Of a DNA stretch of 64,000 nucleotides, positions 1-64,000 are shown piece by piece (position 1 is the stretch's first letter; each line of letters begins with the position of its first letter). The stretch is from Bacteroidales bacterium. GTDB taxonomy: Bacteria > Bacteroidota > Bacteroidia > Bacteroidales > Paludibacteraceae. Under the pieces are notes generated by a model, which saw nothing but the letters and a program-made list of their open reading frames with translations, made no database searches and was not told where the DNA came from. A program made the position numbers and the translations under genes. Location of the stretch: positions 1 through 64,000 of the forward strand of contig JAAYSS010000047.1 of the NCBI GenBank assembly GCA_012518275.1, read 5' to 3'.

Positions 1-2
1 CA

Positions 3-356
3 CGAACAGATCCCACCAATAGAGCAGATAATATAAGACGACAATCGCAAAATTCGTATCAAAGAAGACCCTATAACAGACCTGTACGAACAAGCAGAAG
101 TGCGATTAATCAAAATCAGCGGAAAAGGGTCGACACGGGTAACAGGCCTGTTCGAAATAGCGAAAACCGTGTAGTTCGTCCGGGTGTGCCTTCAAAAAGC
201 CGTCAGTCACGAGACATTAGACCGGCACCATCAAACCGGAAATCTTCTTCAAATGGTACCTTTCGATCGCCACAAAAACGATCTTCAGAAAGTCGCTCTA
301 CATCACCAAACAGAAAATCTTCTCGTCCGTCAAGAAATATCGGTAGTCGCAGATAA
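3..356 (+). CDS. C-terminal part of a 5'-truncated protein with a low-complexity, Arg/Ser/Asn/Pro-rich tail
   Basis: Frame 3 is open from the window edge to TAA at 354-356 (RTDPTNRADNIRRQSQNSYQRRPYNRPVRTSRS...SSRPSRNIGSRR*). Missing from the ORF track because the start lies outside the window. Confidence 0.6.
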   Translation, partial: RTDPTNRADNIRRQSQNSYQRRPYNRPVRTSRSAINQNQRKRVDTGNRPVRNSENRVVRPGVPSKSRQSRDIRPAPSNRKSSSNGTFRSPQKRSSESRSTSPNRKSSRPSRNIGSRR

Positions 357-370
357 TTTCTGTTTTTGAA

Positions 371-1081
371 ATGTCAAATCCTTATTTTCAATTTAAGCAT
401 TTTACCGTTTTTCATGACAAATGCGCCATGAAAGTGGGCGCTGACGGAGTTACGCTTGGTGCATGGGCAGATGTTCAGAACGCAAAAACGATTTTGGATG
501 TGGGATGTGGCTCAGGACTGATAGCTTTGATGCTGGCACAAAGAAGTGAAGCAAAAATAACGGCAATTGATATTGACGAGAACTGCGCACTGCAGGCGAA
601 AGAAAATATTGAAAATTCACCTTGGAAAAGTCGGATTTCAGTTTTGCATACTTCATTTCAAGATTTTGCAACTAAAACGACAGAAACGTATGATTTAATT
701 GTTTCCAATCCCCCTTTTTTTAATAATTCCCTGAAAAATCCGTTGCAATCTCGTTCAATTGCCCGTCATTCAGAAACACTTCCGCACGTGGATTTGGTAA
801 AAAACGCAAAAAAAATTTTGAGTGATAATGGCAAACTGTGTGTGATATTACCCGTTGTTGAAGGTGAGCGATTTATTGAATTAGCTGAAAATGAAGGTCT
901 ATTCTGCAAACAGAAAGTAAACGTATTCCCTAATCATGAAAAAGCAGCAAAACGTTTGTTGCTTGAATTTAAAAAGAAAAAGTCAGATTGTAAAATTTCA
1001 GAACTTACCATCGAAAAAGAACGAGGAATTTACACCGATGAATATAGTGAGTTAGTCAAAGATTTTTACTTGAAGCTTTAA
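371..1081 (+). CDS. trmN6: tRNA1(Val) (adenine(37)-N6)-methyltransferase family (TrmN6/YfiC)
   Basis: SAM motif DVGCGSGLIALMLAQR, NPPFF motif of N6-adenine methyltransferases, N-terminal FQFKHFTVFHDKCAMKVGADGVTLGAW. Confidence 0.88.
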   Translation: MSNPYFQFKHFTVFHDKCAMKVGADGVTLGAWADVQNAKTILDVGCGSGLIALMLAQRSEAKITAIDIDENCALQAKENIENSPWKSRISVLHTSFQDFATKTTETYDLIVSNPPFFNNSLKNPLQSRSIARHSETLPHVDLVKNAKKILSDNGKLCVILPVVEGERFIELAENEGLFCKQKVNVFPNHEKAAKRLLLEFKKKKSDCKISELTIEKERGIYTDEYSELVKDFYLKL

Positions 1082-1084
1082 ATT

Positions 1085-1369
1085 TCAGTCGTTTGTTGAG
1101 TTTCCCTTTTTCTTTTCAATCACATTCCACAATAATTTTGCCATTACCACACTTCCCAGAGTTCCCGCTGTTGCAATCAAAAATGCTTCCAGTCCAAGTT
1201 TCCCAAATTGTGAAATGACATCTTTATTCGACCCGATTTCCAACCCTAAGAAAAACAATAAGAGCCAGATCAGCGTTATAATTAATTGCTGAACAAAGCG
1301 GATTTTCTTTTTGCGAAGCAGGATACCAATCAATATTCCTGCCAACATACAGCCAAGAACGATAAACAT
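1085..1369 (-). CDS. LysO-family (DUF340) N-terminal-half membrane protein
   Basis: Short hydrophobic protein MFIVLGCMLAGILIGILLRKKK...FFLGLEIGSNKDVISQFGKLGLEAFLIATAGTLGSVVMAKLLW resembling the N-terminal part of LysO/YbjE. Start chosen at the internal Met. Confidence 0.6.
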   Translation of the reverse strand: MFIVLGCMLAGILIGILLRKKKIRFVQQLIITLIWLLLFFLGLEIGSNKDVISQFGKLGLEAFLIATAGTLGSVVMAKLLWNVIEKKKGNSTND

Positions 1370-1564
1370 GAATATGAGTTTTTTGATTCTGCAAAGATAG
1401 TTTTTTAAATCAGTTGTATGAAATTGAAATATACCGTTTATGTTCTTGATGCGTAGCAATCTAAAAAAATCACATCAATTTAATCTCAAAAACTAAGAAT
1501 AAGTGCCAAAAAATGAGTAATTTTGCATCCCGAAAATAGATTACAAAAAACACAATATATAAAA

Positions 1565-3091
1565 ATGAGAAAAAAAGCACTTTTAATGATTTTAGACGGT
1601 TGGGGCATCGGCAACCAATCGGAAGCGGACTTGATTTACAACACGCCAACACCCTACTGGGATAAATTGTTGGCAACCTATCCAAACTCTTACCTGCTGG
1701 CATCCGGCGAAAATGTGGGTTTGCCTGACGGACAAATGGGAAACTCAGAAGTAGGACACTTAAATATCGGAGCCGGACGCGTAGTTTACCAAGATTTGGT
1801 GAAAATTAACCGCGCATGTCGCGACAACAGCATCCTTCAAAATCCCGAAATCATCAAAGCCTATTCGTATGCTCGTGATAATCAGAAAAAAATCCATCTA
1901 TTGGGTTTAGTTTCTGATGGTGGAGTACATAGTTCGCTGGATCATTTGCTGAAATTAATTGATATCGCCAAAGAATACGGCGTAGAAGATACTTATATTC
2001 ACGCATTTATGGATGGTCGCGATACCGACCCGAAAAGTGGAAAAGGCTTTATCAAGCAACTACAAAACCACATTGATAAAACCACAGGGAATATAGCGTC
2101 AATTATCGGACGTTATTACGCAATGGACCGTGATAAACGTTGGGAACGGATAAAGCAGGCGTATGATTTAATGGTAAGCGGTGTGGGAACTCCGGCTACA
2201 GATATGGTGCAAGCGATGCAAAACTCATACGATGCAGGAGTTACTGATGAGTTTGTTAAACCTATTGTACACGTAGATGCAGAAGGAAATCCTGTGGCAA
2301 AAATTGAAGAAGGCGATGTGGTGATTTTCTTTAATTTCAGAAATGACCGTGCAAAAGAATTGACAATTGTGCTGACACAGCAGGATATGCCTGAGAACGG
2401 CATGCATACCATTCCGTTGCAGTATTTCACGATGACGCCGTACGACAGTACTTTCAAAGGATTGAACGTTCTTTTCGATAAAGAAAACGTACAAAACACA
2501 ATGGGTGAATATGTTTCAAATCTCGGTTTGAAACAATTGCGCGTAGCGGAAACAGAAAAATTTGCTCACGTAACGTTCTTTTTCTCGGGCGGGCGTGAAG
2601 CCGAATTCCCCGGCGAAGAGCGTATCTTAATTCCTTCGCCCAAGGTACCCACGTACGATTTGCAACCGGAGATGAGCGCACCTGAAATTGCAGACAAGAT
2701 GGTGGAAGCGCTTAATTCGCAAAAGTACGATTTTATTGTACTAAACTTTGCAAACGGTGATATGGTGGGGCATACAGGTGTGAAAGAAGCCATCGTGAAA
2801 GCCATTAAAACCATTGATAAGTGTGTGGAAAAAGTAATCGAAGCCGTGAAAGCCAACGATTACGAAGCCGTTATCATCGCTGACCACGGAAACGCCGATA
2901 ATGCAATTAATGCCGACGGCTCGCCCAACACTGCTCATTCACTGAATCCGGTACCGCTTGTTTACATTACAGATAATAAAAATGCAAAAATCGAACACGG
3001 TATTTTGGCTGATGTGTCGCCCACGCTTTGTCAAGTATTGGGAATTGACATTCCAAAAGAAATGACAGGAAAGGGTTTGATTACGTTCTAA
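1565..3091 (+). CDS. gpmI: 2,3-bisphosphoglycerate-independent phosphoglycerate mutase
   Basis: [61 protein letters not shown] motifs. Confidence 0.96.
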
Positions 3092-3111
3092 AAAACATCA
3101 CTTCTTTTTAT

Positions 3112-3144
3112 AAAACGCTGTAAGTTCTTCTTACGGCGTTTTTT
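3112..3144 (+). terminator. Intrinsic terminator after gpmI
   Basis: aaaacgctgtaag-ttctt-cttacggcgttttttat stem-loop with T-tract. Confidence 0.75.
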
Positions 3145-3184
3145 ATGGATTAAATTATGTATTTTTGCAGTAAAATTGGCATAT

Positions 3185-5920
3185 ATGAGTTTAAGAACCG
3201 AATTAGAGAAAAGAATTTTGGTGCTCGACGGAGCAATGGGAACGATGATACAGCACCACAAGCTGGATGAAAAAGCATATCGTGGCAATCGGTTTGCGGA
3301 CGTGAAAATTCTGCAAAAAGGGAACAACGACTTGTTGGTACTTACACAGCCCGAAATTATTTACGACATTCATTGTCAATATCTTGAAGCCGGGGCAGAC
3401 ATTATCGAAACAAATACGTTTAATGCCCAGCGCATCTCGATGGATGATTACGGGATGAGCAATTTCGTTTATGAAATAAATCTTGAAGCTGCACGTTTAG
3501 CACGTAAAGCTGCAAATAAATTTACAGCAAAAAATCCTTCCAAGCCCCGTTTCGTAGCAGGTGCTGTGGGCCCGACCAACAAAACGGCGTCCATGTCGCC
3601 CGACGTGAATAATCCGGCTTTCCGAGCTGTGAGTTTCGATGACTTGGTGTCGGCATACAAAGAACAGATGGTTGCGTTGATTGAAGGTGGTGTTGACGCA
3701 TTGTTGATTGAAACCATTTTTGATACGCTAAATGCCAAAGCTGCTATTTTTGCAGCAGAAGAAGCAATGTCTGAAGTCGGTAAAAGAGTTGAATTAATGC
3801 TTTCCGTTACCGTTACGGACAAAAGCGGTCGGACGCTTTCAGGACAAACAATCGGTGCTTTTTTAACTTCGGTTTCACACGCAGAATTGCTCTCTATCGG
3901 CTTGAATTGTTCATTTGGAGCGAAAGACTTAAAGCCTTATTTGCAAGAAATTTCCAAGCACGTTCCTTATTTTGTAAGCGCTTATCCCAATGCCGGACTG
4001 CCCAATCAATTTGGTGAATACGATGAAACTGCCGAGAAAATGGCTTTGCAAGTAAAAGAGTATTTTGATGAAAAATTGGTTAATATCATCGGTGGATGCT
4101 GTGGAACAACGCCTGAGCACATAAAAGCGTATCAAAGGTTAATTGAAAATGCCGAAGTAAGGAAACCGGCAGAGAAAGATTTTAATTTGCATTTGAGTGG
4201 GTTGGAAGAGTTGGTAGTTCAACCGAATTCCCTTTTTATAAACATCGGCGAGCGCTGTAATGTAGCCGGATCGCGAAAGTTTCTTCGATTGATACAAGAA
4301 AAGAATTACGACGAGGCGCTGTCCGTGGCGCGACAGCAAGTAGAAGACGGGGCACAGGTTATCGATATCAATATGGATGATGCGATGCTGGACAGCAAGG
4401 CTGAAATGGTAACTTTCCTGAATTACTTGGCGTCTGAACCTGAAATTGCACGTGTGCCGATTATGCTCGACAGCTCAAAATGGGAGGTAATCGAAGCGGG
4501 TCTGAAATGCGTACAAGGAAAGTGTATCGTCAATTCCATCAGCCTGAAAGAAGGCGAAGAAGAGTTTTTGGCTCATGCACAACGAGTTAAACGCTATGGT
4601 GCTGCGGTAGTGGTGATGGCTTTTGACGAAAAAGGACAAGCTGATAGTTTCGAGAGAAAAATTGAAATTGCTGCGCGAGCTTATAAATTGCTGACTGAAA
4701 AAGTGAATTTCCCGCCACAGGATATTATCTTCGACCCCAATGTACTGGCGATTGCAACGGGAATTGAGGAGCATAATAATTACGGCGTTGATTTTATCCG
4801 CGCTACAAAATGGATTAAAGAAAACCTTCCGTACGCCAAAGTGAGTGGCGGTGTGAGCAACCTGTCGTTCTCTTTCCGCGGCAACAATCCGGTGCGTGAA
4901 GCGATTCATTCCGTGTTCTTGTATCACGCCATTCGCGCGGGAATGGATATGGGAATTGTTAATGCCGGGATGTTGCAGATTTACGAAGATATCCCTGCTG
5001 ATATGCTTCAGTACGTGGAGGATATCGTGCTCAATCGTCGTTCGGATGCAACGGAACGGATGATTGACTTTGCAGAAAAGATAAAGGCTGAAAAGTTGGA
5101 AGAAAAAACCGAGCATGTAGATGCTTGGCGTTCCGATCCGTTGGATAAACGATTGGAATATGCCCTGTTAAAAGGGATAAGCGATTACTTGGAAGAAGAC
5201 ATTGCGGAAGCTTTGCAAGTTTATCCTTCGGCGATTGATATCATCGAAAAGCCGTTGATGAACGGGATGAACTTGGTCGGCGATTTGTTTGGTGCAGGCA
5301 AAATGTTTCTTCCACAAGTGGTGAAAACCGCTCGCACGATGAAAAAGGCGGTTGCCATCCTTCAGCCCGAAATAGAAAAAACGAAAGCAAGCGGCGCCGG
5401 TTCGTCTGCCGGAAAATACCTTTTTGCTACGGTAAAAGGCGATGTACACGATATCGGGAAGAACATTTGCGGAGTTATTCTTGCTTGCAACAACTTTGAA
5501 GTCATTGACTTAGGAGTGATGACCCCAACCGAAAAAATCATTCAAACTGCCATTGATGAAAAAGTAGATATCGTAGGCGTGAGCGGACTTATAACGCCTT
5601 CTCTCGAAGAAATGTGCAACGTAGCGAAAGCGATGGAAAAAGCAGGATTGAACATTCCGCTGATGGTTGGCGGCGCCACTACATCCAAAATTCATACAGC
5701 CGTAAAAATAGCCCCCAACTACACCAATGGATTTGTAGTTCACACCAAAGATGCGTCACAGAATGTGGCGGTAGCTCTGCAACTGATGAATAAAACCGCA
5801 AAGGCAGAATTGGTGGAACAAACCCGTTCAGAATATCAGGCTTTGCGGGAAAAGCAAGTGCCGAGACAAGATTTACTTTCACTGGAAGAAGCAAGAAAAA
5901 GGAAGCCAAAGCTATTTTGA
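3185..5920 (+). CDS. metH: Cobalamin-dependent methionine synthase without the C-terminal AdoMet activation domain
   Basis: Hcy-binding domain ([23 protein letters not shown]), pterin-binding domain ([14 protein letters not shown]), B12-binding DVHDIGKNI...[13 protein letters not shown]. Ends at the linker after the cobalamin domain. Start placed at the ATG rather than the upstream TTG. Confidence 0.95.
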
Positions 5921-5953
5921 CAGCATGCGTATTGTAATTCTTCTTATTGAAAC

Positions 5954-5997
5954 TGTAGTGTCGACTTGATGAAACAATAATTCCAACTTGATGAAAC
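5954..5997. repeat. Two direct copies of (c/g)-acttgatgaaac spaced 22 bp; possible IS-end remnant
   Basis: cgacttgatgaaac (5962-5975) and caacttgatgaaac (5984-5997). Confidence 0.4.
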
Positions 5998-6129
5998 TAA
6001 ATCGCCATCAATTCTGCTTACTCGTTACTTTTCGTTATACCAGATATACTGTTCCGTAAATTCATCAAACAGCTGAAAGTCAGTAGGAAGTGAGGCTGAT
6101 GAATAGTTAATTTTCACGGTATGAAAGTG

Positions 6130-7497
6130 TTATCCGTTTATGCATCTGAGGGTTGACTCTACTTCTTCTAATGTCTGCAACTTCTGCTCGCCCGTTTTCA
6201 TATCTTTCAGCATCACTTTGTTTGCGTTCATTTCGTTTTCTCCTACAATGGCAACAAACGGGATATTCTTGCTGTCGGCATAGCTCATCTGTTTCTTCAT
6301 TTTTACGGGTTCGGGATAAACTTCCACATTAATACCGCGTTGACGAAGCTCGTTTGCCCAAGGGAGACAAAATGCCAATTCTTTTTCGCCGAAAGAAGCA
6401 AATAAAATCTGAGTCTGCTCTTCCGATGTCTCAGGATAAAGATTGAGTTGGTTCAGCACGTCGTAAATGCGGTCGGCACCAAAAGAAATGCCCACGCCTG
6501 AAACGCCCGGCATCCCGAAAACACCTGTGAGATTATCGTAGCGCCCACCACCGGTAATGCTCCCAATTTCCACATCCAATGCTTTCACTTCAAAAATGGC
6601 TCCGGTGTAATAATTCAGCCCACGTGCAAGCGTCAAATCCAACTCAACCGCTGTCTGTATTTTCACACTTTCACAAAGGTTGAAAATGGTTTCCATCTCT
6701 TCCACACCTTTCAATCCGGTTTCAGAACTTGCCAAAATCGTTTTTAACTCGTTAAGCTTATCCTGATTGCTTCCGGAAAGTTTTAATATCGGTTGAATTT
6801 TCTCGATTGCATCAGCGGAAATGCCTTTTTCTGCCATTTCCTTGTTCACATTATCCAGTCCGATTTTATCCAGTTTGTCGATGGCAACTGTAATGTCGGT
6901 AATCCGCTCTGCTTCGCCTACAATTTCGGCAATACCGGAAAGAATTTTGCGGTTGTTGATTTTCAGCACAACATTGATTTTCAATCGTCTGAAAACTTCA
7001 TCCACAATTTGTATCAATTCCAACTCGTTAATCAGTGAATCACTTCCCACTACATCCACATCGCATTGATAAAACTCGCGGTAACGTCCTTTCTGCGGGC
7101 GGTCAGCGCGCCAAACAGGCTGAATTTGATAACGTTTGAACGGAAACGTAATCTCATTTCTGTGTTGAACCACAAAACGTGCAAAAGGAACTGTCAAGTC
7201 GTAACGAAGCCCTTTTTCAGAGATTTTATTGGCAAGTTTCAAACTGTTTTTTTCTGCAAATTCATCATCTGAAACATTGGATAAGAAATCTCCTGAATTT
7301 AGAATTTTAAACAGTAGTTTGTCGCCTTCTTCGCCGTATTTTCCCATCAGGGTAGAAAGGTTTTCCATCGCCGGCGTTTCAATTTGCTGAAATCCGTACA
7401 AGCGAAAAACGTCAGTTATTGTATTAAAAATATAGTTGCGATTCGCCATTTCTTGCGGCGAGAAATCACGAGTACCTTTTGGAATAGCTGGTTTCAT
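6130..7497 (-). CDS. hisS: Histidyl-tRNA synthetase
   Basis: [59 protein letters not shown]. Confidence 0.97.
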
Positions 7498-7526
7498 TTT
7501 GGTTGAGTGAGTTGAAAAAAGTTAAC

Positions 7527-7558
7527 AAAAAAGGCATTCCAAAACTGAAATGCCTTTT
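7527..7558 (-). terminator. Intrinsic terminator downstream of rpsO
   Basis: aaaaggcatt...aatgcctttt inverted repeat flanked by A/T tracts. Confidence 0.65.
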
Positions 7559-7623
7559 ATATAAGATTGAGAATAAGTTTTTTACAATCGTATATTTAAA
7601 ATCTACAATCGCAAATAAAGTGC

Positions 7624-7899
7624 TTACTTTCTAATTCCTAATTCTTTGATGATGGCACGGTAACGATTAATGTCTTTCTTCATCAGATAATCAAGCATAC
7701 GACGGCGTTTTCCTACCAACATTACAAGTGCACGTTCAGTTGCAAAATCTTTTTTGTTTTGTTTCAAGTGTTTAGTCAAATGATTGATGCGGTACGTAAA
7801 TAGCGCAATTTGAGATTCTGCGGAACCTGTATCGGTTGCTGATTTTTGAATTCCGTGTTTTTTAAACAGCTCTTGTTTCTTCTCAGAAGTTAAATACAT
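7624..7899 (-). CDS. rpsO: 30S ribosomal protein S15
   Basis: TGSAESQIALFTYRINHLTKHLKQNKKD...LVGKRRRMLDYLMKKD. Confidence 0.97.
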   Translation of the reverse strand: MYLTSEKKQELFKKHGIQKSATDTGSAESQIALFTYRINHLTKHLKQNKKDFATERALVMLVGKRRRMLDYLMKKDINRYRAIIKELGIRK

Positions 7900-8004
7900 A
7901 ATACTGAATTTATTAAGTTGTACATTAAGAACAGCGCTTACACGCTATGTTCCAATAATTTTAAGGACTGCAAAGATAATGCTTTTATTTTGATTTTACG
8001 AAAG

Positions 8005-8667
8005 TTATCTGCGATTTTTTTTAAGAAAAACATCCGAAAGCGCACGTTTGCCCCATTTTATATCCATTTTTGTAAAAAGCGGATAGCAAATCCACGCCGA
8101 AAGTATCCCAATGATCGAACCGGCAAAAATATCTACCGCAAAATGTTGTGATAAGTACACTCGGGAATAACCGACTAAAGCTGCCATCACGAAAAAAAAC
8201 ATTTTCAGCCATTTGTTTTTTACAAGCAAAGACAATCCAAAAAACAATGCAAATGCGGTAATTGTATGTCCGGAAGGAAAACTGTGCATCCTGTACATCC
8301 TCACACCCTCCACCAGCGGTAAAGTAACTTCCGAGTAATTTTCCTGAAAATAGAGTAAAGGACGCGGGTCATCGAAGGTTCTTTTGGCAATTGTTGAAAT
8401 TATTCCTCCTAAAAACTGCGCTGAAAGTAAGTATAGTGACCAACTGTATCTGTATAAAAGCAATAATGCCAAAAGCACAAAAGGTAACCAACCACCTCCC
8501 AACTCTGTTAGATTCCTAAAAAAACAATCTCCGAATGCAGAGTGATTTTCATTCATTAGCAAATGAAGTTCAGCTTTTGGATATTGAATCAAAGCAGCAA
8601 GAATTACGACAAAAAACAAAAAATAGGGAACTAAAAAATATTGTAAACCCTGAAAATTATTCTTCAT
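8005..8667 (-). CDS. PAP2-superfamily membrane phosphatase
   Basis: KRTFDDPRP, MHSFPSGHTITAFAL, SRVYLSQHFAVDIFAGSIIG phosphatase motifs. Confidence 0.9.
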   Translation of the reverse strand: MKNNFQGLQYFLVPYFLFFVVILAALIQYPKAELHLLMNENHSAFGDCFFRNLTELGGGWLPFVLLALLLLYRYSWSLYLLSAQFLGGIISTIAKRTFDDPRPLLYFQENYSEVTLPLVEGVRMYRMHSFPSGHTITAFALFFGLSLLVKNKWLKMFFFVMAALVGYSRVYLSQHFAVDIFAGSIIGILSAWICYPLFTKMDIKWGKRALSDVFLKKNRR

Positions 8668-8689
8668 ACTAAAAACTAATAATTACGAA

Positions 8690-9361
8690 CTATAAACTTA
8701 CCTTCCTTGCTCTCAAAATTTCCCGTTTCCCCGGCGGTCCGGGTAATTTTTCTACAGAAAATCCTACTGATTCCATGCCGCGACGCACCACTCCTTTTGA
8801 GCAATACGTTGTCATCACGGCATTTTCAAAAGCGCAAAGGTACAATTTTTTAAACATTTTATCGCTCCACATTTCCGATTGTTTCTCTGGCGAGAAAGCA
8901 TCGAAATAGATAACATCAAATTGCCCTTCTAAATCAAGTTTTGTAAAATCAGCATTCAACTTGGTCAATGTGAAGTTTTCCATTATCTGAACTGCTTCAT
9001 TCCAAGGCGAAATATGGATTTTATTAAAAAACGAACTGTCTTCATTCAAAAATTCAGGATAATTCAGTTGCAAAGCCTTTTCTACAGGAATTGGATACAG
9101 CTCAATGCCGATGTAATTAATTGTTTGATTCAGTTCGTGAGATTTTAATAACGTTAAAAAAGCATTTAATCCCGTACCAAAACCAATTTCCAAGATGTTA
9201 ACTTCAGGTTTTGAGCATTGCATCAAACCTGCTTCAATGAAAATATGCAAACTTTCCTGAACCGCACCTTTCGTGGAATGGTAACATTCGTCAATCTCCG
9301 GCACAAACAGTGTGTGTGAACCGTCTTCTGTTATTTTTAACTCTCTTTTTTGCATATGCAA
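8690..9361 (-). CDS. mnmD: Stand-alone MnmD-type tRNA 5-methylaminomethyl-2-thiouridine methyltransferase
   Basis: ILEIGFGTGLNAFLTL; YFDAFSPEKQSEMWS; TTYCSKGVVRRGMESVGFSVEKLPGPPGKREILRA. Confidence 0.87.
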   Translation of the reverse strand: MHMQKRELKITEDGSHTLFVPEIDECYHSTKGAVQESLHIFIEAGLMQCSKPEVNILEIGFGTGLNAFLTLLKSHELNQTINYIGIELYPIPVEKALQLNYPEFLNEDSSFFNKIHISPWNEAVQIMENFTLTKLNADFTKLDLEGQFDVIYFDAFSPEKQSEMWSDKMFKKLYLCAFENAVMTTYCSKGVVRRGMESVGFSVEKLPGPPGKREILRARKVSL

Positions 9362-9381
9362 ATGTAGTCATTTTGAATAGA

Positions 9382-9415
9382 AAAATCCCCTTCCTATAAA
9401 AGGGAAAGGGATTTT
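9382..9415 (-). terminator. Intrinsic terminator downstream of rubrerythrin
   Basis: aaaatccccttcc...gggaaagggatttt inverted repeat. Confidence 0.6.
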
Positions 9416-9448
9416 ATTAGTTCGAAAACAACAAACTATTTTACTATT

Positions 9449-10027
9449 TTAGAAGTTCGTTTTCATTTCTTCAAAATAGGCTTGTAGGTGTGCGCATGTA
9501 GGACAAGCTTTTGGTGCTTCTTTTCCGTAATGAATATGTCCACATACGCGGCATTGCCAGTAAATATCTTCTTCGCGAGAGAAAACGGTACCTTCTTCCA
9601 CCCGTTTTTGTAGTTTGCGGTAGCGCTCTTCGTGCCCTTTTTCGGCAGCTGCAATTTTTCTCCATGTAGCTGCAATGTTTGCAAATCCTTCCTTTTCGGC
9701 AACATCAGCAAAATGTGGATAAAGCTCAGCCCACTCTTCATTTTCGCCGTCAGCAGCAGCTTTCAGGTTTTCAGCAGTAGTGCCTTCCACGCCGGCAGGA
9801 TACATGGCAGTGATTTCTACCATTCCGCCTTCCAAATAACGGAAGAATTTTTTCGCGTGCATATATTCTTGATCAGCAGTTTCAAGAAAAATAGCTGCAA
9901 TTTGTTCGTATCCTTCTTTTTTAGCAATTGCTGCAAACATATTGTAGCGGTTACGTGCTTGGCTTTCACCAGCAAATGATTTTAGCAGATTTTGCTCAGT
10001 CTGAGTTCCTTTTAAACTTTTCTTCAT
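9449..10027 (-). CDS. rbr: Rubrerythrin
   Basis: Ferritin-like EARNRYNMFA...EYMHAKKF...EKGHEERY plus rubredoxin-like CRVCGHIHYGKEAPKACPTC. Confidence 0.95.
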   Translation of the reverse strand: MKKSLKGTQTEQNLLKSFAGESQARNRYNMFAAIAKKEGYEQIAAIFLETADQEYMHAKKFFRYLEGGMVEITAMYPAGVEGTTAENLKAAADGENEEWAELYPHFADVAEKEGFANIAATWRKIAAAEKGHEERYRKLQKRVEEGTVFSREEDIYWQCRVCGHIHYGKEAPKACPTCAHLQAYFEEMKTNF

Positions 10028-10220
10028 AATGATAAATTTTTTATTTATAAATTATTTGAATCTCTTTCTACAAAATTAACAAAATCCAAAAGGAAAAACA
10101 ACGACAAATCGGGTTATTAGATTCATGTCCTTGTCGTAAAAAGATAACAGACAAGAATTCAGCTTGTTACTTTCCCCGACACTGTTTTAATTTGTTTTCA
10201 TTCTAAATGATTCGACACAT

Positions 10221-12140
10221 TTAATTCAGCGCTATTTTAATGCCGGCGTTGATGTTAATTTTTGGTTGTTTGATTCCGCCAAACTCAACGTATTCTTGGT
10301 TCAAAATATTATTTGCTTCTGTGAATAAAGTCATCTGATTACCTTTCCAGATTAATTTCGAATTTAGCATCCAGTAGGGGCTGTAATCGGTCAATTCATT
10401 GTTTGTAAAATCGGTGTAATTTCCCGCACGGTCAAACATTGCCAAGTTCCAGTGCATCGAAAGCTTTGACCAAATGGAATGATTTAAATTAAACACTAAT
10501 TTATGTTTCAGGTAGTCGAGCGCATATTTACTGTCGTAACCTTCCGCCTTTTTATCCAGATTTAAAAATGAATAATTCGCACCGATTGATTGAATAAAAC
10601 TGTTAGTGAAGCGATACTCGCCACTCGTTTCAAATCCGACAGCATTCACGTTGGTTAAATTACGGCTTTCCCACTTTTCGGCATCGGGCATTTTTACCCA
10701 GTCAATGATGTTGTTCCCAAGACGATAAAAAGCAGAAGCCGTTAATGTCCAGCTTATCGGGTTGATTTTGGTGCCAAGCTCAAAAGTAGTCGATTTTTCG
10801 GGTTGCAAGTTCGGATTACTTATTTGCACTGCGCTTTGGTAGTATAAATCGGTGAATGTCGGCAGACGAACAGCCGAATTGGCAGCTACAAAAATACGTG
10901 AGTACGCTGTTGGTCGGTATGCTAAATCTGCACCGCCGTTCACGTGTGTGCCAAATTGTTTGTTTTGAGTAAGTGCTGCGCCGACAGAAGCGTACCATTT
11001 TCCAAGCACCAAGCTGTGATCCAAGAACACGGTTGAAAGCAGCCTGTTTGCTTCCTTAGTAAATGTTTTGTCTTCTTCAAAAGGAATTTTCTTAGATTTT
11101 GTGATATCTTCTCCCAGCACAGTACTGAAAATATGTTCGTTGCGCACGTCAAGCCCAAGCGTAGTTTTCCCAAATTTCCAAGAAAGAGAAGTGCCTAATT
11201 TTCCACCCGTAATATCGGTCTGATGGTAGTTGTGGTCGGTGTACCAAGAGATTTTTTCTGCTCCTTCGAAATTCCTGAAAAGTTCAAAGCGATCGTGATG
11301 ACGCCGCCAGTAAGCCTGCGAATTAAAACTCCAACTGCCTGATTTTAAGTTCCAATCTAGTGCCGAGAACATGGTTTTAGTGTGTTCAAATTGATTGGGG
11401 AATTTTTCGCTGTAAAAGCTGTTGGCTCCAAATGATTTCTGCTGATAAGCCATTTGCAGACTAAATTTACCAGCTTTCTCTGTTCTTAGGCTATTTTGAA
11501 GATACGCGCTGGCAATAGTAAAATCAGTGTTGTCAATGTACCCATCGCTTCTTTTGTGTGAAACAGAACCAAATGTGCTGATTTTTTCATCGGAATAATT
11601 CCCGGAAATAATATTTGAAAGGTACCCGTAACTTCCGGCAGAAGTCTGAATTGAAACGTTTTTTTCTTCTTTTTCATCGGTAATAATATTAATGGCGCCA
11701 CTGAAAGCGTTGGGCCCAAGGACACGTGCAGCAGAACCTTGCAAAATTTCCACGCGGCTTACATCAGCTAAATCGATCGGAATATCTAAATTGTAGTGTC
11801 CTGTCTGCGGATCGGTAATGTTCACACCATTTAAAAGCACCAAAATCTGATCAAAAGAGCCACCACGGATGCTTACATCTGACTGCACGCCATACATTCC
11901 GCGCTGCCGAACATCAACACCTGCAACGTAGTCCAACAAATCATCGATGCTTCTTACCGCATTTTTTTCGATTTCAAGCTTATCAATCACGCCGATAATT
12001 CGCCCGAGATTTGAGTACATTTTTGTTCGCCCGGCACTTACTTCCAATTCATTAAGTTCTACATCTTCTGTTGGAACTTCAGCTTTTAAACTTGCCAAAA
12101 CACAGATGGCAATTGTCAGAAAATAGATTTTTAGTTTCAT
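10221..12140 (-). CDS. TonB-dependent outer membrane receptor, BtuB-like
   Basis: Signal peptide; plug domain (VDVRQRGMYGVQSDVSIRGGSFDQILVLLNGVNITDPQTGHYNLDIP, VEILQGSAARVLGPNAFSGAINIIT); C-terminal beta-barrel. Confidence 0.92.
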   Translation of the reverse strand: MKLKIYFLTIAICVLASLKAEVPTEDVELNELEVSAGRTKMYSNLGRIIGVIDKLEIEKNAVRSIDDLLDYVAGVDVRQRGMYGVQSDVSIRGGSFDQILVLLNGVNITDPQTGHYNLDIPIDLADVSRVEILQGSAARVLGPNAFSGAINIITDEKEEKNVSIQTSAGSYGYLSNIISGNYSDEKISTFGSVSHKRSDGYIDNTDFTIASAYLQNSLRTEKAGKFSLQMAYQQKSFGANSFYSEKFPNQFEHTKTMFSALDWNLKSGSWSFNSQAYWRRHHDRFELFRNFEGAEKISWYTDHNYHQTDITGGKLGTSLSWKFGKTTLGLDVRNEHIFSTVLGEDITKSKKIPFEEDKTFTKEANRLLSTVFLDHSLVLGKWYASVGAALTQNKQFGTHVNGGADLAYRPTAYSRIFVAANSAVRLPTFTDLYYQSAVQISNPNLQPEKSTTFELGTKINPISWTLTASAFYRLGNNIIDWVKMPDAEKWESRNLTNVNAVGFETSGEYRFTNSFIQSIGANYSFLNLDKKAEGYDSKYALDYLKHKLVFNLNHSIWSKLSMHWNLAMFDRAGNYTDFTNNELTDYSPYWMLNSKLIWKGNQMTLFTEANNILNQEYVEFGGIKQPKININAGIKIALN

Positions 12141-12144
12141 TTTT

Positions 12145-12507
12145 TTAAATAAAAAAAGTTGGAATAGAGATTTTTCTCCACTCCAACTTCGGATTAATAA
12201 ATAATATTTGATTTAAGCCACCAACAGGAATGTCAGTAGCAAAAGTTTGTATGTTTATCTGTAATAAATTCTCAAAAAGAAGTACCTCCGATTCATCTTC
12301 CTCCTTTTTATTTTTAAGTGAATCTTTAGCGAAAATATTGTTTTCAACCGAAAACGAATTCGTTTTTAAAATCGCCATATCGCTGATACCTGCACTTACT
12401 TGTCCAATTGAAATAACTTTATTCAATCCAGCAAATACAGCATAATTTTTCCGGCTCCAACGACGGAATCGAAAGCTTTTGGCGGGCTGTAGGCTGTTTT
12501 TTCTCAC
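12145..12507 (-). CDS. Small Arg-rich hypothetical protein (GTG start) between a DUF6242 lipoprotein gene and a TonB receptor gene
   Basis: ORF starts 7 nt after the upstream gene and ends 4 nt before the TonB receptor ATG; N-terminus AKSFRFRRWSRKNYAVFAGLNKVISIGQVSAGISDMAI. Confidence 0.6.
   Translation of the reverse strand: MRKNSLQPAKSFRFRRWSRKNYAVFAGLNKVISIGQVSAGISDMAILKTNSFSVENNIFAKDSLKNKKEEDESEVLLFENLLQINIQTFATDIPVGGLNQILFINPKLEWRKISIPTFFI
12148..12189 (-). terminator. Intrinsic terminator/attenuator hairpin directly upstream of the TonB receptor gene
   Basis: - strand AAGTTGGAGTGGAGA-AAAA-TCTCTATTCCAACTT-TTTTT: 15-bp stem (two G-T wobbles), AAAA loop, T-tract. No T-tract on the + strand, so directional. 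Confidence 0.75.
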
Positions 12508-12514
12508 AATTCAA

Positions 12515-13924
12515 TTAATATTTGTAAGGATTTTCGATGTAATCTTTGAAACTATAAAAATTCACTTTTATTTTCCACACGTCTGCCAACGGTGCGGTTA
12601 CTGATTTACCGCCGATAACGTATAGGCTGTTGTCTTTCGCGTCCATTATCAACGAAGCATTCACACGTGGGGTAAATTTTTCAGGAAGTACGTTTGTGGT
12701 TGAATCCGGCAAAACCCAGTTCATGCCTTCGTTTATCGACTGTCTTAGCTGAGTCGTGTCAATTGTATGAGTGTCCGTAGTACCACCGAGCATCAGCAGT
12801 TTACTACCATAATATTCTACAGATGCATTAGAAACAGGGTCTATTTTGCTGTTCGCATTTTGAAGGTCCAACCAGTTCAACGTATCGGAAATTGCCCGAT
12901 TTTCGGCAGACCAGATGGTGTTTAGTCTTTTTCCAGAAGGGGAATATCCGCCAATAACAATTGTTTTTTCTCTTCCAAGTTTTGGGCGGAAAGTCGTTGT
13001 TGCAAAATCAGAAACAGGGAAATTATCGTTGAAAATTTTATTTCCGGACAGCGTCCAGTTGATTCCGTCAGCAGAGTTAGCAATGCGGACATTATTGCTG
13101 GTTTTCTCTTTGGCTACTGCCCAAAGATTATTTTTGAAACCAAATAAAAGCGAAACGTAGTCGTAGGCTGTATCTGCCACTATATTATGTTTCGTCCAGA
13201 AGACTCCATTTGTTGATTTGTAGAGCTCCACACCGTTGTGAAGAAGATAAATTGCATTATTGAATACCACCATATCTCTTAGTTTGGCATTTAGCGGAAG
13301 TCCGTCAAGCCTAGCATCATTCTGCCAATTTTTAGCGTCAAGCGAAGTAAAGAGAGAATTGGAATCGGCATGCCCAAAATAGTAGAAAAATTTACCGTTT
13401 AGTTGTACCGCCTTCTGATTGTCAGAAATTTGAGCCGTGATATTTGAGTTTAGTTCACTCCAAACATGCTTGTAGGGTTCCACCTTGTGAACGCGAAGCT
13501 CTATCACATATTCTTTTGTTGTTTCTTCGTCGGTAGCCAAGTTTTTGATTTTCACAGGATTGGTAAAATCAACGTGTTTGGTTGTAGATCCTTGGGTAGT
13601 GTTGTAAAAACCCGGAGACTCGGATACTGTATCGTTGATGATAAAGCCAATTGAACTAGCAAAACGGAAATTCAAAAAAAGACTATCTATTTTGGTACCA
13701 TATGGAAGTGAGTCTAAGTTATATATTGAGTCGCTAACATTGTCTATAGTAAACTCCGCTAATGATGCGTTTGGCGAATAAGATGAGTTTTGGATAGCTA
13801 CATGCAACACAGAAGCATCACTGGAAGGTTGAGCCAGCTGAGTGCCGGAATCTTTAAGACAACTCGTTGCAAAAAACGCTATCAACGATAGCAGAAACAA
13901 ATTATTATGATGTAAATACTTCAT
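12515..13924 (-). CDS. DUF6242-like lipoprotein with Kelch/propeller-like repeats
   Basis: Lipobox FFATSCLKD; N-terminal pattern VSDSIYNLDSLPYGTKIDSLFLNF...TTKEYVIELRVHKVEPYKHVWSEL; repeated SxDGINWTL / STNGVFWTKH modules. Confidence 0.75.
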   Translation of the reverse strand: MKYLHHNNLFLLSLIAFFATSCLKDSGTQLAQPSSDASVLHVAIQNSSYSPNASLAEFTIDNVSDSIYNLDSLPYGTKIDSLFLNFRFASSIGFIINDTVSESPGFYNTTQGSTTKHVDFTNPVKIKNLATDEETTKEYVIELRVHKVEPYKHVWSELNSNITAQISDNQKAVQLNGKFFYYFGHADSNSLFTSLDAKNWQNDARLDGLPLNAKLRDMVVFNNAIYLLHNGVELYKSTNGVFWTKHNIVADTAYDYVSLLFGFKNNLWAVAKEKTSNNVRIANSADGINWTLSGNKIFNDNFPVSDFATTTFRPKLGREKTIVIGGYSPSGKRLNTIWSAENRAISDTLNWLDLQNANSKIDPVSNASVEYYGSKLLMLGGTTDTHTIDTTQLRQSINEGMNWVLPDSTTNVLPEKFTPRVNASLIMDAKDNSLYVIGGKSVTAPLADVWKIKVNFYSFKDYIENPYKY

Positions 13925-13958
13925 CGCAAATGTTGTTAGTGAAGTTGAGTATTGTCTG

Positions 13959-13966
13959 CAAAGTTA
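13959..13966 (-). promoter_or_regulatory. Bacteroidetes -7 box (TAACTTTG) upstream of the DUF6242 lipoprotein gene
   Basis: - strand TTTG-N21-TAACTTTG, near the TTTG/TAnnTTTG consensus. Confidence 0.5.
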
Positions 13967-14042
13967 AAAAACTATTTGTACTCTTTACAAAAAACGGTAG
14001 AAAGTTTTATTTTTTTAAAAATATCTTGGTGCAAAATATAAA

Positions 14043-14072
14043 AAAGAGAAACTCGTGCTTGAATTTCTCTTT
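14043..14072 (-). terminator. Intrinsic terminator downstream of rplS
   Basis: aaagagaaa...tttctcttt stem with flanking A/T tracts. Confidence 0.65.
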
Positions 14073-14096
14073 AAATTTTTGTATATGTGTAAAAAC

Positions 14097-14444
14097 TTAC
14101 AATCTTCTTTCTCGAATACGGGCAGCCTTACCGGTACGTTTGCGCAGATAATAAAGTTTAGCACGACGCACCTTACCTTTTTTATTTACAGTGATAGTTT
14201 CTACGAAAGGTGAATCCATCGGGAAAATACGCTCAACACCCACGTTACCGGACATTTTACGCACAGTAAAACGCTTTTTATTCCGATGTCCAACAATTTT
14301 GATTACAATGCCCTTAAACTCTTGAATACGTTCTTTGTTACCCTCTTTAATACGGTAACCAACAGTTATAGTGTCTCCAGCTTTGAATACAGGGAAGTTT
14401 TTTTCCTGATCAAATGCTTGTTCTGCAACTTTTATTAAGTCCAT
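14097..14444 (-). CDS. rplS: 50S ribosomal protein L19
   Basis: FKAGDTITVGYRIKEGNKERIQEFKGIVI...VERIFPMDSPFVETITV...KLYYLRKRTGKAARIRE. Confidence 0.97.
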   Translation of the reverse strand: MDLIKVAEQAFDQEKNFPVFKAGDTITVGYRIKEGNKERIQEFKGIVIKIVGHRNKKRFTVRKMSGNVGVERIFPMDSPFVETITVNKKGKVRRAKLYYLRKRTGKAARIRERRL

Positions 14445-14689
14445 GATTTAATTTTATTATGTTGATACTATACGCAATATACACAGGCTTATTCGGATTT
14501 TTTCCTTGCTGTCAGAGATTACGCTGATTTTTGGACTGCAAAAGTACGGTTTTTATTTTAAATAGGCAAAAGCTTCTGTGGAAAATAATTTACATTTTCT
14601 TTTTTTAAAAAATAAAAGTATCATAAAAATAGGGATTGTTTGTGATTTTTTGAGTAATTTTGCAGTTTAAAATTAGATTAGAACTTACT

Positions 14690-15226
14690 ATGAGTGTCAT
14701 TACAATAAAAGACAAGCGGTTCAGACTCTCCATTACTCACGAAGAAATTCAGGAAGCAGTAAAAAAAGTAGGTGAAACCATTAACAAAGATTTAGCTGAT
14801 ACAAATCCGCTTTTTATCTGTGTACTTAATGGTGCATTTATGTTTGCAGGTGATTTGATGAAAATAGTCGATATCCCCTGCCAAATTACCTTTGTCAAAC
14901 TTTCATCCTACGAAGGGTTGGTCACAACCGGTACTGTGAAAGAAGTGATTGGACTCAACGAAAGTGTAGTAGGTAGAAATGTAGTAGTTGTAGAAGATAT
15001 TGTGGATACTGGTATCACAATGGAAAAAATCATCAAGTCACTCGAAGCAAAAGGAGCAGCTGATATAAAAGTGGTTACCTTCCTTCAAAAACCTGCCGCT
15101 CTACAACGCGACATCAAAATTGACTACATAGCCATGAAAATTCCCAATGATTTCATTGTTGGATATGGACTTGACTATGATAGCTACGGCAGAAATCTGA
15201 AAGACATATATACAGTAATAGATTAA
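14690..15226 (+). CDS. hpt: Hypoxanthine phosphoribosyltransferase
   Basis: FICVLNGAFMFAGDL; VVVVEDIVDTGITM PRPP loop; IPNDFIVGYGLDYD. Confidence 0.95.
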   Translation: MSVITIKDKRFRLSITHEEIQEAVKKVGETINKDLADTNPLFICVLNGAFMFAGDLMKIVDIPCQITFVKLSSYEGLVTTGTVKEVIGLNESVVGRNVVVVEDIVDTGITMEKIIKSLEAKGAADIKVVTFLQKPAALQRDIKIDYIAMKIPNDFIVGYGLDYDSYGRNLKDIYTVID

Positions 15227-15304
15227 ATTTTTATCAATAAAATATTTAATTAAGCGTTAGTTTTTAACATGGGCACGCTTCATTTTGCCCAACACATTTG
15301 TGGT

Positions 15305-15925
15305 ATGGAAACAGAAAACGAAAATTCAATTCAGCACTGCGATGATTTAATAAATATAATCATCTGCGGTGCGCCAGGAAGTGGCAAGGGAACTCAAAGT
15401 GATTTAATCATCAAAAAATACAACTTGAAGCATATTTCATCCGGAGATATACTGAGAAAAGAAATCGAAAAAGGAACAAAACTGGGCAAAGAGATAGATA
15501 ATGTAATCTCAAAAGGTCAGTTGGTAGAAGATGAAATCATTACTAAGTTAGTTGAAACAGAAATTGACAGTCTTGATAAAAAACTTTACAAAGGGATTAT
15601 TTTAGATGGATATCCGCGTACATTAAGTCAAGCTAAGGAACTTGAAAAGATTTTCAGAAAACGAGGTACTTGCATGAATGTGCTTATCTACTTACAAGTA
15701 GAAGAAGAAGAACTTATCAGTCGGCTACTTAACCGAGGAAAAACTTCAGGACGAAGTGACGATAACCTGGAAACCATCCAAAAGCGACTCATAGTGTATG
15801 AAAATCAGACCAAGCCGGTAGTTGATTTTTACAAAAGCATAGGAAAATACGCCAATATCCACGGCACAGGAAGTTTGGATGAAATTTTTGAAAGAGTCTC
15901 CGCAGCGATTGATAAAGCCGTGTAA
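15305..15925 (+). CDS. adk: Adenylate kinase
   Basis: IIICGAPGSGKGTQSDLI; ISSGDILRKEI; GIILDGYPRTLSQA. Internal ATG start chosen. Confidence 0.94.
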   Translation: METENENSIQHCDDLINIIICGAPGSGKGTQSDLIIKKYNLKHISSGDILRKEIEKGTKLGKEIDNVISKGQLVEDEIITKLVETEIDSLDKKLYKGIILDGYPRTLSQAKELEKIFRKRGTCMNVLIYLQVEEEELISRLLNRGKTSGRSDDNLETIQKRLIVYENQTKPVVDFYKSIGKYANIHGTGSLDEIFERVSAAIDKAV

Positions 15926-15991
15926 ATAACTCGTAAATCCATTGTACCGAAATCAAAAAACAATGGATTTATTTTTAAAATATAAAATAAT

Positions 15992-17101
15992 ATGACAACA
16001 GGTTCAAATTTTGTAGATTATGTGAAAATATTTTGCCGATCAGGAAAAGGCGGCGCCGGGTCGGTACACTTTCACCGTGCAAAATATATTCCGAAAGGCG
16101 GACCTGATGGTGGAGACGGCGGAAGAGGCGGACATGTGATACTCCGCGGGAACAGAAACCTGTGGACATTGCTTCATTTAAAATATGCAAGACATATCTT
16201 TGCAAGTGACGGAGAAGGAGGAAGCAGAAACCGCCGCATTGGAAAAGATGGCGAAGATCAAATCATAGAAGTACCGCTCGGAACCGTAGTGTATGACGGC
16301 GATAACGGAAAATTCCTTTGCGATATAAAAGAAGATGGGCAAGAATTAGTGTTGCTGAAAGGTGGTCAGGGCGGAAAGGGAAACTGGCATTTCCGTTCTT
16401 CTACCAATCAAACCCCGCGCTATGCTCAGCCCGGTGAACCACGCATAGAAAAAACCATTATCATGCAACTGAAAGTCCTTGCCGATGTCGGTTTAGTAGG
16501 ATTTCCAAATGCGGGAAAATCGACCCTACTCTCTGTTGTTTCTGCCGCCAAGCCAAAAATTGCCGATTATCCTTTTACCACACTCGTTCCCAATTTAGGC
16601 ATTGTAAGCCATCGTGACAATCAATCGTTTGTAATGGCTGATATACCGGGAATAATCAAAGGCGCATCAAAAGGGAAAGGACTGGGGCTTAGATTTTTAA
16701 GGCATATAGAGAGAAATTCCATCCTGCTTTTTATGATTCCGGCAGACAGTAAAGACATTAAAAAAGAGTATGAAATTTTGCTAAATGAATTGAAACAGTA
16801 TAACCCTCAATTAGCTGATAAACAACGAATACTTGCCATTTCAAAATGTGACATGCTGGATGACGAACTGATTACAGAGATGAAAAAACTGCTGCCCAAA
16901 GATGTTCAAACTGTGTTTATCTCTTCTGTAAGTGGATTGGGAATTAATGAGTTGAAAGACCTGATTTGGACAGAACTCAACAAAGAATCAAATATAATTT
17001 TGGATATAGCGCACCAACCGATGGATATGATTCAAGTAGATGAACCTGACGAAAAGACAGAAAAGGATTTTGATAATGATGATATAGATTGGGATGACTA
17101 A
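15992..17101 (+). CDS. obgE: Obg-family GTPase
   Basis: [55 protein letters not shown]. Confidence 0.97.
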
Positions 17102-17897
17102 AAGTAAAAGTGCCATTGATGTTGTTAAATACCCGATTCTGAGTAAGTTTAATGAGATTTTACACTTTACTTCTACTCGTACAGGAGGTGTTAGCCAAGG
17201 TTATTATGCTTCCTTGAATTTGGGTAAGTTTTCAAATGATGACCCTAAAAACATACATGAAAACTTTACTCGATTTCTAAAAGAAATCAATATCAGCAAA
17301 AATCAACTACATCTCCCCTTTCAAACTCATGAAGATGTTGTTTTAAATATTGATGATAAGTTTCTTAATCAAAAGGAAAAGAATCAGCAAGAAAAACTTC
17401 ACGGGGTAGATGCAGTAATTACAAACCTTCCGAATCAATGTGTCTGTGTTTCCACGGCTGACTGTGTCCCGATTCTCATCTATGACCCTGTGAAAAAAGT
17501 AGTTGGTGCCGCACATGCCGGCTGGCGAGGCACTTGTTCTCGAATTGCAAAGAAAACGGTGAACGCTATGAAGGAACACTATCATTCCAATCCGACAGTT
17601 TTAGTTGCTGTGCTTGGTGCTTCCATTTCTCCAAACATGTATGAGGTTGGTGATGAACTAATTACCTATTTTCAAGAAAAAAACTTTGACATCGATAAAA
17701 TATTTTTCAAGAAAAAAGAAAACTACCATCTTGATCTTTGGACAGCCAATAAATTGATTTTGTTGGAAGCCGGAATTTTAGAAAAGAATATTGAAGTTTC
17801 CGGATACTGCACATTTACAGAACACGAGCGTTTTTTCTCAGCTCGTCAACTTGGAATAAAATCAGGAAGGATGGTTAGTGGAATTATGATAAAATAA
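17094..17897 (+). CDS. pgeF: YfiH/PgeF-family protein (peptidoglycan editing factor, laccase-like domain)
   Basis: [54 protein letters not shown]. Overlaps the obgE stop by 8 nt. Confidence 0.93.
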
Positions 17898-17917
17898 AAA
17901 TCTCAGCAATTAGTTTT

Positions 17918-18115
17918 TTATAAATTTTCAAATATTTTCTCCAAATCTTTGTCAATTTCGTGAAGTTGCTTTTTACAGATTTCTATTAATTCCGTTGCTC
18001 GTTTCACTTTTTCCGAAATCAATTCCATATTAATTTCCGTGTTGCTTTCAAGCTCATTGAGAATTTTTTCTAACTCTTCAATCGCTTCCGTATAAGTCTG
18101 TTTTGATTTTCCCAT
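17918..18115 (-). CDS. xseB: Exodeoxyribonuclease VII small subunit
   Basis: YTEAIEELEKILNELESNTEINMELISEKVKRATELIEICKKQL. Confidence 0.88.
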   Translation of the reverse strand: MGKSKQTYTEAIEELEKILNELESNTEINMELISEKVKRATELIEICKKQLHEIDKDLEKIFENL

Positions 18116-18166
18116 TCTTCTTATATTCAAATAATTACTATATTTAAATTTATGTTATCCAATACG

Positions 18167-19945
18167 TCATTCGTCTGAGAAATGAAGTAACAATTCTCTG
18201 TATGAATTGAATATTTTTGATTTAGACACAAATCCTATATATCGCTTTTCATCATCGATAACCGGAAGATTCCATGCACCACTATCTTCAAAAATCTCCA
18301 TTACTTTCCCCATCGGAAGCCCAACATTAATCAACGCCGGTGGTGAAATCATCAATTCCTTAACCGTAAAGCGCTGATATAACTCCGGTCTAAACATAAT
18401 GTTACGTACCTCGTCAAGCAATACTACTCCGAGCAGCACCCTTGAGTCAGGCTCCACCACAGGGAACACATTTCGACGCGAATTAGATATAACTTTTACC
18501 AGTTCACCCAAAGTCATATCCGGAGCAAGTTCTTTCAAGTCTGTTTCTAACACATCTTCCATTTTCAATAATGTAAGCACTGCACGGTCTTTATTGTGAG
18601 TAATGAGTTCTCCCTTTTGTGCCAGCCGCATAGCATAAAGGCTATGCCGTTCAAACAACAAAATGGTAAGATAAGACACCACTGAAACTATCATCAGCGT
18701 CATAAAAAGATTGTATCCTCCGGTCAACTCAGCAATCAAAAAAATCCCTGTCAGAGGTGCATGCATAACACCCGACATAAGCCCTGACATACCTGCAAGC
18801 GTAAAATTTTCTATCGGAACTACAAATCCAAACTGATTTAATACTGTTGCTACTACAAAGCCCGTAATACTACCGATAAACAGCGATGGAGCAAAAATTC
18901 CCCCAACACCCCCGGGACTTGTAGTGGCTGTTGCGGCAACAATCTTGAAAATTATAATCAGAACCAGATAAACCATTAACATCCAAACATTATCTTGAAA
19001 ACTAAGGAATAAACTTCGATCAAGTACGGTAGAAGATTGCTTATTTAATAATGCTTCAATGGTTTCATAACCTTCGCCATAAAGCGGCGGAAAAATAAAA
19101 ATCAAAATGCTGAGGATAACACCGCCGAGCAATAACTTTTGAATCGGCGATTTAATGCTTCGAAAAAAACCTTCCAAAAAATTCATTCCACGCGTAAAAT
19201 ATAGCGAAACCAAACCGCAGGCAATACCCAATACAATCAACCAGGGAATGCGCCCAACGGCGAATGGCTCATAAGTAGAAAATTGGAATAAAAATGCCTT
19301 TCCGGTCAGCACATAGGAAAGAGAAGTAGCTGTAACCGAAGAAATTAACAAAGGAACTATTGACGTCATGGTCATATCGAGCAATAAGACCTCCAACGTA
19401 AAAACAAATCCGGCAATAGGGGCTTTGAAAATACCCCCAATAGCTCCGGCTGCACCACAACCAATCATCAACATCAAGGTTTTTTGATCGAGTTTAAAAA
19501 ATTTGCCCAGATTGGAACCGATAGCTGAACCAGTCAAAACGATAGGCGATTCAGCACCCACCGAACCTCCGAAGCCGATAGTTACGGCACTACCCACTAT
19601 CGATGTCCACACATTATGCAGTTTTATAATTGATTTTCGCTGGGAAATGGCATAGAGAATTCGAGTTACACCGTGACTGATGTCATCTTTCACAATATAT
19701 CTGACAAAAAGATACGAAAGGGTAATGCCGACAAATGGGAACAACAGATACCAAAAACTTACTTCGTCCGGATTAAACCAACCAGTAAGAAGTTTCTGAA
19801 TAAGATAAATAGCAGATTTTAAAACGTTGGCGGCAATAGAGGCAAAGATTCCTACCAAAAGGCTGAGGAAAAGAACAAAATGGTGCTGCTTGATGTTCTT
19901 TTCACGCCATGCTATTAATTTACCGTACCAATTTTTATCAATCAT
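18167..19945 (-). CDS. ClC-family chloride channel/transporter with C-terminal CBS domains
   Basis: GFGGSVGAESPIVLTGSAIGS; GIFKAPIAGFVF; TSPGGVGGIFAPSLFIG; tandem CBS-like C-terminus. Confidence 0.93.
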   Translation of the reverse strand: MIDKNWYGKLIAWREKNIKQHHFVLFLSLLVGIFASIAANVLKSAIYLIQKLLTGWFNPDEVSFWYLLFPFVGITLSYLFVRYIVKDDISHGVTRILYAISQRKSIIKLHNVWTSIVGSAVTIGFGGSVGAESPIVLTGSAIGSNLGKFFKLDQKTLMLMIGCGAAGAIGGIFKAPIAGFVFTLEVLLLDMTMTSIVPLLISSVTATSLSYVLTGKAFLFQFSTYEPFAVGRIPWLIVLGIACGLVSLYFTRGMNFLEGFFRSIKSPIQKLLLGGVILSILIFIFPPLYGEGYETIEALLNKQSSTVLDRSLFLSFQDNVWMLMVYLVLIIIFKIVAATATTSPGGVGGIFAPSLFIGSITGFVVATVLNQFGFVVPIENFTLAGMSGLMSGVMHAPLTGIFLIAELTGGYNLFMTLMIVSVVSYLTILLFERHSLYAMRLAQKGELITHNKDRAVLTLLKMEDVLETDLKELAPDMTLGELVKVISNSRRNVFPVVEPDSRVLLGVVLLDEVRNIMFRPELYQRFTVKELMISPPALINVGLPMGKVMEIFEDSGAWNLPVIDDEKRYIGFVSKSKIFNSYRELLLHFSDE

Positions 19946-20026
19946 TACCAGTGTAAGTAAATGAAACACAAAGATAATATTTTTTCATTTAGATAGAAAA
20001 AATCAAGCGCTAGATTTATTGCACGG

Positions 20027-21430
20027 CTACATCCCTTTACCTTTGAATAAAATTTCGAGGGTGAAAAAAATAATTTTTAAATCGGTACCAAGATTCATAT
20101 CCTCTGTGTACACAATATCATAATTAAGGCGTTCTATCATCTTTTCAATTGTATCTGCATAACCAATTTTTATCGGTCCCCAAGAGGTTAAACCCGGGCG
20201 GATGCGGTAAATCAAGCAATAATACGGTGCCTTTTGGACAATTTGATCAATGTAATATTTGCGTTCAGGACGTGGCCCTACTAAACTCATATCCCCTTTT
20301 ATGACATTAAAAAATTGTGGAATTTCATCTAATCGGTATTTGCGCATCGTGCGTCCAACTTTTGTTATCCTATCATCATCAGGACCACTCAGCTGAGGTA
20401 TCCCTTTTTCAGAATCGTAGTACATGGAACGGAATTTCAACATATTAAAACTCTTTCCAAATCTTCCGATACGCTCTTGTTTGTACAATACAGGACCTTT
20501 AGACCCCATTTTGATGGCTATAGCAAAATAAATCATAAAAGGCGATAACAATATCAAACTAAGTACAGATATCACAATATCCATCGCACGTTTCACGCAA
20601 AGTTCCCAGTCTGACATGGTGGGCTGCGTAACACTCACCAGCGGATTAATTCCGTACTTCTCAATCCTAACTTTCCCCGTCAATATTTCATAAAGACGAG
20701 GTGTAAACCAAATATCTACATTGTACTGAAACAGCCGATTGATTACATCAAAAATTCGATGCCCACCTGGATCATCTAACGCTACCACAACCTCACTAAC
20801 ATTATTATTCTCAATTACTTTCCCAACTTCAAATATATTGCCTAAAATTAATTCGAGGGGTACATCTTTTTCGAAGGACTCTACTTTCACATAACCAACA
20901 ACCGTATTAAATAAGGATGTTTTAGAGATTTCTGACGCTATCCTTTGGGCATTTTTCCCCGTTCCAACAATCAGGGTATTGATTGTCCACTTTTTTCTCT
21001 TAAAATTTCGACGAATAATTAAGGTTTGAATAATCCGAAAAAGCCATGTAAAGCCAAACAACATCGCATAAAGCACTAAAAGCGAGTAGTAATAATAGGT
21101 ATAGTCGACCACAATATCGTCGAGAAGTAACACAAAGAAAATAATGACCGAAATAATAGCAGTAGTAAGCAAGGTGGTAAAAAACTCAAAGAATTTTGAT
21201 TCTTTTATGGGATTAAGATAATAGCCGGAAAGGTAGTTTATAGCAAGGCAAAGAAGTAAGAAAAGTACTAGGTTAGTATAATAGTTATAATTCGGGAAGA
21301 AAATCGTAATGTTAGAGAATAAAATCCCGTCATTCACAACCCACCTGAAAATCATAAAAAGTATCCACACAATCAGTGCTGCTACTAAATCAAAGAATAT
21401 GTACTTAAAAATGAGTACTTTTTTATTCAT
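20027..21430 (-). CDS. Polyprenyl-phosphate sugar-1-phosphate transferase (exopolysaccharide initiating glycosyltransferase)
   Basis: N-terminal TM segments; C-terminal KRAMDIVISVLSLILLSPFM...QERIGRFGKSFNMLKFRSM...RKYRLDEIPQFFNVIKGDMSLVGPRPE. Confidence 0.93.
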   Translation of the reverse strand: MNKKVLIFKYIFFDLVAALIVWILFMIFRWVVNDGILFSNITIFFPNYNYYTNLVLFLLLCLAINYLSGYYLNPIKESKFFEFFTTLLTTAIISVIIFFVLLLDDIVVDYTYYYYSLLVLYAMLFGFTWLFRIIQTLIIRRNFKRKKWTINTLIVGTGKNAQRIASEISKTSLFNTVVGYVKVESFEKDVPLELILGNIFEVGKVIENNNVSEVVVALDDPGGHRIFDVINRLFQYNVDIWFTPRLYEILTGKVRIEKYGINPLVSVTQPTMSDWELCVKRAMDIVISVLSLILLSPFMIYFAIAIKMGSKGPVLYKQERIGRFGKSFNMLKFRSMYYDSEKGIPQLSGPDDDRITKVGRTMRKYRLDEIPQFFNVIKGDMSLVGPRPERKYYIDQIVQKAPYYCLIYRIRPGLTSWGPIKIGYADTIEKMIERLNYDIVYTEDMNLGTDLKIIFFTLEILFKGKGM

Positions 21431-21435
21431 ATGCG

Positions 21436-22014
21436 CTATTTCCTTATAATCTCAATCACGTTTCCCAAACCAAGTTTTACTATCGAGCTGGGCTGTGCGG
21501 GCATGACATCATCTTGTCGGTATTCTACAACATAATCAACCGCGTTAATTATTTCCTGCGAAATTTCCCCAAAAGAAGTCGGCGGCTTTTCACCGCTAAT
21601 ATTGGCGGATGTCGAAACTATTGGAGCACGAAACATCTCGCACAGTTTTTTCGAAAACCACTCATTAGTTACTCTGATACCAATTGTCCCGTCTTCAGCC
21701 ACTAAGTTTTTAGCTAAATTCTTTGCTTCGGGATAAATAATTGTCAGCGGTTTTGTGGTCAATTCTATCAAATCCCAAGCTATCTCGGGAATTTCTTTCA
21801 CATAGGCTTGCAACTTTGCTGTAGAATCAATCAAAACAAGCATTGATTTTGTCTCTTCGCGCTGTTTAATTTCATAAATACGTTTCACAGCACTCTCGTT
21901 AGAAGCATCGCAGCCCAGTCCCCAAATTGTATCTGTTGGGTATAAAATAATGCCGCCTGCGCGAAGTACTTCTACCGCTTTTTTCAAGTTTTCCTGCATA
22001 TTGTTCACTTCCAC
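21436..22014 (-). CDS. L-threonylcarbamoyladenylate synthase (TsaC/Sua5/YciO family)
   Basis: GGIILYPTDTIWGLGCDASNESAVKRIYEIKQRE; STSANISGEKPPTSF. Confidence 0.92.
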   Translation of the reverse strand: MEVNNMQENLKKAVEVLRAGGIILYPTDTIWGLGCDASNESAVKRIYEIKQREETKSMLVLIDSTAKLQAYVKEIPEIAWDLIELTTKPLTIIYPEAKNLAKNLVAEDGTIGIRVTNEWFSKKLCEMFRAPIVSTSANISGEKPPTSFGEISQEIINAVDYVVEYRQDDVMPAQPSSIVKLGLGNVIEIIRK

Positions 22015-22063
22015 TTAATCAAAACGTAAATATATGAGTTTTATTTTAATGAATGAAAAACAC

Positions 22064-23395
22064 TTATTGAGTGAGGGAAATTTCTAGGATATTTTTTGTT
22101 TTTTCGGTGATCCTAAATCGATTATCTGCTCTTAATCCAATTATCCAAACTATTTTGTTTTCAGAAACTAATAACCAAATGCTTTCTTTTTGATTTCGGT
22201 TGATTTTCTCATCAATAAAAAAATCACTCAATTTTTTGCTTTTTTTCATTCCAAAAGGATGGAAACTATCACCATGTTTCCATTTTCTGATTGTAAGCGG
22301 AAATTGAATTTTATCCGCATCAACGTGTATTCTTTCGGCTGTTTTTGAAACAATGAAATTTTCGCTCATCAAGATTTTTTTCAGTGTCAAAGAAATCGGA
22401 TTTTCGATTGCGGTATCGGTTTCATCTATTGTAAATTCAAGTTTTAAATTCGGTTCAATTAAGTCGACAATTAAGTGTTCTCGATCTTTCAATACTCTAT
22501 GAGTATCTGAGTAATAGCGATTCCCGGGTTCTTTATCCAATCCTTCAAAAACATCCTTGCTCACGTTGCTGTTAAAGTTATATTCTTGCAAAATTTCATA
22601 AAGTACTGTTTGGGGGGCAGGCTGAGATTTCAGTTTTTCAATATTGATAAAAGTTTGATTTTCTTGGCTGAAAGTGATTGTTGCTTTAATTTCATTGATT
22701 TTTTCAGAATAAATTTTCCAAGCATCACGAAACCTTGAAATATTGTCGGCTAAAGATTGTTTTACTGACGGATTGATGTCCGCCATTGCCGGTAAAATAA
22801 TATTCCGGATTTTATTTCTGCTGTATTCATTTTCCAGATTAGTGGAGTCTGTTACATAGTCGAGTTTCTGTTTTTGGGCGTATTTTTCAATTTCGGAACG
22901 AGTGCAGCAAAGCATCGGGCGCACGATATTTCCATTTTTTGGTTCAATGCCGGTAAGTCCTTTCAGCCCGGTTCCACGAATCAAATTCAGCAAGACCGTT
23001 TCAATCGAGTCGTCTATGTGGTGAGCAGTTACAATAGCTCGGCATTTATTATCATCAGCTGTTTTTTTGAACCACGCATAACGTAAATCGCGTGCAGCCA
23101 TTTCGATGGAAATATTATTAGATTTCGCAAATTTAACGGTATCAAAATCAACTTTTTTGTAAATTAATTTATAGCTTTCAGCTAATTTTTCCACAAAAAG
23201 TTCATCTCGGATTGATTCATCGCCGCGCAGATGAAAATTGCAATGCGCCGCAACGCACTCAAAACCTAATTTTTGCAGCATATGGAGCATCACAACTGAA
23301 TCGGCGCCCCCACTCACACCGACCAAGACCCTTTCATTTTTGTCCAGAAGTTGATTTGCGTCTATAAATTGTTGAACTTTTTTGAGCATTTCCAT
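22064..23395 (-). CDS. tilS: tRNA(Ile)-lysidine synthase
   Basis: VLVGVSGGADSVVMLHML PP-loop; TAHHIDDSIETVLLNLIRGTGLKGL; C-terminal KKSKKLSDFFIDEKINRNQK. ORF-track start is too far upstream; internal Met used. Confidence 0.93.
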   Translation of the reverse strand: MEMLKKVQQFIDANQLLDKNERVLVGVSGGADSVVMLHMLQKLGFECVAAHCNFHLRGDESIRDELFVEKLAESYKLIYKKVDFDTVKFAKSNNISIEMAARDLRYAWFKKTADDNKCRAIVTAHHIDDSIETVLLNLIRGTGLKGLTGIEPKNGNIVRPMLCCTRSEIEKYAQKQKLDYVTDSTNLENEYSRNKIRNIILPAMADINPSVKQSLADNISRFRDAWKIYSEKINEIKATITFSQENQTFINIEKLKSQPAPQTVLYEILQEYNFNSNVSKDVFEGLDKEPGNRYYSDTHRVLKDREHLIVDLIEPNLKLEFTIDETDTAIENPISLTLKKILMSENFIVSKTAERIHVDADKIQFPLTIRKWKHGDSFHPFGMKKSKKLSDFFIDEKINRNQKESIWLLVSENKIVWIIGLRADNRFRITEKTKNILEISLTQ

Positions 23396-23499
23396 CGTTT
23401 TGAGTATTTTTGCAACCGTCTTACAAAGATAAAAAATACTTTTTGAAATCCGCACGGCAACTCTGACGGAATCACACATTTCAAAATCAAAATTTCCAA

Positions 23500-24789
23500 A
23501 TGAATTACCCTGAAACAATCCAATATCTTTACAATCGCCTGCCTGTTTTTCATCAAATTGGCGCAAAAGCCTACAAACCCGGGCTTGAAAATTCCATCAA
23601 AATGATGAGCCAACTTGGCAATCCACAAAATAGTTACAAAACAATTCACATTGCAGGAACGAATGGAAAAGGTTCGGTTTCTCACTTTCTGTCAGCCATT
23701 TTGCAGTCGGCAGGGTACAAAGTCGGGCTTTACACTTCGCCCCATTTGGTTGATTTCAGAGAGCGAATTCGAGTGAATGGCCAAAAAATCAGCGAGCAAT
23801 ATGTTGTCGATTTTGTGAAAGAAAATGAAACCTTTTTTAACAAAATTCAGCCTTCGTTTTTTGAAGCCACGATGGCAATGGCTTTTCAGTATTTTGCTGA
23901 TTCAAAGGTAGATATATCCTTAATCGAAGTGGGACTTGGCGGAAGGCTGGACAGCACGAATATAATCAACCCAATTTTATCCGTAATCACAAATATTGGA
24001 TTTGACCACACGGAGTTTCTTGGTGATTCGCTCGATAAAATTGCTGCTGAAAAAGCAGGAATTATTAAACCAAAAACGCCGGTTGTAATAGGAGAAACCA
24101 CTTCGGAAACAAAACCGGTCTTTATTGAAAAAGCTATACAGGAAAGTGCTCCTATTATTTTTTCAGAAGAAAAACACCAAGTCGATTTCTTCAGATATGA
24201 TGATAAAATTATGAATGTGGAAGATTCGACGCTTGGGATGTTAAAAATTGGTTTAAGCGGTGATTATCAACTGAAAAATGTGTCAACAGTTCTTACTTGT
24301 TTTGATGAATTAAATAGTTTAGGCTTAAAAATTTCACAAGAAAACGTGAAAGTCGGACTGTTGAAAGTAGTTGAAATGACAGGCTTGCAAGGGCGTTGGC
24401 AGGAAATTCAGAAAAATCCCCGCGTGATTTTAGACACAGGACATAACGTGGAAGGTGCAAAACTTGTTGCGTTTCAATTGCGCAAGCAAAGATATAATCG
24501 ACTTCATATTATTTTTGGAATGGTAAACGACAAAGATGTTACTGGCGTTTTATCGTTGTTGCCACAAGAAGCTGTGTACTATTTCACTGCTGCTCAGGCC
24601 AAAAGAGCTTTGACACCGAAAGAATTACAGGAAAAAGCAAGAAAATACAATTTGGAAGGAAAAACATTTCCGTCCGTTGATGAAGCAGTAAAAAACGCAT
24701 TAGATACTGCCAACAAAGACGACCTGATTTTTATCGGTGGAAGTAATTTTATTGTTGGTGAAGCACTTGCGTTTTTTGACAAACGATAA
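23500..24789 (+). CDS. folC: Bifunctional folylpolyglutamate/dihydrofolate synthase
   Basis: HIAGTNGKGSVSHFL; GLYTSPHLVDFRERI; EVGLGGRLDSTN; DTGHNVEGA. Confidence 0.95.
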   Translation: MNYPETIQYLYNRLPVFHQIGAKAYKPGLENSIKMMSQLGNPQNSYKTIHIAGTNGKGSVSHFLSAILQSAGYKVGLYTSPHLVDFRERIRVNGQKISEQYVVDFVKENETFFNKIQPSFFEATMAMAFQYFADSKVDISLIEVGLGGRLDSTNIINPILSVITNIGFDHTEFLGDSLDKIAAEKAGIIKPKTPVVIGETTSETKPVFIEKAIQESAPIIFSEEKHQVDFFRYDDKIMNVEDSTLGMLKIGLSGDYQLKNVSTVLTCFDELNSLGLKISQENVKVGLLKVVEMTGLQGRWQEIQKNPRVILDTGHNVEGAKLVAFQLRKQRYNRLHIIFGMVNDKDVTGVLSLLPQEAVYYFTAAQAKRALTPKELQEKARKYNLEGKTFPSVDEAVKNALDTANKDDLIFIGGSNFIVGEALAFFDKR

Positions 24790-24840
24790 AAAAGTGGTAA
24801 TCAATTCATCAGATTACCACAACAGCAGTTTTTTTAATTT

Positions 24841-26274
24841 TTATTTCAAATTAATTTTCGAAGGTCTGATCATCTGTTTCGGATCCAAAATTTTGTCCAA
24901 CTCTTCTTGGGTTAACAGTTTTTTATCAAGAACAAGCTGATACACACTACCACCCGTTTTCAGAGCTTCTTGAGCTATTTCCGTACAGCTTGCATACCCA
25001 ATAAACGGCTTTAGTGCCGTAACAATCCCAATAGAGTTTTCTACCATATTGCGACAATGGTCGCCATTTGCGGTTATTCCGTCCACGCATTCTACTCGAA
25101 GCGTATTGCAAGCACGAGCCAGCCAGGTGCATGATTCGATAACACTTTGAACCATAACAGGTTCCATTACGTTTAATTCCAATTGCGCCGCTTCCGATGC
25201 CATCGTTACGGTCAAATCATTTCCGATAACTTTGAAACAAACTTGATTTACCACTTCGGGAATTACCGGATTCACTTTTCCGGGCATAATGGACGACCCG
25301 GGTTGCTTAGGTGGAAGGTTAATTTCCGACAGTCCGGTACGTGGTCCGGAAGCCATCAGGCGAAGGTCGTTACACGTTTTTGACAAGCGGATAGCAAGCA
25401 TTTTCAATGCAGACGAATAAGCCACCATGGCAGAAGTATCGTGCGTAGCCGCAACCAAGTTATCAGCTAATGTAATGTTCCAATTAGTAATTTTTTTGAT
25501 ATGTCGCGTGCAGATTTCTGCGTATTCAGGCTCAGCGGTAATGCCTGTACCAATGGCAGTAGCACCCATATTTATAACAAGTAACCCTTCCGAAACCCGA
25601 CTTAAGCGCTTCAATTCACTACGCATCGCTTCAGCAAAAGCGCCAAAAGACTGTCCAAGTGTCATAGGTACAGCATCTTGCAATTGAGTCCGACCCATTT
25701 TTATGATATTTTCAAATTCTTTTTCTTTTTTCTCAAACGAAACAATTAGCTTTTCAAGTGCGCTCTTTATCTCTTCGTGAAGCATGTAAAGCCCTAAACT
25801 CATCGCCGTGGGATACGCATCGTTTGTCGATTGTGCCATGTTGATGTGATCGTTCGGGTTGATAAATTTGTACTCAGCGCGCTCTTTACCCATTATTTCC
25901 AATGCCCGGTTGGCTATCACTTCATTAGCATTCATGTTTACGCTCGTTCCCGCACCGCCTTGCACCAAATCAATGGGAAAATGTTTAGTGTGTTTCCCGT
26001 CCATAAGTTCACGGCAAGCTGTAACTACAGCATCTTTTATCGCATCCGCAACTAATCCAAGTTCGTGATTGGCGAGTATGGCTCCCATTTTCACAATCCC
26101 AAGGGCTTTAATAAATTGTGGATGATCTGAAAGTAATTGACGGCTGATGTCAAAATTTTCGATGCAACGAAGGGTTTGAATTCCAAAAAGTGCATCAGCA
26201 GGGACTTCTTTGTCTCCTAAAAGATCATGCTCAACACGAACTTTACCGCTGGTTTTGAATTTGTACGTATTCAT
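24841..26274 (-). CDS. aspA: Aspartate ammonia-lyase
   Basis: RVEHDLLGDKEVPADALFGIQTLR; QGGAGTSVNMNANEVI; PGSSIMPGKVNPV. Confidence 0.94.
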   Translation of the reverse strand: MNTYKFKTSGKVRVEHDLLGDKEVPADALFGIQTLRCIENFDISRQLLSDHPQFIKALGIVKMGAILANHELGLVADAIKDAVVTACRELMDGKHTKHFPIDLVQGGAGTSVNMNANEVIANRALEIMGKERAEYKFINPNDHINMAQSTNDAYPTAMSLGLYMLHEEIKSALEKLIVSFEKKEKEFENIIKMGRTQLQDAVPMTLGQSFGAFAEAMRSELKRLSRVSEGLLVINMGATAIGTGITAEPEYAEICTRHIKKITNWNITLADNLVAATHDTSAMVAYSSALKMLAIRLSKTCNDLRLMASGPRTGLSEINLPPKQPGSSIMPGKVNPVIPEVVNQVCFKVIGNDLTVTMASEAAQLELNVMEPVMVQSVIESCTWLARACNTLRVECVDGITANGDHCRNMVENSIGIVTALKPFIGYASCTEIAQEALKTGGSVYQLVLDKKLLTQEELDKILDPKQMIRPSKINLK

Positions 26275-26443
26275 AGTTAAATTTGATTTATGGATTTCTA
26301 CAAAGATAATATTTTATGGTATGACTGCCTAAGAAAAAAACTAAAAAAATTTAGAAAATTTCGTTAACCTTACAAACAATTTTCTAGTTGTTGATTGAAT
26401 TCAAGTTTTAAAAGTTAAATCTATGAAAAATAATTTTGTTAAA

Positions 26444-26459
26444 ATCGGAATGTTCCGAT
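26444..26459. promoter_or_regulatory. Perfect inverted repeat ATCGGAA-TG-TTCCGAT, putative operator upstream of porQ
   Basis: 7-bp arms with 2-bp spacer, 9 bp upstream of a TATTTTTG -7-like box (26469-26476). Confidence 0.4.
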
Positions 26460-26554
26460 AATAGGTGTTATTTTTGTACTAAAAACACAATTACAGTAAT
26501 AGTTTTGCGTTACTATTTACGATTTACATATCAGTTGATTCAGATTCAAATAGT

Positions 26555-27601
26555 ATGTTTAAGAAAAAGATTGTTCTAACATCCATTCTATTACTCTTAA
26601 ATTTCTTGTTAGCTTTTCCACAAGCCGGCAGGGGAGTTTATCGATTTTTGGAGCTCCCCGTATCAGCTCGTGCCGCAGCTGTGGGTGGTAATAATGTATC
26701 TCTGCGCGATAATGATGTGAATTTTGCATTGATGAATCCAGCGCTTCTGACCAATGAAACATACGGCGTCATCGGACTGAATATGGCAAATTATCTGTCG
26801 GATATTAAATTTGGGAGTGCAGTATACGGACATAATTTCGGTGAAAATAATCTATTCGCTTTCGGTGTACAATACGTGGATATGGGAAAATTTGCAGGAT
26901 ATGATGAACTAGGTCAATACACCGAAGATTTTACTGCAAAAGACATCGCTCTGCATATCAGCTACGCCCGTCCGTTGAACGATTTTTTTACCGCAGGAGC
27001 TACTTTAAAACCAATTTTCTCAGCCTACGAACGATATTCCAGTGTTGGTTTGGCGATGGATTTGGGAGTAAATTACAACACAGAACTATTCAAAGCCGGA
27101 TTAGTTATCAAAAATGCAGGAGTTCAGTTGAAAGGCTATTATTCCGACATCGGCGGGCAACACCGTGAGCCACTTCCATTTGATGTTCAGCTAGGAGTGA
27201 CAAAGAAATTTGAACATGCTCCACTACGAATCTCGGTTACCGCCAATAATTTGCACCGCTGGGATGTAGCAACCTATCAAAAAACCAACAAAAAAGAAAC
27301 AAACTTGGACGGGACACCCATCGAAAAAAAAATCAGTTTTGCCGATATGGCTTTTAGGCATTTAACTTTCGGCGTGGAGTTTGTCCCTTCTCAAAATTTT
27401 TACGTAGCTGCTGGTTACAACCACCGCCGCAACCGAGAAATGTCTATGGAAGGTTTCAAAAGCTTGGCCGGATTTTCGCTTGGTGCCGGAGTAAAACTCT
27501 ACAAATTTCATGTTGGATTTGGCATGACACAATTTCAAGTTGGCAACAATTCCTATCAGTTCTCTATCAGTACTAATTTAGGCGAGTTTGTAAGTTTCTA
27601 A
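26555..27601 (+). CDS. porQ: Type IX secretion system protein PorQ
   Basis: Signal peptide; GRGVYRFLELPVSARAAAVGGNNVSLRDNDVNFALMNPALL; GVEFVPSQNFYVAAGYNHRRNREMSM; membrane-barrel pattern. Confidence 0.88.
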   Translation: MFKKKIVLTSILLLLNFLLAFPQAGRGVYRFLELPVSARAAAVGGNNVSLRDNDVNFALMNPALLTNETYGVIGLNMANYLSDIKFGSAVYGHNFGENNLFAFGVQYVDMGKFAGYDELGQYTEDFTAKDIALHISYARPLNDFFTAGATLKPIFSAYERYSSVGLAMDLGVNYNTELFKAGLVIKNAGVQLKGYYSDIGGQHREPLPFDVQLGVTKKFEHAPLRISVTANNLHRWDVATYQKTNKKETNLDGTPIEKKISFADMAFRHLTFGVEFVPSQNFYVAAGYNHRRNREMSMEGFKSLAGFSLGAGVKLYKFHVGFGMTQFQVGNNSYQFSISTNLGEFVSF

Positions 27602-27680
27602 TTGAAAAATTAACTTATGCTTGCCAATTTCTAAGTCATATCGCAGGTTACCAACCAATTAACCAAAATTAGATTACGAA

Positions 27681-28427
27681 TTATAAATTTTTCAAAATTT
27701 TCAGCGTCCTTTCTACTCTTTCTGCACTCGTGATTAACGTGCTGTATTCATTAATCGAAACATTTTTTCCGCCCATAGCGAAATCTGAGTTTCTAAATTT
27801 CATTTTGCTTTCAACCGGCTGACGTGCAGATAAATGAAACTCTTCTGCTCCCGATTCACGAGCTATTTTACCGATATTCTCTTCATTGATACCACTTCCG
27901 GGCATGATAATTATTCTATTGTCGGCTTTTTCAACTAATTCTTTCAGTAAGTCAATCCCCTGCTCAGCTTTTGATTTCCCACCCGAAGTAAGAAGAGTGT
28001 CAAAGCCCAACGAGATGATTTTTTCCAAGCTTTGAAGCGGATCTTTGCAGCGGTCAAAAGCTCTATGAAAAGTCTTATTCATCCCTTTCGCGGCATTGAG
28101 CAGCAACGCGTTTTTTTCCATATCAATTCTGCCATCGGCGGTTAAACACCCAAACACAACACCATCAACGCCAACTTTCCGACACATTTCAATATCTTTC
28201 AACATTGTACGTATCTCCACATCAGAATAGAGAAAATCCCCGCCACGTGGACGGATAATAACGTTCAGTTTTATGTCGAGCAATTCTCGGGCTGTTACTA
28301 TTTCGCCGTATGAAGGAGTAGTTCCTCCCTCGGGAATGGCAGCGCAAAGTTCTACACGATATGCCCCACCCTTTTGGGCTTCCACACAACTGGCAACAGA
28401 ATTTGCACAAATTTCTATTCGATACAT
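27681..28427 (-). CDS. cutC: CutC-family protein
   Basis: EICANSVASCVEAQKGGAYRVELCAAIPEGGTTPSYG; VIIRPRGGDFLYS; FHRAFDRCKDPLQSLE. Confidence 0.95.
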   Translation of the reverse strand: MYRIEICANSVASCVEAQKGGAYRVELCAAIPEGGTTPSYGEIVTARELLDIKLNVIIRPRGGDFLYSDVEIRTMLKDIEMCRKVGVDGVVFGCLTADGRIDMEKNALLLNAAKGMNKTFHRAFDRCKDPLQSLEKIISLGFDTLLTSGGKSKAEQGIDLLKELVEKADNRIIIMPGSGINEENIGKIARESGAEEFHLSARQPVESKMKFRNSDFAMGGKNVSINEYSTLITSAERVERTLKILKNL

Positions 28428-28592
28428 AATTTTAGGATAATTTCTAATATCATTTTGTACAAAAATAGCTATTTTACTCTACATGAATAAATTTCTCACG
28501 ATTAATTTTCATCTCATTCTCTTTGTAAAATAAACTTTTATTGAACCGCATTTTTTTATTAATTTTACACGCTGAAAAAACAAGGATTTATT

Positions 28593-29276
28593 ATGAAAAA
28601 AATAATTGTTGCTATTGACGGTTTGTCGTCTTGCGGGAAAAGCACGATGGCAAAAGATTTGGCAAAACATGTCGGATACATCTATGTTGATACTGGCGCA
28701 ATGTATCGTGCCGTGGCTTTATTTGCAATCAAAAACGGTTGGATGACCGACGATTACATAGACGAAGTTGAACTAAAAAGGCACATCAGAAACATCAAAA
28801 TAAATTTCCAAACCAATGACGAAGGAACGCAGGACACATACTTGAACGGCGAAAACGTGGAGAAAGAAATCCGTTCGCTGGAAGTTGGAAACGGAGCCAG
28901 TCGGATCAGCACTATCGGGTTTGTGCGTGAAGAGCTGGTCCGTCAGCAACAAGCGATGGGAGTCGAAAAAGGAATCGTAATGGACGGACGCGATATCGGT
29001 ACGGTCGTTTTCCCAAATGCAGAGTTGAAGATATTCCTAACCAGCTCACCAAAAATACGTGCTCAAAGGCGTTATGACGAATTAATTGCCAAAGGTGAAA
29101 AAGTAAATTTTGAAGAAGTATTGGCAAATATCCGCGAGCGCGACGAACGGGATTCCAACCGCAAAGAAAGCCCTTTGCGAAAAGCCGAAGATGCTATAGA
29201 AATAGACAATTCACACCTTAACATTGAAGAACAAAACGAACTCTTACGAACTTTATTTCGTGAAAAAGCGTTTTAA
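28593..29276 (+). CDS. cmk: Cytidylate kinase
   Basis: [64 protein letters not shown]. Confidence 0.96.
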
Positions 29277-29336
29277 TTCAAATTTGAAGATGTAAGTTTT
29301 CTCTATCGAAATTAACATCACAAAACGACAAAATTT

Positions 29337-30221
29337 ATGGCAGATATTGAAATTGATCAAAAATCAGGTTTCTGTTTCGGAGTAATAAAAGCCATCTCCA
29401 AAGCTGAAGAAGAATTAGCTAAAGGTGAGCCGTTGTATTGTTTAGGCGATATAGTTCACAACGGACAAGAAGTTCAACGGTTAACCGACTTGGGTTTGAT
29501 AACCATTTCGCATGAAGAGTTCAAAAAATTACGAAACGTAAAAGTGCTGTTGCGTGCACACGGCGAACCACCATCTACATATAAAATAGCTCGTCAAAAT
29601 AACATTGAACTGATTGACGCCTCATGTCCTGTTGTCCTTCGATTGCAGAAAAGGATAAAATCTGCCTATGAAACTGAAAAAACCGGGACAACAGGGAATC
29701 AAGACAGTCAAATTGTAATTTACGGAAAAGTCGGCCACGCCGAAGTAATCGGACTGCTCGGTCAGGTGGATGAAAATGCTATCGTCATTGAAAGTGAAGC
29801 TGATTTACACAAAATAGATTTTACTAAAAACATCAAACTTTTTTCTCAAACAACAAAACCACTTGATGGATTTAACAAACTTGTAAAAAGTATTTCAGAA
29901 AAAATGGCTCCTGACGCAGTTTTTGAATACTTTGACACAATTTGCCGTCAAGTAGCAAACAGAATGCCAAATATAGCTACCTTTGCAAAGAAAAATGACA
30001 TTGTGCTTTTTGTTAGCGGAAAGAAAAGTTCTAACGGAAAAGCACTATATGCACACAGCAAAAACATCAATCCAAATACTTATTTTATCACCAAACCTAA
30101 CGAAGTAGATGATTTAAAGTTGGATTTGACAAAAAAAATCGGTATCTGTGGAGCCACATCTACTCCGAGATGGCTGATGGAAGCTGTAGCTGACAAAATC
30201 GAACAATTAGAGAAAAAATAG
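29337..30221 (+). CDS. ispH: 4-hydroxy-3-methylbut-2-enyl diphosphate reductase
   Basis: GFCFGVIKAISKAEE; GDIVHNGQEV; LLRAHGEPPSTY; DASCPVVLRLQK; GATSTPRWLMEAV. Confidence 0.95.
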   Translation: MADIEIDQKSGFCFGVIKAISKAEEELAKGEPLYCLGDIVHNGQEVQRLTDLGLITISHEEFKKLRNVKVLLRAHGEPPSTYKIARQNNIELIDASCPVVLRLQKRIKSAYETEKTGTTGNQDSQIVIYGKVGHAEVIGLLGQVDENAIVIESEADLHKIDFTKNIKLFSQTTKPLDGFNKLVKSISEKMAPDAVFEYFDTICRQVANRMPNIATFAKKNDIVLFVSGKKSSNGKALYAHSKNINPNTYFITKPNEVDDLKLDLTKKIGICGATSTPRWLMEAVADKIEQLEKK

Positions 30222-30236
30222 CATATATATACAAAA

Positions 30237-31220
30237 ATGGAGTACAAAATTAATTGCATCGGTATTTTAACCTCCGGAGGTGATGCTCCCGGAATGAATG
30301 CAGCCATTCGTTCAGTAACGAGGACTGCTATTTTTAATGGAATTCGTGTAAAAGCCATTTATCGTGGGTTCAGAGGGCTGATAACAGGAGAGATTAAAGA
30401 ATTTCAAACTCAAAACGTAAGTAATATAATACAAAAAGGAGGTACAATCCTGAAAACAGCCCGCTGTGATGAGTTCAGATCCTCCGAAGGAAGAAAGATT
30501 GCCTACGAACGAATGAAAGAAGAGGAAATAGAAGCTTTAATTGTAATTGGAGGCGATGGCTCTTTCACCGGAGCTCGAATTTTCGCCCAAGAGTTTAACA
30601 TTCCAATCGTAGGAATTCCAGGAACAATTGACAACGATTTATTCGGTACAGATGCCACATTAGGCTATGATACGGCACTAAACACTATCACGCAAGCCGT
30701 AGACAAAATTCGCGACACAGCATCTTCACACGAACGTCTGTTTTTTATTGAAGTTATGGGACGTGATGCCGGATTCCTTGCATTGAATAGTGCTGTTGCT
30801 TCTGGCGCTGAAGCAGCCATTGTGCCAGAATTAGAAACAAAAGTTGACCAACTTGCTGAGCTAATTAAAAACGGATTCCGCAAGTCTAAAAACAGCAGCA
30901 TAGTAATTGTTGCAGAAAGTGAAATTACCGGTGGTGCCAACGGCCTTGCCGAACGGATGCGCATAGAATATCCTGAATATGATGTACGGGTTACAATACT
31001 CGGACACATTCAGCGTGGAGGCTCCCCTACGGCGTACGATCGCATTTTAGCCAGCCGAATGGGAGTAGCAGCCATTGATGCATTGCTTGATGAACAGCGT
31101 AATATTATGATTGGAATTGTAGATAATGAAATAGTCCACGTACCGTTTACAAAAGCAATTAAGCATGACAAACCGCTTGACGACAAATTAATGGGTGTGT
31201 TGCATATTTTGTCTATTTAG
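30237..31220 (+). CDS. pfkA: 6-phosphofructokinase, ATP-type signature (GGDGS / PGTIDND)
   Basis: [59 protein letters not shown]. Confidence 0.96.
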
Positions 31221-31402
31221 TGGTGAGCAGTTTGCAATAAGCGGTACACCATTTAACCAATCAGCAAGATTGGACATATTAAAACCTTGGATTTTAGATG
31301 TTTTTGACAGAAAAACACCGACCGATAATTTACCTTAAAATACCAATATGTTTTTTAACCCAACAAAATTTTTGAGAAATATTAATTTAAAATTGAATTA
31401 TA

Positions 31403-31879
31403 ATGCAAGAAAAATCTGTTCTATTTGTTTGCTTGGGAAATATCTGCCGTTCGCCAATGGCTCAAACAATTTTTGAAAAAATAGTTGAAGACAAAGGAGC
31501 TGCGGATAAATTTGAGATTGATTCTGCTGGTCTTGGCGACTGGCACACGGGCAACAAAGCCGACCCGCGTATGCGTTCGCACGCTGAAAAGCGTGGCTAC
31601 ACCATCACCCACAGAGCACGACAAGTACAAAAAAATGATTTCAATAAATTTGACTACATTGTCGGAATGGACGAGCAAAATATTCGGGAACTGAACAACT
31701 TAGCAACATCAGATGAACATCGCAACAAAATTCTCCGTATGCGTGATTTTTTAACTCAATTTGATTCAGACATAATTCCTGATCCTTACTACGGAGATGC
31801 TGAAGATTTCGAATACGTAATCGATTTGCTTGAAGATAGTTGTGAAAATTTTTATGATTTTATTTCAAAAGAAAGCTGA
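31403..31879 (+). CDS. Low-molecular-weight protein-tyrosine phosphatase
   Basis: VLFVCLGNICRSPMAQTIF; DSAGLGDWHTGNKADPRM; DPYYGDAEDFEYVIDLLED. Confidence 0.95.
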   Translation: MQEKSVLFVCLGNICRSPMAQTIFEKIVEDKGAADKFEIDSAGLGDWHTGNKADPRMRSHAEKRGYTITHRARQVQKNDFNKFDYIVGMDEQNIRELNNLATSDEHRNKILRMRDFLTQFDSDIIPDPYYGDAEDFEYVIDLLEDSCENFYDFISKES

Positions 31880-31954
31880 ATATTTAAATAATGGCTTATT
31901 TTTTGTAGAGATAATATTTAGTCAAAAACAATAACATTAAAAAAATAATAAATA

Positions 31955-32707
31955 ATGAAAAAGTTAATTTTACCATTACTCCTTTTAGGTGTAATTTTCA
32001 GTTCTTGTAAAAAAGAAGAACCTCTCGGAAGTGTAAAGCTAGACCCAGCAACAGCTAATATGACTTATGGAACTAAACTGTCATTAACCCCAAAATATGA
32101 ACCGGGTCAAGCAGAATCTTTAACTTATGAATGGTCATCAAGCGCCGATTCAATTGTTTCTGTAAGAGCAGGGCAAGGTGGACTTGGTGAAGCGCAAGCT
32201 TTAAGAGTGGGTGATGCTATCATTTATTTGAAAGGATACAAAAGTGGCGATAAAGACAAAAAAATATTATTGACAGCTACTTGTAAAATTTCAGTAACAC
32301 CTCGAACTGCAATTTTTGGAGTTCCACATTTCAAAAAAGGAGAAAGTAAAACTACCCTTACTAGCTTAGGGGTTGGTACTATGGATAATGACCAATCTAC
32401 CGATAAGCTTTTGGTGTATACACGTACTCCTGATGCGGTAAACGGAGTTGATAAAATCATTTTTGAACTGGATGACAGTAATAAATTAGTAGCAACTTAT
32501 GCTTACCTTCAAGACACTCCTAACAACAGAGAAAAAGCGACTCAATACATTGAAGAACGTTTCAAATATACAGGAAAAACAGTTGGTTCGCTAACTCTCT
32601 ATGATGCAGGTGTTAGCTCTATGTATGCTTCAGGTACTATGGCTGCACTATTTTTAGGTACTGATCCAGGAAATGGTATTCCGGGATTAGGAATTAAATT
32701 TTGGTAA
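31955..32707 (+). CDS. Hypothetical lipoprotein
   Basis: Signal peptide and lipobox LLLGVIFSSCKKEE; Ig-like N-terminal pattern (LDPATANMTYGTKLSLTPKYEPG...). Confidence 0.7.
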   Translation: MKKLILPLLLLGVIFSSCKKEEPLGSVKLDPATANMTYGTKLSLTPKYEPGQAESLTYEWSSSADSIVSVRAGQGGLGEAQALRVGDAIIYLKGYKSGDKDKKILLTATCKISVTPRTAIFGVPHFKKGESKTTLTSLGVGTMDNDQSTDKLLVYTRTPDAVNGVDKIIFELDDSNKLVATYAYLQDTPNNREKATQYIEERFKYTGKTVGSLTLYDAGVSSMYASGTMAALFLGTDPGNGIPGLGIKFW

Positions 32708-32727
32708 ACTTTTTAACAAACAAAATA

Positions 32728-32760
32728 AAAAAACCGTCAAGTTTTCCTGACGGTTTTTTG
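32728..32760 (+). terminator. Intrinsic terminator after the lipoprotein gene
   Basis: aaaaaaccgtca-agttttcc-tgacggttttttg. Confidence 0.8.
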
Positions 32761-32783
32761 TTTTATAACGTAATTTGAATTAT

Positions 32784-34760
32784 CTATTTCTTATATTCAA
32801 CAAAAGCTTCAATGGCTTCGTATGATGCTAGTCCTAAATCACTATACAGTTTTGCTGTCGCTTGGTTTCGATCTTCGGCTCGTTGCCAAAACAGGCGTTC
32901 ATCGTCACCTAAGAAAGGAGCGCTCTCCATCTGTGACTGGTGTTTTAAAATTGAATTACGCTTACGACGAAGCTCTTCCGGACTAATTGGAACAGCCATT
33001 TCAATATGGTCTATTTCCCACTCGGCCCAAGCTCCGCGGTACATCCACACACGACAATCTTTCATCCATTCTTCATTGAGTAATTCATGAAATGCTGCCA
33101 AGAATGCATTCAAACACACTTTGTGCGTTCCATGAGGATCGGCTAAGTCACCGGCAACAAATATTTGATGCGGTTTGATGGCTTGCAATAAATCCATAAT
33201 TATTTTCACATCCTTTTCTGTCAATTTACCTTTTTTGATTGTTCCTGTTTCATAAAAAGGTAAATCTAAATGATGCACATTTTCTGCCGGAACAGAATTA
33301 TACCTACATGCCGCACGAGCTTCTTCCCGTCTAATTCGTCCTTTCAAATAACGGACATCTTCTGTATCAATATCGCCTTTTTGTTTTTCTTCAGTCAAGA
33401 ATCGATACATATCAAGATACTTTTCTTTCAACTTTCCATCTGACGGGTCAAAACGTTCTAATACATTTGCCATCAGAGCAATGTAACGGATGGCTTCATC
33501 ATCTCCAACAGCAATATTCCCTGACGTTTGGTAGGCTACATGTACGTCATGACCTTGCTCCACTAATCGCTGAAAAGTTCCCCCCATCGAAATCACGTCA
33601 TCATCAGGATGCGGACTGAAAATAATAATCCGTTTGGGGTATGGGAGAGCACGTTCAGGACGATTACTATCATCAGCATTAGGCTTTCCGCCGGGCCAAC
33701 CTGTAATGGTATGTTGTAAATCATTGAATATTTTAATATTAACATTATACGCAGAGCCGTAAAGAGCAAGCAGCTCATTGAGGCCATTCTGATTATAATC
33801 TTTATTGGTAAGTTTTAAAATCGGCTTTCCTGTAACTTGACAAAGCCACACAATCGCCCTGCGAATTAATGTGTCGGTCCAATCGCATGAACCAACTAAC
33901 CAAGGATGGCTGATTCGAGTAAGGTGTTGAGCAGACGTCAAATCTAAAACAACATGAGCATTTTTGTGAAGTTGCAAAAATGATGCCGGTACTGCATCGC
34001 AAGCTTTCTTCTCAATAATTTGACTCACAATAGTCGACTTGGCTTCACCCCAAACCACCAACGTCACTCTCTTAGCTGAAATAATTGTTGACAACCCCAT
34101 GGTAAGAGCACTCACAGGCACATCTTCAGCTGATACGTAAAACTGCTGTAAATCTGCTCTTGACTGATCATCAAGAAGCATAAGGCGTGTTGTAGAACTT
34201 GGTTGTGACCCCGGCTCATTATAAGCGATGTTTCCTACTTTTCCAACCGATACAAGTACATAGTCCAAACCGCCTAATTTTTCTATTTCCTGTTCATAGT
34301 CATCAGCAAACTCAACAACTTTATCTACTTTTACATTTTCAAAAGTGAAAAAATTCTTCTTCGGCAAGTCTACCTTGTCTATGAGATATTCCCGAAGTAG
34401 TTTCGAGTTTGAGTGTTCATTCTTTTTCAACGGATAAAATTCTGTCACATTAAAAACAAACACATTTTTGAAGGATAATCCTTCTTCGCGGTGCATACGA
34501 ACAAGCTCTTGATAAACTCTGAGAGGCGAAGAACCACCGGAAAGCCCTAACACACAATGAGCTTTTGCTTTTTGCTTGGAAAGAATCAATGCAGCAATTT
34601 CTTTTGCAACGGCCTTCGAACCTTCTTCTTCGGTTTCATAAATGTCAGCCTTCATTTTTTCAAATCGAGATTGCCGAGTTGCTTCTAAAACATTCTCAGG
34701 ACGATAATAACGCCGTGGAATTCGTTCCAACGTAATTTTTGAACTTAAATCGAAATTCAT
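32784..34760 (-). CDS. NagB-like (glucosamine-6-phosphate isomerase fold) domain fused to a PIG-L/LmbE deacetylase domain
   Basis: N-terminal NagB-like region (VLGLSGGSSPLRVYQELVRMHREEGLSFKNVFVFNVTEFYPL; GKVGNIAYNEPGSQPSSTTR); C-terminal IIIFSPHPDDDVISMGGTFQRLVEQGHDVHVAYQTSGN...DPHGTHKVCLNAF. Confidence 0.88.
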   Translation of the reverse strand: MNFDLSSKITLERIPRRYYRPENVLEATRQSRFEKMKADIYETEEEGSKAVAKEIAALILSKQKAKAHCVLGLSGGSSPLRVYQELVRMHREEGLSFKNVFVFNVTEFYPLKKNEHSNSKLLREYLIDKVDLPKKNFFTFENVKVDKVVEFADDYEQEIEKLGGLDYVLVSVGKVGNIAYNEPGSQPSSTTRLMLLDDQSRADLQQFYVSAEDVPVSALTMGLSTIISAKRVTLVVWGEAKSTIVSQIIEKKACDAVPASFLQLHKNAHVVLDLTSAQHLTRISHPWLVGSCDWTDTLIRRAIVWLCQVTGKPILKLTNKDYNQNGLNELLALYGSAYNVNIKIFNDLQHTITGWPGGKPNADDSNRPERALPYPKRIIIFSPHPDDDVISMGGTFQRLVEQGHDVHVAYQTSGNIAVGDDEAIRYIALMANVLERFDPSDGKLKEKYLDMYRFLTEEKQKGDIDTEDVRYLKGRIRREEARAACRYNSVPAENVHHLDLPFYETGTIKKGKLTEKDVKIIMDLLQAIKPHQIFVAGDLADPHGTHKVCLNAFLAAFHELLNEEWMKDCRVWMYRGAWAEWEIDHIEMAVPISPEELRRKRNSILKHQSQMESAPFLGDDERLFWQRAEDRNQATAKLYSDLGLASYEAIEAFVEYKK

Positions 34761-34955
34761 AGTTATTTTTGTATAATTATATATTAAGCTACAAAGTTAA
34801 CTAAAATTCAGCAAAGGTTCATTTAAAATTTGATTACATTTTTGTAAAATCAAATTATGTAAGTTTAATTATAAGTTTAACTAAACTCGGCACGGTTTAT
34901 GAATTATGAATGATGTTCAATCCAAAATCATTTTTAACCATTAAACTTTTGTTAA

Positions 34956-35294
34956 ATGAACAATTCTGAAAAAACTTACAATGCTGTTCTTGATACGGAA
35001 CCAAGAGCTCAGCAAGCGGAAAAAGAACTGACTGTGCCTTCGCTTCCGTTTTGCATTTTAATGGATGCCGTGGGAATGGCGAGCTACATGTTTCCAGGCA
35101 TTGGTGAGACGTTTGACGTGGTGTGGGCGCCTATTTCCGGATTTATTTTTATGAAATCGTTTGGCGGAATGACCGGTAAAATTGGTGGTTTGATTGCGAT
35201 GGTAGAAGAAGCCGCGCCGTTTATAGACGTTATCCCGACGTTTACAATTGGACATTTTTATGTCAAGCATCAGATGAGAAAAAATAAAAAATAA
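34956..35294 (+). CDS. Hypothetical small membrane protein
   Basis: 112-aa ORF with two hydrophobic stretches, ATG, in a clear gap with a terminator downstream. Confidence 0.6.
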   Translation: MNNSEKTYNAVLDTEPRAQQAEKELTVPSLPFCILMDAVGMASYMFPGIGETFDVVWAPISGFIFMKSFGGMTGKIGGLIAMVEEAAPFIDVIPTFTIGHFYVKHQMRKNKK

Positions 35295-35314
35295 TAGAAA
35301 CTATTTTACCTTCG

Positions 35315-35360
35315 AAAACCCAGTTGGCTGTTCTTAATAGTTGTTGGCTGGGTTTGTTTT
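35315..35360 (+). terminator. Intrinsic terminator between the small membrane protein gene and hemW
   Basis: aaacccag...ctgggtttgttttt stem and T-tract. Confidence 0.6.
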
Positions 35361-35377
35361 TGCTTGAGGGAAAGGTT

Positions 35378-36502
35378 TTACACATACATCAAATCAACGA
35401 TGATTTTATCTGAAATTAGGATGCCTTCGGAAGTTAAACGAAGGAAGTTGTTGGTTATGTGCAATTTGTGATTTTCAATGTATTTAGCTGCTGATTGAAT
35501 GCAGTAATCATGCATTTTTTCGCCAAATTGATTCTTGACTGCATCAAGATTTATTCCTTCAATTGTTCTTAGCGAAACCATTACGAAGTCGTTGTATTTA
35601 TCTTTTTCTGAAAGGATTTCTTTCTCGAAGTAACTTTTTCCGTTTGTAATGTTTCGACAATAATTTTCTACAGATGAGATGTTCCATTGGCGTGAATGGA
35701 TGTTGTACGAATGTGCCGACGGGCCAATTCCGATGTAAGGTGTTTGTGTCCAATAAGATGAGTTGTGTTTTGAGCGAAATCCGGGTTTTGAAAAATTGGA
35801 TATTTCATATTGTTCAAAACCGTTTTTAGCACATATTTTCATCAGATAGTCATACATTTCCACAGAGAGTTCATCATCTGCGGGAGCTGTTTTTCCGGCT
35901 TTCATTTGCTTCCAAAGTGGGGTGTTTTCTTCATATATCAACCCGTAAGCAGATATGTGCTGAACATTTAACGTCATTGCCTTGTTTAACTGTTTTTTCC
36001 AAGATTCGAGATTTTGACCCGGAAGTCCGAAAATCAGGTCAATGCTGATGTTCTCAAAACCAGCTTTTTGCGCTAACTTTACTGAAAGCAAAGCCGTTTC
36101 GGCAGTATGGCGCCGATTGATGGCTCTCAGTTGCTTGTCGTCAAAACTTTGAATGCCTATGCTTAAGCGGTTTATGCCGATGTTTCTCAAGGTTTTTAAA
36201 TAATCCAAGGTCAAATCATCCGGATTTGCTTCCAGAGTAATTTCAGCATCATTATCTACATCAAAATTTGTATAAATAACTTGCAGAATTGAATTTATAT
36301 CAACGGTCTTGAGTACGGAAGGTGTCCCCCCACCGAAATAAATTGTAGAGACAACTTCATCCAAATATCCTTTTCTCTCATTAATTTCTTGAAGCACAGC
36401 ACGCACCAGTTCATCCTTTCGTGATAAATTCGTAATCGAATAAAAATCGCAATAGATGCACTTTGTTTTGCAATAAGGAATGTGTATATAAATTCCTGCC
36501 AT
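35378..36502 (-). CDS. hemW: HemW-type radical SAM protein
   Basis: AGIYIHIPYCKTKCIYCDFYS; TIYFGGGTPSVL; ITLEANPDDLT; RLSIGIQSFDDKQLRAINRRHTAE. Internal Met start. Confidence 0.93.
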   Translation of the reverse strand: MAGIYIHIPYCKTKCIYCDFYSITNLSRKDELVRAVLQEINERKGYLDEVVSTIYFGGGTPSVLKTVDINSILQVIYTNFDVDNDAEITLEANPDDLTLDYLKTLRNIGINRLSIGIQSFDDKQLRAINRRHTAETALLSVKLAQKAGFENISIDLIFGLPGQNLESWKKQLNKAMTLNVQHISAYGLIYEENTPLWKQMKAGKTAPADDELSVEMYDYLMKICAKNGFEQYEISNFSKPGFRSKHNSSYWTQTPYIGIGPSAHSYNIHSRQWNISSVENYCRNITNGKSYFEKEILSEKDKYNDFVMVSLRTIEGINLDAVKNQFGEKMHDYCIQSAAKYIENHKLHITNNFLRLTSEGILISDKIIVDLMYV

Positions 36503-36655
36503 TATTTTTGAAATTTGAAACTTGTCCACCGTCTGATGAGATAGAAGTGAACAATCGTTAATCATGCAAAAATACGACTTGTTGTTCTATTTCACAAAAA
36601 CAAAAATGAGTCTAAATATCTGTTAAAAAAACTGCAAGAAAAACAATAGAAAACT

Positions 36656-37148
36656 ATGGCGCAACAAAAAGTAACACAGATTATTCGTGGACAAAAGACC
36701 GTTGACGGGGCAGGTATTTGATTAGGAAGAATTTTAGGATTAAGAAATCTTCGAAATTTAATCCGTTTTTGATGCTAAATGAATTTAACTCGACTGATTC
36801 GAATGAGATTATATCAAAAGCTTTCCCTGGCATCCGCATCGTGGAATTGAAACGGTAACGTATCTGCTGAAAGGTGAAATTACACATACCAACAACCTTG
36901 AAAATCGTAGAACTATTGGAAGCTTGGCATGTCAATGGATGACTGCCGACTTGAGAATTATTCATTAAGAAATGCCACAAGAATCGGAAAGAATATTAGG
37001 ATGCCAACTTTGGATAAATTTGCCCGCAAAAGATAAAATAACTGACCCTTTCTACCGTGATATTACAAGTGAAGATATAGAAGTGATAAAAAAGAAAAAC
37101 AATTATTCTCTATTACTAAAAGACCATTTGTTTAAACTACTTATTTAA
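36656..37148 (+). pseudogene. Decayed pirin-family protein pseudogene
   Basis: Frames patched by eye: MAQQKVTQIIRGQKTVDGAGI*...LGLRNLRNFNPFLMLNEFNSTDSNEIISKAFPGHPHRGIETVTYLLKGEITH...CQWMTADLRIIH*EMPQESERILGCQLWINLPAKDKITDPFYRDI. In-frame TGA at 36719-36721, further frameshifts/stops, 3' truncated. Confidence 0.88.
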
Positions 37149-37212
37149 TTTAACGATAGTAAAAAAAAGATAGTCCTATGTAACTATCTTTTTACTAATC
37201 CATTAAACATTG

Positions 37213-37287
37213 TCGGGGTGGTGGGATTCGAACTCACGACCACCTGCTCCCAAAGCAGGTGCGCTAACCGGACTGCGCTACACCCCG
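37213..37287 (-). tRNA. tRNA-Pro (anticodon TGG)
   Basis: - strand CGGGGTGTAGCGCAGTCCGGTTAGCGCACCTGCTTTGGGAGCAGGTGGTCGTGAGTTCGAATCCCACCACCCCGA; anticodon stem CCTGC/GCAGG, loop TTTGGGA. Confidence 0.95.
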
Positions 37288-37372
37288 CAATTATTTCAAA
37301 AGGACTGCAAAGATAATCTAATTTTTTAATTAAAAAAAATATTTGTGTTTTTTACAAAAAAATTGTATTTCC

Positions 37373-38027
37373 GTAGATGCAAGCACTAAATGCAACATTA
37401 TTACACAAAGATGCAAAAAATAGTTTTTGGGGGGTATCAAAATTTAGTTTTTTCCTTGGTCTTTTGTTTAATTCATATTGTACTTATTTGATGTCCTGCT
37501 TATTATATGTATCCAAAGATTCTTTTTAGGTATTTATTGTCTAATCAATTTATTGGTATATTCATTCAAACCTCTTTCCCATGAAGCATACGAGTGGGCA
37601 AAGTAAAACTCAGTGTCAAAAATTCGTGCGATATATTTACGTTCAGCAAATTCGGAACCGTTGTCTGCCGTTATGATGTGCACTACATCTTTGAACGGGA
37701 GTAATAGTCTGACTAATTCACGTGCCGGTGACTTGGCTTTTCTTCCCTGTTCGAGTTTCTCGGCAATCAAAAAGCCGGTTTTTCGTTCAACAATAATCAA
37801 TATCCTCCTTTGTTTTCTTTACCAACAATGGTTCCACTTCCCAGTCTTCCAGACGTGCTCTCTTATCAACTATATCGGGTCGCAGTTCTATGCTTATCTT
37901 ATCCTTTATAATCGTCGATTCACTTCCTATCGGTCGTTTCCGATGTTTCAACTTTATGACGCAGATGTTTATAAAGCGTCCTTCCAGAATACTTTTACTT
38001 TGTGTTACATTTACTAATTGAACTTAC
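37373..38027 (-). mobile_element. IS30-family element remnant, copy A (N-terminal part of transposase deleted)
   Basis: Ends share an imperfect inverted repeat with copy B (ACTAAATGCAACA...TGTTACATTTACTAATTGAACTTAC); contains the C-terminal integrase part IITADNGSEFAERKYIARIF...YASWERGLNEYTNKLIRQ*. Confidence 0.85.
37534..37972 (-). pseudogene. IS30-type transposase fragment (rve/DDE region), frameshifted and prematurely stopped
   Basis: ADNGSEFAERKYIA, SYASWERGLNEYTNKLIRQ* with a stop where IS30 transposases continue as QYFPK; frameshift near 37800 after LGSGTIVGKENKGG. Confidence 0.82.
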
Positions 38028-38062
38028 AAAAATCACAAAAATGTAAATTTGCCTATGAAAAT

Positions 38063-38093
38063 TTTGTGAAATTTATTTAATTGTCTATCTTTG
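38063..38093 (+). promoter_or_regulatory. Bacteroidetes-type promoter for tRNA-Met
   Basis: TTTG (38063-38066)-N19-TATCTTTG (38086-38093), matching the TTTG/TAnnTTTG consensus and spacing. Confidence 0.8.
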
Positions 38094-38117
38094 CACCCAC
38101 AAATTTTTGAAAAGAAT

Positions 38118-38191
38118 GGCGAGATAGCTCAGATGGTTAGAGCGCGTGATTCATAATCACGAGGTCCCGAGTTCAATTCTCGGTCTCGCTA
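38118..38191 (+). tRNA. tRNA-Met (anticodon CAT)
   Basis: GGCGAGATAGCTCAGATGGTTAGAGCGCGTGATTCATAATCACGAGGTCCCGAGTTCAATTCTCGGTCTCGCTA; anticodon loop TTCATAA. Confidence 0.95.
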
Positions 38192-38196
38192 CATTG

Positions 38197-38239
38197 AAAA
38201 CCAGAGAGTAACACCCATTTTGTGATTCTCTGGTTTTTT
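38197..38239 (+). terminator. Intrinsic terminator after tRNA-Met
   Basis: aaaaccagaga...tctctggtttttt. Confidence 0.8.
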
Positions 38240-38309
38240 AATTTTCAAATAATTGTCAAACATATAAAACTTTAATTTTCTTCAAAAATATACTTTCTGT
38301 ATAATAAGC

Positions 38310-39076
38310 GTAGATTTAAGTACTAAATGCAACATTATTATGCAAAGATGAAAAAATATCTTTTGGGGGGTATCAAAATTTAGTTTTTTCTCAGTCTTTT
38401 ATTTAATTCATATTGTACTTGTTTGATGTCCTGCATCGCTTTCTTTACCGACAATGGCGCCTACTTACCTGTCTCCCAAACGTGCTTTCTCATCAACTAT
38501 ATCAGGTCGCAGTTCTATGATTATCTTATCCTTAATAATCGTCGGTTCACTTCCTGTCGGTCGTTTCCAATGTTTTAACCTATAACGCAAATGTTTATAA
38601 ACGTCCCGCCCCAAAGCTTTGTCTTCCTGAATATACTGAAATATAGTTTCGTGAGAAACCATATCTATGTTATTTTTCTTGCAATAGCCGACTATTTGCT
38701 CGGGCGACCACTTTTTCTTTAAATGCTCTTCGATAAATTCTCGTTTTTGCCTTGTAAAGGTACGTCTTCGATGGAAACGCTGTTTACGAAAATCGGCTTT
38801 CCTCTGAGCTGTCTTGTAATTGTAAACACCCCGTTTATCAGAGCTGTTTCGTTTAATTTCACGTGAGATTACTGATCTGTCCTTACCTATTGTCTTGGCA
38901 ATAAAACTTTGACTGTAGCCTTGCTTGAATAACACAGAAATTGTGTACCTTTGTTCTCGGGTTAAATGTTTTTTCTTTTTCATAACAACACAAAAGTAAG
39001 ATTTTTGACCTAATTTTGGCGGGCATGCCACGCCAGAATGCTTTTATTTTGTGTTGCATTTACTAATTGAACTTAC
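38310..39076 (-). mobile_element. IS30-family element remnant, copy B (C-terminal part of transposase deleted)
   Basis: Imperfect terminal inverted repeats GTAGATTTAAGTACTAAATGCAACA / GTAAGTTCAATTAGTAAATGCAACA (20/25 matches); encodes only the IS30 N-terminal half. Confidence 0.87.
38465..38983 (-). pseudogene. IS30-type transposase, N-terminal half only
   Basis: MKKKKHLTREQRYTISVLFKQGYSQSFIAKTIGKDRSVISREIKRNSSDKRG...KKWSPEQIVGYCKKNNIDMVSHETIFQYI; ends before the DDE catalytic region. Confidence 0.88.
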
Positions 39077-39179
39077 AATAGTTTATTTATTAACAATAAT
39101 CAAATTATTTAATTTAAAATTCACATTATTTTCAGTACTTTTGTAGAAAATTTATCACCCCTTAATTTTTACGAAAATT

Positions 39180-40124
39180 ATGTCAGATGCAGCTACTTTA
39201 TTTAAAGTATTTTCTGGTACAAAAAATCGCGATTTAGCAGAAAAAATTTGTGAGAGTTTAAACTGGCCACTTGGGCGAATGAACATTGAACACTTTTCCG
39301 ATGGTGAATTTGCCGTTTCCTATGAAGAATCTATCCGCGGACAATACATTTACCTTGTCCAATCCACATTCCCGAATTCTGATAATTTAATGGAGCTTTT
39401 GCTGATGATTGACGCCGCCAAACGTGCATCAGCTTACAAGGTTATTGCCGTAATTCCTTATTTCGGATGGGCAAGGCAAGATAGGAAAGACAAGCCGCGT
39501 GTGTCTATCGGAGCAAAATTAGTTGCCGATATGCTTACAGTAGCAGGCGTTGATAGGGTAATCACAATGGATTTGCATGCCGATCAGATTCAAGGTTTTT
39601 TCAATATTCCGCTTGATCATTTATATGCATCTACCATTTTTATTCCTTACCTTAAAGCGCTCAAATTGGACAATTTAGTAATTGCGTCACCTGACGTTGG
39701 TGGCTCAAAAAGAGCAAGTTCTTACTCCAAGCACTTAGAAGTTCCAATGGTTCTCTGTCACAAAACTCGTGAAAAAGCGAATGTTGTTGGCGAAATGCGA
39801 ATAATTGGCGATGTGGAAGGTAAAAATGTAGTCATTGTTGATGATATGGCCGATACTGCAGGCACACTTTGTAAAGCTTCAAACCTTATGAAGGAAAAGG
39901 GTGCAAAAAGTGTAAGAGCCATGGTATCACACGGGATAATGTCAGGCAATGCAGCACAAAATGTAATGAATTCAGCACTGACTGAGATTGTTTTCACCGA
40001 TTCCATTCCCTACGATCGCAGTAAGTGTCCGAAAGTTAAAGTGTTGAGTATAGCTGATATGTTTGCTGAGACTATTCGACGTGTTCAAGAACACAAATCC
40101 ATCAGTGAACTGTATTTGCTATAA
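39180..40124 (+). CDS. prs: Ribose-phosphate pyrophosphokinase
   Basis: FSDGEFAVSYEESIRGQYIYLVQST; YFGWARQDRKDKPRVSIGAKLVADML; VIVDDMADTAGTL. Confidence 0.97.
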   Translation: MSDAATLFKVFSGTKNRDLAEKICESLNWPLGRMNIEHFSDGEFAVSYEESIRGQYIYLVQSTFPNSDNLMELLLMIDAAKRASAYKVIAVIPYFGWARQDRKDKPRVSIGAKLVADMLTVAGVDRVITMDLHADQIQGFFNIPLDHLYASTIFIPYLKALKLDNLVIASPDVGGSKRASSYSKHLEVPMVLCHKTREKANVVGEMRIIGDVEGKNVVIVDDMADTAGTLCKASNLMKEKGAKSVRAMVSHGIMSGNAAQNVMNSALTEIVFTDSIPYDRSKCPKVKVLSIADMFAETIRRVQEHKSISELYLL

Positions 40125-40137
40125 TGAAAAACTAATT

Positions 40138-40176
40138 TAAGGGCATTCAAAAAATCTTGAATGCCCCTTTTTTTAT
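40138..40176 (+). terminator. Intrinsic terminator between prs and the convergent PFK gene
   Basis: gggcattcaa-aaaatc-ttgaatgcccctttttttatttt. Confidence 0.75.
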
Positions 40177-41204
40177 TTTCCGAAAGAAATTCCTAATCTT
40201 TTACCCTGTTTCACCATGATATGATCCCGAGTAACAAGTCTGAGTTTATCGGCCACTTCTTCCAACGGCACATCTGTTATCTTATCAATTCCTTTAATAG
40301 AAACCATCCTGCCAAAACGTTTATTGTGAATAAGCTTAACAGCGTGTCCACCCATCAATGTTCCCAAATTTCTGTCGGAAGGTGAAGGCGATCCACCACG
40401 CTGAATATATCCAAGAACGGTTTCACGAGTTTCTATTCCTGTCAATCTTTCAATTTCACGTGCAAAATAAGTTGCCGGATGATGCCCACCTGTTCCACCT
40501 TTCACCTCAATCCCCTCAGCCACAGCAACTATCGAATATGCTTTCCCACTTTTCTTCCGTTTATTTAATACATCCACAATAACTTTCATATCGTAACCCA
40601 ACTCCGGAAGCAAAATAACATCTGCCCCACCGGCCATTCCTGCATAAAGCGTTATCCATCCGGCGTGGTGCCCCATCAACTCAATCACCATAACTCGCTG
40701 ATGCGAACTGGCGGTAGAATGTAATCTATCTATCGCATCAGTAGCAATATCTACAGCCGATTGAAAACCAAAGGTAATATCCGTTCCGTAAACATCGTTA
40801 TCGATAGTTTTGGGGATGCCCACCACATTCAAGCCTAACTCAGATAGTTGCCAAGTTGTACGTTGTGTACCATTTCCTCCAATACATACAAGGCAATCCA
40901 GCTCCAACTCTTTGTATGCTGTTTTTATTTTATCCCTATCACTCCTATCGGGAGATTTAAGAATTTTTCGAAATTCTTTCTCACGAGCAGTTCCTAAAAT
41001 TGTTCCACCCAACGTAAGAATACCCGATAAAGATGCATCCGTAAGCGTGGAAATGTCTTTATGAAGCAAACCCGAAAAACCATTGTGGATGCCTATCACA
41101 TCCATTCCATATCTATTAATTGCTGTTTTACCTACTCCACGAATGGTAGCGTTTATACCCGGGCAGTCACCGCCCGATGAAAGAATTCCGATTTTCATAA
41201 TCAA
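40173..41204 (-). CDS. Second phosphofructokinase with G104/K124-type signature (GGNGT / PKTIDND)
   Basis: KIGILSSGGDCPGINATIRGV; CIGGNGTQRTTWQL; GIPKTIDNDVYGTDITFGFQSAVDIA; LGYIQRGGSPSPSDR. Confidence 0.93.
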   Translation of the reverse strand: MIMKIGILSSGGDCPGINATIRGVGKTAINRYGMDVIGIHNGFSGLLHKDISTLTDASLSGILTLGGTILGTAREKEFRKILKSPDRSDRDKIKTAYKELELDCLVCIGGNGTQRTTWQLSELGLNVVGIPKTIDNDVYGTDITFGFQSAVDIATDAIDRLHSTASSHQRVMVIELMGHHAGWITLYAGMAGGADVILLPELGYDMKVIVDVLNKRKKSGKAYSIVAVAEGIEVKGGTGGHHPATYFAREIERLTGIETRETVLGYIQRGGSPSPSDRNLGTLMGGHAVKLIHNKRFGRMVSIKGIDKITDVPLEEVADKLRLVTRDHIMVKQGKRLGISFGK

Positions 41205-41517
41205 TCTATTTTCATTTAATTTTATAATTTACAAAGTTAAATGAAAAACTTGAAATATTGGGTAACAATTATTTTATAGTTCTTCTGAATAAATTTTTAT
41301 TGCCAAAAAAAATTCCTTTTGGTCTAACAATCAATTTTCTATGCGAAAAATAAATTTAACTTTAAATTTTAAAAATATTCTCTTTTCAACATCTAGAGTT
41401 CGATTTTAAAAATTCGTACAACAATTTTATCTCCAAATTTAAAAAGCAACACCCCATTGATTGTTTTTTGTCTCATTTTTGCATATATTTGTATGGAAAA
41501 ATTTTAAATTTATATTT

Positions 41518-42876
41518 ATGAAACGATTTGCATCCATCTTTTTTGTAGCTTGCTTATCTGTAAGCCATTTATTCTCCCAAAGCCTTTTTGAGTCGGCACT
41601 TGATTCAGTTTCTACAGATAATGGAGAAGGTACTTCTCCCATCAGTATGAATGGATACACTCGCGGATCTGTATTCGGGGGCGGAAAAACGTACGATTTG
41701 GCGACGACTTTTGCCGAATTTGCTTTACAAACAAATCTGACAAAAGGGAAAACGCTTTTAAATTCGGACATCCGATTCCGTACCGGCGTGTTTTTTAATC
41801 AAAATGAACAGCACGTGCAATTCAAAGAGCTTTACGCAGGATACTCTGACGACATTTTCAGCGTGATGCTTGGTAACCAGATTGTTAGCTGGGGACGTAC
41901 CGACGGATTTAATCCAACAAACAACATTACTCCAAACGATTATTTCTTCCTGACAGCCGATCCCGATGACCAGAAACTTTCTAACTTCATGTTGAGAAGC
42001 AAAATCAGAGCATCTCAATTTATTGATATTGAGCTAATCGGAATACCTTTTTATATACCATCCAACTACCGTTATGATTTATTTGACATGGGCCCGAATG
42101 TGACTTTCGGTCCAGGCGTATATCCTGAAAAGAAATTGAAAAACGGTGCTCTTGCCGGTCGGGTAAATTTTGATTTGCCCCAAATCGGTTGGTCACTCTC
42201 CTACTTCAACGGCTACGACCCGTATCACGGATTTGATGTGCAAGATGTAGATTTTTCAACAGGTAACCCAATTCTAACAAACGTTGCCGCAGCTTATCGG
42301 AAACAAACGATAGGCGCTGACTTTGCTATACCTATACAAAACTTCATTATTCGAGGTGAAATGGCATATAATATAACAGATAATCCGGATAACAAGATGT
42401 ACATTCCAGCTTCTGATTTTAGCTATGTAGGTGGATTAGAAACAAATTTCAGTGGTTTCACAATAATCGCTCAATACATCGGGAAAGCAGTTTCGGATTT
42501 CAAAGAACTGACAGTTCCTGTTCTCGCTGACCCGACAAATCCGATGGCGCAAATGGAGTACGCCGGACAAATGATTGATTATGAAAACCGACTTTTCAAC
42601 CGAAAAATTTTCAACCAGCAGGAAAAAACAAATCATGCGGCATCGCTTACTTTAACCAAATCATTTGGGTATGATGCTTGGAATGCTGAGCTGACCGCTT
42701 TTCATAATTTCACATCAAAAGAATCGCTAATACGTCCAAAATTGACCTGGAAAATTAATGACTCGTTGGCAACAGCCATCGGAGGTAATTATATGAAAGG
42801 AGAAGATAAAACGATGTTTGGATATGCATCAAAAATCATGAACGGTGCGTTTCTCGAGCTAAAAGCAACTTTTTAA
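41518..42876 (+). CDS. Predicted outer-membrane beta-barrel protein (DUF1302-like)
   Basis: Signal peptide MKRFASIFFVACLSVSHLFSQ; repeated amphipathic beta strands; ends in aromatic LKATF; lies upstream of an RND-family gene. Confidence 0.65.
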   Translation: MKRFASIFFVACLSVSHLFSQSLFESALDSVSTDNGEGTSPISMNGYTRGSVFGGGKTYDLATTFAEFALQTNLTKGKTLLNSDIRFRTGVFFNQNEQHVQFKELYAGYSDDIFSVMLGNQIVSWGRTDGFNPTNNITPNDYFFLTADPDDQKLSNFMLRSKIRASQFIDIELIGIPFYIPSNYRYDLFDMGPNVTFGPGVYPEKKLKNGALAGRVNFDLPQIGWSLSYFNGYDPYHGFDVQDVDFSTGNPILTNVAAAYRKQTIGADFAIPIQNFIIRGEMAYNITDNPDNKMYIPASDFSYVGGLETNFSGFTIIAQYIGKAVSDFKELTVPVLADPTNPMAQMEYAGQMIDYENRLFNRKIFNQQEKTNHAASLTLTKSFGYDAWNAELTAFHNFTSKESLIRPKLTWKINDSLATAIGGNYMKGEDKTMFGYASKIMNGAFLELKATF

Positions 42877-42898
42877 ACTTATAGAACTAGATTAGAAA

Positions 42899-45160
42899 AT
42901 GAAAAAATCGATGTTTGTTATCCGTTACCGCTGGTGGATAATTATTGCAACTGTGTTAACGGTAATTATTTCGGGTCTATTACTTTTCAAGGTAGAAATC
43001 AATTCCGACTTGGAAACTTATCTTCCAGAACAAATAAATTCAAGAAAAAACACAAAATTTATTCATGAAGTTTTTGGAGAAAGTGAGCCGATTTTAATCA
43101 CCATAAAAGCTGATGATGTTTTGGCTACATCCACCCTGGAACGCATTCAGGATCTATCAGACGCATTTGCTCAAGAATTGAACTATAAGAATGTTTTTTC
43201 TCTTTTTGAGGCAAAAAACATCCGTTCGGAAGAGGGAGCAATGATTGTGGACCCGATAATTCAAGTAATACCCCAAACAGATGAGGAACGGGAATTTTTA
43301 CGCGAAGAGATTAAAAAAAATGACCTTGCATACAAGTTAGTTGTATCCGAAGACTTCAAATATGCGCTGATTATTTTAAATTCTGATAAAACTTTGCCCG
43401 ATGATGAACTGATGGGAAACCTGAAGGAAACATTGAGCCTTTACCCCGGCCCGGAAGAGGTGGAGATTACCGGACAACCCTATCTGCGCGAGGATGCAAA
43501 CAATAAAATAAGCCACGACTTAATGATTCTGCTACCGGTAGGACTCATTCTGATGTTTTTTATGTTGCTGATTTCTTTCAAAGAAATAAGAGCTGTTCTA
43601 CTTCCCTTCTCCGTGGTTGTATTTTCGATCATTGTGGCACTCGGCATGATTCCACTTTTCGGGTGGCAATTGGGCATTATCGGAATACTCATCCCTATAA
43701 TGATGATTGCAATCGCCAATAATTACGGTGTCTATTTCATAGCTCGATATCAAGATTTAAACGCCAACCAACCGCATTTAGGCATGTATAGAATTGTACA
43801 ACACTCTGTCAATTATTTGACCAAACCCGTACTTTTCTGTGGTTTAACCACCATAGTCGGAATTCTTGGACTGGTGGCACATCTGTTACTTCCGGCACGT
43901 CAAATGGGTGTGGTAGCCGGTATTGCCATTGCATTTGCGTTGGTTGTGAGTTTAATGTTTATTCCGGCGGTTATGTCCATGATGAAAAAAGGGAAACCGC
44001 ATAAAGATTTATCCGAAGATTCCAATGGTTTCTTCTCCAAGCTATTACACGGAACAGGAAATTTAGTGAATAAGAATCCTAAAGGGGTTCTGACAGGATT
44101 TATTGTATTCTTTGTCCTGTGTACATTGGGACTTATGTTCTTCAAAGTAGCTCCTGATGCCAACACCGTGCTTCCAAAGAACCATTCGTTTAACAAAGGA
44201 ATTGATATTGTTGATGAAAATTTTGGCGGAAGTAAGATGATAAATCTTATGATTGAAGGCGATGTGAAGGAGCCGAAATTAATGAACAAGTTGAACGAGT
44301 TGGAACAAGAGTTTGAAAGCTTGGATAACGTGGGAAACGTAACTTCGATTGCTACGGTAGTTCGTGAAATCAGCAAAGCGATGAACGATTCTACAAGTCC
44401 TGAATTTGGAAAAATTCCTGAATCGCGCGAAGGAATTGCACAATATTTAGAATTGTACAGTATGAGCAGTGACCCGGAAGACATTGAGCAATTTGTAGAT
44501 TTTGATTATACTAACACATTGGTAAACATCCAATTTAAAGCTAATAACATTGCCGAAATCAACCAACTTATAGATGATATAAAAGTAAAACTGGGCGATT
44601 ATGCTAATGATGTAACCATTGCCGGATACAGCTTGATAGAAAAAGAGATGAGTGAATCGATATTGAAAGGGCAAAATTATTCCTTGATTTTCGCGTTTAT
44701 CGCTATTATCATTCTGCTTTCCATTATTTTCAGAAGCTTTACAGCAGGACTTTTGGGTAGCTTACCGCTCGTTTTTGCTGTATTCTGTACCTTTGGATTA
44801 ATGGGATGGCTTGGCTTGGAACTAAACATTGTAACTGCCTTACTCTCATCTATTTCCATCGGTCTTGGAGTTGACTTTACGATACACATATTTTGGAGAA
44901 TTAAGTGGGAACTGGCAGAAGGGAAAGATTATGCGACAAGTGTGAAAAACACGCTTATCACCATTGGGCGTGGAATTAGTATTAATGCTTTTTCGGTTAT
45001 GATTGGATTTGCAGTACTGTTTATTTCTGCGTTTCCACTCATTCGGTCATTTGCATTTCTCATAATCATTTCTTTGTTCCTATGTCTGATATCTGCTCTG
45101 GTTTTTATTCCTGCATTGTGTATCACATTGAAACCTAAATTTTTAGAAAGAGAAGATTAA
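42899..45160 (+). CDS. RND superfamily (HAE3/MMPL-like) transporter
   Basis: Large two-half membrane protein with two periplasmic loops; NNYGVYFIARYQD and SIGLGVDFTIHIFWRIKWE TM4/TM10-type motifs. Confidence 0.9.
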   Translation: MKKSMFVIRYRWWIIIATVLTVIISGLLLFKVEINSDLETYLPEQINSRKNTKFIHEVFGESEPILITIKADDVLATSTLERIQDLSDAFAQELNYKNVFSLFEAKNIRSEEGAMIVDPIIQVIPQTDEEREFLREEIKKNDLAYKLVVSEDFKYALIILNSDKTLPDDELMGNLKETLSLYPGPEEVEITGQPYLREDANNKISHDLMILLPVGLILMFFMLLISFKEIRAVLLPFSVVVFSIIVALGMIPLFGWQLGIIGILIPIMMIAIANNYGVYFIARYQDLNANQPHLGMYRIVQHSVNYLTKPVLFCGLTTIVGILGLVAHLLLPARQMGVVAGIAIAFALVVSLMFIPAVMSMMKKGKPHKDLSEDSNGFFSKLLHGTGNLVNKNPKGVLTGFIVFFVLCTLGLMFFKVAPDANTVLPKNHSFNKGIDIVDENFGGSKMINLMIEGDVKEPKLMNKLNELEQEFESLDNVGNVTSIATVVREISKAMNDSTSPEFGKIPESREGIAQYLELYSMSSDPEDIEQFVDFDYTNTLVNIQFKANNIAEINQLIDDIKVKLGDYANDVTIAGYSLIEKEMSESILKGQNYSLIFAFIAIIILLSIIFRSFTAGLLGSLPLVFAVFCTFGLMGWLGLELNIVTALLSSISIGLGVDFTIHIFWRIKWELAEGKDYATSVKNTLITIGRGISINAFSVMIGFAVLFISAFPLIRSFAFLIIISLFLCLISALVFIPALCITLKPKFLERED

Positions 45161-45286
45161 AACAACAACAAATTACAAATCAAAATTTTAATTATATTAT
45201 TTAACTTATCAACCTTAAAATACTGAAAATAAAAGTCAGTATCCCGACAAACTTAGTTTCGTCGGAACTTAAAAAAAATTATAAAA

Positions 45287-46063
45287 ATGAAATCAAAAAA
45301 AATCTTTGCAACTATACTATTAGTTGCCTTATTTACAGGAAATTTATTTGCACAAAGCGCAAACGAAATCAACAAAAAATCGATGGACGCCATTGAAGTT
45401 GGAAATATGGAAATGATATCTACCATAAATATCCGCGATGCAAGGGGAAATAATCGTGTACGAAAGATTACCACCGCATCGAAGCAATTTGGTAATGTAA
45501 CAAAAATGATTATCCGCTTCATTTCTCCGGCTGATGTAAAAGGGACTGCGCTGTTAGTTCATGATTATGAAAAGAAATCGGACGACATGTGGATTTACAT
45601 GCCAGCATTAAGAAAAGTACGCCGCATTGTTAGCTCTGAAAAGAGTAAAAACTTTATGGGTTCTGAATTTACTAATGGCGATATGAGCAAACCAAATCTG
45701 GATAATTACAATTCCACTATTTTGGGCTCGGTTAATTATGGAGGTAGAAATTGCTGGAAAATTCAATCGGTAGGAAAAACTTCTGCTATTCAGGCTGAAG
45801 ATGGATTCAGCAAACGGATAAGCTACATTGAAAAATCAACCTATCTATGCCACAAAGTTGAATATTACGATTTAAGAGGCAGATTGCACCGCACTCAAAC
45901 AATCAGTGATTACAGAAGGCTAAAGAATGGAAAATATTTTGCCTACAAAATGGTGATGGAAAATAATAAAAACGGTCGGAAATCGGAAATGATTATTAAT
46001 AATTTCCAATTGGGATCAAACCTTTCTGAAAGTGCTTTTGCTCCTGCTGCATTGAATAAATAA
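45287..46063 (+). CDS. Outer membrane lipoprotein-sorting (LolA-like) family protein
   Basis: Signal peptide; KKSDDMWIYMPALRKVRRIVSSEKSKNFMGSEFTNGDM; VEYYDLRGRLHRTQTISDYR; NNFQLGSNLSESAF. Confidence 0.83.
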   Translation: MKSKKIFATILLVALFTGNLFAQSANEINKKSMDAIEVGNMEMISTINIRDARGNNRVRKITTASKQFGNVTKMIIRFISPADVKGTALLVHDYEKKSDDMWIYMPALRKVRRIVSSEKSKNFMGSEFTNGDMSKPNLDNYNSTILGSVNYGGRNCWKIQSVGKTSAIQAEDGFSKRISYIEKSTYLCHKVEYYDLRGRLHRTQTISDYRRLKNGKYFAYKMVMENNKNGRKSEMIINNFQLGSNLSESAFAPAALNK

Positions 46064-46119
46064 CTTTAGAGTAATTAAATTGGGATTATTTTACAATCAC
46101 AATCCAATCCCCATTAACT

Positions 46120-46149
46120 CAACTCCCCCTGCTTTTCAAGGGGGAGTTG
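46120..46149. terminator. GC-rich hairpin between the LolA-like gene and ftsK (convergent)
   Basis: CAACTCCCCC-tgcttttcaa-GGGGGAGTTG, 10-bp perfect stem. Confidence 0.5.
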
Positions 46150-46250
46150 TGTTTAATCGGCATAAATTAATTAAAATTAAGGGATTTTACACACAGAAAG
46201 CTTCCAGAAAATTCAAGCAGCAAGAAGTCAAGTATTAAAATCACAAATGA

Positions 46251-48680
46251 TTAAATATCATTCAATAATTGCTCCAACTCATATTCAGTCTGAACCAATA
46301 CTTGTCTTGCTTTGCTTCCTTCGCTCGGACCTACTATTCCTGCCACTTCAAGCTGGTCAGTAAGACGTCCGGCACGATTATATCCGATAGAAAATTTTCG
46401 TTGAATCATTGATGTAGAGCCTTGTTGTGTAGCTACAACCATACGTGCTACATCTTCAAAAAGCGGATCGCGCTTAGCCATATCCACAGAAGTTGGATCT
46501 GCCCCTTCTCCTTCCGCACCGGTATATTCCGGCAGATAAAACGCAGTGGGATAACCTCGTTGATCGCCTATAAACTGGGCAATCCGCTCCACTTCCGGCG
46601 TGTCAACAAATGCGCACTGTACACGCGTCAAGTCATTTCCCTGTGAGAAGAGCATATCACCCCTACCCACTAATTGATTTGCACCCGGAGCATCAAGAAT
46701 TGTCCGCGAGTCTATCATGGATGAAACTCGAAAAGCCATTCGAGCCGGGAAATTAGCTTTGATTACACCTGTAATAATATTTACCGAAGGACGCTGTGTA
46801 GCTATAATCATATGAATTCCCACTGCGCGGGCAAGCTGAGCAATACGTGCAATCGGCATCTCCACCTCTTTTCCGGCAGTCATAATTAAATCTCCAAATT
46901 CATCTACAATAACTACGATATACGGTAAGAATCGGTGTCCTTTTTCTGGATTTAATTCACGGTTTATAAATTTTTCGTTGTATTCTCTGATATTTCGGAC
47001 ATGTGCTTTTTTCAACAAATCATACCTATCATCCATTTCTATACACAGTGAATTTAATGTTTGAACCACCTGTGTTGTGTCGGTAATAATCGCATCATCT
47101 CCATCGGGTAGTTTTGCCAAAAAATGTTTTTCAATAGCCCCGTAGATACTAAATTCTACTTTTTTCGGGTCAATTAGCACAAATTTCAAATGCGACGGAT
47201 GCTTTTTATACAACAAAGAAGTTATCATCGCATTGAGACCAACTGATTTTCCTTGTCCGGTCGCTCCGGCAACCAGTAAGTGAGGCATTTTAGTCAAATC
47301 AACTATAAAGATTTCGTTTGTAATTGTCTTTCCAAAGGCAATCGGCAAAATAAATTGTGAATCCGCAAACTTCTTTGAAGCAATTATCGAACGCATTGAA
47401 ACGATTTTAGGTTCTTTATTCGGCACTTCAATACCAATGGTTCCTTTTCCCGGAATCGGTGCAATAATACGAATACCCGTAGCAGCCAGACTGAGCATTA
47501 TATCTGACTCTAAATTTCGAATTTTCGAGATACGTATGCCCGATTTTGGCACAATTTCGTAGAGCGTAATCGTAGGTCCTACCGTTGCTTTTATAGATTT
47601 AATCTCAATACCAAAATTGCGAAGCGTTGTAATAATCCGATCTTTATTAGCGTTTTGTTCAGTTACATCTACTTGCAAATCAGTATCTGAACTGTATTTT
47701 TTAAGCAGTTCTAGCGTAGGTGGCTGGTAACGAGACAAGTCAAGGGTCGGGTCATACTTTCCTAATTTTGCTACACTGTAATTAGAATTAGAATCAGCAT
47801 CTTTACCTGTCTTATCCCCCGCAACATCAGACTTCGGCACATTTACTTCAAATTCTACATCTTCTGAATCTTCCGATTCCTTGGATGAAGCTGTTTTACG
47901 TAACGGCTCTTTTTCTTGGACTTCTTCTGATTTTGGTTCTACTATCCATTCCTCGGGTACAGTTTCAGTACCGACTGCTACTGGTGCATCTTCTTCTGGA
48001 TGTTTTAAATCTTCTTTAACAAAAATATTTTTCAAAAATGGAATCGTTCCACCCCACACAAACACCATGTAAACAATCAATCCGGCAATCAAACTTAGTG
48101 CCGTGCCAAGCCTTCCGATGAATGAATTTAGAATATCGACCGCAATGTAATTACCGTGAGAGCCACCGAGAGCAAAAAATGAAGGCTGAATGGCAGGAAA
48201 AAGATTGGCAACAAAACCGAGCAATACCGAGAGCCATATCAACCAAAAAAATGAGTGCAAAAACGCAACCCAAATCGGCATGACTTTCACCCGCATCAAT
48301 CGCAACGAAACAATTACTAAAAAGAAAAGTATGGCAAAAGAAGAAATCCCGAACAAGTTATCTATAAACGTTTCTGAGAGATAGGCTCCCATTACCGATG
48401 TCCAGTTTTTAACTTCATAACGTTCGGCAAGTGCTTCTTTGAACGTGTTGTTGTCAAATACGCTTTTATCTGCTGCACCTGTAAAAAAATAGGATACAAA
48501 CGACATGAACACATATAAAACAACCATTGCAAGAATAATTCCAACCACAAAATGAGTTCGTTCGTCTCTGAAAAAATCAACAATTTTGGAAATAACGCCT
48601 AATCCACCCGAACTTCCGGATGATTGCTTTGAAGTCTTAGTACGTTGGTTCCTTTTATTTTTAACTGGTTTCTTAGCCAT
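46251..48680 (-). CDS. ftsK: DNA translocase FtsK/SpoIIIE
   Basis: N-terminal TMs; HLLVAGATGQGKSVGLNAMI; VIVDEFGDLIMTAGKEVE; RIAQLARAVGIHMIIATQRPSV; C-terminal gamma domain. Confidence 0.96.
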   Translation of the reverse strand: MAKKPVKNKRNQRTKTSKQSSGSSGGLGVISKIVDFFRDERTHFVVGIILAMVVLYVFMSFVSYFFTGAADKSVFDNNTFKEALAERYEVKNWTSVMGAYLSETFIDNLFGISSFAILFFLVIVSLRLMRVKVMPIWVAFLHSFFWLIWLSVLLGFVANLFPAIQPSFFALGGSHGNYIAVDILNSFIGRLGTALSLIAGLIVYMVFVWGGTIPFLKNIFVKEDLKHPEEDAPVAVGTETVPEEWIVEPKSEEVQEKEPLRKTASSKESEDSEDVEFEVNVPKSDVAGDKTGKDADSNSNYSVAKLGKYDPTLDLSRYQPPTLELLKKYSSDTDLQVDVTEQNANKDRIITTLRNFGIEIKSIKATVGPTITLYEIVPKSGIRISKIRNLESDIMLSLAATGIRIIAPIPGKGTIGIEVPNKEPKIVSMRSIIASKKFADSQFILPIAFGKTITNEIFIVDLTKMPHLLVAGATGQGKSVGLNAMITSLLYKKHPSHLKFVLIDPKKVEFSIYGAIEKHFLAKLPDGDDAIITDTTQVVQTLNSLCIEMDDRYDLLKKAHVRNIREYNEKFINRELNPEKGHRFLPYIVVIVDEFGDLIMTAGKEVEMPIARIAQLARAVGIHMIIATQRPSVNIITGVIKANFPARMAFRVSSMIDSRTILDAPGANQLVGRGDMLFSQGNDLTRVQCAFVDTPEVERIAQFIGDQRGYPTAFYLPEYTGAEGEGADPTSVDMAKRDPLFEDVARMVVATQQGSTSMIQRKFSIGYNRAGRLTDQLEVAGIVGPSEGSKARQVLVQTEYELEQLLNDI

Positions 48681-48859
48681 TTAATGAAAATTTGTCGTGA
48701 AAACTGTAAATAAAGAAATAAATACAGAACTAAATTGCAAAATTACTAAAAATGAATGGCAATAAAAACGCTTTTTGTTAAATTTGCAAGAAAATAAAAA
48801 TCTGTCGGGTACATCCGCATTTTGAGAAGCGGGAAAAATCCATTTGAAATTTCACTTTA

Positions 48860-49504
48860 ATGACAAAAAAAGAAAGATACGAGAAAATCATCAGTTGGTT
48901 TGAGCAAAATCAACCTGATGCAGAAACGGAACTTACCTACTCTGATCCGTTCAGTTTGCTTGTTGCGGTTATTTTATCAGCTCAATGCACAGACAAGAGA
49001 GTCAATATGATAACACCAAAATTAATTCATGACTACCCCACCGCCGAAGCGATGGCGAGTGCCGAGCCTGAAACGATTTATGAATATATAAAATCCTGCT
49101 CTTTCCCAAATAATAAAGCCAAACATTTAGTCGGAATGGCAAAAAAACTGGTTAACGATTTTAACGGAATTATTCCAAGCGACGTGGATGATTTACAAAA
49201 ACTGCCCGGAGTGGGAAGAAAAACAGCTAATGTGATTGCTTCTGTAATATTTGGTCTGCCGGCAATGGCGGTTGATACACATGTGTTCAGGGTTTCGGAA
49301 CGCTTGGGGCTCACTACAAACTCGAAAAATCCGCTTCAAACCGAGAAAGAACTGGTAAAACACATTCCGGATAAACTAATTCCAAAGGCACATCATTGGC
49401 TGATTCTACATGGACGATATACTTGTACGGCTCGGAAGCCAAAATGCGATATCTGCGGACTTACTGAATGGTGCAAATGGTACGCGAACAGAGCTAAAGA
49501 ATAA
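48860..49504 (+). CDS. nth: Endonuclease III
   Basis: LPGVGRKTANVIASVIFGLPAMAVDTHVFRVSERLGL; C-terminal 4Fe-4S CTARKPKCDICGLTEWC. Confidence 0.96.
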   Translation: MTKKERYEKIISWFEQNQPDAETELTYSDPFSLLVAVILSAQCTDKRVNMITPKLIHDYPTAEAMASAEPETIYEYIKSCSFPNNKAKHLVGMAKKLVNDFNGIIPSDVDDLQKLPGVGRKTANVIASVIFGLPAMAVDTHVFRVSERLGLTTNSKNPLQTEKELVKHIPDKLIPKAHHWLILHGRYTCTARKPKCDICGLTEWCKWYANRAKE

Positions 49505-49595
49505 GAGATTAAGAATGATGAATGAAACTTGTTTCAATGTTTCACTATTTCCTATATTTTTGTAACTTTGTAATTTATTTTTAGAAGTAAGATTT

Positions 49596-50102
49596 ATGAA
49601 GAAAAACATGATGAATACAGCTATGCGCAATGGCTTGATTTTAGGAGTTTTATTCTCAATAAACTTTTTAATCACAACCACAGAAAATTCGGCACTCGGA
49701 TTGATAACGTACTTGATTGTAGGGCTTATCGTTTATTTAACATACAGATACACCGTTCACTATCGAGATACGGAATTGGGCGGCGCCATTAGCTTTGGGC
49801 GTGCATATCTGTTTGTTATTGTTCAATTTTTCTTTGCATCCATCATCTCAGCATTTGTAAAATACTTCTACCTAAGATATAGTAAAACATCTTTTTTAGA
49901 AAACATGTTTAATCAAAGCATGGAAGTTATGGAGAAGATTCTACCTACTGTATCCGGCGAGATGTACGATGCAATGGAAGTGATTACAAATCCACAATCC
50001 TACACGCTTATGACAGCGTGGACAAATATACTTTTAGCACTAATTCTTGGTTTAATTATTGCTGCAATCGTAAAACGAAAAAGGTTTCCGTTTGATTTTT
50101 AA
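49596..50102 (+). CDS. DUF4199-like membrane protein
   Basis: Four TM segments; YRYTVHYRDTELGGAISFGRAYLFV. Confidence 0.75.
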   Translation: MKKNMMNTAMRNGLILGVLFSINFLITTTENSALGLITYLIVGLIVYLTYRYTVHYRDTELGGAISFGRAYLFVIVQFFFASIISAFVKYFYLRYSKTSFLENMFNQSMEVMEKILPTVSGEMYDAMEVITNPQSYTLMTAWTNILLALILGLIIAAIVKRKRFPFDF

Positions 50103-50158
50103 GTCTTTAATTATAAATAATTTAAGCAGAATAACACTTATTTCTCTAATTTTATCCA

Positions 50159-51112
50159 ATGAATATTTCAGTAGTAATCCCTTTATACAACGAAGCAGAA
50201 TCATTACCCAAACTTTACGAGTGGATTGAGCGGGTAATGAATGAGAACAAATTTTCCTTCGAAGTAATCTTTGTGGATGATGGCAGTACGGACGATTCTT
50301 GGGCTGTGATTGAAGGATTGCAAACAAAATCGCCCGATAATATTCGTGGAATAAAATTCAGACATAACTACGGTAAATCACCGGCTCTTCATTGTGGTTT
50401 CCAAGAAGCGATTGGCGACGTGGTAATTACGATGGATGCTGACTTGCAGGACAGTCCGGATGAAATTCCGGAACTTTACAGCATGATAGTCAACGACAAT
50501 TACGATTTAGTCTCGGGCTGGAAGCGGAAACGATACGACTCGAAACTGACCAAGAATCTGCCATCTAAACTTTACAACGCCACGGCGCGTATGGTTACCG
50601 GCATACGCCTGCACGACATGAACTGCGGGCTGAAAGCCTACCGCAACGAAGTAGTGAAAAACATTGAAGTGTTTGGCGATACGCACCGCTACATCCCTTA
50701 TTTGGCAAAAAATGCAGGATTCACCCGAATTGGTGAAAAGGTGGTGAAACACCGCAAGCGTGAATTTGGCGAGTCAAAATTTGGAATGAATCGATTTGTA
50801 AATGGTTATCTCGATTTAATCACGTTGTGGTTTCTATCCAAGTTTGGCAAAAAACCGATGCATTTTTTCGGACTTTGGGGCAGCCTAATGTTCATTCTCG
50901 GCTTTATTGCAGTCGTTGCAGTAGGCGTGAACAAACTTTTGGCGTTGTACAAGCACATTCCGGAACGATTGGTGACAGACAATCCTTACTTTTATCTTTC
51001 GCTGGTTGCAATGATTTTGGGAACCCTGCTTTTTTTGACGGGATTTTTAGGCGAATTGATAACACGAAACGCACCGGAAAGAAATGATTATAATATCGAG
51101 AAAAAAATATAA
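50159..51112 (+). CDS. Family 2 glycosyltransferase with C-terminal TMs (DPM1/GtrB-like)
   Basis: ISVVIPLYNEAESLPKL; VIFVDDGSTDDSW; VITMDADLQDSPDEIP; two C-terminal TM segments. Confidence 0.94.
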   Translation: MNISVVIPLYNEAESLPKLYEWIERVMNENKFSFEVIFVDDGSTDDSWAVIEGLQTKSPDNIRGIKFRHNYGKSPALHCGFQEAIGDVVITMDADLQDSPDEIPELYSMIVNDNYDLVSGWKRKRYDSKLTKNLPSKLYNATARMVTGIRLHDMNCGLKAYRNEVVKNIEVFGDTHRYIPYLAKNAGFTRIGEKVVKHRKREFGESKFGMNRFVNGYLDLITLWFLSKFGKKPMHFFGLWGSLMFILGFIAVVAVGVNKLLALYKHIPERLVTDNPYFYLSLVAMILGTLLFLTGFLGELITRNAPERNDYNIEKKI

Positions 51113-51146
51113 GAGAAAAACTTAGTTCTGTTCCTTAATCAAAAAA

Positions 51147-51524
51147 ATGAAACAAATATTACTCATAGGGTTTGGTGGATTTCTCGGGAGCATAGCCCGA
51201 TATTTGGTATCTAAACTGAATATTGTTTGGCAGTTTTACAACATTCCCATGGGTACGCTGGTTGTAAACATTGTTGGGAGTTTACTTATTGGATTTTTTG
51301 CAGGATTATTAGCTCACAACATAACTTCCAACGAAAATTTAAAGTTGTTTCTTATCACGGGAATCTGTGGTGGGTTTACTACATTTTCGGCATTTGCTTT
51401 TGAAAACATGCAGCTTATCCAAAACGGACACAACGTCGCTGCGATAATTTACATTTCCGTCAGCGTTTTTCTCGGAATTATAGCCGTAATCGGGGGACTT
51501 GTTCTTAGTAAATCTTTTATTTAA
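51147..51524 (+). CDS. crcB: CrcB/Fluc fluoride channel
   Basis: GFGGFLGSIARYLVSK; GTLVVNIVGSLLIGFFAGL; GICGGFTTFSAFAFENM. Confidence 0.95.
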   Translation: MKQILLIGFGGFLGSIARYLVSKLNIVWQFYNIPMGTLVVNIVGSLLIGFFAGLLAHNITSNENLKLFLITGICGGFTTFSAFAFENMQLIQNGHNVAAIIYISVSVFLGIIAVIGGLVLSKSFI

Positions 51525-51534
51525 TTATTTTTCA

Positions 51535-52044
51535 ATGGAACTACTAAAATATACGATTCCTGCCATTCTGGTTCTTATTTTGGTCTATTTTCTGATGCAT
51601 CGTTTTTTCAAAAATGAAGCTAAAAGAAGAAATTTGGAATTGAAAAAATCCAACCTTCAAATCGTAACGCCTACACGGATGCGGGCTTACGAACGATTGG
51701 CATTACTTCTCGAACGCATCAATCCAAACAATATGTTGGTAAATAAAATCGATGAGTCGATGAACTGCATTCAATTTCAAACATCGGTTTTGAGTGATAT
51801 CCGCCGAGAATTTGACCACAATATTTCGCAGCAAATTTACGTCAGCGAAGAGCTTTGGGAACAGATAGAAGATGCACGTGAAAATCTGATACAACTAATC
51901 AACGCGGCTGCTACGCAATGCAAAGCCGACGAACCCGCTACTAAGCTGGCAAGCATCATCATTGAAGCGTATAACATGCCGGAAGACACTGCACTAAATG
52001 CAGCAATGAGGGCATTAAAAGAAGAAGTTAATGAACTTTTTTAA
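51535..52044 (+). CDS. Conserved hypothetical protein with one N-terminal TM
   Basis: MELLKYTIPAILVLILVYFLMHRFFKNEAKRR...TPTRMRAYERLALLLERINPNNML; four-gene tandem context. Confidence 0.75.
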   Translation: MELLKYTIPAILVLILVYFLMHRFFKNEAKRRNLELKKSNLQIVTPTRMRAYERLALLLERINPNNMLVNKIDESMNCIQFQTSVLSDIRREFDHNISQQIYVSEELWEQIEDARENLIQLINAAATQCKADEPATKLASIIIEAYNMPEDTALNAAMRALKEEVNELF

Positions 52045-52532
52045 TGAAAAAAACAGGACTTAACATATTATTTATCATTGCTTTATCTGTCGGAATTCTA
52101 TCTTGCGACACGGATGACACGTGCCGAAAAAGCCGTACTGTATTGCTTGGGATGAATTTTTATCTGGATAGCATCAACAGCAAAACAAATCAGCTGGTAG
52201 TACAAAATCTCGCTATCGATAGCCTTTGGATAAAAGGCGAAGGATTGGATAAGTATTTCTATTCAAAAGAAAGCAAAAATTCCGTTAAATTACCGCTAAA
52301 TTCATTCGCACAAGAATCCAAATACATGATGCGATTTAACGAAACCATCGATACGGTTCTCATTAAGCATCAGAATTTTACCGAATTTCTTTCGCTTGAA
52401 TGCGGTTACATACGCACGCACAAGATTGATACGGTAATTTCTACCAATAATTTTATTGACAGCATTTCCATTAATCAAGAAAACGTAGGCACCATTTATG
52501 TCGAAAATATTCAGATTCATCATAATAAGTAG
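52044..52532 (+). CDS. DUF6452-like lipoprotein
   Basis: Lipobox SVGILSCDTDD; CRKSRTVLLGMNFY; upstream of a DUF6048-like gene. Confidence 0.72.
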   Translation: MKKTGLNILFIIALSVGILSCDTDDTCRKSRTVLLGMNFYLDSINSKTNQLVVQNLAIDSLWIKGEGLDKYFYSKESKNSVKLPLNSFAQESKYMMRFNETIDTVLIKHQNFTEFLSLECGYIRTHKIDTVISTNNFIDSISINQENVGTIYVENIQIHHNK

Positions 52533-53208
52533 TGTTTTCTTTTTGGGCTTGCTGTCAAGCATTCACGCACAAGAAGAAGTGAAACCGATTAAAAAAACCG
52601 TAGAAAAATCAGATACGGTCAAAGTTAAAGTTTGGCAAGGATTTTTCGTAGAATTTGACGTTGCGCCGCTTATAGAAAGCGCACTCATCAACAAGTACGC
52701 CTACACCTATCAGGGAAATCTGATGATAAATCTTAGCAACCGTTTTTTCCCTATGATTGAAATGGGGTATGCCGGAGCCGACAAGACGAACATTAACGAA
52801 ATTAGTTTCAAAACCAGCGGTATGTTTCAAAAAATCGGGATAGATTTCAGACTGCTAAAACCGCATCCATCAGCCACTATCAAGCACAACTTTGTGCTTG
52901 GCGGACTGAGATTTGGAATGAGCAACTTCAACTATTCTATTAACAACGCATTAATTGAAGACCCATACTGGGGCGGTTCGGAAATAATTAATGAAAATTC
53001 AATTCCTTCCACAAAATATTGGTTCGAATTCGTAGCCGGAACACGTGTATCTCTTTACAAAAACATTTATTTAGGTTGGAACGTAAGAAACAAAAGATTA
53101 CTGAATAAAACGAAGGAAGGCGAAATCTCGCCTTGGTATGTACCCGGGTATGGATTAGGAAAATCACCCATTTGGGGATTCAGCTACACGGTGGGATATA
53201 AATTTTAG
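52498..53208 (+). CDS. DUF6048-like outer-membrane protein
   Basis: Signal peptide MSKIFRFIIISSVFFLGLLSSIHAQ; FEMGYAG/YKNIYLGWNVRNKRLL barrel-like pattern; start overlaps the upstream ORF by 35 nt. Confidence 0.75.
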   Translation: MSKIFRFIIISSVFFLGLLSSIHAQEEVKPIKKTVEKSDTVKVKVWQGFFVEFDVAPLIESALINKYAYTYQGNLMINLSNRFFPMIEMGYAGADKTNINEISFKTSGMFQKIGIDFRLLKPHPSATIKHNFVLGGLRFGMSNFNYSINNALIEDPYWGGSEIINENSIPSTKYWFEFVAGTRVSLYKNIYLGWNVRNKRLLNKTKEGEISPWYVPGYGLGKSPIWGFSYTVGYKF

Positions 53209-53254
53209 AATTGAAAACAGACACGAAAATTAATAATTCAAAAAACAAATAACT

Positions 53255-55276
53255 ATGAATTCAACAAAAGAACTTAATCTTGCAGCTGACAACATCCGCG
53301 TTCTTGCGGCGGCTATGGTAGAAAACGCAAAATCCGGGCATCCGGGCGGCGCAATGGGTGGTGCCGATTTTATCAACGTATTGTATTCTGAATTTTTAGA
53401 ATATGATCCTGAAAACCCACGCTGGGAATGCCGTGACAGGTTTTTCTTGGATCCGGGACACATGTCGCCGATGCTTTACTCGGTTTTGGCACTAACCAGA
53501 AAATATTCCATGGAAGATTTGAAACAATTTCGCCAGTGGGACAGCGTTACACCCGGGCATCCGGAATTAGACGTTGACCGCGGTGTTGAAAACACGTCCG
53601 GTCCGCTTGGACAAGGTCACGTTTTTGCCGTTGGAGCAGCCATTGCTGCTAAATTCTTAAAAGCCCGTTTTGGCGATTTAATGAATCAAACCATCTACGC
53701 ATTTATTTCTGACGGTGGAATTCAAGAAGAAATTTCGCAAGGCGCCGGACGAATTGCCGGGCACTTAGGGCTTGACAATTTGATTATGTTTTACGACTCT
53801 AACAACGTTCAGCTTTCCACTTTTACCGATTCGGTTACGAGCGAAGACGTGGCTATGAAATATCGGGCTTGGAACTGGAATGTAGTCGAAATCAACGGAA
53901 ATAATGTTACAGAAATCAGGACTGCACTCAAACAAGCCAAAAAGGAAGCTGAAAAACCGACTCTTATCATCGGTAGAACAGTTATGGGAAAAGGCGCAAT
54001 AAAAGCTGACGGCAGCTCTCATGAAAATCAAGTGAACACACACGGACAGCCACTCAGCAAAGCTGGAGCCAGTATTACTGAAACCATTAAAAACCTGGGC
54101 GGAGATCCGGAAAATCCGTTTGTAATATTTGAAGAAACAAAAGCGCTGTACGCGCGTCGAGAAGCTGAATTAAAAGAAATTGTAAAAGCTAAAAAAGCAG
54201 CACAAAAAGAATGGGCTGAAGAAAATCCTGAACTGGCTGAGAAGTATAAAAATTTCTTCTCAGGAAAAGCACCGAAATTGGATTGGGCGTCCATTGAGCA
54301 AAAAGCCAATCAGGCAACTCGCGCCGCTTCTTCTACCGTTCTTGGTTTCTTGGCTGAAAACGTTGAGAACATGATTGTTTCAAGTGCCGACTTAAGCAAT
54401 TCTGACAAAACTGACGGTTTCTTGAAAAAAACAAAACAGATGGAAAAAGGTGATTTCTCAGGCAAGTTCCTTCAAGCCGGTGTTTCTGAACTTACTATGG
54501 CTTGCATAGCAAACGGAATTGCTCTTCACGGCGGTGTACATGTTGCTTGCGGAACATTTTTCGTGTTCTCCGACTACATGAAACCTGCCGTGCGCATGGC
54601 AGCCCTAATGGAGCTACCTGTAAAATACATTTGGACACACGATGCATTCCGCGTGGGCGAAGACGGACCTACCCACGAACCGGTTGAGCAGGAAGCGCAA
54701 ATCCGTTTGATGGAAAAATTGAAAAACCATAACGGTGAGAACTCGATGCTGGTACTTCGTCCGGCTGATGTGGAAGAAGCTACCGTGAGCTGGAAAATGG
54801 CGATGGAAAACACCGCTACACCGACCGGCTTGATTTTTTCACGCCAAAACATCACCAACCTGCCGGCTGAAAACAGAAAAGAAGCAGCCTATCAAGCCGA
54901 AAAAGGTGGTTACGTGGTAGAATGTGATGGCAATCCGGATATCGTTCTTATCGCTTCAGGTTCAGAAGTTGCCACACTGGTTGAAGGCGCGGCGCTACTT
55001 CGTGCCGACAGCATTAAAGTGCGCATCGTTTCAGTTCCTTCTGAAGGATTATTCCGCTTACAGTCAGCAGAATATCAAGCAAGAGTGTTGCCGAAAGGGG
55101 TAAAACGCTTTGGACTTACAGCCGGACTACCGGTAAATCTGCTTGGTTTAGTAGGCGAAAACGGGGCTATCTGGGGATTGGAATCATTCGGATTCTCAGC
55201 ACCTTACAAAGTACTGGATGAAAAGCTCGGTTTTACAGCTGAAAATGTTTATAAGCAAGTAAAAGCTATTTTGTAA
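53255..55276 (+). CDS. tkt: Transketolase
   Basis: KSGHPGGAMGGADFINVLY; GPLGQGHVFAVGAAI; FYDSNNVQLS; EDGPTHEPVEQEAQIRLM. Confidence 0.96.
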   Translation: MNSTKELNLAADNIRVLAAAMVENAKSGHPGGAMGGADFINVLYSEFLEYDPENPRWECRDRFFLDPGHMSPMLYSVLALTRKYSMEDLKQFRQWDSVTPGHPELDVDRGVENTSGPLGQGHVFAVGAAIAAKFLKARFGDLMNQTIYAFISDGGIQEEISQGAGRIAGHLGLDNLIMFYDSNNVQLSTFTDSVTSEDVAMKYRAWNWNVVEINGNNVTEIRTALKQAKKEAEKPTLIIGRTVMGKGAIKADGSSHENQVNTHGQPLSKAGASITETIKNLGGDPENPFVIFEETKALYARREAELKEIVKAKKAAQKEWAEENPELAEKYKNFFSGKAPKLDWASIEQKANQATRAASSTVLGFLAENVENMIVSSADLSNSDKTDGFLKKTKQMEKGDFSGKFLQAGVSELTMACIANGIALHGGVHVACGTFFVFSDYMKPAVRMAALMELPVKYIWTHDAFRVGEDGPTHEPVEQEAQIRLMEKLKNHNGENSMLVLRPADVEEATVSWKMAMENTATPTGLIFSRQNITNLPAENRKEAAYQAEKGGYVVECDGNPDIVLIASGSEVATLVEGAALLRADSIKVRIVSVPSEGLFRLQSAEYQARVLPKGVKRFGLTAGLPVNLLGLVGENGAIWGLESFGFSAPYKVLDEKLGFTAENVYKQVKAIL

Positions 55277-55303
55277 TAATTAGCTGATCACAACAAATAA
55301 ATA

Positions 55304-55347
55304 CTATTCAACTCTTTTTTGAAATTTGAAAAGAGTTGAATAGTTTT
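55304..55347 (+). terminator. Intrinsic terminator after tkt
   Basis: ctattcaactctttt...aaaagagttgaatagttttg, 15-bp perfect stem. Confidence 0.75.
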
Positions 55348-55394
55348 GTTTTCAGCTATTTATGTATTTTTATAATAATTTTGTTTATTCATTA

Positions 55395-55982
55395 ATGGAT
55401 TTCACATCAATCTTGTTAATTGCAATCGGTCTGTCGATGGACAGTTTAGCTGTTTCAATCAGCCAGGGCGTTTGTTCCAAAAAACTACAAGTATCACAAG
55501 CGCTGTTGCTGGCAGTAATTTTCGGATTTTTCCAAGGTGCGATGCCCTTGTTGGGATATAGCATCGGGCAGCTTTTTGCAGATGTGATACGGTCTGTTGA
55601 TCACTGGATTGCATTTGTTATTTTACTCTTGATCGGTATCAAAATGATTATTGAAAGCATAAAAAAATCCAAGCAAAAGGATAACTATGGATGCGAAGAA
55701 GAGTGTACAGAAGAAAACTTTCGATTGAGATACTTAACAGTTCTTGCTGTAGCCACAAGTATAGACGCTATGGCTACCGGCTTGATTTTCACGGCATACC
55801 CTGCAATGATTCTGCCCGCAGTCCTTATCATTGCAGCCACAACATTTGTTTTTTCACTGCTTGGTGTAAAACTTGGACACAAGTTCGGCTCTCGGTTTAA
55901 ATTCAATTTTGAGATTTTAGGCGGTATTGTGCTAATCTTTATTGGGGTTAAGATATTATTAGAGCATCTTACAGCCATCTGA
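55395..55982 (+). CDS. mntP: Manganese efflux pump MntP
   Basis: LIAIGLSMDSLAVSISQGV; ATSIDAMATGLIF; GVKLGHKFGSRF...LGGIVLIFIGVKIL. Confidence 0.92.
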   Translation: MDFTSILLIAIGLSMDSLAVSISQGVCSKKLQVSQALLLAVIFGFFQGAMPLLGYSIGQLFADVIRSVDHWIAFVILLLIGIKMIIESIKKSKQKDNYGCEEECTEENFRLRYLTVLAVATSIDAMATGLIFTAYPAMILPAVLIIAATTFVFSLLGVKLGHKFGSRFKFNFEILGGIVLIFIGVKILLEHLTAI

Positions 55983-56042
55983 TTTTTTATAAACATTATT
56001 CAACTTTAAGATGTTTCTTTAATAGTTCGATTAAAAATAATT

Positions 56043-57320
56043 ATGGAATTAAAAATGGAAGAAATTCAAAATTCAGCGTTTGAAGTAACGGCATGGACAA
56101 ACCAATTGTTGCAAAATTGGGGTGTAAACAGTGATTTAATCAATCTTTTTACTTTATTGTTACAATTGACTATCGTCATTTTAATAGCTTTCATTTTTCA
56201 ATGGATTGTACGAAAAATCATCGTGTTAGTATTGAAACAAATAGGCAAACTACCCAAAATGAAATTGGCAGAATTTCTGATACATGACAAATTCCCAACC
56301 TATTTAGCATTAACAGTGCCTTTGATTTGGGTAAAAAACACCATTCCTGTGGTTTTTGAAAACTATCCGACGACAATTTCAGTCCTTGAAAAGTTAATAG
56401 GCATCTTCATTGTTTTAATGATTTTCTGGCTTGTCAGTTCCTTTTTAAAATCGCTTTCAAAACACCTGCTTATACAAACAAAGTACAGCGACAAACCGAT
56501 TGAAAGCTATTTCCAAGTTGTAAAAATAGTCGTATTAATTTTCTGTGCCGGGGCTATCTTTACCATTCTGTCCGGTCAGAGTTTCGGAGCGTTTTTCACA
56601 GCCATGGGTGCCGCGTCCGCCATCATGATGCTGATTTTCAAAGACACTATTTTAGGGTTTGTTGCCAGCATTCAGGTAAGTACCAACGATATGGTACGCA
56701 TCGGCGACTGGATTACCATTCCGAAATTCAACGCTGACGGTATTGTGCAACAAATCACGCTGACGACCGTGAAAGTCAAAAATTTCGATAAAACCATCAG
56801 CACCGTTCCCACCTATGCGCTGATTTCAGATTCGTTCCAAAATTGGCGGGAAATGCAGAATGACGGCGCAAGGCGGATAAAACGTTCTATCTTTCTAAAA
56901 CAATCTTCATTCCGCTACATTCAAAAAGATGAGTTGGAAAAGTTCAAAAAAATTCAATTAATCAGCAGTTACATCGACGAACGTCAGCATATTATTGATG
57001 CCTACAACGAAGAATTTGAAGTCGATTTAGGCGTACAGGTGAATGGCAGAAACTTGACGAATATCGGGCTTTTCAGGAAATACACGGAAAATTACTTAAA
57101 GAATCACCCAAATGTTAGAAAGGATTTGACGCTGATGGTACGACAATTGGCTCCTACTGAAAGTGGACTTCCTTTAGAAATTTATTGTTTTACAAACACT
57201 ACCGTTTGGCAAGAGTACGAGAACATTATGGCTGATATTTTTGACCATCTGACTTCGGCAGTTCGATTTTTCGACTTGAAGATATTTGAGAATCTATCAG
57301 ATAGTGGTCCGGTAGAATAA
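56043..57320 (+). CDS. Mechanosensitive (MscS-family) ion channel
   Basis: GQSFGAFFTAMGAASAIMMLIFKDTILGFVASIQVSTNDMVRIGDWITIPKFNADGIVQQITLTTVKVKNFDKTISTVPTYALI. Confidence 0.92.
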   Translation: MELKMEEIQNSAFEVTAWTNQLLQNWGVNSDLINLFTLLLQLTIVILIAFIFQWIVRKIIVLVLKQIGKLPKMKLAEFLIHDKFPTYLALTVPLIWVKNTIPVVFENYPTTISVLEKLIGIFIVLMIFWLVSSFLKSLSKHLLIQTKYSDKPIESYFQVVKIVVLIFCAGAIFTILSGQSFGAFFTAMGAASAIMMLIFKDTILGFVASIQVSTNDMVRIGDWITIPKFNADGIVQQITLTTVKVKNFDKTISTVPTYALISDSFQNWREMQNDGARRIKRSIFLKQSSFRYIQKDELEKFKKIQLISSYIDERQHIIDAYNEEFEVDLGVQVNGRNLTNIGLFRKYTENYLKNHPNVRKDLTLMVRQLAPTESGLPLEIYCFTNTTVWQEYENIMADIFDHLTSAVRFFDLKIFENLSDSGPVE

Positions 57321-57382
57321 TTGCAATCCCTTTATCGAACCGCTCAAATCAATAAATCTGAACGCTTGGGTTTTTCTACCCG

Positions 57383-57438
57383 AGCGCTCAAACCCAACAC
57401 ATCTGAGCGTTCAAACCTAACACATCTGAGCGCTCACA
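57383..57438. repeat. 23-bp tandem repeat carrying the palindrome GAGCGCTC
   Basis: gagcgctcaaacccaacacatct / gagcgttcaaacctaacacatct / gagcgctcac; a degenerate unit and hairpin lie just upstream (57338-57382). Confidence 0.7.
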
Positions 57439-57454
57439 GTAATCAATCGGCATT

Positions 57455-58789
57455 TTACTTTACTCTCAACCACTTCCACAGCTCTTTCCAACTCACTTTT
57501 TTGCCGTACATCAAAATTCCGGTGCGGTAAATCTTTCCTGCCAGCCACGTGGAAGCAATAAACGAGCCGACGAGTACGGCAAGCGACAGTAAAATCTGCC
57601 ACATCGGCACGTCGTAAGGCACACGCGCCATCATCACTACGGGCGAAGTGAACGGAATCATCGAACCCCAAAAAGCCAAGGCGCTGTCGGGACTTTGCGA
57701 AGCGTAAATCCCTATAAACAAGGCGAATATTATCGGTAGAGTTATTGGCATGGAAAACTGCTGCGTATCGGTTTCGTTGTCCACAGCCGACCCGATGGCG
57801 GCGAAAAGCGACGCATAAAGCAGATATCCGCCAAGGAAATAAAGCAGGAACAGCACGGATACTTTCACAAAGTCAAAACCGGAAAGCATCGTCATCACCT
57901 TACTTATCATTTCCGCAGAATCGCCTTCTGAAACAGTTTGCCCCATTTGAACAGCTTCCGACATGGAAGATGTGTTAAATCCGGGACCGAAAATAGCCGT
58001 TCCGATGCCGGTCAAAATCAGCGTAAAAACTATCCAAATGGTAAATTGAGTCAGCCCGACAAGCGCAATCCCAATGATTTTCCCCATCATCAGCTCAAAA
58101 GGCTTGACCGATGAGATAATTACTTCCACGATTCGGCTCGTTTTTTCCTGCAAAACACCCGACATCACCTGTGAGCCGTAACTCATGATGAAAATATAAA
58201 TCAAAAAAGCAGACACCATGCCGATAATAAGCGCCATCTCTGCCGAACCTTCCTTTTCCTTGCCCGAGCTGTCCCATTTAATCGTTGTGATTTTAATGTT
58301 GGATTTGGACTGCTCGATTTTTTCTTTCAAATCTTGTATGTTCAAAGCCTCTAACTTCTTGTCGCGAACGTAGTTATTCAACTGATTGGCGATGTAGCTT
58401 TTCAATTCAACGTTAATCTGTTTCTCGGAATAAATCGTTACGGCATTCGGATTTTCAACCAAATCTTCCGAAATGTATAACACGGCTGAAAGTTCGTTCT
58501 TTTTATTTGATGTTGTCTTATCTGACCGCTCTTTCCGAATATCGTCAATGGATGTGTCGGTAAATACAAACGTGTACTGCTCGCTGCTTTTCAAAACATC
58601 TCGAAGCGAACGGGTATTGTCCACCACAACGATGTTTTTAACCGTTTCATCTTTTAGCGTCGTTATCCACATCGGCAAAATAATCATTGCCGCCATAAAG
58701 ATGGGTGTGAGAAACGTGAGCAATAAAAATGATTTTTTCATTACCCGCGAAACGTATTCGCGCTGGATGATAATTCCTATCTTGGACAT
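57455..58789 (-). CDS. ABC transporter permease (NatB/ABC-2 family)
   Basis: SKIGIIIQREYVSRVMKKSFLLLTFLTPIFMA; VLQEKTSRIVEVIISSVKPFELMMGKIIGIALVGLTQF. Confidence 0.93.
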   Translation of the reverse strand: MSKIGIIIQREYVSRVMKKSFLLLTFLTPIFMAAMIILPMWITTLKDETVKNIVVVDNTRSLRDVLKSSEQYTFVFTDTSIDDIRKERSDKTTSNKKNELSAVLYISEDLVENPNAVTIYSEKQINVELKSYIANQLNNYVRDKKLEALNIQDLKEKIEQSKSNIKITTIKWDSSGKEKEGSAEMALIIGMVSAFLIYIFIMSYGSQVMSGVLQEKTSRIVEVIISSVKPFELMMGKIIGIALVGLTQFTIWIVFTLILTGIGTAIFGPGFNTSSMSEAVQMGQTVSEGDSAEMISKVMTMLSGFDFVKVSVLFLLYFLGGYLLYASLFAAIGSAVDNETDTQQFSMPITLPIIFALFIGIYASQSPDSALAFWGSMIPFTSPVVMMARVPYDVPMWQILLSLAVLVGSFIASTWLAGKIYRTGILMYGKKVSWKELWKWLRVK

Positions 58790-58854
58790 TTTAATTGATT
58801 GATGGTTGAGTAGTTAATAGTTAAATGGTAACTTCGTGTTTCAATCTCCTGACT

Positions 58855-59751
58855 TTAAGCCTTTGTTACCGTTCGGATAAAAATATCGTTCATCGTGGGC
58901 AATAATTCTTCAAATGAATAGACCTGAGTTTGAGCGATGATTTCTTGCAGGATTTCGTTATTCGACTTCTCGTTTCGTTTTTTAAGCGTCGTTTCAAAGG
59001 CTCCGTTTTTCTGAATTTGAGAAATAATATCGCAGTTTTCAAGCGTCACGGCATCGGCGGTTTTCACGAAAAGGCTGTCAGATGCATGCGAAGCTCGAAT
59101 TTCAGCTACATTCCCTTGTAGAACGACTTTGGATTTATGAACCAACGAAATGTTTTCGCAGAGCTCTTCCACCGATTCCATGTTGTGAGTCGAGAAAATA
59201 ATGGTTGTCCCTTGGTCGCGAAGTGCCAAAATTTCACGTTTCAGCAGGTCGGCATTTACCGGATCAAATCCGCTGAACGGTTCGTCAAAAATCAGCAGTT
59301 CCGGTTCGTGCAGAATGGTTGTGATAAACTGCACTTTTTGCGCCATCCCTTTGGATAGTTCTTCCACTTTCTTGCCCCACCAGTCCTGAATTTCAAACTT
59401 CTCAAACCAATACTTCAGCGATTTCAGCGCATCTGCCTTGCTCATCCCTTTCAGACGCGCCAAGTAAACAGCCTGCTCACCCACTTTCATTTTTTTGTAC
59501 AGCCCGCGCTCTTCCGGCAAGTAGCCGATGTTTCGCACATCTTCAAGTTGAAGCTTTTTCCCGTTCAACAAAACTTCTCCGCTATCGGGCGCAGTTATGC
59601 AGTTGATAATGCGAATCAGCGTAGTTTTTCCGGCACCGTTTGGTCCAAGAAGCCCATACACAGTTCCTTTCGGAATTTCCAAGCTGACACCATCCAAGGC
59701 ACGATGCCCGGCGTATTGCTTCACAACGTTATTTACTTCAAGAAATTTCAA
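58855..59751 (-). CDS. ABC transporter ATP-binding protein (NatA-like)
   Basis: GLLGPNGAGKTTLIRII Walker A; ELSKGMAQKVQFI signature; LLIFDEPFSGFDPVN Walker B. Confidence 0.95.
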   Translation of the reverse strand: MKFLEVNNVVKQYAGHRALDGVSLEIPKGTVYGLLGPNGAGKTTLIRIINCITAPDSGEVLLNGKKLQLEDVRNIGYLPEERGLYKKMKVGEQAVYLARLKGMSKADALKSLKYWFEKFEIQDWWGKKVEELSKGMAQKVQFITTILHEPELLIFDEPFSGFDPVNADLLKREILALRDQGTTIIFSTHNMESVEELCENISLVHKSKVVLQGNVAEIRASHASDSLFVKTADAVTLENCDIISQIQKNGAFETTLKKRNEKSNNEILQEIIAQTQVYSFEELLPTMNDIFIRTVTKA

Positions 59752-59817
59752 TTTGATAAATTTGTTAAATGATTGTTTGGATGTTAAACGTATAAACTCT
59801 TGAACTCTTTTTATTCA

Positions 59818-60840
59818 TCACATCTTAAACGATACACTTACGCCTAAGAAATTGTTCTGCGGATTGACAATAAACGAGCCGAGCATCAGTACAAAATCAT
59901 ACCACATATGTGCCGCTACTGCCGGTCCGATATCATATCCCCGTTTTTGAACATCGTATCCGAACAAATAACCCATCACGGAAGTCACCGCAACCTGCGT
60001 GAAAGTGGCAGCGTAATCGGGCTTTTTTGACATCATAAGATTGGTCAAATGGGCTCCCCCAAAAATCAAACTAGAATAAATCAAACCTTTCCGCTGTCCA
60101 TATTTATAATCCAGCATCGGCATCACTGCATTCCTAAACACATACTCTTCTGACACTCCCGCACCAAAACTTGCCGCCAGCGAAACTCCGCCGTATAGTG
60201 CCAACGCATGATTGGGGTTAACATATCGATTCATCACCATCATCTGTTCCACCTGTCCGAAATAACGATTCGGCTTTGGACCAAGCAAAAAAAGTTCCGC
60301 AACGGCAATGGCAACAAATGCCCCTGTTATCGGCGTAAAAAAATTCTTAGGCTGAAAGGGTGCCAACAGTAAATCGTTGTATTGTATCGGATCGTACCGA
60401 AAATCAGGATTGTTATATTGTATATATTCCATCCTGTTTCGGAAGAAATCAACTTTATCTACACTATAAGCCTGCAAACCAATTAACAACGGGAAATTAG
60501 AGTACGGCGACGAGTTTTCCCTTCCGAACCTATCGCTGTTTATCAATCCGTACGTAATACCGCCAACAGCCAAGCTCGAAAAAACAATCCCTTCAGCTAT
60601 TCTTTTGTCATAAAAATGGGTACCTCCGGGAACATAAAATGTCCAATTCGGGTAAAGTTTCGGGGCTGTTTGAGACAAAATCGCTTCCTCTTCACTCGGT
60701 TTTTCAAGGCTGTTACCGTTTAACTGCAAATTAACACTCGCCGAGTCATTCAATTCAATAGCTACACTATCCGTTGGAAATTGAGCCAGCAATATTCCGG
60801 TAGCAAAAAATAGATATGCAATAATAGTAATAAATCTCAT
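59818..60840 (-). CDS. CPBP-family intramembrane metalloprotease
   Basis: GVSEEYVFRNAVMP (EExxxR), LIFGGAHLTN, AAHMWYDFVLM; N-terminal signal sequence. Confidence 0.83.
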   Translation of the reverse strand: MRFITIIAYLFFATGILLAQFPTDSVAIELNDSASVNLQLNGNSLEKPSEEEAILSQTAPKLYPNWTFYVPGGTHFYDKRIAEGIVFSSLAVGGITYGLINSDRFGRENSSPYSNFPLLIGLQAYSVDKVDFFRNRMEYIQYNNPDFRYDPIQYNDLLLAPFQPKNFFTPITGAFVAIAVAELFLLGPKPNRYFGQVEQMMVMNRYVNPNHALALYGGVSLAASFGAGVSEEYVFRNAVMPMLDYKYGQRKGLIYSSLIFGGAHLTNLMMSKKPDYAATFTQVAVTSVMGYLFGYDVQKRGYDIGPAVAAHMWYDFVLMLGSFIVNPQNNFLGVSVSFKM

Positions 60841-60878
60841 AGGTTGGGTTTAAGTTTTATTTCATGCAATTCGTATAT

Positions 60879-61568
60879 TTACACTTTTCCTTCATCTGCA
60901 AAGCTGTAATAGCTGTTTCCGGCAATGATAAGGTGATCCAAAAAACGTATTTCGATAGCGTTACAGCCATTTTTTATTTTCTGCGTTACCGAATAATCAT
61001 CTCCGCTCGGCTTCTTCTCACCCGACGGATGATTGTGTGCCACAGCAATGGCGTGAGCTGACTTTTCCAGCGCCAACCGAAGCAATATCGGGATATCTAC
61101 AACGGTTTGACGCATACCGCCTTTCGTTAAATTAACTACTTCCATCACTTTATTTGCCCCGTTCAGAAACACCGCCCAAAACTCCTCGTGATTCAAATCT
61201 TCCATCCTCGGTCCGAAGACATCAAATAAATCACTGCTTTGCGTAATTTGTTTCCGTTCCAGCACCTCCTCGGTTCTCCGCCTTTTCCCTATTTCAAGGG
61301 CAGCAATTAAAGTTATCGCTTTGGCTTCGCCGATGCCTTTGAACTTCTTTAAATCCGATATTGATAAGCGAGCTAACTCGTTCAAATTATTGTGATTTTC
61401 ACTTAAAATCCGCCTGCAAAGCTCCACAGCCGTTTCATCCCTATTACCTGAACCGATTAATATTGCCAGCAGCTCAGCATCGGAAAGTGCCGAAGCGCCT
61501 TTCTTCATCAGCTTTTCACGCGGGCGATCGTCCTCAGCCCATTCGGTTATGGTTAATCGTTTTGTCAT
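60879..61568 (-). CDS. radC: RadC family protein (JAB domain)
   Basis: DRPREKLMKKGASALSDAELLAILIGSG; AVAHNHPSGEKKPSGDD; RFLDHLIIAG. Confidence 0.95.
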   Translation of the reverse strand: MTKRLTITEWAEDDRPREKLMKKGASALSDAELLAILIGSGNRDETAVELCRRILSENHNNLNELARLSISDLKKFKGIGEAKAITLIAALEIGKRRRTEEVLERKQITQSSDLFDVFGPRMEDLNHEEFWAVFLNGANKVMEVVNLTKGGMRQTVVDIPILLRLALEKSAHAIAVAHNHPSGEKKPSGDDYSVTQKIKNGCNAIEIRFLDHLIIAGNSYYSFADEGKV

Positions 61569-61626
61569 GTTTTTTAAGTTAGATGAACGAAAAGAGAAGC
61601 TCAATATTCAAAAAACATTTAGTTAT

Positions 61627-62733
61627 TTACTGCTTATTGGCTTCTTCCAAATGCCTAACCACATCTTCGTTTTCATCGTAAATACTTAAATCAATATTAT
61701 TCAATTTCCCGTTATCAATAAGCGATTTCAACAACGGATAAATCGGGAATTCCTCTGTCCAATAACGTTTGCAAAGAAAAATCATCGGACTGGCGAAACC
61801 ATAGCTTTCGTAATGGTTTTGAGCCAAATCCATAAAAATCTCCTGCATCGTTCCGGCACTTCCGGGTGAGAAAATCACACCGCCTTTGGCGATGGCAAGC
61901 AAACCTTCTTCGCGCAAACTGTTTTCGAAAAACTTGGCAATGTGCGTAGCAAACGGCGTAGAAAGCTCATGACCGTAGAGCCATGTCGGTATTCCAAGGC
62001 TTTTGAATTCGGATTCAGGATATTTTTCGAGCACTTGAAACGATGTTTTCAGCCAATCGGGATGCGAGTAAATCGGCGCAGGGCTAAATATTCGCACGGC
62101 ATCTTCCAGCTCAGCGTCTGTCTTACCCGCAAACCAAGCCCCCAGATGCAACGCTTCCATGGCTCCCGGACCACCTCCGGAACACATCAAATAACCTTTC
62201 TCGGTCAGAATCTTTGATAACTTTGCGGTTTGCAAATAAAGTTTTTCGTCTCGTCTCAGTTTGTGCCCACCCATGATAGCCAGCACTTTGCGTTCATCAT
62301 AATCCGAAAGGAAGTCGTGTTTGGCATCGTAAATGGAATGGTCATGAAGCGAGCGAGCCAGCGTTTCCTTGATGTTCCGCGTTTCCGAACCACCCATTTT
62401 TTTGTAATAATCATACACGATTTTATCCCTTGTCGCCAAATAAGTTTCCGGCTTTCTGTAATCGTAGCCGTTGTATAGTTTCTCTTTGTTGTAAAGCCCC
62501 GACGGGTAAATACTGAACGGAACGCTTAATCGTGGAAAAATGTAATTATTGGGAAACAAGTAATTTATTAGTTTGTCTGTCATTTTACAATCAAGAAACA
62601 AACAGTTTTTCACGGCAATACACATCATCCGTTCCTCGAGCCTCGTAAAGTCCAACCTTTGAAAAGCTATTTTTGAAAGCTTTTCATTCTTAATAACTTC
62701 TCGTAATTCTTCTTGTTTCTTTATCTTTCGCAT
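61627..62733 (-). CDS. Divergent LOG-family (lysine decarboxylase-like) protein with N-terminal extension
   Basis: LMCSGGGPGAMEALHLGAWFAG; VIFSPGSAGTMQEIFMDLAQN (PGGxGTxxE variant). Confidence 0.8.
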   Translation of the reverse strand: MRKIKKQEELREVIKNEKLSKIAFQRLDFTRLEERMMCIAVKNCLFLDCKMTDKLINYLFPNNYIFPRLSVPFSIYPSGLYNKEKLYNGYDYRKPETYLATRDKIVYDYYKKMGGSETRNIKETLARSLHDHSIYDAKHDFLSDYDERKVLAIMGGHKLRRDEKLYLQTAKLSKILTEKGYLMCSGGGPGAMEALHLGAWFAGKTDAELEDAVRIFSPAPIYSHPDWLKTSFQVLEKYPESEFKSLGIPTWLYGHELSTPFATHIAKFFENSLREEGLLAIAKGGVIFSPGSAGTMQEIFMDLAQNHYESYGFASPMIFLCKRYWTEEFPIYPLLKSLIDNGKLNNIDLSIYDENEDVVRHLEEANKQ

Positions 62734-62823
62734 GGTTATAAAAATTTAACACATCTCCTACCCTGTGCCTGAATATGACCTCCGCAAAACATACTCCCCA
62801 TCCACCACACACCAATCTCCAAA

Positions 62824-63834
62824 CTAATACCCCGATTTTTCCAGCAGTTCCTGATAATTATTCATCTGCATCAATGCAGGCAGGGTTACGTTTTTATTTT
62901 TATTCATAAAGCTCTCCACTATTCGAAGCCCCATCCACTCCCCCAGCCTTCCCGGCGATTCTTGTGAAATAGGCGCAGTAAACGGCGCCACCTTCATGTA
63001 CTTTCGGATTAAATGTTGGTCGGACGAAAACAAATCTTTCTGCGCAACAATGGCTTTCCAGATTTCCGTTTCGTGTGTTTCTGCCCACAATTGCTGTTCT
63101 TGTGAGTACCCCACAATATCTTTCATCTCCTTTTCAGACATCGCTACGGAAAGCAGGAACAATACCTTGCCCCGATACAGCATATTGTCAATCAGTCGAT
63201 TTTGCGAAGCATCAAACATAAAATTTCTAAAAAGCACGGCAGATACTACATCAATCGGTAATCGTTCTGCAACAAAGTTTTGAAGCATATAATCATAAAC
63301 GATATCTTTATAAGGCTCAAAATCAGCACCTAAATAAAAATCCGTACCTACGCCAAACACCGTGCGGTCAAGGCTCATAAGCATCGGAACATTCAGCCCG
63401 GACACGTAAAAATAGAGCTCGGGCAGGGTCAAGTTCGGGAAATAATGATGAATGAAGGTGAAAGCATCGGCAATTTCGTTTTGAATGGAAGAAATATCGG
63501 TAAACACATCCAACACCTTCCTATTCACGTCTTTCACAAGCGGATAATTAACAAAATCGCTCAACATTTTGCCAATCGTATCGCGGTCGGTTACTGAAGA
63601 ATTCGTCATGTTTTCGATAAAAAGGGGAAGGAATTTCGGATATTTAACCAGCAATGATTCAACCGATTCAGCTAAATTGACCGTATCTAAACGTATCAAA
63701 TCCCTGTCGAAACGGCGGATATTCACCTCCACCCTGTTTTTCTTGGTGTCAATGTGAAAGCGATTCTTCTTCCCGCAAGACGGAAGCAATAAGAGTAACG
63801 AAAGCAAAAGTATGTAGATGTTAGATTTTACCAT
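62824..63834 (-). CDS. gldB: Gliding-motility lipoprotein GldB-like protein
   Basis: Lipobox LLLPSCGKK; RFDRDLIRLDT; YPLVKDVNRKVLDVFTDI; GRLGEWMGLRIVESFMNKNK. Confidence 0.85.
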   Translation of the reverse strand: MVKSNIYILLLSLLLLLPSCGKKNRFHIDTKKNRVEVNIRRFDRDLIRLDTVNLAESVESLLVKYPKFLPLFIENMTNSSVTDRDTIGKMLSDFVNYPLVKDVNRKVLDVFTDISSIQNEIADAFTFIHHYFPNLTLPELYFYVSGLNVPMLMSLDRTVFGVGTDFYLGADFEPYKDIVYDYMLQNFVAERLPIDVVSAVLFRNFMFDASQNRLIDNMLYRGKVLFLLSVAMSEKEMKDIVGYSQEQQLWAETHETEIWKAIVAQKDLFSSDQHLIRKYMKVAPFTAPISQESPGRLGEWMGLRIVESFMNKNKNVTLPALMQMNNYQELLEKSGY

Positions 63835-63964
63835 TTAAGGTACAAAAATAGTAAAATTAACGGAAGAATCGCACTTATCTTTCGCATCAAAACACTTTTA
63901 CCGAAAATAAAGGGTACTTTCTGTAGTCCGGTTCTAATAATTTTTGTACTTTTGTGGTTCCAAT

Positions 63965-64000
63965 TGTCCTATAGTGTAACGGTAGCACACCAGTCTCTGG
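63965..64000 (+). tRNA. tRNA-Gln (anticodon CTG), truncated by the window end
   Basis: TGTCCTA-TA-GTG-TAACGGTAG-CAC-A-CCAGT-CTCTGG...; 5' half through the anticodon, with a TACTTTTG -7-like box upstream (63947-63954). Confidence 0.85.

Follow-up and report, generated by a model that had tools for sequence, protein, structure and literature searches.

The stretch of DNA analysed here, which we call the window, comprises 64,000 nucleotides of a Bacteroidales genome from the family Paludibacteraceae (contig JAAYSS010000047.1). On its minus strand lies a gene for a BtuB-like TonB-dependent receptor of 639 amino acids with its own signal peptide (10221-12140). Immediately upstream is a small ORF of 120 amino acids with a GTG start (12145-12507), delimited from the sequence and from homologues in relatives, whose stop falls 4 nt ahead of the receptor ATG at 12140, exactly where a sequence-only reading of the window had placed it. 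The start of this ORF, hereafter the leader, lies 7 nt past the stop of a DUF6242/BamI-like gene (12515-13924). The leader holds a conserved peptide core at residues 13-48 (RFRRWSRKNYAVFAGLNKVISIG...ISDMAILK; 12364-12471), recognised by codon analysis, dN/dS and gene context, followed by an apparently translated tail (12148-12363) of weakly constrained sequence whose frame stays open to a hairpin. The hairpin itself, an intrinsic terminator by its fold and its recurrence in relatives, has 16 bp and sits within the last leader codons (12155-12190).

The promoter box TAnnTTTG is enriched across the window (108 matches against 78.8 expected, a count that none of 100 shuffles reaches), which agrees with Bacteroidota promoters. 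On the minus strand none lies between the hairpin and the receptor, as the sequence-only reading had stated, and the nearest upstream is at 13959-13966, ahead of the DUF6242/BamI-like gene. Since no box separates this gene from the leader, the two are probably co-transcribed. The DUF6242 protein has Kelch-like repeats and matches the NCBIfam model BamI_Bacteroidota with 213 bits, below the cut-off of 370, and its place upstream of the leader looks kept across the window's genus. Throughout this genus the leader sits close behind another gene, and GTG or TTG starts are used in several species. Downstream of the receptor is a gene (9449-10027, minus strand) that we judged by eye to be rubrerythrin-like.

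The terminator at the end of the leader is strong by several measures. The 81-nt segment that contains the hairpin folds with -24.1 kcal/mol (z -6.2; 0 of 200 shuffles equally stable), and no other site across the surrounding 12 kb is as terminator-like. The 15-bp stem with two G-T wobbles described from the letters is real and lies inside the 16-bp hairpin, which has a 4-nt loop and runs from 12190 to 12155. The accompanying run of seven T is also real (12157-12151), but it does not lie wholly 3' of the stem as had been claimed: it overlaps the stem, its first three T being paired, so that four to five T follow directly and then ATTT.

Homologues of the leader were found in 32 of 61 relatives, and at the loci that were read they stand just 5' of the receptor gene, fused to it, or ahead of bio genes. 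Leaders in the family have about 100-140 codons, with an N-terminal core of the form RFRRWSRKxYAxFxSLxxxVxIG, then IxDxxLxK. A profile of this core matches 107 of 247 Bacteroidales genomes, many of the sampled genomes being metagenome assemblies, and gives almost no matches in the rest of the phylum, so that the motif is nearly confined to Bacteroidales; a weak match in another class (L139) looks spurious. Named genome records with the motif belong to Barnesiella, Coprobacter, Parabacteroides, Tannerella, Bacteroides and Mediterranea. The start of the ORF is nearly fixed relative to the core: when 9 to 16 codons before the core phenylalanine were searched, an ATG, GTG or TTG was present 11-15 codons before it at 84 of 88 loci (79 of them at 12 to 14), with TTG or GTG replacing ATG at some. 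Furthermore, a search within 25 nt of the start finds a TAnnTTTG box at 20 of 84 motif loci, usually 4 to 9 nt upstream of the start, and at 6 of 318 other genes; because the box is so close, several leaders probably begin the transcript, which would start at or near the leader start in those 20 loci.

The window leader matches no Pfam or NCBIfam family, including DUF2946 when Pfam was searched up to E = 10, and Rfam covariance models give no match to the leader in the window or in eight related loci. Recognised stall motifs (RAPP, poly-Pro) are absent from it, as is any cysteine, and neither a CXXC nor a RAPP motif is conserved across the family. AlphaFold2 returns no confident fold (pLDDT 63, pTM 0.26); this fits an element that acts as a nascent chain, although it proves nothing. 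The family thus appears previously unrecognised and looks like one that works in the manner of leader-peptide attenuators such as TnaC and CruR.

Codon usage and substitution patterns bear on what is selected in the leader. At conserved core residues the third codon positions are close to random: all four codons occur at the near-invariant Gly35, both serine codon families at Ser27, and all six codons for Arg and for Leu. In close pairs the core has a dN/dS of 0.02-0.16 (0.33 in one near-identical pair; 0.16 for the window against its closest relative), and the tail 0.24-0.69. The tail sequence drifts between loci and is barely conserved, and yet its frame holds 0 stops in 3230 codons and is open to the hairpin in 55 of 55 loci, compared with 167 and 240 stops in the other two frames. 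A conserved core together with a poorly conserved tail in an open frame shows that the core is selected as a peptide, not as RNA, and that the tail is selected mainly for being translated. Indirectly, the purifying selection on the core, the open tail frame and the near-fixed start position all indicate that the leader ORF is translated.

The hairpin recurs together with the ORF. Counting as a terminator any hairpin at the leader end that has a U tract and folds at -10 kcal/mol or below, we found one in 37 of 42 leaders, compared with 3 of 85 same-strand junctions between longer ORFs at the same loci; at -14 kcal/mol the counts are 35 of 42 and 0 of 85 (Fisher p 1e-24). Homologues that keep the ORF without the hairpin, a pattern that would have spoken against the sequence-only reading, are accordingly the minority, a detectable terminator being missing in 5 of the 42. 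The ORF, the position of the hairpin and the receptor are kept together in relatives; the spacing of 4 nt is not, and varies from about -4 to +71 nt. The hairpin sequences diverge widely among loci and are present on receptor-type and bio-type leaders alike. As covariation in the hairpins of the five closest relatives, in an alignment of five rows only, does not go beyond shuffles, the conservation of the hairpin rests on its recurrence in place and not on covariation. In 51 of 56 cases the translated part of the leader extends into the hairpin. Upstream pairing with the 5' arm of the terminator, as an antiterminator would require, is no better than in shuffles (z -0.1, p 0.79), and the simplest switch is therefore the ribosome itself. 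The open frame and the lack of antiterminator pairing are what direct melting by the ribosome predicts and support the proposal, made from the letters, that a ribosome completing the leader would melt the terminator ahead of the receptor.

The sequence-only reading contained neither the conserved peptide core nor the connection of this core with biotin genes. Among 102 distinct motif loci, 101 head either the receptor family or the first biotin gene (bioB or bioA), the remaining one being a weak unexplained match. The receptor loci comprise 37 in-frame fusions, with the core directly before the signal peptide in those read, and 23 separate leaders; the biotin loci comprise 28 leaders of bioB, 10 leaders of bioA and 3 fusions to BioB. 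In genomes from other families than the window's, separate leaders almost always stand ahead of bioB or bioA, the operons being of the bioB-A-F-G-C-D type. The two kinds of target also occur side by side: in G122 a leader is followed by bioB, then by a gene for a symporter-like membrane protein and one for a core-fused receptor, and in G039 a BioB gene begins 75 nt past a core-fused receptor. By eye, the membrane protein of the former locus (L131, 1413-2865 nt past the leader core) resembles sodium:solute symporters and is a candidate inner-membrane biotin transporter.

Several loci show further arrangements of the same parts. The fusions of the core to BioB are found in L123 (G253), L196/L136 (G094) and L153 (a Mediterranea MAG), the one in G094 being to a BioB-BioA fusion protein of 803 amino acids; in L090 (G239) a separate leader stands ahead of such a BioB-BioA fusion. 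L124 (G046, about 3600-6000) is a tandem, in which a separate leader with its own terminator is followed by a receptor that is also core-fused. In L122 (G233, about 3100) the leader is decayed and interrupted by an in-frame TGA; no bio genes can be recognised in its neighbourhood, and it looks like the relic of a lost biotin operon.

The association is not universal. The core is found, at the threshold used, in 33 of 55 bioB-bearing Bacteroidales genomes, and since the other 22 are without it, the switch is not common to all of them. A hairpin comparable to those at leader ends is absent from the start of nine BioB genes for which no leader was detected; in three of the nine one lies 300 to 440 nt upstream. 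Within the window's family, a search of 37 genomes finds no bioB above the cut-off, and in the genome that contains the window, which is about 90% complete, bioB has no match. As far as this absence holds in largely draft genomes, the leader would remain in this family on the receptor alone, as expected of a biotin scavenger.

The identity of the receptor is approached mainly through this context. Its closest PDB relatives by sequence are BtuB structures, which are B12 receptors, and against the equivalog TIGR01779 (BtuB-type B12 receptor) it scores 115 bits and does not pass the cut-off of 599.7. Because it shares its leader with bio genes and its gene clusters with bioB, we regard it as a candidate outer-membrane importer of biotin or of a biotin precursor.

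What is understood of biotin regulation comes mainly from DNA-binding repressors, BirA among them. Control of the E. coli type needs a biotin ligase with an N-terminal HTH (PMC4016012), and a study that treated the micronutrient regulons of gut bacteria relied on BirA and BioQ where biotin was concerned (PMC6593275). The ligase of the window's genome has the BPL domain only, without an N-terminal HTH. In other ligases that were read the catalytic G-rich motif lies within about 70 residues of the frame start, too near the N-terminus for an HTH, and in one it follows an apparent read-through; across the 13 genomes read, the window's included, the ligases have either no N-terminal HTH or no room for one. 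BirA, a group II biotin ligase, joins biotin synthesis and transport genes in one regulon, as the leader would do, and is a DNA-binding repressor (PMC4016012), whereas the examined Bacteroidales ligases are without that domain, which leaves the regulator's place vacant.

Based on these observations, we think it probable that the small ORF encodes a leader peptide which acts in cis within a biotin regulon, that the hairpin is its transcription terminator, and that the two form a translated attenuator in which the ribosome would halt at the core, presumably when biotin is sufficient. In this model the leader would be translated right behind RNA polymerase, as the selection on core and frame supports. 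A ribosome that reaches the leader end would cover and melt the hairpin, as suggested by the hairpin position and the open frame, so that polymerase proceeds into the receptor gene or into bioB or bioA, where the next gene is started nearby. We infer that a ribosome halted on the N-terminal core, at a median of about 290 nt before the hairpin, would instead let the hairpin form and transcription end. Because the controlled genes supply biotin, the halt is expected when biotin is sufficient; gene context points to biotin as the signal, and the nascent core may be acted on by biotin, biotinyl-5'-AMP or the biotin ligase, within the exit tunnel or close to it. Action on the nascent chain is favoured because the ribosome and its exit tunnel are what an enzyme of the cytosol, the precursor of an outer-membrane protein and a free leader have in common.

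Terminator melting cannot explain everything, since most direct fusions have no convincing terminator, and most candidate hairpins in them look like chance. In a core-fused receptor or BioB, such a halt would stop synthesis of the main protein, and no terminator would be needed. Two receptor fusions, L130 (G255) and L137 (G547, of another order), still have leader and terminator in place, with a strong hairpin and a clean U tract about 290 nt past the core; the leader stop is lost, and the open frame continues across the terminator as far as the receptor, which it joins. More tentatively, and with rather less than even confidence, we propose that the nascent core is itself the biotin sensor, a new class of metabolite-responsive arrest peptide and the missing biotin regulator of Bacteroidales, which would work across compartments in two formats, as leader plus terminator and as N-terminal extension.

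Other explanations deserve to be weighed against this model. The ESPR of autotransporters is a conserved, charged and aromatic N-terminal extension before the signal peptide, and the 37 in-frame receptor fusions, with the core directly ahead of the signal peptide in those read, invite the view that the core is a region of this kind which tunes receptor export, the separate leaders being decayed copies. We had favoured an extended signal peptide from the receptor fusions and dropped it given the leaders of bio operons and the BioB fusions: unlike an ESPR, the core also heads cytosolic BioB in three fusions and stands as a separate ORF before bioB or bioA in 38 loci, and separate leaders are under strong purifying selection, so that we rate this explanation as very improbable. 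We give equally little credence to an element that works as RNA, as a riboswitch or protein-binding site, with the ORF incidental. A position in the 5' region of vitamin genes would suit a riboswitch, although we know of none for biotin; the random third positions at conserved residues, the frame held open to the hairpin, the lack of an Rfam match and the retention of the same peptide in protein fusions all speak against it. Least credible of all is a -1 frameshift at the T7 run that would join the small ORF and the receptor into one extended protein. The receptor frame is open for 24 codons upstream in the window, T TTT TTT could slip, and true in-frame fusions exist elsewhere; but three close relatives (G006, G004 and G003) have a receptor frame that is not open before the leader stop, so that a slipping ribosome would meet a stop there, and these frames led us to discard the idea.

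It is improbable, to a lesser degree, that the small ORF is an ordinary small-protein gene, the hairpin being its terminator and the receptor having its own promoter. The core is indeed a conserved peptide, and strong terminators normally end transcripts. At about 15 nt in the window, and about 25 nt as the median over other loci, the gap between hairpin and receptor ATG is however too short for a promoter and contains no TAnnTTTG box, and a barely conserved tail, the lack of a confident fold and the fusion of the core to proteins of different compartments do not suit such a gene. The alternative that we take most seriously, while holding it unlikely, accepts the leader and the attenuator and replaces biotin by another signal, such as S-adenosylmethionine, a pimeloyl intermediate or the general translation state. 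Arrest peptides can sense proteins or antibiotics, which leaves room for it; but the core heads only biotin synthesis genes and a receptor that clusters with bioB, and the window's family, in which bioB was not detected, retains the leader on the receptor alone.

A biotin-responsive attenuator, the reading we prefer, would have several consequences. The open-access literature yielded no description of a biotin leader or arrest peptide in Bacteroidetes and no described biotin regulator for Bacteroidales, and a survey of Sec/YidC arrest peptides reports other Bacteroidota uORF clusters, upstream of secDF, without mention of biotin (PMC10987492). A leader common to biotin operons and one TonB receptor would fill this regulator gap in Bacteroidales, which are major gut bacteria, and would name a candidate outer-membrane biotin importer. 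A vitamin would also join the short list of small molecules possibly sensed by a nascent peptide. Importantly, as the 36-residue core occurs naturally fused to two unrelated proteins, the idea of a nascent chain acting in cis can be tested directly.

Among known systems, the trp and his attenuators likewise place a translated leader and then an intrinsic terminator before biosynthetic genes. The leaders described here differ from them in having about 100-140 codons, no regulatory codon run, no antiterminator pairing and a conserved peptide core. Arrest of TnaC switches tna on when tryptophan is present, via Rho, whereas the halt on the window leader is predicted to turn genes off, by way of an intrinsic terminator that lies about 290 nt downstream. 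The likeness to TnaC-type leaders lies in a short leader peptide that, while still nascent, responds to a small metabolite and determines expression downstream (PMC8429421), although here such a response is deduced from the genes controlled. The closest mechanistic relative, by analogy, appears to be CruR (DUF2946), a copper-sensing uORF upstream of the TonB-dependent transporter gene bfrG in Bordetella pertussis (PMC9426467). Translation of this uORF yields a nascent chain that senses a nutrient and governs transcription termination ahead of a TonB-receptor gene (PMC9426467), as the leader of the window would do. The means are different: CruR relies on CXXC, a C-terminal RAPP, copper and Rho, whereas the leader described here, without cysteine or RAPP and outside DUF2946, combines an N-terminal core with an intrinsic terminator.
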